A stretch of 41,537 nt of DNA from Nitrospirota bacterium (lineage in GTDB: Bacteria > Nitrospirota > Thermodesulfovibrionia > Thermodesulfovibrionales > Dissulfurispiraceae): NCBI GenBank assembly GCA_021791055.1, contig JAJYXI010000026.1, positions 1 to 41,537 of the forward strand, in the 5' to 3' direction. The notes below the pieces were generated by a model. That model saw nothing but the letters and a program-made list of their open reading frames with translations, searched no databases and was not told the origin of the DNA. Positions within the stretch are counted from its first letter, which is position 1. Every line of letters starts with the position of its first letter. Below, piece after piece: positions 1-41,537 of the stretch. The translations under genes were made by a program, and so were the position numbers.

Positions 1-30
1 TGTTAATGTTACTTCTGTTAATTCTTTCAT
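1..30 (-). CDS. IS256-family (mutator-type) transposase, N-terminal fragment
   Basis: Only ten codons lie in the window: ATG at position 30 reading MKELTEVTLT, then the sequence runs off the left edge. The start is set by an AAGGAGG ribosome site (plus-strand 40-46) nine bases upstream. The identification as a transposase comes from the inverted terminal repeat at 95-125 just upstream, not from these ten residues. The ribosome site lies in a long hairpin (31-81) that could restrain translation, as is common for transposases. Confidence 0.6.
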   Translation of the reverse strand, partial: MKELTEVTLT

Positions 31-81
31 AGGGTGTATCCTCCTTAAAATTGATTTGCCGATCAATGGAGAATACACCCT
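31..81 (-). promoter_or_regulatory. Hairpin sequestering the transposase ribosome binding site
   Basis: Arms 31-44 and 68-81 are complementary over 14 bp with one mismatch (core AGGGTGTAT / ATACACCCT). A second 6-bp stem, ATTGAT (50-55) with ATCAAT (62-67), stacks directly on it, with a 5-nt bulge and a 6-nt loop. In the minus-strand mRNA the Shine-Dalgarno AAGGAGG is half buried in the 3' arm. The likely role is to limit transposase translation, for example from read-through mRNA or by temperature; that role is inferred from structure. Confidence 0.7.
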
Positions 82-141
82 TCTTTTTATTAATCAAAAT
101 TTACACAGAGAATTTTACGCTACCCAAAGGCGGAGAAGCGG

Positions 142-170
142 TTGATTGTCTTCTCCATGTCGGATATAAT
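142..170 (+). promoter_or_regulatory. Sigma70-type promoter of the lipoprotein gene
   Basis: TTGATT (142-147) and a perfect TATAAT (165-170) are separated by 17 bp, about 60 bp before the GTG start at 229 and just outside the IS terminus. A 7-bp inverted repeat, GGAGAAG (132-138) and CTTCTCC (150-156), flanks the -35 box and could be an operator. Confidence 0.6.
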
Positions 171-228
171 GTAATCAATTGTGGAATAAGTATAAAAATA
201 AATGTTACACAAAGGAGGAAATAAAAAA

Positions 229-650
229 GTGAAGAAAGCACTATTAACGATTTGTGCATTAGTTTTATTATCTGGGTGTTCTGTAGGCATGGCTATGAGC
301 GGGAAAAAAGAGCCAAACTTAGGGGTTGTCAGAGTTGGATCTACAAGGGGAGAAGTACAACTTCATTTAGGGAATCCTGTTACATCGGTAACATTGCCAG
401 AGGGCAAGCGTGTTGATGTTTATGAGTATGAAATAGGCAACGAGCCAGTGCTGGAAGGGCAATAGGGCATGGTGTTATGGACATTCTTACATTTGGTCTA
501 TGGGAAGTCGTGGGAACACCTATTGAAGCAATGCAAGGAGAAAAGAAAAGCATAACGATAACTTATTCTAAAGAGGATAAAGTCGAGGCTATTAATGAAG
601 CTGTAGTTGCAAAGAAGGAATCCGTGAAAGATGAAAAAAAGCAAGAGTAA
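229..650 (+). pseudogene. Small outer-membrane-type lipoprotein, interrupted by a frameshift
   Basis: A GTG start at 229, with AAAGGAGG ten bases upstream, gives a signal peptide with lipobox LLSGC, so the product would be an anchored lipoprotein. The first frame stops at 463-465 after reading GNEPVLEGQ. A second open frame starts at about 447 and continues to a TAA at 648-650, reading SAGRAIGHGVMDILTFGLWE then a Lys/Glu-rich tail. The conceptual join (EYEIGNEP + SAGRAIGHG) gives one protein of about 140 aa, so a single base is missing near 445-450. The N-terminal half (V.VGSTRGEVQLHLGNP) resembles SmpA/BamE-type small lipoproteins. Either a real frameshift or a sequencing error; no slippery site is visible. 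The nearby IS insertion fits a decaying region. Confidence 0.75.
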
Positions 651-653
651 TAG

Positions 654-827
654 AAATACAGAAAACAACTTCGATTAACAGGACTATCTGATGATATGCT
701 GAAAATATTTAATGTGCAACGAGTCACTCCATGGGATCGCTGGGAAACGGCCCCGGCTCTAGCTGAGTTCAGGCACGTTATGCCATGCAATGAAGATATA
801 TTTGCAAATCAGGGAAGCATGATATAA
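654..827 (+). pseudogene. Possible gene remnant of about 57 codons, unrecognised
   Basis: An uninterrupted frame from 654 to the TAA at 825-827 has protein-like composition (for example RVTPWDRWETAPALAEF, then RHVMPCNED). It follows directly on the stops of the lipoprotein frame (TAA 648-650, TAG 651-653). No ribosome site or good start precedes it; the first ATG in frame is near 699. It may be the 3' remnant of a gene lost when the IS region rearranged. I do not recognise the family. Confidence 0.25.
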
Positions 828-864
828 CAAGATAAAAACCAGCATTTGTGTGAGTATATAGAAT

Positions 865-1581
865 CTAAGAGCCACGCCTGCAATCTTCTTTTAAAGGGCA
901 TCTTTCGCAGGCCATCTTTCTGCAATAATCTTTGCCCAGTCTTAAGAGGGCTGCCTCGAAATCCGGGAAGTCTTTCATCTTCATCCCTTCGCTATTCCAT
1001 TTCTCCATTAAAAGTCTAAGAATCTCTTTTTTGTCTTTAATCTCTTCAGGGATTATGCCCGTATTTCTTGCTGCCATGATAACCAGCTCCGATGGATAGG
1101 GCTCTGCCTTTTTCCATATCCCCCTCATCTCTCTGAGAAAGATATTTACCATTACATCTCCGATGCCTTTTCCGAGGGCCTTGAGCCTTTTCTCCAGGTC
1201 TGCTTCATCTGAGGCCATTGAATGAAGGACATTCAGGTCTCCTTTAAATCTTTCGATTAAAGATCTGCACACATCAAGGAGCTTCGTGGCAGTCTTGAAG
1301 TCATATCTTACATAACCGCCTCTATCAAGGATCTCCACGAGACCATCCCATCCTGTATCAAGAATATCTTCAGGAAAAAGCACCCCTCCCTCCTCAAATG
1401 CCCTGTATGTGTTTATAACGATGGTCTCCGATATTCTTGCACCAAAGAGTATTGAAGCAAGGAACCATTTGAACACTTCCCTTTTGTCACCTGATGAGAG
1501 GTTAATGCCGAGGGCTGAGGAGAACCTGCTGCCAAGCCTCTCAATCAATCTTTTAAGTTTTGGATGCCCCTTTTCTTTCAT
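865..1581 (-). CDS. HhH-GPD base-excision DNA repair protein, endonuclease III-like
   Basis: A 238-aa protein with the overall plan of endonuclease III/MutY-type DNA glycosylases: an all-helical domain, a helix-hairpin-helix-like segment near residues 133-155 (LKALGKGIGDVMVNIFLREM), and a C-terminal cysteine cluster. The four cysteines C220, C225, C228 and C234 are spaced C-x4-C-x2-C-x5-C, close to the 4Fe-4S loop of Nth (C-x6-C-x2-C-x5-C) but two residues shorter. The canonical catalytic lysine context (LPGVGRKTA) is not obvious, so the enzyme class within the superfamily and its activity are uncertain. It stands alone between the remnant region and the divergent asparaginase-like gene. Its ribosome site is weak. 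Confidence 0.7.
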   Translation of the reverse strand: MKEKGHPKLKRLIERLGSRFSSALGINLSSGDKREVFKWFLASILFGARISETIVINTYRAFEEGGVLFPEDILDTGWDGLVEILDRGGYVRYDFKTATKLLDVCRSLIERFKGDLNVLHSMASDEADLEKRLKALGKGIGDVMVNIFLREMRGIWKKAEPYPSELVIMAARNTGIIPEEIKDKKEILRLLMEKWNSEGMKMKDFPDFEAALLRLGKDYCRKMACERCPLKEDCRRGS

Positions 1582-1671
1582 TGCAACAGAACCACTTTCT
1601 TGATATGATTTTGTTTAATAATACTCAATTGTACCAATAGTTTCCATTGTAGGGCGAATATAAGAGAAAGT

Positions 1672-2550
1672 ATGCTATTAATCGTTCACGGAGGCGCAGG
1701 GAATAGAAGGCCGACGAAAAATGCATTAAAAAAGCTTTCTGAATCCCTTTCATCTGGATACGAGATATTGAGCAGTGAAGGGACAGCCTTTGATGCAGTG
1801 GTCAAATCGATAACCATACTTGAAGACTCAGGGATCTTTAATGCAGGCTCCGGAGGAAATCTGCAGTTCGATGGTGTCAGGCGCCTTGATGCATCCATCA
1901 TGAATGGGAAGGATTTAAAAACAGGCTCGGTAATAGGTGTTGAAGGAATAAAGAATCCCATTAAGCTAACAAGAATTATAATGGATCTCCCTCATGTAAT
2001 GCTGACAAATGTAGGAGCAAAAAGGATTGCTGATGCACATAAACTTGAACCTTTGACCGAACCGGATAAAGAGTCATTGGGGATTCTTAAGAAGATAAAG
2101 AAAAAAGAAAAGGAAATGGTTCGTATTTATAAAGAGTATTTTTCAACAGTGGGTGCAGTTGCCCTCGATAAATATGGAAACCTTGCAGCAGGCTCATCCA
2201 CAGGAGGAATAGCTGCAATGCTCCCCGGCAGGGTGGGCGACACGCCTATCATCGGAGCAGGTACATACGCAGAAAACTCATTTGGTGCTGTTTCATGCAC
2301 AGGCAAAGGAGAGTTTATAATCAGGCTTTCACTCGCAAAAGAGATATGCATGAACCTGAAAAGAATGTCTCCTCTTAAGGCAGCGCAATTTTCCTTAAAA
2401 AGGCTTTCCAAAATAGGCGGCAAGGCAGGCGTTATCGTAATAAATAAAAAAGGCCGATTTGCAATAATGCATTCAACAAAATACATGGCATCGGGGTATG
2501 TGAGCGAGAAGGGGATCGTGGTGAAGGAAGGGGTAAGATTGGCAACTTAG
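1672..2550 (+). CDS. iaaA: Isoaspartyl peptidase / plant-type L-asparaginase (Ntn hydrolase)
   Basis: A 292-aa member of the Ntn-hydrolase asparaginase family, which cleaves isoaspartyl dipeptides and L-asparagine after self-cleavage into alpha and beta subunits. The N-terminus MLLIVHGGAG is the family hallmark, followed by FNAGSGG and LDASIM. The predicted nucleophile is Thr159 in STVGAVALD, the autocleavage point, and GSSTGG and GAGTYAEN line the active site. Length is normal for the family (about 280-320 aa). The beta-subunit motif and all catalytic landmarks are present, so it should be active. A TATAAG box ends only seven bases before the ATG. It is transcribed alone, divergent from the glycosylase-like gene. 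Confidence 0.93.
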   Translation: MLLIVHGGAGNRRPTKNALKKLSESLSSGYEILSSEGTAFDAVVKSITILEDSGIFNAGSGGNLQFDGVRRLDASIMNGKDLKTGSVIGVEGIKNPIKLTRIIMDLPHVMLTNVGAKRIADAHKLEPLTEPDKESLGILKKIKKKEKEMVRIYKEYFSTVGAVALDKYGNLAAGSSTGGIAAMLPGRVGDTPIIGAGTYAENSFGAVSCTGKGEFIIRLSLAKEICMNLKRMSPLKAAQFSLKRLSKIGGKAGVIVINKKGRFAIMHSTKYMASGYVSEKGIVVKEGVRLAT

Positions 2551-2649
2551 ATGTTGAGCGTAGAATGTAAATATTACACCTAATACTGTTGCCTTTCAAA
2601 GGGGTCTAAGGTATTAATGATTTTTGCTTGTAACCCATAAATATTTTCT

Positions 2650-3438
2650 TCATATAAGGGGTGGCAAATCTGCCATTCGGATTTTTTTAAGGCAAGCAGT
2701 CGGATCATAAGCCCACTCACCTGCTCTACGAATCAATAACTTTATCACAGTCTCAATCCATGTTCTTTCAGTGCCGGAAAGAGGTTTAAACTGACCATTT
2801 TGTGGTACCTTTCGAGCTTCCTCTTTAGTTCCCCTTTGTGTAGATAATTCGCCGAGCTTATTTAATACTCTTTTATCAATGTGATATCGTGTAGCTGCTT
2901 GTTCTCGACCACCAGCACTTGTTTCAAGAACGGTTAGGCACATATATGCCATAGCCAACAATGTTTCACGACCCTCCCTATAAGCTTTGTATCTGACATA
3001 CATAGTTTCCACATCTGGCGAAAGGGAAAATTGTTTGGGTAAAGGTGGATATTTAGAGCGCGATATATGAACTATGGCATCTAATCCAGTCACAGCCAAT
3101 AGACCGCTCTTAACATGTATTACCAGCCCGCCCTTGCTTTCTGGTGTTGGTGCACGATCTATTATGTCTGACGTTTCAAATATCAATTTTAGTTCATCCG
3201 GTCCATGTTCTATGCCGATTAATATTTCCCATCTCTTGATATATTCATCAACTACTGCTCTTGCCTCCTGTTCAGTTGAAAAATGTTTTTTCATAACAAA
3301 AACCGCCTTGTCCCCCTGAAGTGTCATCATGAAGTCGTCGGATTCCTCCTCAAGAGGGGCAGCCTTATCATAATCGGTATACTGCTTAGTTACTACTTTG
3401 TAATACAATTTTTCTACGTGCGGATCAATCATGGACAT
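2650..3438 (-). CDS. Conserved-looking hypothetical protein, 262 aa
   Basis: I do not recognise this protein. It is soluble, with no signal peptide or membrane segment. Residues 1-110 are acidic and mixed alpha/beta (KAVFVMKKHFSTEQEARAVV then YIKRWEILIGIEHGP). Residues 140-200 are helical and contain YVRYKAYREGRETLLAMAYM, followed by a basic region (YHIDKRVLNKLGELSTQRG) and a C-terminal helix with WIETVIKLLIRRAGEWAYD. That plan could suit a DNA- or RNA-associated accessory protein, but no motif proves it. It is a single gene on the minus strand, flanked by intergenic sequence, and convergent with the asparaginase gene. The start at 3438 is chosen by ORF extent; an alternative ATG lies two codons in. 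The ribosome site is weak. Confidence 0.6.
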   Translation of the reverse strand: MSMIDPHVEKLYYKVVTKQYTDYDKAAPLEEESDDFMMTLQGDKAVFVMKKHFSTEQEARAVVDEYIKRWEILIGIEHGPDELKLIFETSDIIDRAPTPESKGGLVIHVKSGLLAVTGLDAIVHISRSKYPPLPKQFSLSPDVETMYVRYKAYREGRETLLAMAYMCLTVLETSAGGREQAATRYHIDKRVLNKLGELSTQRGTKEEARKVPQNGQFKPLSGTERTWIETVIKLLIRRAGEWAYDPTACLKKIRMADLPPLI

Positions 3439-3696
3439 GGATACATATTACCGATTATCATTTGTAACTTTCAACATTTTATTAAATCGGGAATTGCGAA
3501 TTACAGGAAGAAGTTTGCCGCGTTGTGACCTATCCCTGATTACTTTTTAGGGTATCTTACTGATTGTGCGAGAATAATTTTCTGATGGGGTTGCAATTTC
3601 ATTATCTTTGCCAAGGCTGTTCTATCAGATATTCATTTTAGATTATAATTTAAAGAAGGAGCGTAACAATTTTAAAAATTGGAGCACGGTGAAAAA

Positions 3697-4350
3697 ATGA
3701 TAATCGAATCACTCAATATCGGCCTGCCAAAGAAGGAAATATTTTACGGTAAAGAGATAGTAACAGGCATATGTAAGGTTCCTGTGACTCAACCGTCCAT
3801 CCTCTCCAAACTCGGATTTGAGGGCGACGGTGTTGGTGACTCGAAACACCACGGCGGAACGGATAAGGCCGTCTGTGTCTACAGCGTAGACCATTATCCT
3901 TACTGGGAAGACGTCCTCGGGATTAAATTGCCACCTGCCGCATTCGGTGAAAACCTCTCTGTTTCTAATCTGAAAGAGGATGATGTTTGCATCGGAGATA
4001 TTTTTCAAATAGGGGCTGCTGTTGTTCAGATCAGCCAGCCACGCCAACCTTGTAAGACGCTTGCAGCACGGTATGGCAGAAGCGACATGGTAAAGCTGGT
4101 AGTGGATTCGGGCCGTACCGGATTCTATTTCAGGGTGCTGGAAGAAGGGACTGTAGAAAAAGGAGATGCCTTGATCTTAAAAGAAAGGGATACCCATAGG
4201 GTAACAGTTTCATTTGCCAACCGCATTTTGCATCATAGCAGAGATAATTGTGATGGCATTAAGAAAGTCCTTGCAGTTCCGGCCTTGTCTGAATCGTGGC
4301 AACGGTCTTTTCAAGAGTTGAACAAGAGGTGCAAGGAGGAGGGCAGATGA
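3697..4350 (+). CDS. MOSC-domain protein (YiiM-like)
   Basis: MOSC domains bind molybdenum cofactor or carry sulfur; YiiM-type members detoxify N-hydroxylated bases together with a reductase. Visible here are the family landmarks DSKHHGGTDKAVCVYS, FGENLSV, GDIFQIG and SQPRQPCKTLAARYG, the last with the conserved cysteine. A YiiM-type C-terminal extension follows (HRVTVSFANRILHHSRDN). I choose ATG 3697, with GGTGA five bases upstream; a TTG at 3679 in the same frame would add six residues but sits in the palindrome CAATTTTAAAAATTG. The gene ends at 4350, 92 bp before the efflux operon, and may be co-transcribed with it. Confidence 0.9.
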   Translation: MIIESLNIGLPKKEIFYGKEIVTGICKVPVTQPSILSKLGFEGDGVGDSKHHGGTDKAVCVYSVDHYPYWEDVLGIKLPPAAFGENLSVSNLKEDDVCIGDIFQIGAAVVQISQPRQPCKTLAARYGRSDMVKLVVDSGRTGFYFRVLEEGTVEKGDALILKERDTHRVTVSFANRILHHSRDNCDGIKKVLAVPALSESWQRSFQELNKRCKEEGR

Positions 4351-4442
4351 AATTTGAATTCTACCAAGGTTTCGACCTTATAATCCGACATTTTCAGAGC
4401 GTCTGAACGGAAGAGATTCATTTTATCGCTGGATCTCGGTAA

Positions 4443-5177
4443 ATGAATGGTCATATGACAGAGGTACAAGCAGAAGATATTGTATTTAATGTAAAGGGCC
4501 TCACAAAGGTCTATCAGATGGGAGAGGTGAAGGTTCATGCCCTCAGGGGTGTGGATATGGAAATCTATTCACGGGAACTTATTGTAATGCTCGGGCCTTC
4601 GGGCAGCGGGAAATCCACTCTCCTTAATATCATCGGAGGCCTCGATACAGCTACATCCGGACAGGTGATATATCGAGGTAAGGACATTACAAAGGCGACA
4701 GAACAGGAACTCACCGAATACAGGCGTTTTCATGTTGGATTTGTCTTTCAGTTTTATAACCTCATTCCAAGCCTTACCGCCCGTGAGAATGTTGCTGTTG
4801 TCACTGATATAGCAAAAAGACCCATGAAGCCAGAGGATGCACTTGCTATTGTAGGGTTGGGCGAGAGGCTTGACCATTTCCCTTCACAGCTTTCAGGCGG
4901 AGAGCAGCAGAGGGTTGCCATTGCCCGTGCCATATCAAAAAACCCCGAGGTCCTTCTCTGTGATGAGCCAACAGGCGCCCTCGATTCTGCAACGGGTATT
5001 GTGGTGCTTGAGGCCCTTGAAAGGGTTAATCGTGAGCTTGGCACGACCACAGTTGTCATCACCCACAATGTCGATATAGCCGGAATGGCAGACCGCGTGG
5101 TACATCTGAGCAATGGCCTCATTTCTGAGATCACCAGGAACATTGTGAAAAAACCTCCGGGACAACTAAGATGGTGA
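4443..5177 (+). CDS. ABC transporter ATP-binding protein (LolD/MacB-type)
   Basis: A 244-aa nucleotide-binding subunit with every ABC motif: Walker [10 protein letters not shown] at residues 51-59, Q-loop ([10 protein letters not shown]), signature LSGGEQQR, Walker [10 protein letters not shown]-loop GALD and H-loop VITHN. The sequence is typical of LolD/MacB/FtsE-type ATPases that drive FtsX-like permeases. The next gene, four bases downstream, is such a permease, followed by a HlyD-type adaptor. Together they form a tripartite export module (DevBCA/MacAB-like). The start could be ATG 4443 or ATG 4455; neither has a strong ribosome site. Confidence 0.95.
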
Positions 5178-5181
5178 GCAA

Positions 5182-7545
5182 ATGAAGTCACTGGACCGAA
5201 AACTATGGAGGGATTTATGGAAGATGAGGGGGCAGGTTTTTGCCATTGCCCTTGTCATTGTGAGCGGCGTTTCCACCTACGTCATGTTGATAAGTGTAAT
5301 GGATTCCCTGAACCTCACAAGGGATAAGTTCTATAAAGACTATGGTTTTGCAGAGGTCTTTGCATCATTGAAGCGTGCACCTGAAATTCTCAAAAACCGC
5401 ATTGATGAAATACCCGGTGTGGATCAGATTGAGACCCGCGTTGCAGCCAATGTGAAGCTGGACATAAAGGGTTTCCCGGAGCCGGTAACAGCCAGACTGG
5501 TTTCTGTGCCTGACGTAGGCAGTCCTCTCCTGAACAGGCTCTATATCAGGAGGGGCAGGATGGTTGACCCATGGAAGGACAATGAGGTGGTTGTGAGCGA
5601 GGCATTTGCAGAGGCGCACAGATTCAAGCCCGGCGACAGCTTCGGCGCCGTTATCAACAGCAAATGGAAGACCCTCGTCATTGTTGGTATTGCCCTTTCT
5701 CCTGAATTCGTCCTTCAGGCAAGGCCGGGTGCCATAAGCCCTGACTACAAGCGTTACGCAATCCTCTGGATGGGAAGAAATGCCATGGGCACTGCCTATG
5801 ACATGAAAGGCGCATTCAATGATGTGGCGCTGACAATTTCCGATGATGCAAGGCTGAACGATGTGCTCATACAGCTTGACAGCCTCATAGACCACTACGG
5901 CGGCCTCGGCTCGTATGGCAGGAAAGACCAGATATCCCACCGCTTTCTCAGTGAAGAGTTCAAGCAGTTGCAGAGGAGTGCGGAGATATTCCCTTCCATA
6001 TTTATTGCTGTTGCTGCCTTTCTGCTCAATGTGGTCATTAGCAGGACTATAAGCCTCCAGCGCGAACAGATAGCCACTCTCAAGGCCTTTGGCTACAGCA
6101 ACCGTGTCATAGGCATCCATTATATAAAGATGGTTCTTCTCATCGTACTCATCGGCATTGCAGGAGGGATTGCTGTTGGTGTATGGCTCGGCAAGGGGCT
6201 TGGCAAGATATACATGGAGTTTTATCGCTTCCCGTATCTTATATATGATCTCAGACCTTCTGTTGTCACTACTGCAGCATTCATTACTATCGGAGCTGCC
6301 CTTGCAGGCACAATCCATTCGGTCTGGAAGGCATCAATGCTTCCTCCTGCAGAGGCAATGCAGCCGGAAACTCCTGCACGATACAGGAAAACAATAATTG
6401 AACGCATAGGCCTCGGGCCTCTCCTCTCCCAGCCAACCAGGATAATCATCCGCAATATAGGAAGAAGGCCGATAAAGTCGCTCCTCACAATCACGGGCAT
6501 ATCCCTTTCCTGTGCTATAATGATTGCAGGCACATTTTCGAGGGATGCTGTTGACTTCATGATAAATGTGCAGTTCAGGCTATCACAGAAGGAGGACATG
6601 ACCGTCACCTTTGTTGAGCCCACTTCAAAAAAGGCGGTTTATGAACTGAAAGGCCTTGCAGGTGTTGAACATGCCGAGGTCTTCAGGTCAGTCCCTGCCC
6701 GGCTCAGATTCGGGCACCGCAGTTATCGAACATCCATCCATGGTATAGAGCCGGACAGTAATCTCCATTTTCTCCTTGATATGAATCTGAAGCCGATACA
6801 CCTTCCTCCTGATGGAATAGTACTCACAGATTATTTGAGCACTATCCTCGGTATCAGGCCGGGGGACATGCTTACAGTGGAAGTATTGGAGGGGAAAAGA
6901 CCTATACGCCAGATGCCTGTGATCGGGCTTATCAAACAATACATAGGGCTGCAGGGTTATATGGATTTATCCGCCCTCAACAGGCTCTTGAGGGAAGGCA
7001 ATGCTATTTCAGGAGCCTATCTCTCTGTGGACTCTCTGTATCAGCATGAGATATACAGGAGGCTTATTGATATGCCCCGTGTGGTCGGCACTGTTGTGAG
7101 GAAGGACGAGATAAGGAATTTCTACGAAACCCAGGCTGAGGCGCTCCTATTCTTCACCTTTGTGGCCACCATTCTTGCAGGAACCATTGCCTTCGGAGTT
7201 GTGTATAACAGCGCAAGGATAGCACTGGCAGAGCGGAGCCGTGAGCTTGCAAGCCTCAGGGTGCTGGGCTACACGCGTGCAGAGATATCCTATATCCTTT
7301 TAGGGGAGCTGGGACTTTTAACACTTGCTGCTATTCCCCTCGGATTTATTCTCGGAAGGGCGCTTTGTACTTATATAGCAATAGCCCTGAGTTCCGACCT
7401 GTTCAGGATTCCTGCATCAGTGGAGCCTGCTACTTATTCCCTTGCAGCTACAGTTGTGGTTGTATCTGCCTGTGTTTCAGGCTTGATTGTACGCCACAGG
7501 CTTGACCGCCTTGACCTTGTGGCAGCACTGAAGACAAGGGAGTAA
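5182..7545 (+). CDS. FtsX-like ABC transporter permease, duplicated form
   Basis: A 787-aa inner-membrane protein with two FtsX-like units, each a long extracytoplasmic domain and hydrophobic helices: an N-terminal TM at about 15-35, three TMs around 280-400, a TM at about 430-450, and three TMs at about 660-780. FtsX units usually carry four TMs; here two such units are fused, so one polypeptide can supply the whole membrane dimer. Segments SLQREQIATLKAFGYSN and ERSRELASLRVLGYTRAEI are the paired coupling regions that touch the ATPase. It is translated with the upstream ATPase (4-nt gap) and two bases before the adaptor gene. The substrate is unknown. Confidence 0.92.
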   Translation: MKSLDRKLWRDLWKMRGQVFAIALVIVSGVSTYVMLISVMDSLNLTRDKFYKDYGFAEVFASLKRAPEILKNRIDEIPGVDQIETRVAANVKLDIKGFPEPVTARLVSVPDVGSPLLNRLYIRRGRMVDPWKDNEVVVSEAFAEAHRFKPGDSFGAVINSKWKTLVIVGIALSPEFVLQARPGAISPDYKRYAILWMGRNAMGTAYDMKGAFNDVALTISDDARLNDVLIQLDSLIDHYGGLGSYGRKDQISHRFLSEEFKQLQRSAEIFPSIFIAVAAFLLNVVISRTISLQREQIATLKAFGYSNRVIGIHYIKMVLLIVLIGIAGGIAVGVWLGKGLGKIYMEFYRFPYLIYDLRPSVVTTAAFITIGAALAGTIHSVWKASMLPPAEAMQPETPARYRKTIIERIGLGPLLSQPTRIIIRNIGRRPIKSLLTITGISLSCAIMIAGTFSRDAVDFMINVQFRLSQKEDMTVTFVEPTSKKAVYELKGLAGVEHAEVFRSVPARLRFGHRSYRTSIHGIEPDSNLHFLLDMNLKPIHLPPDGIVLTDYLSTILGIRPGDMLTVEVLEGKRPIRQMPVIGLIKQYIGLQGYMDLSALNRLLREGNAISGAYLSVDSLYQHEIYRRLIDMPRVVGTVVRKDEIRNFYETQAEALLFFTFVATILAGTIAFGVVYNSARIALAERSRELASLRVLGYTRAEISYILLGELGLLTLAAIPLGFILGRALCTYIAIALSSDLFRIPASVEPATYSLAATVVVVSACVSGLIVRHRLDRLDLVAALKTRE

Positions 7546-7547
7546 AA

Positions 7548-8741
7548 ATGAGAAAAAGCAGATGGATAATCATAATCGCAATTTCAATAGCTGTAATATT
7601 CGCCATTGTTTATGGCTTCATGCCGAGGCCTGTACCTGTTGATATTGCGAAGGCATTACGCGGGCCAATGACCGTCACGATAGAAGAAGAAGGAAAGACA
7701 AGGGTAAGGGACAGGTTTGTCATCTCCGCGCCTGTTTCAGGATTCATGAGACGCATTGAACTTGATGTGGGTGACCATGTGAAAAAAACACAGGTTGTTG
7801 TTGAGCTTGAACCTCTGAGGTCTGCTGTCCTTGACCCGAGGAGCCGTGCAGAGGCAGAGGCTGCTGTTTCAGCAGCAGAAGCATCACTGAAGGCTGCAGA
7901 GGAGAATGCCCGTGCATCTGCAGCAAATGCAGAATATGCGAAGTCGAATAATGAACGCATAAAAAGGCTCTATGACGAAGGCTATGCATCAAAAGACGCA
8001 CTTGAACAGACTGAATCAGAGGCAAAGCGCACAGAGGCAAATCGTCTTTCTGCCGGGGCTGCTGTGAAGGTGGCGAAATACGAACTGGATAAGGCCCGCA
8101 CTGCCTTGCGGTATTCTGCTGCTGAAGGAATCACGAATCACGGCAGGATAGTTGCAATACGCACTCCTGTTGGCGGACGGATACTCAAGATACATCATGA
8201 GAGTGAAGGGGTAGTGAACTCAGGAGAGCCATTGATAGATATAGGAGATCCCGGCAAACTGGAGGTCAAAGTGGAACTCCTCTCAGCAGATGCGGTGAAG
8301 ATCAAAATAGGGACTCCCGTGCTTTTTGAGAGATGGGGCGGCGATCCTGCCCTTTATGGAAAGGTGAGGGTCATAGAGCCTACAGGGTTTACAAAGATCT
8401 CCAGTCTCGGAGTAGAGGAACAGAGGGTGCTCGTCATAGCAGACATTACTTCGCTTCCTGAAAGCTGGCAGAGGCTCGGTGACGGATACAGGGTGGATGC
8501 ACGCTTCATAATCTGGGAGGGAAAGGATGTGCTTCAGGTCCCTGCCAGCGCCCTCTTTCGCAAGGGTGAAGGCTGGGCGGTATTTGTAGTGAAGAATAAG
8601 AGGGCGCATCTACGACAGGTTGAAATCGGTCATCGGACAGGGCTGGTAGCTGAGATTGTTTCAGGAATTTCTGAGGGTGAAATGGTCATTGCGCATCCTG
8701 ACGAATCTATCAAGGATGGCACCCGTGTAAGGCCGAGATGA
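7548..8741 (+). CDS. HlyD/MacA-like periplasmic adaptor (membrane fusion protein)
   Basis: A 397-aa adaptor that would link the inner-membrane ABC pump to an outer-membrane channel. It has an N-terminal membrane anchor (residues 5-25, hydrophobic after RKSR). A lipoyl half-motif follows (SAPVSGFMRRIELDVGDHVK). Next comes a long alpha-helical coiled-coil hairpin rich in Ala/Glu (about 95-185), then the second lipoyl half (RIVAIRTPVGGRILKIHHES) and beta-barrel domains. An AGGGAG ribosome site overlaps the end of the permease gene. No TolC-like gene is present in the window, so the outer-membrane partner must be encoded elsewhere. Confidence 0.93.
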   Translation: MRKSRWIIIIAISIAVIFAIVYGFMPRPVPVDIAKALRGPMTVTIEEEGKTRVRDRFVISAPVSGFMRRIELDVGDHVKKTQVVVELEPLRSAVLDPRSRAEAEAAVSAAEASLKAAEENARASAANAEYAKSNNERIKRLYDEGYASKDALEQTESEAKRTEANRLSAGAAVKVAKYELDKARTALRYSAAEGITNHGRIVAIRTPVGGRILKIHHESEGVVNSGEPLIDIGDPGKLEVKVELLSADAVKIKIGTPVLFERWGGDPALYGKVRVIEPTGFTKISSLGVEEQRVLVIADITSLPESWQRLGDGYRVDARFIIWEGKDVLQVPASALFRKGEGWAVFVVKNKRAHLRQVEIGHRTGLVAEIVSGISEGEMVIAHPDESIKDGTRVRPR

Positions 8742-8759
8742 TAAGGATTTCTGAACAAA

Positions 8760-8888
8760 ATGAAGCGCCAGCCTGTTAGCTCAAGCAACTTAAAATCTGT
8801 GGGCTACGATGTCTCATCGCAAACTCTGGAAATTTAATTTCACGATGGGGCAATTTATCAGTACCAGGGCAACAATAAAAAATGTTGA
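8760..8888 (+). pseudogene. KTSC-domain protein, inactivated by an in-frame stop
   Basis: From ATG 8760 the frame reads MKRQPVSSSNLKSVGYDVSS then QTLEI, meets TAA at 8835-8837, and continues in frame as FHDGAIYQYQG before degenerating and stopping at 8886. KTSC-domain proteins start with (M)xRQPVSSSNIxSVGYD and continue TLEIEFxxGxVYQY, so the TAA replaces the expected Glu codon (GAA). The C-terminal half with the KTSC motif itself is missing. The 3' end of the remnant runs into the promoter of the CBS gene. A single substitution plus deletion, rather than a sequencing slip, explains it best. Confidence 0.7.
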
Positions 8889-8912
8889 CATAATTTCCAT
8901 ATATGGTATGTT
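8885..8912 (+). promoter_or_regulatory. Promoter of the CBS-domain gene with palindromic spacer
   Basis: A consensus TTGACA (8885-8890) is followed after 16 bp by TATGTT (8907-8912). The spacer contains the perfect 10-bp palindrome CCATATATGG (8898-8907), a plausible repressor or activator site. The gene starts 38 bp further on. Confidence 0.45.
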
Positions 8913-8949
8913 TAGAATATACAGAAAGTTTTGAAAGGAGGTGAGGGAT

Positions 8950-9369
8950 ATGTCTTTAAAACCATTAATGACGAAGGAATTAACATCCCTTCCATCCACT
9001 GCCACTGCCCTTGATGCAGCAAAATATATGACGGATATGAATGTTGGAAGTGTCATTGTAGTGGATGACGATAAACCATCCGGGATTCTAACGGACAGGG
9101 ATATTGTTACAAAGGTTTTGTCTCAGGACAAGGATCCGAAGACAACCAAGATCCGTGATATTATGACCTCCCCGGCTGTCACGATTTCTGAAGATAGAGA
9201 TATTATTGATGTTACAAGGCTTATGTCTGAGCGCGGGATTCGGAGATTCCCTGTTGTGGATGCAAATGGAAAGATAATCGGTGTTATAACCCTCGATGAT
9301 GTCCTTGTATTCCTCGGACAGGAAATGCAGAATATTGCCACTTCATTAAAGAGGGAACTCTGCATATAA
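8950..9369 (+). CDS. CBS-pair domain protein
   Basis: A 139-aa stand-alone Bateman module: two CBS motifs, about residues 8-60 and 68-125. Typical motifs are TALDAAKYMTDMNVGSVIVV, GILTDRDIV, IMTSPAVTISEDRDI and RFPVVDANGKIIGVITLDDV. Such modules bind adenosine nucleotides (AMP, ATP, SAM) and act as energy or redox sensors; the target is not evident. ATG 8950 is chosen because AAAGGAGGTGA lies seven bases upstream; the upstream GTG at 8941 falls inside that ribosome site. It has its own promoter and is followed by a hairpin at 9391-9419, so it is probably monocistronic. Confidence 0.93.
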   Translation: MSLKPLMTKELTSLPSTATALDAAKYMTDMNVGSVIVVDDDKPSGILTDRDIVTKVLSQDKDPKTTKIRDIMTSPAVTISEDRDIIDVTRLMSERGIRRFPVVDANGKIIGVITLDDVLVFLGQEMQNIATSLKRELCI

Positions 9370-9390
9370 CCCTTGAGTAACACACTTTAG

Positions 9391-9419
9391 CCCTCAAACT
9401 TCTAAAAGGGGTTTGAGGG
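9391..9419 (+). terminator. Probable terminator after the CBS gene
   Basis: CCCTCAAAC (9391-9399) pairs perfectly with GTTTGAGGG (9411-9419) around an 11-nt loop. The following bases (ACGATTTTCT) give only a short T tract. The hairpin lies 22 bp past the stop codon and could also serve the minus strand. Confidence 0.55.
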
Positions 9420-9476
9420 ACGATTTTCTAAAGCTCTTGCAAACATTGGCCTCAAGCGATATTTAAGGTCAACTAT

Positions 9477-9776
9477 TTACAAATTACAAATATCTTCCAC
9501 ACAGATGTGAACTTTTATCACTTCCTTGCCACTGCTATTTATTAAATTTATTAAATTGTCAAATACATCTTTAAGAATTTCATGCATGGAGTGTTCTTCA
9601 AGAACATGTTTTTTAATCTTATTTTTTATTTCAGCCGCAGTGATTAAAGTTATTTGTGCCCCTGACGTTGTGCGAGCCTCAAGCCTCATAAGCGCATCAT
9701 CTTCGATAGCCTTAATATTTATAGTTTCTACATGTTCAAGGTTAATCAACTCTCCCCTCGTTGTTTCAACCCACAT
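9477..9776 (-). CDS. Small hypothetical protein, 99 aa (third gene of a small-gene operon)
   Basis: The N-terminal half (MWVETTRGELINLEHVETIN then IKAIEDDALMRLEAR) looks like a small beta-strand domain with hydrophobic residues in alternation. The C-terminal half is helical (EIKNKIKKHVLEEHSMHEIL, then VFDNLINLINSSG) and ends with two cysteines (HICVEDICNL). No known family is recognised. A strong ribosome site (GAGGAGGAG) lies four bases before the ATG. The gene is the last of three closely spaced minus-strand genes starting at 10137. Confidence 0.6.
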   Translation of the reverse strand: MWVETTRGELINLEHVETINIKAIEDDALMRLEARTTSGAQITLITAAEIKNKIKKHVLEEHSMHEILKDVFDNLINLINSSGKEVIKVHICVEDICNL

Positions 9777-9808
9777 GCTCTCCTCCTCGAAATATCATTG
9801 CTTAAGGC

Positions 9809-9940
9809 TTATTCGCTGCCTGTGGCCTTATAATCTGTGGAGTGCAGCCCTTCGGATCCTGTTCTCTCCCTGTAGGGACAGTAAATATGGAGTTTTCCGG
9901 TGCTCTCGGAATAACGCTTCTCATCAAAAAAGAACTTCAT
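9809..9940 (-). CDS. 43-aa small protein, translationally coupled
   Basis: A 44-codon frame, ATG at 9940 and TAA at 9809-9811, starts MKFFFDEKRYSESTGKLHIY and continues CPYRERTGSEG. Its ATG overlaps the TGA of the upstream 66-aa gene in an ATGA, a typical arrangement for coupled genes. No separate ribosome site is visible. It carries a single Cys, ends in a polar tail and has no hydrophobic stretch. It fills what would otherwise be a 160-bp gap in the operon. Function is unknown. Confidence 0.55.
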   Translation of the reverse strand: MKFFFDEKRYSESTGKLHIYCPYRERTGSEGLHSTDYKATGSE

Positions 9941-10137
9941 GCCAATAAAATATCCCGCTCATTAGATTCCCTGTCATCAAAGAGGGGAACCCATTCACCC
10001 TTATGCGTCAACACAAACGGCATCTCCTTCTGGCATTTCTTGCATTTTCTGATCTCGGCGGCCTTAATGCCAATATCCATCAACTCGGATGTAATTCCAT
10101 GATGGGAAATTGTTTCGTATTTATGGACATGTTTCAT
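9937..10137 (-). CDS. 66-aa protein with one CxxC (zinc-ribbon-like)
   Basis: The start is ATG 10137, set by AAAGGAGG at good spacing; an upstream in-frame ATG would add 15 residues but lacks a ribosome site. The protein begins MKHVHKYETISHHGITSELM and contains RKCKKCQKEMPFVLTHKGEW, so two Cys and several His could bind one metal ion. The segment after CxxC (FVLTHKGEWVPLF) resembles the second half of a small treble-clef or zinc-ribbon domain. It is the first gene of the three-gene operon. The function is not known. Confidence 0.6.
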   Translation of the reverse strand: MKHVHKYETISHHGITSELMDIGIKAAEIRKCKKCQKEMPFVLTHKGEWVPLFDDRESNERDILLA

Positions 10138-10225
10138 TTTATTGTCCTCCTTTCTCTTAGAATATCCTAACCAAAACAACAAGTCGAGTCAAACATGCTT
10201 TAATTGCCATGCACCAAGAAAGGTG

Positions 10226-11254
10226 TTACTCCCTGAACCTCCCCGGTATCACGGTATTGCATTTAGGACATTTGCCTTTCTTAATCCTGTTCTTAACAAT
10301 ATCAAAAACATACCTTTCTATCAGCAACTCACCGCACATATGGCAATATGTATTTTCTCCTTTATGACCCGGGACGTTTCCGAGGTATACATACCAGAGC
10401 CCTTCCTTTTTCCCAATCGACCACGCCCTTTCAAGGAGAGATATGGGTGTTGGTGGCAGATGGCTGAGATCGAGATGGGGATAAAACCTTGTAACATGCC
10501 ACGGGGTCTCGGGGCCGAGGGTATTCTTTATCCATGATGCAATGTCCCTTAATTCTTCTTCGCTGTCATTGAATCCCGGAGTAACATTTGTAACGCACTC
10601 TACATGCATTCCGTATTCCTTTGCCTTTTTAGTTATTTCAAGGATTCCCTCAAAACCCTTTATGTGTCCGGTCTTCATGTATGTCCTTTCAGAGAAGCCC
10701 TTAATATCAACCCTGTATACATCAAGGAATGGTGCTATCATATCAAAAGCATCTTCTGTTATAAATCCGTTGGTCACATAGTTGGTATAGAGTCCTTTAG
10801 TCTTTGCGAGCTTTGCTGCATCAAGTGTGTATTCAAACCATAGTGAAGGCTCGTTGAATGTCCATGATATGCCGATACATTTTGCAGCCTTTGTCTTAAA
10901 GACCAATTCTTCCGGAGACATATACTCTGTATGCATCGGTCCTTCCTTCCAGTGCGCTATATCCCAGTTCTGGCAGCCGGGGCATCTGAAGTTACAGCCC
11001 ACGCTGCCGAGGGAGAGCCATTTTGAGCCGGGATAGAAATGAAAGACAGGCTTTTTCTCTATTGGATTTATGGATAACGAGGATACCTCTCCGTAAATCA
11101 GAGTATATAGTTTCCCGTCTTTATTAATCCTCGTATGACACCAGCCCTTTTTGCCTTCAGGAATGACACATCTTCTCTGGCATGTGAGGCAGATGACCTT
11201 TCCTTCGTCAAGCCTGTCGTATAAATACGCCTCTTTTTCCATAAGCCCCTTCAT
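10226..11254 (-). CDS. amrS: AmmeMemoRadiSam system radical SAM enzyme
   Basis: A 342-aa radical SAM protein related to pyruvate-formate-lyase activases. The 4Fe-4S/SAM motif CNFRCPGC uses C87, C91 and C94. An N-terminal Cys cluster (CLTCQRRC, then GWC) precedes it, and a C-terminal zinc-ribbon-like pair (CHMCGE ... CPKCNT) closes the protein; this layout matches the family that accompanies AMMECR1 and Memo proteins. Those partners are not in this window, and the family's substrate is not established. The gene overlaps the end of ogt by about 47 bp (35 bp if the start is ATG 11242), so the two are co-transcribed. The family's usual N-terminus is close to MEKEAYLY, so ATG 11242 is equally possible. 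Confidence 0.88.
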   Translation of the reverse strand: MKGLMEKEAYLYDRLDEGKVICLTCQRRCVIPEGKKGWCHTRINKDGKLYTLIYGEVSSLSINPIEKKPVFHFYPGSKWLSLGSVGCNFRCPGCQNWDIAHWKEGPMHTEYMSPEELVFKTKAAKCIGISWTFNEPSLWFEYTLDAAKLAKTKGLYTNYVTNGFITEDAFDMIAPFLDVYRVDIKGFSERTYMKTGHIKGFEGILEITKKAKEYGMHVECVTNVTPGFNDSEEELRDIASWIKNTLGPETPWHVTRFYPHLDLSHLPPTPISLLERAWSIGKKEGLWYVYLGNVPGHKGENTYCHMCGELLIERYVFDIVKNRIKKGKCPKCNTVIPGRFRE

Positions 11255-11744
11255 GCCTCAACAACCACCTTTTAATTCCCACCCCGCACGAAAAGCCTCC
11301 GATAGATCCATCGGAGGCAATAACCCTGTGGCAGGGTAAAATTATCGGCAACGGGTTTTTTCCAAGCGCCTGCCCAACTGCCCTCACTGCCTTTGGACAG
11401 GCAATCTTTTCAGCAATCCATTTATAAGAGCGTGTCTCACCGTATGGTATTTCTTTCAATGCAAGCCAGACCCTTTGCTCAAAGGCTGTTCCGCTTATGA
11501 ATTTTATTTTCTGATTAAACTCCTTTAAATCACCTTTAAAATAGGCATCAAGCTCATAAAACAGGCAATAGGCTATAGGCGATAGGCTATGGGACATAGG
11601 CGATAAGGTTGTCTTTTTTAATTCTATTGCCTCTTGCCTATAGCCTATTGCCTCCTGTATTGACATCTCTATCAAAAACTCACCTTCAAACGAACAATAA
11701 ATATCGCCAACAGGGCTTTTATATACAAAGAGCTTGCGTTCCAT
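11208..11744 (-). CDS. ogt: Methylated-DNA--protein-cysteine methyltransferase, with repeat-derived insert
   Basis: A suicide repair enzyme that removes O6-alkyl groups from guanine. The active site PCHRV has Cys138, and FEQRVWLALKEIPYGETRSY and AVGQALGKNPLPIILPCHRV are the standard DNA-binding and catalytic blocks; the length of 178 aa is normal. Residues about 31-62 (QEAIGYRQEAIEL ... MSHSLSPIAYCLF) do not fit the family. They are encoded by two opposed arrays of 7-bp repeats (11563-11651) whose 18-bp arms are perfect inverted repeats. The insert is in frame and lies in the loop between the N-terminal domain and the catalytic domain, so the enzyme may tolerate it. It overlaps the radical SAM gene downstream. 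Confidence 0.92.
   Translation of the reverse strand: MERKLFVYKSPVGDIYCSFEGEFLIEMSIQEAIGYRQEAIELKKTTLSPMSHSLSPIAYCLFYELDAYFKGDLKEFNQKIKFISGTAFEQRVWLALKEIPYGETRSYKWIAEKIACPKAVRAVGQALGKNPLPIILPCHRVIASDGSIGGFSCGVGIKRWLLRHEGAYGKRGVFIRQA
11563..11653. repeat. Paired heptamer arrays forming an 18-bp-armed palindrome, inside ogt
   Basis: Six 7-bp units run from 11563 to 11604 (aggcaat, aggctat, aggcgat, aggctat, gggacat, aggcgat). Four units in the opposite orientation run from 11624 to 11651 (ctattgc, ctcttgc, ctatagc, ctattgc). Positions 11563-11580 and 11636-11653 are perfect 18-bp inverted repeats. The element is read in frame by ogt. Confidence 0.85.
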
Positions 11745-11774
11745 TTGTAAATTTTATCACGTCCTGTTTATAAT
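11745..11774 (+). promoter_or_regulatory. Promoter of the PBP1A gene, placed for a leaderless mRNA
   Basis: TTGTAA (11745-11750) and a perfect TATAAT (11769-11774) are 18 bp apart. The -10 box ends six bases before the ATG at 11781, so transcription should start at or next to the start codon. No Shine-Dalgarno sequence precedes the gene. Confidence 0.55.
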
Positions 11775-11780
11775 TTAAAA

Positions 11781-14105
11781 ATGCGTTTTAAATTAATCCT
11801 CACTATTTCTGTTCTAATATTCGGCTTCATAGCAGGCGGGTATCTTGCCATTGCAAATGGAGTGCCCTCTATCGCAGAACTGAAGAAATACAGGGCTACA
11901 GACGGAACAAAGGTTTATGCAGATGATGATACATTGGCAGGTGAGTTCAAGGTAGAAAAGGGCATCTTCGTTCCCTTCAACAGGATTCCTGCGAATCTTA
12001 AAAATGCCATGGTTGCAGTGGAGGATTCCAGGTTCTGGCATCACAAGGGCATAGACTATATCGGCATAGGAAGAGCGCTCATTAAAGACATTCTGCATGC
12101 AAGCCTCAAGGAGGGTGGGAGCACCATCACCCAGCAGCTTGCAAAGATAATGTTCCTGACTCCTGAAAAGACCATCCAGAGGAAATTAAGGGAGGCACAG
12201 CTTGCCATAAGGCTCGAAAAGGAACTGACAAAAAACGAAATACTTGAGCTGTATCTTAACAGGGTCTATTTCGGACACGGTGCATACGGTGTTGAGATGG
12301 CATCGAGGCTCTATTTCGGCAAATCGGTAAGCGATATAGCCTTGCCAGAGGCAGCACTGCTGGCAGGGCTCGTAAAGGCTCCGAACACTTATTCTCCCTA
12401 TAACAACCTCGTGAGATCAAAGGAAAGGCAGGAGGTTGTGCTTGCGAGGATGGAGGAGGAGGGATACATTAAGCCATCTGAAAGGGCAACTGCAAAAAAC
12501 CATCCCATCCATCTTTCATCTCTGAGGGCAAACACGGATTCATATAATTATTTCCTTGAATACATCAGGCAGCAGTTGGAACAAAAATATGGTGCGGAAA
12601 CAGTCTATAAAGGCGGACTAAGGGTCTATACAACCCTCGATAAAAATGCACAGGCATATGCACAGAAGGCGCTTCAGGAAGGGCTCCGTGAGGTCGACAA
12701 AAGAAGGGGATGGAGAGGTCCAATAGGGCATAAGGATATGGAAGACTCATCAGGGGGTCTTAAGTCCTTCCTGGGCATCGACGACAAAGATGAGCCGAGG
12801 GTATCTTTTTCTGCATCTACCGGAGATATATCCACCGGTGTGGTTTTGTCTGTAAATCCAAAGGAGGCTGTTGTTAAGGCAAGGGGAATTACAGGAAAAC
12901 TGACGCTCGGCGATGCAATGTGGGCAAGCAATGTAATAGACAGGGCATCGGGAAGGATAAGGACAATCAAGAATTTCAAACTCACCGATATACTGAAAAA
13001 GGGCGATATTATATGGGTGAGATTCAAGACCATATCAGGAAAGAATGTAACACTCAGTCTTGAGCAGGAGCCCGAGGTGGAAGGCGCAGTGGTAGCCATC
13101 GAACCGGAGACCGGATTTATAAGGACTATCGTCGGAGGATTCAATTTCACAAAGAGCGAGTATAACAGGGCGGTTTATGCAAAGAGGCAGCCCGGCTCTG
13201 CAATAAAACCGATAATCTATGCTGCAGCGCTGGAGAATGGATTCACGCCGGCAAGCGTTATAAACGATGAGCCTGTCTCATATCCAGGAGGACCGGGAGG
13301 GGCATGGAAGCCTGAAAACTATGATCATAAATATTACGGCCCCACCACACTGAGAGAGGCTCTTGCGTATTCGAGAAATATCGTGACCGTAAAACTTGTA
13401 GATGCAGTAGGAATTGACAAGGTAATATCCTTTGCAAGGGATATCGGCATAGAGACCGAGATTCCGAGGGAATTAACCATAGCCCTCGGCTCCATAAGCA
13501 TAACACCCCTTGAGATGGCAACAGCCTATTCCACATTTGCAAACGGCGGCGTAAAGATCACTCCAATAGCAATAAAATATGTCACTGATATGAAGGGTAC
13601 GGTTTTAGAAAGCAATGATCCTGAAGGGCTGGAATCAATAACGCCCCAAACATCCTTCCTCATAACATCCATTATGAAGGATGTCATAAACTACGGCACA
13701 GGCATGAGGGCAAATATAGGCAGACCTGCCGCAGGCAAGACAGGAACAAGCAATGACTATAAGGATGCATGGTTTGTCGGTTATACACCGCAGCTCGTAG
13801 GATGCGTATGGGTCGGCTTTGACGACATGAGGAGGTCACTCGGACCCGGTGAGGTAGGCGGAAGGGCAGCAGCACCCATATGGGCGAATTTTATGAAAAA
13901 CATGCTCGCAAATGAATCTCCAATAGATTTTTCTGCACCGGAAGGCATAATAAAACTCCCCATAGACCCTCACACAGGGCTTCTATCTTCTGATGAGTCA
14001 TCCGGTGTTCTTGAATACTTCAGGGAAGGGACACAGCCGAGGGATTACAGCAAGACTCCTTCAAAGATCGAAAAGGCTGTGCCGTCATCTACTGACTACG
14101 ACTAA
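11781..14105 (+). CDS. mrcA: Penicillin-binding protein 1A (bifunctional transglycosylase/transpeptidase)
   Basis: A 774-aa class A PBP that polymerises and cross-links peptidoglycan in the periplasm. It has an N-terminal membrane anchor (residues 3-25). The GT51 domain carries E81 in EDSRFWHHKG and GGSTITQQLAK, and an OB-like insert follows (about 320-440). The transpeptidase motifs are S473-x-x-K (SAIK), S531-R-N and K653-T-G. The C-terminus is short and polar. All catalytic residues are present and the length matches family members. It has its own promoter and no Shine-Dalgarno sequence. It runs convergently into a MerR gene 12 bp downstream, with no clear terminator in between. Confidence 0.97.
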   Translation: MRFKLILTISVLIFGFIAGGYLAIANGVPSIAELKKYRATDGTKVYADDDTLAGEFKVEKGIFVPFNRIPANLKNAMVAVEDSRFWHHKGIDYIGIGRALIKDILHASLKEGGSTITQQLAKIMFLTPEKTIQRKLREAQLAIRLEKELTKNEILELYLNRVYFGHGAYGVEMASRLYFGKSVSDIALPEAALLAGLVKAPNTYSPYNNLVRSKERQEVVLARMEEEGYIKPSERATAKNHPIHLSSLRANTDSYNYFLEYIRQQLEQKYGAETVYKGGLRVYTTLDKNAQAYAQKALQEGLREVDKRRGWRGPIGHKDMEDSSGGLKSFLGIDDKDEPRVSFSASTGDISTGVVLSVNPKEAVVKARGITGKLTLGDAMWASNVIDRASGRIRTIKNFKLTDILKKGDIIWVRFKTISGKNVTLSLEQEPEVEGAVVAIEPETGFIRTIVGGFNFTKSEYNRAVYAKRQPGSAIKPIIYAAALENGFTPASVINDEPVSYPGGPGGAWKPENYDHKYYGPTTLREALAYSRNIVTVKLVDAVGIDKVISFARDIGIETEIPRELTIALGSISITPLEMATAYSTFANGGVKITPIAIKYVTDMKGTVLESNDPEGLESITPQTSFLITSIMKDVINYGTGMRANIGRPAAGKTGTSNDYKDAWFVGYTPQLVGCVWVGFDDMRRSLGPGEVGGRAAAPIWANFMKNMLANESPIDFSAPEGIIKLPIDPHTGLLSSDESSGVLEYFREGTQPRDYSKTPSKIEKAVPSSTDYD

Positions 14106-14117
14106 AGTGCTTTATTA

Positions 14118-14543
14118 TCAGTTCTTTTTCATCTTATTAGCCATATAGACAACACAGTCTTCGCACATCTTGTCTGGCTCCCTGTTGCATATAGCTCTGT
14201 TAAGCTCCCAGCAGGGCTTTGTTTTATCGATATAAGCAGTACACTTGTTTCTCTTATCTTCCAAGCATTCCGTAATCTCCCAGCATAGTGCGTATTCAAG
14301 CAGCTTTTTTATACCTTCGATGCTTATCTTCTTTACATGTATCAGGTCTCTTATACAGCTAAGCCATTTTATGTCGTTTTCCGAATAGTACCTGTTTTTA
14401 TTGCGCCTTGCAGGCTTAATGAGCCCATGCTTTTCATAAAGCCTTAGGGTCTGGTCTGTAATGCCTATCAGCTCAGCCACAATGCCTATGGGATAAAGGG
14501 GCAACTCTTTTTTGTCCTTACTGAGATCCACACTCTTTTTCAT
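14118..14543 (-). CDS. MerR-family regulator with Cys-rich C-terminus (HspR-like head)
   Basis: A 141-aa regulator. Residues 15-80 form the winged-helix head (YPIGIVAELIGITDQTLRLY, EKHGLIKPARR, RYYSENDIKWL), close to HspR/MerR proteins. After a short helix, the C-terminal half holds eight cysteines in CWEITEC, CTAY, CWELNRAIC and CEDC, enough to bind a metal or an Fe-S cluster. That suggests a metal- or redox-responsive factor rather than a plain HspR; the ligand is unknown. The ribosome site GGAGGACAG lies just before the ATG. It is upstream of, and transcribed away from, the CCA fusion gene's end. Confidence 0.87.
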   Translation of the reverse strand: MKKSVDLSKDKKELPLYPIGIVAELIGITDQTLRLYEKHGLIKPARRNKNRYYSENDIKWLSCIRDLIHVKKISIEGIKKLLEYALCWEITECLEDKRNKCTAYIDKTKPCWELNRAICNREPDKMCEDCVVYMANKMKKN

Positions 14544-14621
14544 CTGTCCTCCGGGAAATAACTTAATAATTACAAATAGTAAAACATTTCTAAACTTTAA
14601 AAAACAAGTAGGTTAGTCGGA

Positions 14622-17228
14622 TTACATGCATCTCTTTTTGACAAAACGAATCTCCTCTTCCTTTGTATGCAGCCTTTTCATTAATTTCTCGTCAAGTATC
14701 TTCCGCAGTATCCCGGAATATGCAGGTCCTGGAGGAATGCCGAGATTCTTCAAATCGCTTCCTTTAAGGAGCGGCTTGACATTCCTCAATTCTAAAAGGA
14801 ACTGCGATATAGCCTTTTTCCTTTCATTGTCCTGTGTTAATGCCATGCCAAAGAGGATAAATTCTATATCACGGTTTATTAACAAATGATATACTTCCAC
14901 AGGATTACCGGGCTTGAGCTGCCTCAATATATCCTGTGCAGTATGCAATCCCTTCAATATCTTATCCTTTAACCTCGATGTGACAGAAAGCCTGTTAAGG
15001 GCGAACTCCCTCTCCTCTTTGTTCAGTTTATACAGAAGTGCCATGATATAAAGCATGCCCTTATCATATTTCTCATTTAAAAAAAGCAGTTCAAACCATG
15101 TGATGGTATCATGCACAGACTGCAAAAGCGATTCGAGGTCGGGAGAAAATGAGAGCTTTGGATGTATCACCTTTAAGAGTTCATAATCGCCAAGCCTCTT
15201 TAAAGCCTTAATTGGATTGGTTTCGTTAAAGGTGAGCATCAACTCGTCATAGAGCCTTGTCCCTGAGAGCTTCTCGAATATGTTCATCCTGATGGCGGAC
15301 TTTATGAGGTTTTCCGTATGTTTTGTCAATTTAAAGCCGAACCTCTCTGAAAATCTTATTGCCCTGAACGCCCTTGTGGGGTCTTCGATAAAACTGAGAT
15401 TGTGTAGCACCCTTATGACCTTGTCTTTTAAATCCCTCTGTCCTCCAAAAAAATCTATTAACAAGCCAAAGTCCTTTTTGTTCAATTTCACTGCGAGGGT
15501 ATTTATGGTGAAATCACGCCTGTAGAGGTCCTTTTTAATGGATGATACCTCCACCCTCGGCAGTGCAGCAGGGAATTCGTAATACTCTGTCCTCGCAGTT
15601 GCAACATCGAGCTTAAAGTCATCCTTTATGACCTGTGCTGTGCCGAACCTCTGATGAGTCGTTATCTTTGCGTCCATCTTTCCCCCCAGTTTTTTTGCAA
15701 ATGCAATCCCGTCACCTTCAACCACAATATCAATATCCAGATTCTCCTCTCCTCTCAACATATCCCTTACGCAGCCGCCAACAAGATACACACCGAACTT
15801 CAGCTCATCGGCAGTCTCCCCTGCCATCTTGAGGAATTCGTATAGATGTGAAGGTAGTCTCTCTTTTAATATCCCGGAAATATTCCTTCCCAGACCAAGA
15901 ACAGACTCCCCCAGCAGTTCCTTTGCAGAAACCCTGCTCTTTCTCAGGAAATCCTCATAAAGCGCCCTTAAAATATCTGTTCTTGTTATGGCGCCGATTA
16001 TCCTGTCGCCGTCAAGCACAGGAACAAACCTCTGGTTCTGCTCTATCATGGATGTCTCTACCTCGGATACGGGTGTATCAGGTGGGACGGTAATGGCATC
16101 TGTTGTTGCAAAGTCAAGGCACCTGCTCTTCCCAAAGCCGTGGAAAAGCGCCTTCTCAACGACCTCCCTTGATAAAATACCTATGTACTTATCTTTCTTA
16201 ACGACTGGAAGGACATTTACACCGTATCTTGTCATCATGTCCTCCGCTTCTTTCACCGCGCTGTTGTATTGGACAACAACAACAGGCGCTGTCATAACAT
16301 CTCTTGCAGATTTCAGAGGCCTTACATATTTTTTAAATGATTCGAGGAGTTTTTCCTCCACTATCTCAAAGGGCACATCCTTTATAGTTGCAGAGGCAGC
16401 AGTAGGATGCCCTCCTCCTCCAAAATCGGATAAGACCTGTGATACATTAAGCTCAACCACCCTGCTCCTTGCAACCATCAGAATCTTATCTGCCATTGCA
16501 ATCAAAAGCACGATGGCATCCGTATCCTCCATATCCATAATCTTATGCGCAAGATGGGCCACATCTCCAAAACCTTCTATTGTGCCTTTTCCTATCTTTA
16601 TTCTCACACCGTGTATAACCACTTCCCTCAGGGACTGCACAAGTTCATTAAGGAGTACAAATTCCTCTCTGCTCAGTTCAATCTTCAAAAAGTTTGAGAC
16701 TATATTGAGATTCGCTCCCCTCTTTAGAAGATAAGAAACTGCCATCAAATCCCTCGGTGTTGTCGATGTGTAAGTCAGAGAGCCTGTCTCTTCATATATT
16801 CCGAGACATAATATAGTAGCCTCCATAAGAGTCATCGGTATTTTCTTTTTTTGTATCATCTCTGTGAATATGGTTGACACTGCACCCACATGCTCTATGA
16901 CCTCCAGTTCACCCCTTATATCGGATTTGTTAATGGGATGGTGGTCGTAGATGTGTATCTTCACATCAGCCCTTGATAGGATCTCCTTAAATTGCCCAAT
17001 CCTGCCCGGATGCTTTGTGTCAACCAGTATGAGCCTTTTTACCTTTTCTAAATTTATGTCCTTGAGCTTTTTTATCTCAACAGGATGGAATGCATCAACA
17101 AAATCCCTAACCTTCTTTTCCAGAGAGCCGGGGAATACGATTACTGCATCAGGATATATTTTTTTCGCACCGATGGTGGATGCAAGGGCGTCAAAATCGG
17201 CGTTTATGTGAGAAGTAATAATGTCCAT
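14622..17228 (-). CDS. cca: DHH/DHHA1 - CBS pair - tRNA nucleotidyltransferase (CCA/A-adding) fusion
   Basis: An 868-aa three-part enzyme. Residues 1-300 are a DHH phosphoesterase (SHINADFDALAS at 6-17, DHH at 95-97, DHHA1 GGGGHPTAASA at 270-280). Residues 307-425 are two CBS motifs. From about 475 comes a class II nucleotidyltransferase (YLVGGCVRDML, catalytic pair D498 and D500 in NLDIDIV), then RRDFTIN and DPTRAFRAIRFSERFGF. It adds all or part of the 3' CCA to tRNAs; in Aquifex a similar fusion adds only the terminal A alongside a separate CC-adding enzyme. I choose ATG 17228 because the DHH domain starts there; the longer frame to 17348 would run to within five bases of the divergent gltB-like gene. 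Both tRNAs in this window lack encoded CCA. Confidence 0.93.
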   Translation of the reverse strand: MDIITSHINADFDALASTIGAKKIYPDAVIVFPGSLEKKVRDFVDAFHPVEIKKLKDINLEKVKRLILVDTKHPGRIGQFKEILSRADVKIHIYDHHPINKSDIRGELEVIEHVGAVSTIFTEMIQKKKIPMTLMEATILCLGIYEETGSLTYTSTTPRDLMAVSYLLKRGANLNIVSNFLKIELSREEFVLLNELVQSLREVVIHGVRIKIGKGTIEGFGDVAHLAHKIMDMEDTDAIVLLIAMADKILMVARSRVVELNVSQVLSDFGGGGHPTAASATIKDVPFEIVEEKLLESFKKYVRPLKSARDVMTAPVVVVQYNSAVKEAEDMMTRYGVNVLPVVKKDKYIGILSREVVEKALFHGFGKSRCLDFATTDAITVPPDTPVSEVETSMIEQNQRFVPVLDGDRIIGAITRTDILRALYEDFLRKSRVSAKELLGESVLGLGRNISGILKERLPSHLYEFLKMAGETADELKFGVYLVGGCVRDMLRGEENLDIDIVVEGDGIAFAKKLGGKMDAKITTHQRFGTAQVIKDDFKLDVATARTEYYEFPAALPRVEVSSIKKDLYRRDFTINTLAVKLNKKDFGLLIDFFGGQRDLKDKVIRVLHNLSFIEDPTRAFRAIRFSERFGFKLTKHTENLIKSAIRMNIFEKLSGTRLYDELMLTFNETNPIKALKRLGDYELLKVIHPKLSFSPDLESLLQSVHDTITWFELLFLNEKYDKGMLYIMALLYKLNKEEREFALNRLSVTSRLKDKILKGLHTAQDILRQLKPGNPVEVYHLLINRDIEFILFGMALTQDNERKKAISQFLLELRNVKPLLKGSDLKNLGIPPGPAYSGILRKILDEKLMKRLHTKEEEIRFVKKRCM

Positions 17229-17269
17229 AAAGTATAGAATACCAGAAAACCCGTGAAATTTTTTGTAGT

Positions 17270-17298
17270 TTGACAACCAGCCGACCAAAATTTTAAAA
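17270..17298 (+). promoter_or_regulatory. Candidate promoter of the glutamate synthase operon
   Basis: A perfect TTGACA (17270-17275) is followed after 17 bp by TTAAAA (17293-17298), a weak -10. It lies in the 125-bp divergent region between the CCA fusion gene and the amidotransferase gene, whose ribosome site AAGAGGA is at about 17338-17344. Confidence 0.35.
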
Positions 17299-17353
17299 TG
17301 AACGGAAGCCTTGAATTTAAGTAAATTTCTTTGAGATAAAGAGGACATAGACT

Positions 17354-18463
17354 ATGTGCAGACTGGCTGCAATTACTTCGAAAGATTACATCTCACCCAT
17401 GGAGACCATCCTTGCCCTCGAGACAATGAAAGAAGGACATGACGGCTCGGGCCTCGGGCTCACGCTGAAAAATCTCGGCGGAGAGTTCGAGAAGCTGAAA
17501 AAATATCCCATACTTTCGGGCATCTGTTCGAAAACAGGCAAGAAGACCCTCGATGACTTCATGAACAAACAGGGCTTCAAACTAAAACATGAGTGGAAAC
17601 CAAAGATAAAACCTGTAAAAGGAATTGTTGCCCGCGACTGCTATTTTGCAAGGGCATATGATTACCCTGCTTCTTATAAAAACAAGTCAATTCAGGAAAA
17701 GGAATCACTTTTAATGAATACCCGCCTTGCATTGAGAAGAATCGGCGAGCCTGGAGAGTCCATATTTGCGTTTTCGTTTTACCCTGATGTCATTACATTA
17801 AAAGAGGTGGGAGATCCCCTCGAGGTGGCAGAATTCTTCGGTCTCGACAGAGACGGACTAAAGGCAAAAATCGTATTAGCACAAGGCAGGCAAAACACAA
17901 ACTATGCGATATATCTCTATGCATGCCATCCGTTCTTCATTCAGGGATACTGCTCAATGACAAACGGCGAAAACACGGCATTTGTTCCAATAAGGGAATT
18001 TCTGATGAGCCGTGGGTTTTCGGGATACATCGGATACAACAGTGACAGCGAGGTATTCACACACATACTGCACTATACAGTAAGGCAACTTGGATTCCCA
18101 TTAAATTATTATAAAGATGTTATTACTCCACTCAAGCCATCGGAAATCGAACAGAGAAAAGACAGTGAGGCATTAAGGCTCATGAAACATTCATTAAGGC
18201 CGTTATGCATAGACGGACCAAACATGGTAATAGGCTTCGCCCCTGACGGCACATGCTTCATGGTTCAGGATTCAAAGAAACTGAGGCCGGGTGTTGTGGG
18301 CGGCGTAAAAGGCAAATATGCATTGATGTCAGAGGAGTGCGGCGTTGACAAGGCAGTTCCGAAAAGAGACAGGAGCAAAGACATATTCCCCATGAAATAC
18401 GACATGGTAATTGTCTCGCCCGATGCACAGGAGGTTAAGGTATGGAACCAGCTTCAGGGATAA
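17354..18463 (+). CDS. Glutamate synthase, glutamine amidotransferase (GATase type 2) subunit
   Basis: A 369-aa class II amidotransferase that supplies ammonia from glutamine. After Met removal, Cys2 is the N-terminal nucleophile (MCRLAAITS), and family landmarks include HDGSGLGL, NTRLALRR and YCSMTNGE. It corresponds to the N-terminal domain of bacterial GltB, here a separate protein. This split layout is typical of archaea and some deep-branching bacteria. It overlaps the next gene by 22 bp, so the subunits should be made in equal amounts. Confidence 0.92.
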   Translation: MCRLAAITSKDYISPMETILALETMKEGHDGSGLGLTLKNLGGEFEKLKKYPILSGICSKTGKKTLDDFMNKQGFKLKHEWKPKIKPVKGIVARDCYFARAYDYPASYKNKSIQEKESLLMNTRLALRRIGEPGESIFAFSFYPDVITLKEVGDPLEVAEFFGLDRDGLKAKIVLAQGRQNTNYAIYLYACHPFFIQGYCSMTNGENTAFVPIREFLMSRGFSGYIGYNSDSEVFTHILHYTVRQLGFPLNYYKDVITPLKPSEIEQRKDSEALRLMKHSLRPLCIDGPNMVIGFAPDGTCFMVQDSKKLRPGVVGGVKGKYALMSEECGVDKAVPKRDRSKDIFPMKYDMVIVSPDAQEVKVWNQLQG

Positions 18464-20106
18464 GATTAGACCACAATCACAAACTCTCGCTAAGGGAGTT
18501 TCCATATATCATCCGCTGGAGGGAAGACAGGTGCAAGAGGTGCGGAAAATGCACCTCAGTATGTCCTGTAAAGGCCATTGAGCCGACAGTAAAAGTCCAG
18601 AGGGTTGTGAAATCCGAAGGCCCTGTTCCAACGCCCGCAGCAGTCAGGAGCATCACCCATGTTGTTGAACAGGTTACAGACATGGAGCGTTATTGCACCG
18701 GCTGCGGCACATGCACATTGGTATGTCCAAACGAGGCGATTGAGCCTGAATTCAATCCCCAGCACAAATTCCTCCATTACAAAAACAAGGGAGGAGACGG
18801 ATACAAGAGGGGCGGAAGGAGAAACGACCCATCCATATCAACCCTCGACAGGCTGAAATTTACAAGAATATCCATGCTCACAGACCCTGCGCTGGATGCA
18901 GGAAGACACGAATTCCGTGTAAGGTCTCTAATCGGAAGGATTTTGCCTCCCGAAGAACTGCCATTAAAAATGGTAAACGGCAAATTGGTTGTTGATAAAG
19001 AGAGCAGGTTTATCCCGCCTGTCCGTGAGATATTCCCTATTATGATAGGAAGCATGTCAATCGGAGCGCTCTCTCCTCCGATGTGGGAAGGGCTTGCAAT
19101 GGGTGTGGCCTATCTCAATGAGGTAGAGGGATTGCCTGTTGTAATGGCTTCAGGCGAGGGAGGAATGCCGCCGGGGCTTTTAAGATCAAAGTATCTGAAG
19201 TATTTCATAATCCAGATCGCATCAGGTTATTTCGGATGGGATGAGATAATACATTCACTGCCACACATGGTTGAAGACCCTGCAGCTATAGAGATCAAGT
19301 ACGGTCAGGGTGCAAAGCCGGGCGACGGCGGGTTGTTGATGGCGCAGAAGGTTCTCAAGCTCATTGCAAAAATCAGAGGCGTGCCTCAGTTCGTTGACCT
19401 TGCATCGCCTCCAACACACCAGACAAAGTACTCCATAGAAGAAGCGGTTGCAAAGATGATCCAGTCCATGTCCATGGCATGGGGGTTCAGGGTGCCTGTT
19501 TATCCGAAGATCTCAGGCACTAAAACAGCACGGGCTGTATTAAACAATCTTGCGAGAAACCCATATGCAGCAGCCCTCAGCATAGACGGTGAAGACGGCG
19601 GAACAGGCGCTGCATACAATGTGTCCATGGACAAGATGGGCCATCCCATAGCTTCAAACTTGAGGGAGTGTTATCTCGACCTTGTAAGACAGGGCAAGCA
19701 GAATGAGCTTCCATTGATAGCAGCAGGAGGAATCGGAAAAAAAGGCAATCTTGCAGCAAATGCCGCAGCGCTCATAATGCTCGGCGCATCTGCAGTTGCC
19801 ATAGGCAAATACATAATGCAGGCAACAGCAGACTGTTTTGGAGACGAATACAACCGCTGCAACCTATGCAATACAGGCAAATGCCCGAGGGGCATAACAA
19901 CACAGGATCCGAAACTTTACAGAAGGCTTGACTCAGACAGGGTTGCAGAGCGTGTAGTAGAGGTCTTCAAGGCGGCAGATGTGGAATTAAGAAAGATATT
20001 CGCGCCGATGGGAAGGAGTACAGAGCTCCCCATAGGCATGTCTGACGGATTAAGCATAGATGACCAGGCAATGGCAGAGAGGTTGGGAATAAGTTATGCG
20101 TGCTAA
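18442..20106 (+). CDS. Glutamate synthase, ferredoxin-domain/FMN synthase subunit
   Basis: A 554-aa subunit that makes glutamate from 2-oxoglutarate and ammonia on FMN. The N-terminus has two 4Fe-4S motifs (C31/34/37/41 in CKRCGKCTSVCP; C85/88/91/95 in CTGCGTCTLVCP). A TIM-barrel FMN domain follows, with AIEIKYGQGAKPGDGGLL, SIDGEDGGTGAAYN, PLIAAGGIGKKG and the 3Fe-4S cluster CNLCNTGKCPRGITTQDP. It matches archaeal-type GltB central domains. The GGAGG site lies within the previous gene. Its stop is 11 bp inside the next gene. Confidence 0.95.
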   Translation: MEPASGIRLDHNHKLSLREFPYIIRWREDRCKRCGKCTSVCPVKAIEPTVKVQRVVKSEGPVPTPAAVRSITHVVEQVTDMERYCTGCGTCTLVCPNEAIEPEFNPQHKFLHYKNKGGDGYKRGGRRNDPSISTLDRLKFTRISMLTDPALDAGRHEFRVRSLIGRILPPEELPLKMVNGKLVVDKESRFIPPVREIFPIMIGSMSIGALSPPMWEGLAMGVAYLNEVEGLPVVMASGEGGMPPGLLRSKYLKYFIIQIASGYFGWDEIIHSLPHMVEDPAAIEIKYGQGAKPGDGGLLMAQKVLKLIAKIRGVPQFVDLASPPTHQTKYSIEEAVAKMIQSMSMAWGFRVPVYPKISGTKTARAVLNNLARNPYAAALSIDGEDGGTGAAYNVSMDKMGHPIASNLRECYLDLVRQGKQNELPLIAAGGIGKKGNLAANAAALIMLGASAVAIGKYIMQATADCFGDEYNRCNLCNTGKCPRGITTQDPKLYRRLDSDRVAERVVEVFKAADVELRKIFAPMGRSTELPIGMSDGLSIDDQAMAERLGISYAC

Positions 20107-22468
20107 GAAAAAGAAGGCAGAACTCAGAAAACAGGAAACAGACAATAAAGTCGTAACCATATACGGCAATGTAAAAGGCAATAGAGTTCCATCCCGCATC
20201 CTCGAAGAACAGATACAGCAAGCTGTTCAGGAAAAAGCAAGAGAGCTTCACATAATCGCAGACGGACAGCACGGCATCGGAGGACGCATCTGGCCAAGAG
20301 GCGAGACTGTAAAGATAGTTGTGGAAGGCCCTGTTGGCCAGCGCCTCGGAAGCATGGGAATGTCAGGCACAGAGATAATCGTCAAAAACAGTGTTTCTGA
20401 TGATGTGGGCTGGCTTAACTGCGGTGCACAGATAACCGTCCTCGGCGATGTAACCAACGGCGCATGGAATGCCGCTGCACAGGGAATCCTCTATGTTCAG
20501 GGAAGCGGCGGCGCTCGGTGCGACACCATGACAAAACAGAATCCGAGATTCGAGCCTCCACAGTCATGGTATTTCAGGGATGTAGGCGATTCCTTTGCAG
20601 AATTTAAGGCAGGAGGAATCGCAGTCGTCTGCGGCGTAAATCCAAGAAATCCGAAAAATATCCTCGGCTACCGTCCATGCGTAGGAATGGTTGGCGGAAC
20701 AATATATTTCAGGGGTCAGATTCAGGGTTACAGCGAAAAGGATGTAAAGCTCCTCGACTTAACTCCTCAAGACTGGGAATGGCTTAAAGCAAATATGAAA
20801 CCATTCCTTGATGCAATCGACAGGGCATCATACTATGACGAACTTACCAGTTCGGCTGATGACTGGAAGAAGCTCATGGCATATACGCCTCAGGAAAAGA
20901 GGGCAAGGAAATGGTTCAAGATGTCTGCCTCAGAATTCAGAAAAAACATGTGGGAAAAGGAGGTAGGACAGGGCGGCATATTTGCTGAATACTTAGACCA
21001 CGATCTCACATTACTTCCATATATAACAACAGGCAACGACAGAAGGAATAAACCAATATGGGCAAATGAAAAATATGCGCCACCGTGTGCTTATGCTTGC
21101 CCAACACATATACCTTCTCACAAAAGGGCTTCTTTAATCAGACAGGGCAAACTCAATGAGGCACTCGAATTGGTATTGCAATATAGTCCTCTGCCTGCAA
21201 CGGTTTGCGGAGAGATATGCCCGAACCTCTGCATGCAGGCGTGTACGAGGGCGCATCTTGATAAGCCTCTTGATATAGACAGGATGGGCAGCCTTGCACT
21301 TGATTTGCCTGCCCCAAAAAAGGCTGAGCCGACAGGACACAGGATAGCAGTCATCGGTGGAGGCCCTGCAGGAATGAGCGCAGCATGGCAGCTTGCATTG
21401 AAAGGACATACCGTTGACCTTTATGAGTCATCAGATAAGCTTGGCGGAAAGATAGAGCAGTGCATTCCAAGGGAGAGGCTCCCACACCAGATACTCGAAA
21501 AAGAGATTTCGAGGTTTAAAGAGCTTGGAATCAATGCCCATCTGAATACAAAAGTAGATAAAGGCACATTCGATGAAATATACAAAGACCACGAGGTGGT
21601 TATCCTTGCCATAGGAGCGCACCAGCCGAGGAAGATTGCATTCCCCGGCTCGGAAGATATAGTCTCTGCATATGATTTTCTCAAAGATATAAATATGGGC
21701 AAACATCCGGATCTGAAAGGCAAAAAGGTCGTTGTCATAGGCGCTGGAAATGTGGGAATGGATGTCTGCTCAGAGGCATTCAATTATGGCGCCGAATCGG
21801 TTACAGCCATCGACATCCAGAAACCTGCGGCATTCGGAGTGGAGATGGAAATTGCAAAGGCAAAGGGAACACAGATCGTATGGCCTAAACTGACCGAGAG
21901 ATACGACAAAAATGAGAGAAAGCTCTACTTCAAAGACGGCTCATCCATGGATGCAGACTTTGTGGTAATGTCCATAGGTGATGTGCCTCAGATTGATTTC
22001 CTGCCTCCGGGCATACACGCAGAAAGGGGCTGGATTACTATTAATGAAAATTACCAGACCTCTGATGTAAAGGTATATGCAATAGGAGACGCAACAGGGC
22101 TCGGACTCATAACGCACGCCATTGGTCACGGCAGGGTAGCGGCAGAGAATATCCATTATCTGATTTCCCATGCACCGCGCCATCCCGAAATAAAGCAGGT
22201 CATTCCTTACGAGAGGATCAGGACAGAATACTATGATGTCTGCCGCGGCGATTTCCCTATAGAGCAGGAGGCTAACAGGTGCATGTCATGCGCCACATGC
22301 CGCGACTGTCATATGTGCGAGGCAACATGTTACTGGGGCGCAATAAGCAGGGTCGAGCATAAAGACGGCTCATACGAATATGTCGTGGATGAAGAAAAGT
22401 GCATAGGCTGCGGCTTCTGCGCAGGCATCTGTCCATGCGGCGTCTGGGAGATGGTAGAAAACATATAA
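20096..22468 (+). CDS. Glutamate synthase GXGXG domain fused to GltD-like FAD/NAD(P)H oxidoreductase and ferredoxin
   Basis: A 790-aa fusion. Residues about 15-250 are the GltB C-terminal beta-helix (GXGXG) domain, with GILYVQGSGGARCDT and GYRPCVGMVGGTIYFRGQIQ. Residues about 320-400 are the Fe-S domain of GltD (ACPTHIPSHKRA, CGEICPNLCMQACTRAH). From about 417 comes the FAD site (VIGGGPAGMSAAWQLALKG), then the NAD(P)H site (VVVIGAGNVGMDV) and GDATGLGLITHAIGHGR. The C-terminus has two extra clusters (CMSCATCRDCHMCEATC and CIGCGFCAGICPCG). Electrons would pass from NAD(P)H or ferredoxin to the FMN subunit. Joining the beta-helix domain to the reductase in one chain is unusual relative to classic GltB/GltD. 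Confidence 0.93.
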   Translation: MRAKKKKAELRKQETDNKVVTIYGNVKGNRVPSRILEEQIQQAVQEKARELHIIADGQHGIGGRIWPRGETVKIVVEGPVGQRLGSMGMSGTEIIVKNSVSDDVGWLNCGAQITVLGDVTNGAWNAAAQGILYVQGSGGARCDTMTKQNPRFEPPQSWYFRDVGDSFAEFKAGGIAVVCGVNPRNPKNILGYRPCVGMVGGTIYFRGQIQGYSEKDVKLLDLTPQDWEWLKANMKPFLDAIDRASYYDELTSSADDWKKLMAYTPQEKRARKWFKMSASEFRKNMWEKEVGQGGIFAEYLDHDLTLLPYITTGNDRRNKPIWANEKYAPPCAYACPTHIPSHKRASLIRQGKLNEALELVLQYSPLPATVCGEICPNLCMQACTRAHLDKPLDIDRMGSLALDLPAPKKAEPTGHRIAVIGGGPAGMSAAWQLALKGHTVDLYESSDKLGGKIEQCIPRERLPHQILEKEISRFKELGINAHLNTKVDKGTFDEIYKDHEVVILAIGAHQPRKIAFPGSEDIVSAYDFLKDINMGKHPDLKGKKVVVIGAGNVGMDVCSEAFNYGAESVTAIDIQKPAAFGVEMEIAKAKGTQIVWPKLTERYDKNERKLYFKDGSSMDADFVVMSIGDVPQIDFLPPGIHAERGWITINENYQTSDVKVYAIGDATGLGLITHAIGHGRVAAENIHYLISHAPRHPEIKQVIPYERIRTEYYDVCRGDFPIEQEANRCMSCATCRDCHMCEATCYWGAISRVEHKDGSYEYVVDEEKCIGCGFCAGICPCGVWEMVENI

Positions 22469-22482
22469 CAATGAAATCCCTT

Positions 22483-22523
22483 AAAAGAGCGGTTGGCCAA
22501 AAATGCTGACCGCTCTTTTTTGT
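22483..22523 (+). terminator. Rho-independent terminator of the glutamate synthase operon
   Basis: AAAAGAGCGGT (22483-22493) pairs with ACCGCTCTTTT (22509-22519), and a T-rich tract follows. The hairpin begins 14 bp after the stop codon and ends just before the tRNA-Pro gene. Confidence 0.9.
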
Positions 22524-22543
22524 TTATGGTATTATATAGTTTT

Positions 22544-22617
22544 CGGGGCGTAGCGCAGCCTGGTAGCGCACACGGTTCGGGACCGTGGTGTCGGAGGTTC
22601 AAATCCTCTCGCCCCGA
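22544..22617 (+). tRNA. tRNA-Pro (anticodon CGG)
   Basis: A complete 74-nt cloverleaf: acceptor CGGGGCG/CGCCCCG, D-stem GCGC/GCGC, anticodon stem CACGG/CCGTG with loop TTCGGGA (anticodon CGG, reading CCG), T-arm GGAGG-TTCAAAT-CCTCT and discriminator A. CCA is not encoded (TAT follows). Confidence 0.95.
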
Positions 22618-22638
22618 TATTTATTTTTTTGAAAGCAT

Positions 22639-22908
22639 ATGCCGAACTTTATCAAAAGACTTATTGCCAGCAACAGGGAGTTTATCCTGAACGAGGTTGT
22701 AGAAGTCAAAGGACTTATGCAGCTTCTGATGAAACACCAGAATACAGGACAGAACTGGACTCGTGAGGAAAAAAAGGAAATCAAAACACATCTCAAAAAC
22801 ATATCCAGGATAGTTCCTGCCGTGATTATTTTCTTACTTCCAGGAGGCTCATTGCTTCTTCCCTTCCTCGCAGAGGTGCTTGATAGGAGAAAAGAGAGAA
22901 GGATATAA
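22639..22908 (+). CDS. Small membrane-associated protein, LETM1-like C-terminal segment
   Basis: An 89-aa protein: a charged N-terminal half (KRLIASNREFILNEVVEVKG, KKEIKTHLKNISRIVPAVII) and one hydrophobic stretch at about 58-78 (IVPAVIIFLLPGGSLLLPFL) followed by a basic tail. The phrase LPGGSLLLPFLAEVLDRRK resembles LETM1-type ion-exchanger or ribosome-binding segments, but the match is short. It follows tRNA-Pro by 21 bp and overlaps no gene, though it ends two bases before the next ATG. Likely an inner-membrane or peripheral protein; no firm function. Confidence 0.6.
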   Translation: MPNFIKRLIASNREFILNEVVEVKGLMQLLMKHQNTGQNWTREEKKEIKTHLKNISRIVPAVIIFLLPGGSLLLPFLAEVLDRRKERRI

Positions 22909-22909
22909 A

Positions 22910-23371
22910 ATGCAGCAAAAAATAATATCGGTCATAGGCGCAGGCGATGCAGATGAGACGACTTTGAAAATTGCTGAAGAGGCAGGAAAGCTCATAGCAA
23001 AGAGAAGTGCTATTTTAATCTGTGGAGGTCTCGGCGGAGTGATGGAAGCTGCTGCAAAGGGTGCAAAATCAGAAGGCGGAATAACCGTGGGAATACTGCC
23101 ACAGAGCCATAGAGAAGACGCCAATCCTTACATTGACATTCCCGTTGCTACTGGATTTGGAGAAGGAAGAAATGTTATCATAATCCGTTCAGCAGATGCC
23201 TTGATTGCTGTTGGCGGAGAATACGGAACGCTTTCAGAAATAGCCCTCGGATTGAAAACAGGCAAGCCGGTCATAGGCATAAACACATGGGACATAAAGG
23301 GCATCATAAAAGCGGACAATGCTGAAGACGCAATAAATAAGGTTTTTGAGATTTTAACTCTTAACTCATAA
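22910..23371 (+). CDS. TIGR00725/LOG-like Rossmann-fold protein
   Basis: A 153-aa protein of the lysine-decarboxylase-like/LOG superfamily (TIGR00725 branch). It shows ISVIGAGDAD, ILICGGLGGVMEAAAKGAKS, GFGEGRNVIIIRSADALIAV and GGEYGTLSEIALGLKTGKPV; the GGxGT signature is present as GGEYGT. LOG members release free bases from nucleoside monophosphates, but this branch has no proven reaction. ATG 22910, after the site GAAGGA, is preferred over an upstream start inside the previous gene. The last codons (LTLNS) and the stop at 23369-23371 lie in a 7-bp repeat array (23354-23388), so the original C-terminus may have been replaced. Confidence 0.85.
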   Translation: MQQKIISVIGAGDADETTLKIAEEAGKLIAKRSAILICGGLGGVMEAAAKGAKSEGGITVGILPQSHREDANPYIDIPVATGFGEGRNVIIIRSADALIAVGGEYGTLSEIALGLKTGKPVIGINTWDIKGIIKADNAEDAINKVFEILTLNS

Positions 23372-23388
23372 CTCTGAACTCTTAACTA
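23354..23388. repeat. Five-unit heptamer array across a gene end
   Basis: Five 7-bp units (ttaactc, ttaactc, ataactc, tgaactc, ttaacta) occupy exactly 35 bp. The array covers the last codons and stop of the TIGR00725-like gene and ends eight bases before tRNA-Arg. Confidence 0.85.
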
Positions 23389-23395
23389 TTTTATC

Positions 23396-23469
23396 GCCCC
23401 CTTAGCTCAGTAGGATAGAGCACAGGTTTCCTAAACCTGGTGCCGCAGGTTCGACTCCTGCAGGGGGCA
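23396..23469 (+). tRNA. tRNA-Arg (anticodon CCT)
   Basis: A complete 74-nt cloverleaf: acceptor GCCCCCT/AGGGGGC, D-stem GCTC/GAGC, anticodon stem CAGGT/ACCTG with loop TTCCTAA (anticodon CCT, reading AGG), T-arm GCAGG-TTCGACT-CCTGC and discriminator A. No encoded CCA. Confidence 0.95.
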
Positions 23470-23487
23470 CTTTAAATTTCAATAGAC

Positions 23488-24492
23488 TTAAGTTTCATCT
23501 ACAACGTTAAAGCTCTCTTGAAACCTTTGATTAAACACATTCTGGTCATCGTGCTTCCAGAGCCAATCAAAGTAATCATTCATGGCTTCATAAAAAAACG
23601 ACCCTCTATTGAATACAAAAATGGGGACTCTACCGCCGACAGCCGGGTCATTATCAGTAAAATTAGAAGGGAATTTTAACTTAAAACCATTTCCAGCCAT
23701 ATGATAGGGTTCTATGAACATTTCTTCATCCGTTATAACAAACCATGCCTGAGGTATGAAATTGTAGAATTTTACCGTAATGAACCATCTGGGTTGTGAT
23801 TCCCTGTTATTTTCTCTTATGCTTCCTTCCCTCTGCCAGCTTTTTGCAAGGCTGCTTTTACCCCTCAGGACATTTTCAACATCCCTTTGAACGCATAAAG
23901 GATCATCGGGGTTTTCTATTGCGCACCTAACTACGGCCCCATATCCCTGGGGCTCGGCCAGCATGACTTTTACGTTGAACTCTTCATTATCCTTGGCCTT
24001 TTGCAAAAAGACATCATAGAATTTCCCCTCTGTTGTCTGGCTTAAAAATTCCCTTCCGGAAATGCAAAATATTTTGACATTCTTTGTTTTGATTAAGGAG
24101 CTCTTAATACGGGAATCGGTTATCTCGTTCTGCTGTTTATTCGTTATCGGGTCCTTATAACGGTCTCTCCGTGGAGGGAGAATGCCGATCAGTCCATTGT
24201 ATTCCGCCTTTTTCAGAAGATCAAAACGTGTATTTAATTGCTGCCTTATAGTGTTCTGGGCCTCTTCATTGTATTTTCTAAAAAGCTCCTCCACCTTATC
24301 ACTCGCCTGATGGGTAAATTCAACCAGGAGCATCCTTTCGATTATTGTGGCTGTATAGAATGTCACTGCTGCAGCAAAACATAGGGTGGAGATGATCTCG
24401 TGGTATGGAAGCTCAAAAACAGTAAAGGAAATCCCCATTATAAGACAGAAAGTGCCAATTACTATAAAAAACCATATTATTTTCCTTTCCAT
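23488..24492 (-). CDS. Two-TM membrane protein with degenerate PLD-like cytoplasmic domain
   Basis: A 334-aa protein with two N-terminal membrane helices (about residues 5-24 and 33-52), a coiled-coil-like linker (DKVEELFRKYNEEAQNTIRQ) and a soluble domain of about 220 aa. The domain holds VKIFCISGREFL, FNVKVMLAEPQGYGAVVRCA and TVKFYNFIPQAWFVITDEEM, the pattern of phospholipase-D-like folds, but the HxKx4D motif appears as QAWFVITD, losing His and Lys. So it is probably not a PLD enzyme; a sensor or scaffold is more likely. ATG 24492 is chosen with GGGGAGG five bases upstream; the GTG at 24498 lies inside that site. Its 3' end is 18 bp from tRNA-Arg, a common place for acquired genes. Confidence 0.6.
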   Translation of the reverse strand: MERKIIWFFIVIGTFCLIMGISFTVFELPYHEIISTLCFAAAVTFYTATIIERMLLVEFTHQASDKVEELFRKYNEEAQNTIRQQLNTRFDLLKKAEYNGLIGILPPRRDRYKDPITNKQQNEITDSRIKSSLIKTKNVKIFCISGREFLSQTTEGKFYDVFLQKAKDNEEFNVKVMLAEPQGYGAVVRCAIENPDDPLCVQRDVENVLRGKSSLAKSWQREGSIRENNRESQPRWFITVKFYNFIPQAWFVITDEEMFIEPYHMAGNGFKLKFPSNFTDNDPAVGGRVPIFVFNRGSFFYEAMNDYFDWLWKHDDQNVFNQRFQESFNVVDET

Positions 24493-24572
24493 GTTCACCT
24501 CCCCAGTGATTATATAGAAATTATATCAAATCATATCTGTCCAAAATAGCTTTCAATAACAGCCAAACTTAA

Positions 24573-24689
24573 GGGATATGGGAGGTACAGACCAATCTCG
24601 GAAACGCATACAGGAGCCTCGCAAAATTCAGGGATGAGGCGGATAGTATCATAAAGGCTAATAGAGGAGGTATTTCCCTCTCAATTTGA
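24573..24689 (+). pseudogene. Possible TPR-like coding remnant
   Basis: A 38-codon open stretch between TAA 24570 and TGA 24687 reads GIWEVQTNLGNAYRSLAKF and continues RDEADSIIKANRGG. NLGNAYRSL and the following helix resemble one tetratricopeptide repeat. There is no start codon or ribosome site, and it overlaps the 3' end of the NamZ gene on the other strand. It may be debris in the 165-bp gap between genes. Confidence 0.2.
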
Positions 24690-27033
24690 GGAACTGCTCA
24701 AGGGAATTCTGCCAGCTTAGCACAATGGTCTGTGGATCATAGCCGTCTTTGATGGCCTGAAGGATATTCCGTGCACCGATGAGCCCAATGGTCTTGTCGA
24801 TCTGGAAATCACCCGGATAGAGTTTATAAAGGGCGCTGACTATTTCGATCCCCAAGGCTGTGGAGTCCAGTGCCTGTCTGTCAATGAGAATAATCCTGAC
24901 ACCGTGGCACACGCGATTTTTGTAGATACTGCTGCCTGGTGTGAAATCCACAGGCTTAAACTGTACACCTTTGATTCCTCTGCTGCTCAAATATTCTGCA
25001 AACTCTCTTGCATTAATCCATGTAGATCCTAAAATCTCGAATGGGGTGTCGGTCCCTCTCCCCACGCTCACATTTGCTCCTTCCACCAGCGCTACTCCCG
25101 GATAAAGGACAGCCTGAGCGATGCTCCGCAAATTGGGAGATGGGTTTACCCATTTCAGCCCGGTATCATCATACCAGTCGGTGCGGTTGTAGCCGCGCAT
25201 TTTTATGACACGGAGGTTTGCGCCGATGTTATTTTCTCTATTAAACATTTCTGCAAGCTCGCCCACTGTCATGCCGTGCCTTACAGGCAAAGGAAAATAA
25301 CCTGTAAAAGATCTCAGGTCTGCGTCCATTACAGGCCCCTGAACAAGCGAGGCATTGATAGGATTCGGACGGTCGAGGACATAAAATGCAATCCCCTTCT
25401 TTGCAGCAGCCTCCATTGCATATCCCATCGTGGTGATGTAAGTATAAAAACGGACTCCTGCATCCTGCATATCAAAGACGAGCGCATCAAGACCGTCAAG
25501 CATCTTCTCTGCAGGCCTCCTGACATCACCGTAGAGGCTGAAAACAGGCAGGCCTGTAATCGGCTCTGCAATCGAAGGAACTTTCTCATCAGCTTTACCA
25601 GACAATCCATGCTCGGGGCTGAAGATGGCTGTCAGCTTTACGCCCGGCGCTTTGTAGAGAAGCTCGATATTGCGCCTGCCTTTTGAGTCAAGGCCTGAGT
25701 GGTTGGTAATCAGTCCGACCCGCAATCCAGAGAGCGATGAAAATTTTTCTGCATCAAGGACATCGATTCCGGTCATTACCCTTGCATCTATCTTCTGCAC
25801 CTTATAGTTTTTCATTCTGTCATAGTAGCCTGCAAGCGATGGACGATTTGAGACAACTTGCTCTGCAGAAACATGGCCTATCGCATCAGAAATCGTTTTT
25901 TTGATTTGAGCCCTCAATTCTTTGATATCGCCCTTACCGTTGGGATGTACCCGATTGGTCAGGACAATGGCATATATTTTTGATACAGGGTCTATCCATA
26001 TAGAAGTTCCTGTAAAACCGAGATGGCCGTAAGAGCCGACAGGGAACAACTCATTGCGGTTAGAGGCAAGCGGCGCTTCGATGTCCCATCCAAATCCCCT
26101 GAATCTCCTGCCCGGCGGCGACTGGGGTATTGTCATCCTTTCTACGGTGGACGGCTTGAGAATTCTAATATTATCAATGCTTCCGCCGTTCAAAAGCATT
26201 CTGGCAAAAATAGAAAGATCATCCGCGGTGGAGAAAAGCCCTGCATGGCCTGCCACGCCTCCCATTTTATAACATGTAGGGTCGTGTGCCTCTCCATGCA
26301 GCATCCTGCCTTCATTATACTCGGTAGGCGCAATGCGGTAGCGCAATGCAACAGAAGGCTTAAAGCCTGTGTCTTTCATTCCGAGGGGCTTAAAGATATT
26401 TTTTGCGCAATACACATCAAGAGGCTGCCCTGTAACCCTTTGGACAATCTCTCCGAGGATTTCAAAATTTATGTCGCTGTAAATGAAATGCGTATCCGGC
26501 TGGAATAAAGGCTTCTCTCTAAGAATCATCTTCATTGCTGTCTTGTATCCCGACCACTTCGGCTTCAGTTTGAGGTCTGCCCTCAGTCCAGAATAGTGCG
26601 TAAGGAGATGCCTGACAGTGATATTTTTTTTGCCTTTTGCCTTAAATGCAGGCCAATATTTATAGACAGGTGCATCAAGTTGGAGTTTTCCTTTTTCCGC
26701 CAGTTGCATTACGGCAGTTGTAGTTGCAACCACCTTGGTAAGTGAAGCCACATCAAAGATTGTATCTTCTGCCATTGGCAATTTTTCTGGTTCAACAGAA
26801 CGGCAGCCAAAGGCCTTGCAGTAGACAACCCTTTCAGAAGTCCCTATCAGCACTACAGCTCCGTGGATATTGCCCGAGTTTATTTCTCTTTCAACAATAT
26901 CCTGAATAGAAGATAGCTTGTCTTCAAGCAATCCAGAAGTATAGCCTGGAGAAGCATGGGACAAGGATGTGGTTGAGATTAATGCAAGAAGAAATGAAGT
27001 TACTAAAGCTATTACAGTCTTAACTCGAGCCAT
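24658..27033 (-). CDS. namZ: Serine beta-lactamase-like domain fused to NamZ (DUF1343) exo-N-acetylmuramidase
   Basis: A 791-aa exported protein with a signal peptide at residues 1-28. Residues about 40-385 are a class-C beta-lactamase/esterase fold (S97-x-x-K100 in SLTK, Y185-S-D, HLGFTGT). From about 415 the protein is a DUF1343/NamZ domain (VGLITNHSGLD, IFSPEHGLSG, VFDMQDAGVRFYTYITTMGY, LDRPNPI, VSVGRGTDTPFEILGS). NamZ releases MurNAc from the non-reducing end of peptidoglycan fragments. The first domain may be a D-amino-acid or peptide esterase acting on the same material. The gene overlaps the glycoside-hydrolase-like gene by 14 bp, pointing to joint cell-wall turnover in the periplasm. 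Confidence 0.92.
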   Translation of the reverse strand: MARVKTVIALVTSFLLALISTTSLSHASPGYTSGLLEDKLSSIQDIVEREINSGNIHGAVVLIGTSERVVYCKAFGCRSVEPEKLPMAEDTIFDVASLTKVVATTTAVMQLAEKGKLQLDAPVYKYWPAFKAKGKKNITVRHLLTHYSGLRADLKLKPKWSGYKTAMKMILREKPLFQPDTHFIYSDINFEILGEIVQRVTGQPLDVYCAKNIFKPLGMKDTGFKPSVALRYRIAPTEYNEGRMLHGEAHDPTCYKMGGVAGHAGLFSTADDLSIFARMLLNGGSIDNIRILKPSTVERMTIPQSPPGRRFRGFGWDIEAPLASNRNELFPVGSYGHLGFTGTSIWIDPVSKIYAIVLTNRVHPNGKGDIKELRAQIKKTISDAIGHVSAEQVVSNRPSLAGYYDRMKNYKVQKIDARVMTGIDVLDAEKFSSLSGLRVGLITNHSGLDSKGRRNIELLYKAPGVKLTAIFSPEHGLSGKADEKVPSIAEPITGLPVFSLYGDVRRPAEKMLDGLDALVFDMQDAGVRFYTYITTMGYAMEAAAKKGIAFYVLDRPNPINASLVQGPVMDADLRSFTGYFPLPVRHGMTVGELAEMFNRENNIGANLRVIKMRGYNRTDWYDDTGLKWVNPSPNLRSIAQAVLYPGVALVEGANVSVGRGTDTPFEILGSTWINAREFAEYLSSRGIKGVQFKPVDFTPGSSIYKNRVCHGVRIILIDRQALDSTALGIEIVSALYKLYPGDFQIDKTIGLIGARNILQAIKDGYDPQTIVLSWQNSLEQFLKLRGKYLLY

Positions 27034-28327
27034 TCGATCTTGCCCTGTCCTTGGAAAGTGTAGATTTCTTCTTTAGTCCATCAGGGGAATAAACATTTCT
27101 TGGATTCCAGAGCATCCATCCGTTAGAGCCGAACTCCTCTGCAGCCTTTATCTGGTCTCTTATCTCCTGAGCTGTAAACTGTCTCTTGTCAAATGCGTAG
27201 TCTCTGAATGCCTGCAGCCACGGCCTGAACCTGACAGATGGAATCTGTGCCCGTTCCTGCGATCTTTTCAGAGAGAGGGAGATTATCTTATACGGATTTG
27301 CAACAGGATTTCTGTAGCCCGGTATCCCGAACTGAAAACCGGAAGGATAAAGCATCAGAGAGATATAATCAACGCATGACACGAGGCTCTCGATCTTCTG
27401 CCCTATCTGCGTATCGTTAATATTCCAAGCCACATAACCGAAAATGTCTGCGGCAAGAAAGACATTGTAAGGTGCAAGCCTTTTTCTTGCCTCCATGAGA
27501 AATCCTGTAATAGTTCTAATCCTGTTCTCCTCGTTATTAGGCATCGAGAATTTAAGCCCTGTTCTATCGGGGAACCGCACATAGTCAAACTGTATCTCGT
27601 CAAACCCGTTCTGGGCAGCCTCAACTGCTATATCTATATTGTAATCCCATGCCTCTTTCCTGAAAGGGTCGACCCAGATAAGGTTCTCTCTGTCTCTCCA
27701 TACAGCTCCATCCTGAGCCCTTACTGTCAGATCAGGTCTTGCAGTACCGAGGGCATCGTCTTTAAACACCACAATCCTTGCAATGGTATATATCCCTCTT
27801 TCTTTCAGAGACTTTATCAAGCCTTTTATGTCTTTTACGATTACGAGTTTCTGCGCTCCTATCCCGGATGCAAGAGGTATCGAGCTCTTATAGGTTATCA
27901 TTCCCCTGTCACCCTTCACATCTATGACAAGCGCATTGAGTTCGGTCTCGTCGATGAGCCTGAGCGCAGATTCACGCAGCGTCCTGTCACCTATGCCATA
28001 AAATGTGAGATATAATGCCTTTGGCGTAAAGGGCTTCAGCCTTATCTCAAGAGATGCTGAAAACAAAGAGGATACGACAGGCTGCTCGGCCCTCATGTAT
28101 CCATACGCCCTCACCGTTACTTTGTTGCCGGTGCTTTTAAGGGTAAATCTGCCGCTTTCATCAGTCCTGACAACCTCGCTGTTCAAGGCAACAAATGCCC
28201 CGCTTACAGGCTTCTGCGTAACCGAATCGATTACCCTGCCTGTAACATATCCCATTGCATAAGCTGGCGCTAACAAAAAGAGTACTGCAAATAGACCGAT
28301 TATGAACCTTCTGCCTTTTCTGCTCAT
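27020..28327 (-). CDS. Putative glycoside hydrolase (DUF4015) with carboxypeptidase-regulatory-like domain
   Basis: A 435-aa exported protein with a signal peptide (1-24). Residues about 27-95 form a beta-sandwich (VTGRVIDSVTQKPVSGAFVA, RTDESGRFTLKSTG). From about 100 a TIM-barrel-like domain of the DUF4015 type follows (NALVIDVKGDRGMITYKS, LIWVDPFRKEAWDYNIDIAV, GFDEIQFDYVRFPD, YVAWNINDTQIGQKIESL, YISLMLYPSGF). FDEIQFDYVRFPD holds the likely catalytic acidic residues. The substrate is unknown, but the neighbours point to a cell-wall or exopolysaccharide glycan. GAGGTG precedes the ATG by ten bases, and the stop overlaps the NamZ gene. Confidence 0.85.
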   Translation of the reverse strand: MSRKGRRFIIGLFAVLFLLAPAYAMGYVTGRVIDSVTQKPVSGAFVALNSEVVRTDESGRFTLKSTGNKVTVRAYGYMRAEQPVVSSLFSASLEIRLKPFTPKALYLTFYGIGDRTLRESALRLIDETELNALVIDVKGDRGMITYKSSIPLASGIGAQKLVIVKDIKGLIKSLKERGIYTIARIVVFKDDALGTARPDLTVRAQDGAVWRDRENLIWVDPFRKEAWDYNIDIAVEAAQNGFDEIQFDYVRFPDRTGLKFSMPNNEENRIRTITGFLMEARKRLAPYNVFLAADIFGYVAWNINDTQIGQKIESLVSCVDYISLMLYPSGFQFGIPGYRNPVANPYKIISLSLKRSQERAQIPSVRFRPWLQAFRDYAFDKRQFTAQEIRDQIKAAEEFGSNGWMLWNPRNVYSPDGLKKKSTLSKDRARSNGSS

Positions 28328-28339
28328 TTCACTTTCACC

Positions 28340-28914
28340 TCAATTAGAAATATATCCGTTTATTATACCTTCAAAAACCTTCCCTCTATCCGTATTCGTC
28401 ATAAGATACCTCGGAAGCATCATTATATTGTCCGAAGCGCTTGCATGATGCCGTTCTATGGTGAATGCCGCAACATATCCTGCCTCGGCAGCTTTAGTAG
28501 CAAGATAGTCGTCATAAATCCCAAAGGGCCATGCGAGCATGTCTATCTTAGTTCCAAGCTCTCTCTCAAGTCTTTCCTTTGATTTTTTAAGCTGCATTTG
28601 CACAAGTTTTTCATACTCGGCAGGAGAGAGCCTTTTCTTGTCCTTCTTAAAGTTGGGGTGCCAGTAAGTATGTGATTGAAACTCAAAAAGGCCTGTCTTC
28701 TTCAGTTCCTTTATCTGTTCCCATGTCATGGCGTATGAGGCATTGGATATGGCAGAAGGATACAGAAAAAGAGTTACAGGGATGCGGTATTTCTTTATCA
28801 GTGGAAGCATGTCTGTGGGGAGTTTTCTTTTTTATTCCCCGATCCCCCCTCTGCCTGAGGCAGCCATATCAGTAGAAGGATAAGTATAAGTAAATTCAAA
28901 AATTTTTTTCTCAT
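28340..28914 (-). pseudogene. Polysaccharide deacetylase, truncated internally and frameshifted
   Basis: A frame from ATG 28914 encodes a clean signal peptide (MRKKFLNLLILILLLIWLPQ) but ends after 38 codons at 28798-28800. A second frame from about 28834 to the stop at 28340 carries the C-terminal two thirds of a NodB-type deacetylase: PLIKKYRIPVTLFLYPSAIS, the metal-binding HxxxH in FQSHTYWHPNF, LAWPFGIYDD and GYVAAFTIER. The segment that normally lies between them, with the catalytic and metal-binding TFDDGY motif, is missing (about 100 residues), and the join is out of frame. An internal ATG at 28810 could still make a 156-aa product without signal or catalytic Asp. It heads the cell-wall operon. 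Confidence 0.75.
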
Positions 28915-29086
28915 AGGATAACCATTTACCATATATACACAGATTGTAAAATATTTAATTTTTTATCGGAGAATAATCCATCACCTGAAGTTCATTTGCA
29001 TCTAATCGGCAACATACTGACAGCAAACTGGTTAATAATGGTAATATAGATGCTGAAAGGCCGGAGTAAGACTGGTTGTATAGAAT

Positions 29087-30106
29087 ATGCAGAAGGCTAT
29101 CGAAAACGAGCTCTCTAAAAATAATAGCTATGCCACAATAAAAGAATGGCAACCAATTTTCTTGGGCAATATAAAACGGCTGCCCTATCCTTCAAATCTG
29201 ATACTGGATATACATTCTTATTGCAATACCTCTTGCAAAATGTGCCCTTATTCTTATCTATCAAAACAATTGACTATGGGAATGATGGAGGAAAGTCTTT
29301 TTAAAAAGATCATCGATGAATTCTCTTTGATTGCTAAAAACCATACCGTACGGGGACATGTTTTGTTCTGCAATATGGGAGAACTCTTTATAGACCCTGA
29401 TATCTTCTATAAGATATCATATATTCTTAACGCAGGACTGAAACTAATCATACAGACCAATGCATCATTATTAACGCCAGAACGCACGGACAAGCTAATC
29501 ACATCAGGCTACAAAGGGCCGATTTATATAAGCTGCCACGGAATCACTCCGAGCGTGTATAAAAGCGTAATGGGGATGGATATCAACAATGTACTCAGAA
29601 ACATCGATTATCTAACAGAACATTATCCAAAAGACCTTATTCAAATACGGGCTATCCCTTATAACTGGCCTGTTGGAGAAGCAATCAAGGTCAAACGATA
29701 CTGGAGAGGAAAAGGCATATCAGTAAAGATCTTTCTGCCGAACTCGCGGACAGGTTTGGTCCCTGACTGCTCTTCTTGGAATTTAAAGTATCCGGGCGAC
29801 AGACTCACTGGCTGCAAGAAAACTCTGCCATTAAGAGATATTGTGATAAGTTTCAATGGAGATGCTGTCCTGTGTTGTGAGGACATGGGCAGAAGGGTTG
29901 TCTTGGGCAATTTAAAAGAGCACTCAATACAAGGGGTCTGGAATTCTGAAAAAGCCAAAGATATCCTGGAGAAGATTTTCATGAGAAAACCGAGCGAACG
30001 AGACTTTATATGCAAGTCATGCGAATTTGGGACTTCAACACGCCTCAGGAAGATTATCAAGACAATCGACAATGAGTGGCACCGGTTCCTGAAATGTCAT
30101 GTATAG
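29087..30106 (+). CDS. Radical SAM / SPASM-domain protein
   Basis: A 339-aa enzyme. The radical SAM cluster is C46, C50 and C53 (CNTSCKMCPYSY), followed by a typical partial barrel (LIIQTNASLLTPERTDKLIT, GPIYISCHGITPSVYKSVMG). The C-terminal SPASM-like part has GCKK, CCEDMGRRVVLGNLKEHSI and CKSCEFG, likely ligands for an extra Fe-S cluster. Such proteins mature peptides or modify carbohydrates and lipids; no small precursor peptide is evident nearby, so the substrate is unknown. The gene is alone on the plus strand, with a weak ribosome site, between a broken deacetylase gene and Nfu. Confidence 0.85.
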   Translation: MQKAIENELSKNNSYATIKEWQPIFLGNIKRLPYPSNLILDIHSYCNTSCKMCPYSYLSKQLTMGMMEESLFKKIIDEFSLIAKNHTVRGHVLFCNMGELFIDPDIFYKISYILNAGLKLIIQTNASLLTPERTDKLITSGYKGPIYISCHGITPSVYKSVMGMDINNVLRNIDYLTEHYPKDLIQIRAIPYNWPVGEAIKVKRYWRGKGISVKIFLPNSRTGLVPDCSSWNLKYPGDRLTGCKKTLPLRDIVISFNGDAVLCCEDMGRRVVLGNLKEHSIQGVWNSEKAKDILEKIFMRKPSERDFICKSCEFGTSTRLRKIIKTIDNEWHRFLKCHV

Positions 30107-30124
30107 GTCACATTGCAGATTAAG

Positions 30125-30352
30125 CTAAACTGCCTCCACTGCCTTCAGCTCAGGAATAGCCTTTTTTAATTCTGCCTCGATGCCGCCTTTCAATGTCATT
30201 ATGGACATGGGGCATGTGCCGCAAGCGCCAACGAGTTTAACCTTCACGATGTTATCATCTGTTATATCCACAAGCTCCACATCTCCGCCGTCCCTCCTGA
30301 GATATGGACTTACCCTGTTTATCACCTCTTCAACCTTTGTCCTGTCAAGCAT
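30125..30352 (-). CDS. NifU C-terminal-domain (Nfu) Fe-S scaffold protein
   Basis: A 75-aa stand-alone Nfu domain that carries or transfers 4Fe-4S clusters to target apoproteins. It has the domain's full signature: INRVSPYLRRDGGDVELVDI and the cluster-binding GACGTCPMS (CxxC). The length is normal for the domain alone. A good site, GGGAGG, lies seven bases before the ATG. It converges with the radical SAM gene, whose stop is 18 bp away, and is divergent from the CopD-like gene. Confidence 0.95.
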   Translation of the reverse strand: MLDRTKVEEVINRVSPYLRRDGGDVELVDITDDNIVKVKLVGACGTCPMSIMTLKGGIEAELKKAIPELKAVEAV

Positions 30353-30410
30353 AACAAACCTCCCTTAATAGTTTTATACTTATATTTTAAAATAAATACA
30401 CAAAATATAA

Positions 30411-30424
30411 ATGATTTTAATCAT
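30411..30424. promoter_or_regulatory. Palindromic operator candidate, ATGATTTTAATCAT
   Basis: A perfect 14-bp inverted repeat lies between the divergent nfu and CopD-like genes, about 20 bp upstream of a TATAAT box (about 30447). It is similar in length and AT-rich character to Fur-family sites but does not match the full consensus. Confidence 0.3.
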
Positions 30425-30480
30425 ATCAGACGAACTATTTAAAGTATAATATGTGTATAAACACTATTTGGGGAGGTGTT

Positions 30481-30945
30481 ATGCTTGTCCCATTGTTGAT
30501 TGCCGTTCATGTCCTCGGAGTGGTCATATGGATAGGAGGGGTTGCCTTTGTAACCGTGATAGTTTTTCCCATGATTATGAGGATGGAGGGATCTCTTGAA
30601 AAGGTATTATTCTTCCAGGGTACAGAGCATCGATTTGCAAAGATCGCAAAGCTGTGTGTGATTATTGTGGGAATCACGGGGGCACTGCTATTACAATTAA
30701 CAGGCGAATGGAGCCTGTTGTTTAAAAGGGCGGGCATTGGCCCAACCCTTATGCTCATTGTTTGGATATTTTATGTCCTTGTGCTGCTCTTTGAAGGCAA
30801 GTTGTTCAGAATTATCTTTCGTGGAGAGGCCCAGCAGGATACAGCGAAGATTTTTTTCAGGCTCACAGTATTTCACTGGGTAGTTTTAGGCTTAAGCCTT
30901 CTGGCAATTGGAGTCGGGGTGCTGGCCGGTCATGGTGGAATATAA
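30481..30945 (+). CDS. CopD-like four-helix membrane protein
   Basis: A 154-aa integral membrane protein with four hydrophobic helices at about 3-27, 54-75, 86-105 and 130-150. The first helix carries His and Trp in VHVLGVVIWIGGVAFVTVI, a pattern of CopD-type and other putative heme- or copper-handling membrane proteins; the last holds VFHWVVLGLS. ATG 30481 is chosen with GGGGAGGTG just upstream; a longer frame starting at 30451 lacks a ribosome site. The exact role, such as copper uptake or cytochrome assembly, is not shown. Confidence 0.75.
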   Translation: MLVPLLIAVHVLGVVIWIGGVAFVTVIVFPMIMRMEGSLEKVLFFQGTEHRFAKIAKLCVIIVGITGALLLQLTGEWSLLFKRAGIGPTLMLIVWIFYVLVLLFEGKLFRIIFRGEAQQDTAKIFFRLTVFHWVVLGLSLLAIGVGVLAGHGGI

Positions 30946-30962
30946 AAACATGCAAAAAAGTT

Positions 30963-30968
30963 TATAAT
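30963..30968 (+). promoter_or_regulatory. TATAAT box six bases before the slp start codon
   Basis: TATAAT ends six bases before ATG 30975, and no Shine-Dalgarno sequence is present. The local sequence TTTATAATTTATTTATG closely resembles the one before the PBP1A gene. No good -35 box was found at normal spacing. Confidence 0.4.
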
Positions 30969-30974
30969 TTATTT

Positions 30975-31475
30975 ATGAAGCGTTTTGTTTTTGTGTCTTT
31001 GATATTCTCCACAATCTTTCTCTTTGGCCTCCTTCTTGGCTGCGCCCATGTGGTGTCTAAGGAGTTAAGGGATATGGCTGACAAGGGAATAGCGCCTATG
31101 GATATCATGAAAGACCCTGATGCATATAGAGGAAGGCTTGTTATTATCGGAGGCCTTATTGCAAGCTCGATAAATACGCCGGAAGGAACATATATAGAAG
31201 TAGTTCAGAAGCCGTTGGACTATCGCGGGAGGCCTGAGGATACAGATATATCCCACGGCAGGTTTATCATTTTGTATGAAGGCTATCTTGACACTGCCAT
31301 CTACTCCCATGGCAGGGAGGTGACTGTAGCAGGGGAAGTTATAGGCAAAATGATACGCCCCCTCGGACAGATACAGTATCCATATCTATTATTAAAGAGC
31401 AAGGAACTCCACCTGTTTGAGCCCAGTTATGGGGTGCCGATAAGATTTGGGATAGGGATATGGAAGACCTTCTGA
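30975..31475 (+). CDS. slp: Slp-family outer membrane lipoprotein
   Basis: A 166-aa lipoprotein: signal peptide with lipobox LLLGC (Cys23), then the Slp domain with VGGL-like strands (RGRLVIIGGLIASSINTPEG, TYIEVVQKPLDYRGRP, GRFIILYEGYLD, REVTVAGEVIGK). Slp proteins are starvation-induced outer-membrane lipoproteins in enterics; their molecular role is not settled. Length and motifs match the family. It lies 29 bp after the CopD-like gene and may have its own leaderless promoter. Confidence 0.9.
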   Translation: MKRFVFVSLIFSTIFLFGLLLGCAHVVSKELRDMADKGIAPMDIMKDPDAYRGRLVIIGGLIASSINTPEGTYIEVVQKPLDYRGRPEDTDISHGRFIILYEGYLDTAIYSHGREVTVAGEVIGKMIRPLGQIQYPYLLLKSKELHLFEPSYGVPIRFGIGIWKTF

Positions 31476-31484
31476 CATTAGTGA

Positions 31485-31490
31485 TATAAT
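31485..31490 (+). promoter_or_regulatory. Extended -10 box (TGATATAAT) directly before clpS
   Basis: TG-A-TATAAT at 31482-31490 is an extended -10 element whose end is five bases before ATG 31496. No ribosome site precedes the gene, so the mRNA may be leaderless. Confidence 0.45.
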
Positions 31491-31495
31491 TCTAC

Positions 31496-31780
31496 ATGCC
31501 TGATGAAACAAAGACTTCTGTTCTGGACTATCCGTCCACATTTGTAATAGAGCCATGGAATGTCATCCTCTTGAATGATGACTGGCACACCTTTGATGAG
31601 GTGATCCTGCAGCTCATTAAGGCCATAAGGTGCAATGCTCAAAAGGCATCTGAGATTGCATTGGAGGTTCATAACACAGGAGAAGCAATATGCTATACAG
31701 GCCCGAAGGAGCGTTGTGAGCATGTGGCGTCCATCCTTGAAGAGATAGACCTTGGGGTCAGAATAGAGAGAACGGTTTAG
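31496..31780 (+). CDS. clpS: ClpS-like adaptor of the Clp protease
   Basis: A 94-aa adaptor that hands N-degron substrates to a ClpA/ClpC unfoldase. It shows the family core PWNVILLNDDWHTFDEVI, AQKASEIALEVHNTGEAICY and a closing helix. The conserved NDD.HT pocket that reads the N-terminal residue is present. The ClpA partner gene, often adjacent in other bacteria, is not in the window. Confidence 0.93.
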   Translation: MPDETKTSVLDYPSTFVIEPWNVILLNDDWHTFDEVILQLIKAIRCNAQKASEIALEVHNTGEAICYTGPKERCEHVASILEEIDLGVRIERTV

Positions 31781-31815
31781 GATATATGATTAAAATTCAA
31801 TAAACGGAGACGAGC

Positions 31816-32418
31816 ATGAGTAAATTTAGAATTATCCTCTTAGCATGTTTGGTTTTTGTTTTGATTGCTGCCATTGCTGAAGGAGCAGATATCATGGTTT
31901 ATTTCAACAGAGGCAATACCTATTTCAATGACGGCAAATACGAAAAGGCTATCAGGGAATACAATATGGTCATTTCCGAAGACCAGAATTTTATCGATGC
32001 CTATTACAACCGCGGCCTTGCCTATTACAGGAAAGGAGATTATGAAGAGGCTATTTCGGACTTCAATAAGGTCATAGCCAATAATCAGAAGGATGCCGAA
32101 ATCTATCACCTCCGTGCCCTTGCCCACTATAAGAGAGGGCAGTACAACAAGACCATCCATGACGAGACCAAGGCTGTATCGATAAATCCTAATTTTGCAG
32201 ACGCCTACCATAATCGAGGAGTTGCTTATGCCAAGGGGGGACAGCATGACGAGGCTATCGAGGATTATAACAAGGCTATCTCTATCAGACAGAACTACAG
32301 CGAGGCCTATTTCTCCCGCGGCGTTGCATATACGAGAAAGGCTGCCTCTGACTTTAAAAAGGCCTGCGAGATGGGAATCCAGCACGCGTGTGACAACCTG
32401 AAGCAGCTTTCTGAATAA
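31816..32418 (+). CDS. Exported TPR-repeat protein
   Basis: A 200-aa protein with an N-terminal signal peptide (about 1-23) and about four to five tetratricopeptide repeats: YFNRGNTYFNDGKYEKAIRE, AYYNRGLAYYRKGDYEEAIS, IYHLRALAHYKRGQYNKTIH, AYHNRGVAYAKGGQHDEAIE and a last, partial AYFSRGVAYTRKAASDFKKA. The spacing is 34 residues. It ends with a two-Cys segment (CEMGIQHACDN) like that in Sel1/TPR proteins of this type. It probably serves as a periplasmic protein-binding scaffold; partners are not known. Confidence 0.93.
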   Translation: MSKFRIILLACLVFVLIAAIAEGADIMVYFNRGNTYFNDGKYEKAIREYNMVISEDQNFIDAYYNRGLAYYRKGDYEEAISDFNKVIANNQKDAEIYHLRALAHYKRGQYNKTIHDETKAVSINPNFADAYHNRGVAYAKGGQHDEAIEDYNKAISIRQNYSEAYFSRGVAYTRKAASDFKKACEMGIQHACDNLKQLSE

Positions 32419-32436
32419 CATACAAAGGGAGGTTAT

Positions 32437-33030
32437 ATGAGATTTTTCAGGACAGGACTTGCATTGATTTTAATCCTTTTAATTGCTCTCTCTGCGCATG
32501 CAGAGACGAAATACAAGAAATTCAAAAAAGAGGAGATAAAAAAAATGGCTGAAACAAGGGCTATTATCGAGACAAAATTCGGGAGTATGGAAATCAGGTT
32601 TTTCCCTGATATTGCACCTAACCATGTGAATAATTTCATCGAGCTTGCTAAAAAAGGGTTTTATGACGGCACAACATTCCATCGTGTAATTCCGGGGTTC
32701 ATGATTCAGGGAGGAGACCCGAATTCAAAAGACCCTGACAAGTCAAAACACGGCATGGGAGGGCCGGGATATGCAATCAAGGCTGAGTTTAATGAAAAAC
32801 CGCATAAAAGGGGAGTACTCTCAATGGCAAGGGCTGCGCATCCAGACAGTGCAGGCTCTCAGTTTTTCATCTGCGTGGCAGACTCTTTTTTCCTCGACAG
32901 GCAATACACTGTATTCGGCGAGGTTGTTTCCGGAATGGAAGCGGCAGACAAAATAGTGAGCCAGCAGAGGGACAGAATGGATAACCCAATTGAGAGAATC
33001 GAGATGAAGGTTAAGATTGTAGATAAATAA
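32437..33030 (+). CDS. Exported cyclophilin-type peptidyl-prolyl cis-trans isomerase
   Basis: A 197-aa cyclophilin with signal peptide (1-22) and a full catalytic domain: FIELAKKGFYDGTTFHRVIP, GFMIQGGDPNSKD, RGVLSMARAAHPDSAGSQFF and the active-site Arg in FHRVIP. The lysine-rich stretch after the signal (KYKKFKKEEIKKMAE) is specific to this protein. It should assist folding in the periplasm. GGGAGG precedes the ATG. It lies 18 bp after the TPR gene, so the two may be co-transcribed. The end is convergent with the 33045 gene. Confidence 0.95.
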   Translation: MRFFRTGLALILILLIALSAHAETKYKKFKKEEIKKMAETRAIIETKFGSMEIRFFPDIAPNHVNNFIELAKKGFYDGTTFHRVIPGFMIQGGDPNSKDPDKSKHGMGGPGYAIKAEFNEKPHKRGVLSMARAAHPDSAGSQFFICVADSFFLDRQYTVFGEVVSGMEAADKIVSQQRDRMDNPIERIEMKVKIVDK

Positions 33031-33044
33031 GATGGGATTAACCC

Positions 33045-33389
33045 TTACTTTGCCTGTGTCTTTATGACCTGAGGAGTACAGTTTTTTGGATCCTTAGACG
33101 ATATAACAGCAATCGTTCCATCCGAGGCCATAATCAGTATTGCCTGCTTTTCGCGCTCTGTTATAACCTTATTGATAGTGACAGCGCCGGGGTTTGGAGG
33201 CTCATACAAAACTCTTGTCTTGAGCGTCTCTCCTTCGAGCCAAGCCATCATAACAGAGCCCTTCTGGTTGACAAGATCGTTCACGCTAAAAACTGCAGTA
33301 TCGGCAATAAAATACATCTGGGAATTAATAGTCAGCTTCTCATTATCGGTCTTGTATTTCACTCTCATCATCAATTTCTTTTGATCCAT
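33045..33389 (-). CDS. Hypothetical protein, 114 aa, last gene of the eight-gene operon
   Basis: A soluble, mostly beta-strand protein (MYFIADTAVFSVNDLVNQKG, MMAWLEGETLKTRVLYEPPN, AILIMASDGTIAVISSKDP) with no motif I recognise. It has one Cys near the end. A strong ribosome site (GGGAGGAG) lies seven bases before the ATG and overlaps the end of the DUF2007-like gene, which is two bases away. Its position in the operon gives no clue to function. Confidence 0.6.
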   Translation of the reverse strand: MDQKKLMMRVKYKTDNEKLTINSQMYFIADTAVFSVNDLVNQKGSVMMAWLEGETLKTRVLYEPPNPGAVTINKVITEREKQAILIMASDGTIAVISSKDPKNCTPQVIKTQAK

Positions 33390-33391
33390 GA

Positions 33392-33607
33392 TTATTCTCC
33401 TCCCTCTATGACCTTTTCTGCTATCTCTTTATCCCCTGCCCTTACCAAGACTTTGATCTCACCGATTTTGCCAACATTTACAGGATATGGGCCAACCTTT
33501 GATGACCTCAAAACTACAGATATTCCTCCGCTTTCCAGCAGGTCTTTAATCATCTCTGCCTCAAGAGGGTCATAAGTAACAAATACCACGACCCAGTCAT
33601 CCCTCAT
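33392..33607 (-). CDS. DUF2007-like putative signal-transducing protein
   Basis: A 71-aa protein matching the DUF2007 pattern: [30 protein letters not shown] and [20 protein letters not shown]. The fold is a small ferredoxin-like alpha/beta domain related to PII-type sensors, but no ligand is known. Its ATG overlaps the TGA of the transaldolase-like gene (ATGA). Confidence 0.8.
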
Positions 33608-34251
33608 TTGCCTTTTACCTTCTCCCAGTCCTTTAAAAACTTCTCTATTCCGATATCCGTCAACGGATGCCTGATAAGCTGTGTAATTACGCTGTACGGT
33701 ATAGTAGCAATATCTGCTCCCATCTTCGCTGCCTCAACAACATGGAGCGGATTCCTTATGCTTGCCACTATCACCTCTGTATCAAAAAAATAATTCTCAT
33801 AAATATCCTGAATATCCCTTACAAGCTCCATGCCTATGTGGCTTATGTCATCAAGTCTTCCGACAAAGGGGCTTACATATGTGGCTCCTGCCTTTGCTGC
33901 GAGCAATGCCTGGCTTGCCGAGAATATAAGCGTAACATTTGTCTTTATGCCTTCTGATGAGAGCCTTTTTACAGCCCTCAGACCGTCTTCTGTCATTGGT
34001 ATCTTGACCACGATGTTTTCGTGTATCTTTGAGATCTCTTCCGCTTCCTTGACCATCCCGTCAGCCTTCAGGCTCACAGCCTCTGCGCTGATTGGGCCGT
34101 CAACGATGCTGCATATCTCCTTCAAAAGACCGATGGGTTCCATTTTCTCCTTTGATATCAGGGACGGATTTGTTGTTACCCCATCGATTACGCCGATCTC
34201 CCACGCCTTTTTAATTTCCTCAATATTTGCAGTGTCAATGAAGAATTTCAT
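33604..34251 (-). CDS. Transaldolase / fructose-6-phosphate aldolase-like (TalC/Fsa)
   Basis: A 215-aa class I aldolase-type enzyme of the short transaldolase family. Its Schiff-base lysine is K83 in [11 protein letters not shown]. Other landmarks are [48 protein letters not shown] and [12 protein letters not shown]. The length is typical of the FSA/TalC subgroup. The members interconvert sugar phosphates in pentose-phosphate metabolism; true transaldolase versus aldolase activity cannot be settled from sequence. GGAGGAAG precedes the ATG, which overlaps the TGA of the upstream gene. Confidence 0.93.
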
Positions 34252-34979
34252 TTTTCTTCCTCCAATGGTAATAAAATATATTCTTCTCCATCTCTTGCGA
34301 CCTTAAATCCAAACTCATTGATGGTATCTGTCAGCGGCCTTCCAAGTATTAAGTCCATTGCATTCCGGGGAATATTAAATTTTTCCTCAAGGAATGGGCG
34401 GACATATGTATCATACTGAAGCATGTCCATTATCTCTTCGACAGCATCCCCATTTCCTTCTGCAAGCCTTTCGAACGCATCAGAGAGTTTTTTATATGAG
34501 CACTTCACCTCATGATTTTCAATTATGCCCATAACAACATCAACAGAGCCGAATATATCGCTCCTTTTTAAAGCCCCTTCTTCCAAGCCTTTCATAAGAT
34601 TAACAGGATCCCAGCATTTGTATGCCCTGCATTGAGAGGGTCTGTTTTCGTATATCCTGCATCCTTCGCCTTCATTGTAAAAAACGCATACTGCTGCTCC
34701 CTCTTTATCCCTGATCTTTATAAGCTCGACAAAGGACTCGTATATACTCCCGTCTCCTTTAGATCTGACTCGCTCCCCATCCCTTATCGTGTATGTATTT
34801 TCATAGGACAGAACACCTGATACGAAAAGTGTCATGTCTTCCCTCATTAATGATGGGCTGCTCTCGCTACAACATTTGCCGCAGCGTACACAGCTCGTCT
34901 TTTTATTAAGCCTCATCTTCTGCGGCTTGTCCCCTTTTTCAAATCCCTGCGGCGTGAGAATTTGCAGTTTATCTTTCAT
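34248..34979 (-). CDS. YkgJ-type cysteine-cluster protein (zinc/iron-chelating family)
   Basis: A 243-aa protein with the family's [11 protein letters not shown] motif at about residues 27-37 and further Cys in [20 protein letters not shown] and QCRAYKCW. These residues bind Zn or Fe. The remainder is acidic and helical. The function of the family is not known. ATG 34979 is chosen because AAAGGAG lies six bases upstream; the in-frame ATG at 34985 abuts that site. It is coupled to the next gene by an ATGA overlap. Confidence 0.85.
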
Positions 34980-34990
34980 CTTCATCTCCT

Positions 34991-36172
34991 TTAATTGTAG
35001 GATTTGTGTCTTGTAAATTCATTTATAATCTCTGCTATATGCTTTACCGGTCTGTCCTTAATCTTGCTCCTGAGCTGGAGGATACAGTTCGGGCATGATG
35101 TGACAATCATATCTGCTTTTTTATAATCCTCTATTCTTTTCTCAAGAATGCCTTCTGAAAGCTCCTGATATAATAACCTAAATGTGCCTCCAAATCCACA
35201 GCATCCCCTCTCCGAATCGATCAGATTAAATCCCATTGATTTCAATATCTGCCTTGGCTCAGCACTGACATTCAGACTATAAATGGAATGGCATGGGTCG
35301 TGATAGATTATTTTTAAGGCTGAAGGCTGAGGGCTAAAGGCTAAAGGCTGAAATTTGCTGAAAAATTGCGATATTTCCATAGCATTGGCTATTCCGTCGC
35401 CCACAAGATTTCTATACTCATTTTTTATAAAATGCACACAGGTTGGACAGGTGCCAATTACAGCCTCCACATTCAGCCTCTTAAATACAGTCATGTTCTT
35501 CTCTGCCATTTCAACAGCATCGTCTTTCAGCCCGAGCCCCATCAGAGGTGCGCCGCAGCAGACCTCTCCCTTGGGAAGAATGACATCATAATTCATTGCA
35601 TTAAGACTGTCTATCAACGACCTTCCTATACCGGGATAGATAAAGTTAATACTGCAGCCTGTAAATACAGCAATCCTTCCCTTCGACTTCGCTGCCTTGA
35701 AGATAGACATGTCGTCCCTAAGCGCAGATGAGGGGAAACTTATGTCCATTTCTTTTATTGCCTTAAATGGACGGATACTGAAAACAGGAAGCATCTCATT
35801 TATACTCTCAAGGAATTTTAACGCCTTAAAGGTCTTTTGTGCCTTTTTAAGCCCTAATCTTACGCTGAAATTTAGAAGCTTCCTCTTTTTATTGAATTCT
35901 TTAAGGTTCTTTCTGCCTTCGTATATTGCATCAGTTACATTAATCCCGAGCGGGCACAGTCTGTTGCATGCACCGCATAGTATGCAGCTGAATATCCTAT
36001 CATCCAATTTTATGGATGGCTCGAGTTCGCCTTCATAAAATTTCTCTAAGAGGATAACCCTCCCCCTTGCGCTCATACCTTCAGTTACATCTTCGATATA
36101 AGTAGGACATACAGCCTTGCAGCTTCCACACCGGACACAAGGGAGCGATGAGTTATGAATTGAGTTTTCCAC
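34991..36172 (-). CDS. glcF: Glycolate/lactate oxidase iron-sulfur subunit-like (GlcF-type, CCG domains)
   Basis: A 393-aa Fe-S protein. Two N-terminal 4Fe-4S motifs are CVRCGSCKAVCPTY and CILCGACNRLCPLG. Two CCG domains follow: EVCCGAPLMG and YHDPCHSIYS ... RGCCGFGGTF, in the order found in GlcF and heterodisulfide-reductase-like proteins. It probably passes electrons from a FAD dehydrogenase, which is not in the window. A GTG start at 36172, with AAGGA seven bases upstream, is preferred to TTG 36187; either way it overlaps the larE 3' end. Residues around FFSKFQPLAFSPQPSALKII come from a 5-unit heptamer array (35316-35350), just before the second CCG motif. Confidence 0.88.
   Translation of the reverse strand: MENSIHNSSLPCVRCGSCKAVCPTYIEDVTEGMSARGRVILLEKFYEGELEPSIKLDDRIFSCILCGACNRLCPLGINVTDAIYEGRKNLKEFNKKRKLLNFSVRLGLKKAQKTFKALKFLESINEMLPVFSIRPFKAIKEMDISFPSSALRDDMSIFKAAKSKGRIAVFTGCSINFIYPGIGRSLIDSLNAMNYDVILPKGEVCCGAPLMGLGLKDDAVEMAEKNMTVFKRLNVEAVIGTCPTCVHFIKNEYRNLVGDGIANAMEISQFFSKFQPLAFSPQPSALKIIYHDPCHSIYSLNVSAEPRQILKSMGFNLIDSERGCCGFGGTFRLLYQELSEGILEKRIEDYKKADMIVTSCPNCILQLRSKIKDRPVKHIAEIINEFTRHKSYN
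35316..35350. repeat. Five-unit heptamer array inside glcF-like gene
   Basis: Five 7-bp units (aaggctg, aaggctg, agggcta, aaggcta, aaggctg) fill exactly 35 bp. In the minus-strand gene they encode LAFSPQPSAL, in frame, between the first and second CCG domains. Confidence 0.85.
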
Positions 36173-36941
36173 TTCTGAATCCTTCAAGGTCTATGGTGAC
36201 ATATTTAAATCCAATTTTTTTAAGCTCATTTGTAATAGACTCTCTCAATTCTTTATTGAACAATCTGTCAATCTCTTCAGCCTTAAGCTCTATCCTTGCC
36301 GTGTCATTGTGATTTCTGACCCTTAATTCACCAAAGCCGAGACCTTTCAGGAATTCCTCGGACATCTCGACTCTTTTCAGTGCATCCCTTGTAATCGCCT
36401 CTCCATACGGAAATCTTGAGGAGAGACATGGGGATGCAGGTTTTGACCATGTTGGAAGTCCCATAGCCTTTGAGAGTTTCCTGATTTCGTCTTTTGACAA
36501 TCCTGCCTCAACAAGAGGACTCCTCACACTGTGTTTTAGTGCTGCCTGTCTTCCTGGCCTCCAGTCTGAAAGGTCGTCAGAATTGCTTCCGTCGATAACA
36601 TATTTATAGCCTTCTGCTTTGGCTATGTTTAAAAGTTTAGAGAAAAGCTCATCCTTGCAGTAAAAACATCTATCTTTAGGATTTCTCACAAAATCAGGAT
36701 TAGACATTTCATCTGTTTTAATCACCCTGTGGTTTACACCGATAAACTTAGCCATATCTTCAGCAAATCTAAATTCGCTCTCCGGCATGGTCTCTGAATA
36801 TGCTGTAACGGCAAGGGATTGAATTCCAGACTCTTTTACAGCCTTAAGAATAAATGTGCTGTCAACACCGCCTGAAAAGGCAAGGACAGCAGACTGCATT
36901 CCTTTAAGAATGGACAGAAGCCTTTCAAACTTCTCGCTCAT
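36153..36941 (-). CDS. larE: ATP-dependent sacrificial sulfur transferase (LarE)
   Basis: A 262-aa PP-loop enzyme. In LarE the family uses ATP and its own cysteine to put sulfur on the nickel-pincer cofactor of lactate racemase. Visible features are the P-loop SGGVDSTF (23-30), NPKDRCFYCKDELF, IDGSNSDDLSDWRPG and PASPCLSSRFPYG. Other pincer genes (larB, larC) are absent from the window, so a broader sulfur-transfer role is possible. Its ATG overlaps the RNase G stop (ATGA), and its 3' end overlaps glcF. Confidence 0.93.
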   Translation of the reverse strand: MSEKFERLLSILKGMQSAVLAFSGGVDSTFILKAVKESGIQSLAVTAYSETMPESEFRFAEDMAKFIGVNHRVIKTDEMSNPDFVRNPKDRCFYCKDELFSKLLNIAKAEGYKYVIDGSNSDDLSDWRPGRQAALKHSVRSPLVEAGLSKDEIRKLSKAMGLPTWSKPASPCLSSRFPYGEAITRDALKRVEMSEEFLKGLGFGELRVRNHNDTARIELKAEEIDRLFNKELRESITNELKKIGFKYVTIDLEGFRSGKLNS

Positions 36942-38446
36942 AGGACGGTAATTTCATAATTTTCCTGATGGAGGTTTATGTCCTCCTTTACTATTACTTT
37001 TATGCCGTAGATATTCTCGACATCTTCAATGCCATTCCTCTCTTCGTCAGAAAGGAGGTCTGCCACCTCAGTATTTGCCTTTATCATGACCGTTGTATTG
37101 CGTGGCAGGTTCATCTTTTTAAGCTTCCTGAATATCTCATAAGCCACCGTCCTTGCTGATTTCACAAACCCCTTGCCTTCGCAGTAAGGACATTGCTCGC
37201 AAAGCACGCGGCCAAGGCTTTCCCTCACACGCTTTCTTGTCATCTGTATGATGCCGAGCTCGGAGAGATTATAAATGGTATTCTTTGCCCTGTCTTTTTT
37301 CATGGCATCGACAAAGGCGCTGAATACCTTCTCCCTGTTTTCCGGTTTTTCCATATCAATAAAGTCTATTATGATAATTCCGCCGAGGTTTCTTAGCCTT
37401 ATCTGGTAGGCAATCTCTTTAACTGCTTCGAGATTCGTCTTTAAGATTGTATCTTCAAGGCTCTCCTTCCCTACAAACTTTCCTGTATTCACATCGATAA
37501 CAGTCATCGCCTCTGTCTGGTCAATAACGATATATCCGCCTGATTTAAGCCATACCCTCCTACCGAGCGCCCTCGATATATCGAGCTCTATGCCGAATGC
37601 ATCGAATATAGGCTCTCTGCCTTCGTATAATTCTATCCTGTCAAGGAGTCTCGGAAAATATGACCTGGCAAATTCCCTTACCCTCTCATACTCTTCAGTA
37701 GAGTCTATTACAAGCCTCTCCACATCGTGGCTCATAAAATCCCTCACGCTCCTGAATACCAGATCGAGGTCGCTGTAAATAAGGCACGAAGCAGATACCT
37801 TTTCTTTCTTTTTCTGGATATCCTCCCATAGGAGCATCAGAAATTCGAGGTCTTTCTTTATTTCATCGGTGGTGGCATCTTCGCTTGCAGTCCTCACTAT
37901 CAGACCAAACCCTTTAGGCTTTATTTCAGTAGCAATTGCCTTGAGCCTTGCACGGCTCTCCTCATTCTCGATCCTTCTGGAGATCCCTACATGCTCCACA
38001 TTCGGCATAAGCACCACATATCTGCCGGGGAGTGTAATGTACGAAGTAACACGCGCTCCCTTTGTCCCAATAGGGTCTTTCGAGACCTGGACAAAGAGCT
38101 CCTGACCTTCCTGTATTACTTCCTCTATCGATAACGCCTCTTCCATATGCCCTGCCTCCGGATACAGTTCGAGCTTTTCTGTTTCGGTATCCAAAAAGGC
38201 TGTATAATACTCCTCCATCTCTGTCATTATGTCAGCCACATACAAGAAGGCGGCCTTTTCAAGACCGATATCGACAAAGGCAGACTGCATTCCAGGAAGT
38301 ATCTTTATAATCTTTCCTTTGTATATATTACCTACGAGGCTTGCGCCCCTCTTCCTCTCTATATACAACTCAACAACCTGCCCTCCCTCAAGGAGCGCAA
38401 CCCTGCTTTCCTCTCTCGCTGCATTAATTACAAGTTCGCTTGTCAT
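36938..38446 (-). CDS. rng: Ribonuclease G/E-family endoribonuclease
   Basis: A 502-aa RNase E/G core enzyme that cuts rRNA precursors and mRNAs. It has an N-terminal S1 domain (VGNIYKGKIIKILPGMQSAF, VDIGLEKAAFLYVADI), the metal-binding aspartates in TVIDVNTGKF and IIIIDFIDMEKPENR, and the zinc link CEQCPYCEGKGFV. No C-terminal RNase E degradosome tail is present, so it is RNase G-like. ATG 38446 is chosen with GGTGGAG six bases upstream; it overlaps the TGA of the radical-SAM fusion gene. The upstream partner gene is commonly found next to rng in other genomes. Confidence 0.96.
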   Translation of the reverse strand: MTSELVINAAREESRVALLEGGQVVELYIERKRGASLVGNIYKGKIIKILPGMQSAFVDIGLEKAAFLYVADIMTEMEEYYTAFLDTETEKLELYPEAGHMEEALSIEEVIQEGQELFVQVSKDPIGTKGARVTSYITLPGRYVVLMPNVEHVGISRRIENEESRARLKAIATEIKPKGFGLIVRTASEDATTDEIKKDLEFLMLLWEDIQKKKEKVSASCLIYSDLDLVFRSVRDFMSHDVERLVIDSTEEYERVREFARSYFPRLLDRIELYEGREPIFDAFGIELDISRALGRRVWLKSGGYIVIDQTEAMTVIDVNTGKFVGKESLEDTILKTNLEAVKEIAYQIRLRNLGGIIIIDFIDMEKPENREKVFSAFVDAMKKDRAKNTIYNLSELGIIQMTRKRVRESLGRVLCEQCPYCEGKGFVKSARTVAYEIFRKLKKMNLPRNTTVMIKANTEVADLLSDEERNGIEDVENIYGIKVIVKEDINLHQENYEITVL

Positions 38447-40980
38447 AACGGCTCCACCCATTCATTATCCCCTGCCCCTTTTTTTCCATAAAGGGCTGTT
38501 CTTGTGATTTCTAATTTATTCATATTCATTCCGAATATCGCCTCGGCAATCTCTCCGATTCTAACCTTAATATTATCTGTATCTCTAAGAATTAATCTGG
38601 CTGATGCTTCATTATCAGCTTCAGAAAAAATCACATCCTCTATGCATGGCAATATATCAACATCTCTACCGTCACGCTGAACGACAATTGGGGCACGGGG
38701 CGATAGGCTATAGGCGATAGGCAAACCACCTACATCTCCAGTCTCAAACCTATTGCCTATTGCCTTTTGCCAATTGCCTCTTATTAAATACTCGTATCTT
38801 TTAATAAAGCTGTTTAAGGATGGGGTATCAGCCGTAATGAGCGCTATCCTATTTATCTTTATCCCTTGTGGCATCGTATCATTTAATTCCCTCATATAAA
38901 ATTCTATATCAAAGGGGGTAAAAACCTCCATATCAAAATATTCTCTCTCACCTGCCACGCCAACATTCAGAGGAGGACCAAATGAGACCTTTGGAGATGG
39001 ATGGAATCCCTTTGAGAAATCAAACGGCACTGATGCCCTCCTTAATCCTCTCAATACCGCCGTTACGAGTTCAAGGTGAGAAAGGTAACGCAGCATGCCT
39101 GTCTTTGAGAACTGGACGCGGACTCTTATTTTGTGAATAGGTGAATGGGTGAATGGGTGAATCGGCGCTGTTATTTCTTTATTCTCAAGTTTCTCCGTTT
39201 CTCCGATTCCCCGTTTCTCCATTTCTTTACACTTCAGTCCGCACGCTGTGCAGACCCTTCTACAGTCTTGCGTTCTCTCTTCTGTCAATGCCCTTTCATA
39301 TTCTTTATACAGAAAACCCTTCTTTATTCCGACATCTATGTTGTCCCACGGCAATCTTTCATCCTTCCCGTAGGTTCTCTCTGCATATGATGAGCCGTCT
39401 ATACCTGTCTTATCCATTGCATCAAGCCATTTATTAAAATCAAACATCTCCGACCATCCATCCAGTCTGCATCCTGATTCCCATGCCTTTTCTATCAGCA
39501 CCGATAGCCTTTCATCTCCCCTCGCAAATACAGCCTCAAGGAAGCTCATATGCTCATCATGTCCCTTGTACTTAAATTTCTTACTGCTCAACATTTCCCT
39601 CAAATATCTCTGCTTCCGCCTTATCTCGTCAAGGCTTATCTGCCCGCGCCACTGAAACGGTGTGTGTGGTTTAGGAACAAAGGGAGAGATAGTTATGCTT
39701 ATGTTCGCAAACCTTCCCATATTCTTCTTTGCTATATGCAGGGCATTCATTGCCATTCCCTTTATTGCCTCAATGTCTTCATCCGTCTCTGTTGGAAGTC
39801 CAATCATAAAATAGAGCTTGAGGGCATGCCAGCCCTCTCCGAAAAGGGCATTCAGCGCCCTCTCATAGTCATTATCGCTGAAATCTTTATTTATGACACT
39901 TCTTAGTCTTTCTGTTGCGGCCTCAGGGGCCATTGTAAAACCTGTCTTTCTTACAGCCCTAATCTCCTTTAATACATCTTGATTAACAACTCCTACTCTT
40001 AGAGACGGCAATGAAAGGGCTATCTTCGATCTGCCGAACCTTTTATTGCATCCTTTTATTACAGAAAGAAGGTTAGTGTAATCGCCCGCGCTCAGGGATG
40101 TGAATGATACCTCATCATAACCTGTGTTCTTCAGGGACTCTTCAGCAATCCTCAAAACATTCTCTGGACTTCTCTCCCTCAACGGCCTGTAAATCATCCC
40201 TGCCTGACAGAACCTGCAGCCCATCGTGCATCCCCGCGATACCTCTATGTTTATCCTGTCATGCACGATAGATGCATAAGGAACGACAGGCTTCACAGGA
40301 TATGGTGCGCTATCAAGGTTCCGGACAAATCTCCTCTTTATCGCAGATTCTGATTTATGAATAGAAGGAACATAGAAACCCTCTATCTTAGAAATTTCTT
40401 TGAGAATCGATTCCTTTTTCCCATCGTCACTCAATTTCGACTGCCTTACCACATCAATTAATTCAAGCACTGCATCTTCGCCATCGCCGACCAAGAAGGC
40501 ATCGATAAAAGCAGCCATTGGCGCAGGATTAACTGTGCATGGCCCTCCTGCTATAACAACCGGCAATTTTTCTTTTGAATTAATTCTCTCCTCTGAGCGG
40601 AGAGGAATGGATCCAAGATGAAGCATATTCAAGACAGTCGTGTATGAGAGTTCATACTGGAGGCTGAAACCGATGACATCAAATTCATTAAGGGAAGTTT
40701 TTGATTCGAGGGATGAAAGGAGGATATTGTTTCCCTTCAAGTATTCTTCAAGGTCCGTCCATGGAGAAAAAAACCTTTCGGCAGAGGCATAAGGCAGTTT
40801 ATTTATTATTTCATAGAGGATCTTTAATCCGAGATGGGACATTCCCACTTCATAAACATCGGGAAAGCACAATGCAATATTCACATTGCCGGGAAGAATT
40901 TTCTTAGAAAATTTTTCCCGGAATGAATTTAGCTCACTGCCTATATAACGGCTGGGCCTCTGGAAGGAAGAAAGCTTCAC
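38443..40980 (-). CDS. TIGR03960 B12-binding-type radical SAM protein fused to TIGR03936/DUF2344 domain
   Basis: An 845-aa protein. Residues 1-240 are a cobalamin-binding-like domain (NIALCFPDVYEVGMSHLGLK, VIAGGPCTVNPAPMAAFIDA). The radical SAM cluster is C251, C255 and C258 (CTMGCRFCQAG). A DUF2344 domain begins at about 625 (IRVRVQFSKTGMLRYLSHLE, FSKGFHPSPKVSFGPPLN). The family usually precedes rng, as here. Its reaction is not established. Three repeat arrays lie inside it. Two octamer arrays (39133-39164 and 39190-39221) encode the linker between the domains (KLENKEITAPIHPFTHSPIH), and a paired heptamer element (38701-38779) sits in the DUF2344 domain (KAIGN ... LPIAYSL). Confidence 0.93.
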   Translation of the reverse strand: MKLSSFQRPSRYIGSELNSFREKFSKKILPGNVNIALCFPDVYEVGMSHLGLKILYEIINKLPYASAERFFSPWTDLEEYLKGNNILLSSLESKTSLNEFDVIGFSLQYELSYTTVLNMLHLGSIPLRSEERINSKEKLPVVIAGGPCTVNPAPMAAFIDAFLVGDGEDAVLELIDVVRQSKLSDDGKKESILKEISKIEGFYVPSIHKSESAIKRRFVRNLDSAPYPVKPVVPYASIVHDRINIEVSRGCTMGCRFCQAGMIYRPLRERSPENVLRIAEESLKNTGYDEVSFTSLSAGDYTNLLSVIKGCNKRFGRSKIALSLPSLRVGVVNQDVLKEIRAVRKTGFTMAPEAATERLRSVINKDFSDNDYERALNALFGEGWHALKLYFMIGLPTETDEDIEAIKGMAMNALHIAKKNMGRFANISITISPFVPKPHTPFQWRGQISLDEIRRKQRYLREMLSSKKFKYKGHDEHMSFLEAVFARGDERLSVLIEKAWESGCRLDGWSEMFDFNKWLDAMDKTGIDGSSYAERTYGKDERLPWDNIDVGIKKGFLYKEYERALTEERTQDCRRVCTACGLKCKEMEKRGIGETEKLENKEITAPIHPFTHSPIHKIRVRVQFSKTGMLRYLSHLELVTAVLRGLRRASVPFDFSKGFHPSPKVSFGPPLNVGVAGEREYFDMEVFTPFDIEFYMRELNDTMPQGIKINRIALITADTPSLNSFIKRYEYLIRGNWQKAIGNRFETGDVGGLPIAYSLSPRAPIVVQRDGRDVDILPCIEDVIFSEADNEASARLILRDTDNIKVRIGEIAEAIFGMNMNKLEITRTALYGKKGAGDNEWVEPL
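38701..38779. repeat. Paired heptamer arrays inside the TIGR03936 domain
   Basis: Three units (cgatagg, ctatagg, cgatagg; 38701-38721) face five units in the opposite orientation (caaacct, attgcct, attgcct, tttgcca, attgcct; 38745-38779). The same unit family makes up the arrays inside ogt (11563-11651). Confidence 0.85.
39133..39221. repeat. Two four-unit octamer arrays in the inter-domain linker
   Basis: Four 8-bp units (gtgaatag, gtgaatgg, gtgaatgg, gtgaatcg; 39133-39164) and four further units of another sequence (tttctccg, tttctccg, attccccg, tttctcca; 39190-39221), each array exactly 32 bp, lie 25 bp apart. Both are read in frame by the radical-SAM fusion gene. Confidence 0.85.
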
Positions 40981-41043
40981 TTTTTAGAATACCATTTGAA
41001 CAGAAATTTAGGCAAGAAAGTAAAAACAAAATCCCCAAAAAAT

Positions 41044-41073
41044 ATTAGACTCTGTATGCGTACAGAGCCTAAT
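41044..41073 (-). terminator. Strong terminator of the histone-like gene
   Basis: Arms 41044-41056 and 41061-41073 pair over 13 bp with one wobble and a 4-nt loop. On the minus strand the hairpin is followed by a run of six T. It lies 35 bp after the stop codon of the Lys-rich gene. Confidence 0.85.
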
Positions 41074-41108
41074 GTCAATCACTCTACTAAATAAAAATTA
41101 TCTAATTC

Positions 41109-41249
41109 TTATTTTTTAGCGGTAGTTTTCTTTGCAGTCGTCTTTTTTGCTGTAGCCTTTTTTGCTGTTGTCTTTTTCGCTACAGTCTTCTTTGGTGCCG
41201 CCTTCTTTGGTGCTGCCTTCTTGGTTATTGCTTTCTTTGCTGTTGCCAT
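41109..41249 (-). CDS. 46-aa Lys/Ala/Thr-rich histone H1-like protein
   Basis: ATG at 41249, TAA at 41109-41111. The protein begins MATAKKAITKKAAPKKAAPK and continues with near-perfect five-residue repeats of the form AKKTT (KKTVA, KKTTA, KKATA, KKTTA, KKTTA). It has about 40 percent Lys, no acidic residues and no hydrophobic core, like the C-terminal tails of histone H1 and bacterial H1-like proteins (HctB, AlgP tails). It should bind DNA or RNA without specificity and may help compact the nucleoid. AAGGAGGA lies seven bases before the ATG, a good promoter is at 41293-41321 and a strong terminator follows, so it is a self-contained, probably highly expressed gene. Confidence 0.8.
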   Translation of the reverse strand: MATAKKAITKKAAPKKAAPKKTVAKKTTAKKATAKKTTAKKTTAKK

Positions 41250-41292
41250 CTTCAATCCTCCTTAATTTTTATTTGGAATAATTGTTATGTAA

Positions 41293-41321
41293 ATAATACA
41301 TATTAATTTCAAAAACTTCAA
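41293..41321 (-). promoter_or_regulatory. Promoter of the histone-like gene
   Basis: On the minus strand TTGAAG (41316-41321) and TATTAT (41293-41298) are 17 bp apart. The surrounding 160 bp are extremely AT-rich, with A tracts like those of strong UP-element promoters. Confidence 0.55.
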
Positions 41322-41411
41322 GAAAAATTATCATAAAAAAATTAAAATTGCATATTAAATAAAAGCTCAAAATAAAATTAAAATGCAATTTTCAACTTCG
41401 ATACAGAATCA

Positions 41412-41537
41412 GGTAGTGTCAAGATTTATGTGTAAATTCTTTTAAGGGTTTTCTTCCCCATGTATCATTCAAGTGGCTCATAACAGCATAGACTATCCTT
41501 TCAATGCTTTCAGTGTTATTGAAGCAACTCATCGGTC
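41412..41537 (-). mobile_element. IS256-family insertion sequence, 3' (transposase-end) terminus
   Basis: Positions 41412-41441 form a terminal inverted repeat starting GGTAGTGTCAAGATTT and containing TGTGTAAATT. It matches the left-end repeat (125-95) at 22 of 30 positions. The transposase tail lies inside. The element leaves the window on the right. Confidence 0.85.
41419..41537 (-). CDS. IS256-family (mutator-type) transposase, C-terminal fragment
   Basis: The last 38 codons lie in the window. The product ends in FTHKS with the stop at 41419-41421, which overlaps the IS terminus itself. The residues NNTESIERIVYAVMSHLNDT then WGRKPLKEF match the end of IS256/mutator transposases, where the tail of the protein is encoded by the inverted repeat. 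Only the C-terminal part can be seen, so activity cannot be judged. Confidence 0.85.
   Translation of the reverse strand, partial: PMSCFNNTESIERIVYAVMSHLNDTWGRKPLKEFTHKS

Follow-up and report, generated by a model that had tools for sequence, protein, structure and literature searches.

Dispersed arrays of seven- and eight-nucleotide words, often in convergent pairs, in a Nitrospirota genome and its relatives

Why should two unrelated genes on a single contig each carry a pair of opposed short arrays built from the same degenerate seven-nucleotide word? The question arises within a stretch of 41,537 nucleotides (termed here the window), which is contig C27 of a 2.55-Mb genome of the Thermodesulfovibrionales (Nitrospirota) assembled in 87 contigs (termed here G000). 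It is addressed here by comparing this genome with three others of the same genus (G001, G002 and G003), with one from another genus of the family (G015) and with other members of the phylum.

Two genes with opposed arrays

The features under study are as follows.

38443–40980, minus strand: host gene, radical SAM (PF19864, PF04055) plus DUF2344 (PF10105), 845 residues
38697–38725, plus strand: left heptamer array, GGCGATA GGCTATA GGCGATA GGC; G-rich strand is plus and points right (TRF and direct reading)
38726–38747: spacer between the two arms, about 22–26 bp
38748–38779, minus strand: right heptamer array, minus-strand units GGCAATT GGCAAAA GGCAATA GGCAATA; points left
39133–39162, plus strand: left octamer array, GTGAATAG GTGAATGG GTGAATGG GTGAAT, in the linker from the radical-SAM part to DUF2344
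39189–39226, minus strand: right octamer array, GGAGAAAC units on the minus strand; opposed to 39133–39162
11208–11744, minus strand: ogt-like gene (PF01035), 178 residues, host of the second heptamer pair
11563–11605, plus strand: left heptamer array in ogt, GGCAATA GGCTATA GGCGATA GGCTATG and further units
11624–11654, minus strand: right heptamer array in ogt, opposed to the left

The heptamer pairs of the two genes both consist of opposed arrays of one family, GGCNATA. A preliminary description of this DNA had noted opposed arrays of the same family in both genes, and TRF, direct reading and a pattern count bear it out; the interval that it gave for the DUF2344 copy, 38701–38779, takes in the array pair but misses a few outer bases of the left array. 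The plus-strand text at 38749–38779 reads CCTATTG-CCTATTG-CCTTTTG-CCAATTG-CCT (TRF, direct reading), and the spacer resembles, by eye, that of the G015 orthologue. The same gene harbors a second opposed pair, whose units are 8 nt long (GTGAATGG / GGAGAAAC). At the protein level, the stretch encoded by the heptamer pair comprises residues ~734–762 of 845 and overlaps a poorly modelled loop: within the DUF2344 domain model (mean pLDDT 87.8), the sole segment below 50 is domain residues 125–138 (that is, ~745–758 of the full protein), which lies within the array-coded stretch. The structure model of ogt is too poor for use (mean pLDDT 50.8).

Elsewhere in the window there are single heptamer arrays of other word families, TTAACTC (4.9 copies, 23354–23387) and AAGGCTG (5.3 copies, 35316–35352), and, near the window's end, a 15-nt period array (TTCTTTGCTGTTGCC, 5–8 copies, 41113–41252), which is unlike the 7- and 8-nt class.

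A dispersed population and its inward pairing

Searching the source genome for TAGGCNATAGGCNATAGGC with at most two mismatches yields 33 forward and 40 reverse matches (73 genome-wide), versus 1 for the reversed-pattern control. GGCNATA matches at 30 places (28 outside the window and 2 inside it, counted by hand), so the two pairs are not the only occurrences in the genome, a possibility that the preliminary description had raised against itself. The same pattern matches 128 times in G001, 70 times in G002, 62 times in G003 and 183 times in G015, and close to zero times in most other relatives; of 296 genomes of the phylum, 24 (G249 and G259 among them) contain a stricter three-unit pattern, whose distribution is patchy and in which the same position is degenerate.

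GGCNATA is one family among several. Arrays of period 7, 8, 14 or 16 occur about 15–18 times per 100 kb within sampled stretches of G000, G001 and G002, where the word families include GGCNATA, GGTGAATG, CAGAAGT, GGCTGAA, ATTTGAG, GAGTTTA and others. In these three genomes, an unbiased scan over lags finds 5.8–7.5 arrays per 100 kb at lag 7 and 1.2–2.0 at lag 8, with the other lags (5, 6 and 9–13) almost empty; trinucleotide shuffles give zero at lags 7 and 8, and the same scan finds no 7- or 8-nt arrays in the sampled portions of two distant genomes (G028 and G037). These counts come from sampled stretches, which for most other relatives amount to only 20–40 kb and are weak evidence either way. 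Arrays are ~32 bp long (10–90% range about 26–36 in G000 and G001), and 138 of 189 lie within called ORFs (a simple ORF caller, with 90% ORF cover).

When the 44 GGCNATA-family arrays of G000 are written as AGGCNAT, the bases at positions 1–4 and 6 are strongly fixed, those at 5 (A 0.55, T 0.22, G 0.21) and 7 (T 0.54, A 0.26, G 0.16) variable, a contrast that is partly built in, since the search consensus left those positions free or lenient. Some of the variation within genes, we infer, must come from avoiding an in-frame TAG. The word contains only GG, with no runs of three or more G from which a G-quadruplex could form.

It is hard to obtain the same degenerate word at many places through independent local slippage; and because this word and the paired structure recur in many unrelated genes, isolated slippage of each gene's own sequence is insufficient. 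On this point the preliminary description, which had argued against local slippage, holds. The window's arrays thus very probably belong to a genome-wide population of short arrays, some 27–36 bp in length, of 7- or 8-nt words, often arranged as two convergent arms.

The arrangement of these arms follows a rule. Among TRF pairs within 80 bp of each other in G000, 15 are inward, none outward, 1 on the same strand and 4 undecided, and the two arms of every one of the 15 inward pairs agree in period (8 pairs are 8/8 and 7 pairs 7/7, where 14 and 16 count as doubles). The corresponding counts in G002 (6 inward, 1 outward, 8 on the same strand, 2 undecided) are less clean because several arrays of different words stand side by side there. 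When the flanks of 189 arrays, drawn from four genomes, are scanned with profiles (score 20), an opposite-strand partner of the same family is detected inward in 47 cases and outward in 4, with same-strand partners in 1 and 1; the control, in which flanks are taken from other arrays with the same period, gives 11.2 inward and 0.5 outward. Halving these counts to 24 and 2, since arms are counted twice, gives a p of about 1e-5 for the inward bias. In inward pairs the G-rich strand of each arm runs 5' to 3' toward a short spacer, the gap being mostly 0–50 bp. For about 70% of the 189 arrays the profile scan detects no same-family partner.

Such a rule might also arise if slippage during synthesis of the G-rich strand were followed by hairpin fold-back copying (that is, intrastrand template switching) that makes the second arm from the first and later corrects it. 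This is a serious rival, if on balance a doubtful one. The arms share period and family far more often than they do with other arrays' partners; the pairs are predicted to fold as RNA (z of -5.8 for the ogt pair and -3.4 for the DUF2344 pair); and 7-nt slippage set by the polymerase's contact length is proposed in the literature, as reported in PMC4679880 and PMC4692102. The word variants, however, are not in mirrored order between arms (0.748 observed versus 0.755 with units shuffled), as expected if the arms were made separately, and unit likeness between arms (0.71) does not exceed the likeness of adjacent units in the same arm (0.84 and 0.73). Nor does fold-back copying alone account for tens of loci sharing one degenerate word.

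Word replacement at orthologous sites

Orthologues differ in the DUF2344 loop: G000 and G015 have GGCNATA arrays there, those of G001 and G002 are short or eroded, and G003 has GGGTAAT; the array is old, inasmuch as GGCNATA arrays, intact or eroded, occupy this same loop in G015, G002 and G001. The linker preceding DUF2344 bears other opposed words in further relatives, for example CGAGTAA in G006 and a GTGATG type in G013. G001 and G003 are 93.5% identical across 4.4 kb around this gene. Kept between these two genomes are AAATTCA, ACAGTTC, TAGTTCA and an AATAGGC pair (the ACAGTTC array is conserved by descent in three genomes); others have been replaced. At one site encoding a signal peptide, the word is different in each of G000, G001 and G003, with both arms changed, within flanks that are about 95% identical between G001 and G003.

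Another change is seen in G003 near position 1501 of L232 (contig C20, about 31639), where an 8-nt array has expanded to many units, GTGAATGG followed by GTGAAGGG; its G001 counterpart (L221:8667) has ~four units of GTGATGGA, the word having drifted in register.

In ogt, the GGCNATA pair is found in G000, G001 and G006, is eroded in G012 and is represented by another word in G002, and G003 and G015 have in common an ordinary loop without an array, even though the C-terminal part of ogt in G003 is 92.9% identical to that in G001. By hand count from the DNA, the loop measures ~70 bp with arrays (G001) and ~73 bp without (G003); the arrays thus replace sequence at a roughly constant length. A D-Ala ligase-like gene is array-free in G000 and G001 and has an array in G003, where the adjoining sequence is unusually divergent, so that short recombination tracts may have been at work there. 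Such extra divergence extends over 50–60 bp beside some replaced sites, namely those in the ligase-like gene (G003) and in ogt (G001).

Short-tract homologous recombination between related species might then have swapped loop alleles while the arrays themselves remained slow and old. Besides the divergence next to these two replaced sites, this is consistent with the array-free ogt loop of G003, which matches G015 rather than its sister G001. The flanks of the signal-peptide site, however, stay near the genome-average identity right up to the array, the DUF2344 loop behaves largely likewise, and the arrays' origin, period and inward rule are left unexplained, so that as a general account recombination seems unlikely.

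The preliminary description had itself suggested a mobile or templated unit, and a MITE- or REP-like element inserting whole arm-spacer-arm blocks could place the same family at tens of sites. In G002, moreover, a ~120-bp composite with arrays at its edges has at least three near-identical copies in the sampled sequence, from which it follows that block copying occurs at least sometimes. The longest common word in the outer flanks, however, averages 3.48 versus 3.33 when permuted (maximum 5), so that the target duplications at array edges proposed as a check do not rise above permutation; sequence is replaced at near-constant length rather than added; and the site stays while the words of its arms differ between orthologues. 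Insertion of whole blocks is accordingly an improbable general explanation, and both a classical mobile element and local slippage alone fit poorly. As for internal sequence, no common core between the G000 pairs is apparent by eye, the one G002 composite does have such a core, and a statistic of spacer sharing, being inflated by duplicated pairs, is given no weight.

The copies of the G002 composite (L184:9160-9284, L184:10660-10784 and L186:9608-9727) are 97% identical and combine edge arrays of GGCTGAA type and CCCCTTCA type with a common core around CGCCGAAGGCGTTAT. A separate MITE-like dispersed element of ~200 bp (L221:14375-14572 in G001, L225:9841-10065 and 18307-18503, G000 C70:6445-6640, and others) has several dozen matches in G003; G001 has it at a place where the orthologous sequence of G000 (C38, about 38770) lacks it.

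Selection for a functional element, such as an RNA hairpin or a protein-binding array, would agree with the stability of the predicted folds and with the presence of both fixed and variable word positions. It is nevertheless quite improbable, given that arrays are lost or changed in the same gene of close relatives, that most sampled arrays lie in ORFs and that the variable positions do not correspond between arms. The arrays probably have no function and are tolerated in loops.

Proposed origin and comparison with known systems

The reading preferred here, to which a probability of about 0.35 is given, combines this class of arrays with a repair-type patching mechanism in which repeats of a single word are added at both ends of a gap. 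Sequence would first be lost at a break or small gap; one G-rich 7- or 8-nt word would then be added repeatedly to the two flanking 3' ends; and the extended ends would be joined. Later changes would come about through unit slippage, homogenisation and point mutation, and sometimes a further event at the site would put a new array in place of the old. Within genes, an event would survive only if it preserved the reading frame and fell in a loop (as in DUF2344), a linker or a signal peptide. Patching is favored because it fits the inward G-rich rule, the matched period and word, the unmirrored order, the constant-length replacement and the lack of target duplication; it places putative breaks, an adding enzyme and their timing behind an architecture, counts and replacements that are themselves observed. 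Counting against it are the absence of Ku from three array-rich genomes, the extra divergence beside some replaced sites, for which short-tract recombination between species could be the vehicle, the conservation of several arrays by descent and the ~70% of arrays lacking a detected same-family partner.

One conceivable source of the words is a telomerase-like reverse transcriptase that adds them from an RNA template, just as DRT10, an enzyme of this type, adds templated 9-nt repeats of fixed length (PMC12632851). However, neither G001 (100% complete) nor G015 (99%), the relatives with the most GGCNATA matches, has an RVT_1 (PF00078) match, on which ground such an enzyme is rejected as the cause, and the many word families per genome likewise make this explanation highly implausible. 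Ku was not found in G002 (one contig), G003 or G015, all of them array-rich, and Ku-dependent end joining is thereby ruled out as a requirement.

More specifically, patching might reflect a new DNA-end activity, patchily distributed in bacteria, that extends the two 3' ends of a break with several copies of a G-rich 7- or 8-nt word ahead of joining; this is unlikely, but if true, convergent heptamer pairs would be repair scars and each lineage's words would record its activity.

Heptamer repeats have been reported in bacteria for decades, and slippage is the usual explanation. Strict inward pairing, matched period and word, unmirrored order and the replacement of arrays by a new word in close relatives are constraints that simple slippage fails to satisfy, and they make the origin testable with strain-level genomes. 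They also carry a warning: loops read from array-bearing genes are translations of repeats rather than conserved protein.

The STRR of heterocystous cyanobacteria are degenerate heptamers that form short tandem arrays of several word families, also within genes; we know of no pairing rule or word turnover for them. Like STRR and long simple sequence repeats, the arrays described here have 7-nt tandem units above chance and are dispersed with a common word. Of long simple sequence repeats of 5–11 nt, heptanucleotides are the most abundant (Mrazek et al. 2007, as summarised in PMC4679880); that work is a count survey proposing slippage, and the summary speaks of no paired architecture. TAACTGA heptamers of Beggiatoaceae, Cyanobacteria and Bacteroidetes (MacGregor 2015, PMC4679880) are likewise dispersed direct repeats, patchy in taxonomic spread and sometimes within ORFs, but a single word is involved, which in the main genome lies mostly upstream of start codons, and the portion of that paper relied on here describes direct repeats with one 'indirect' case and no inward pairing.

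The closest likeness is to the GGGAATC heptamers of Xanthomonas (PMC4692102, PLoS One 2015), which are also dispersed, G-rich and in close convergent pairs with one array per strand (70 and 75 such pairs per genome), with a preferred unit number of four, strain-level variation in length and sequence, and no known role. There, a single G4-forming word is 89–93% intergenic (PMC4692102), whereas here convergent opposite-strand pairs occur without G-quadruplex runs or a mainly intergenic location: there are many words, of 7 and 8 nt, with few GGG runs, most sampled arrays lie in ORFs, and words are replaced wholesale at orthologous sites. In Xanthomonas, arrays between genes are oriented away from the closest ORF, a rule that fails here (8 of 16). 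Thus the kind of repeat is already known; what is new is the many families, the 8-nt words, the frequent location within genes and the replacement of one word by another.
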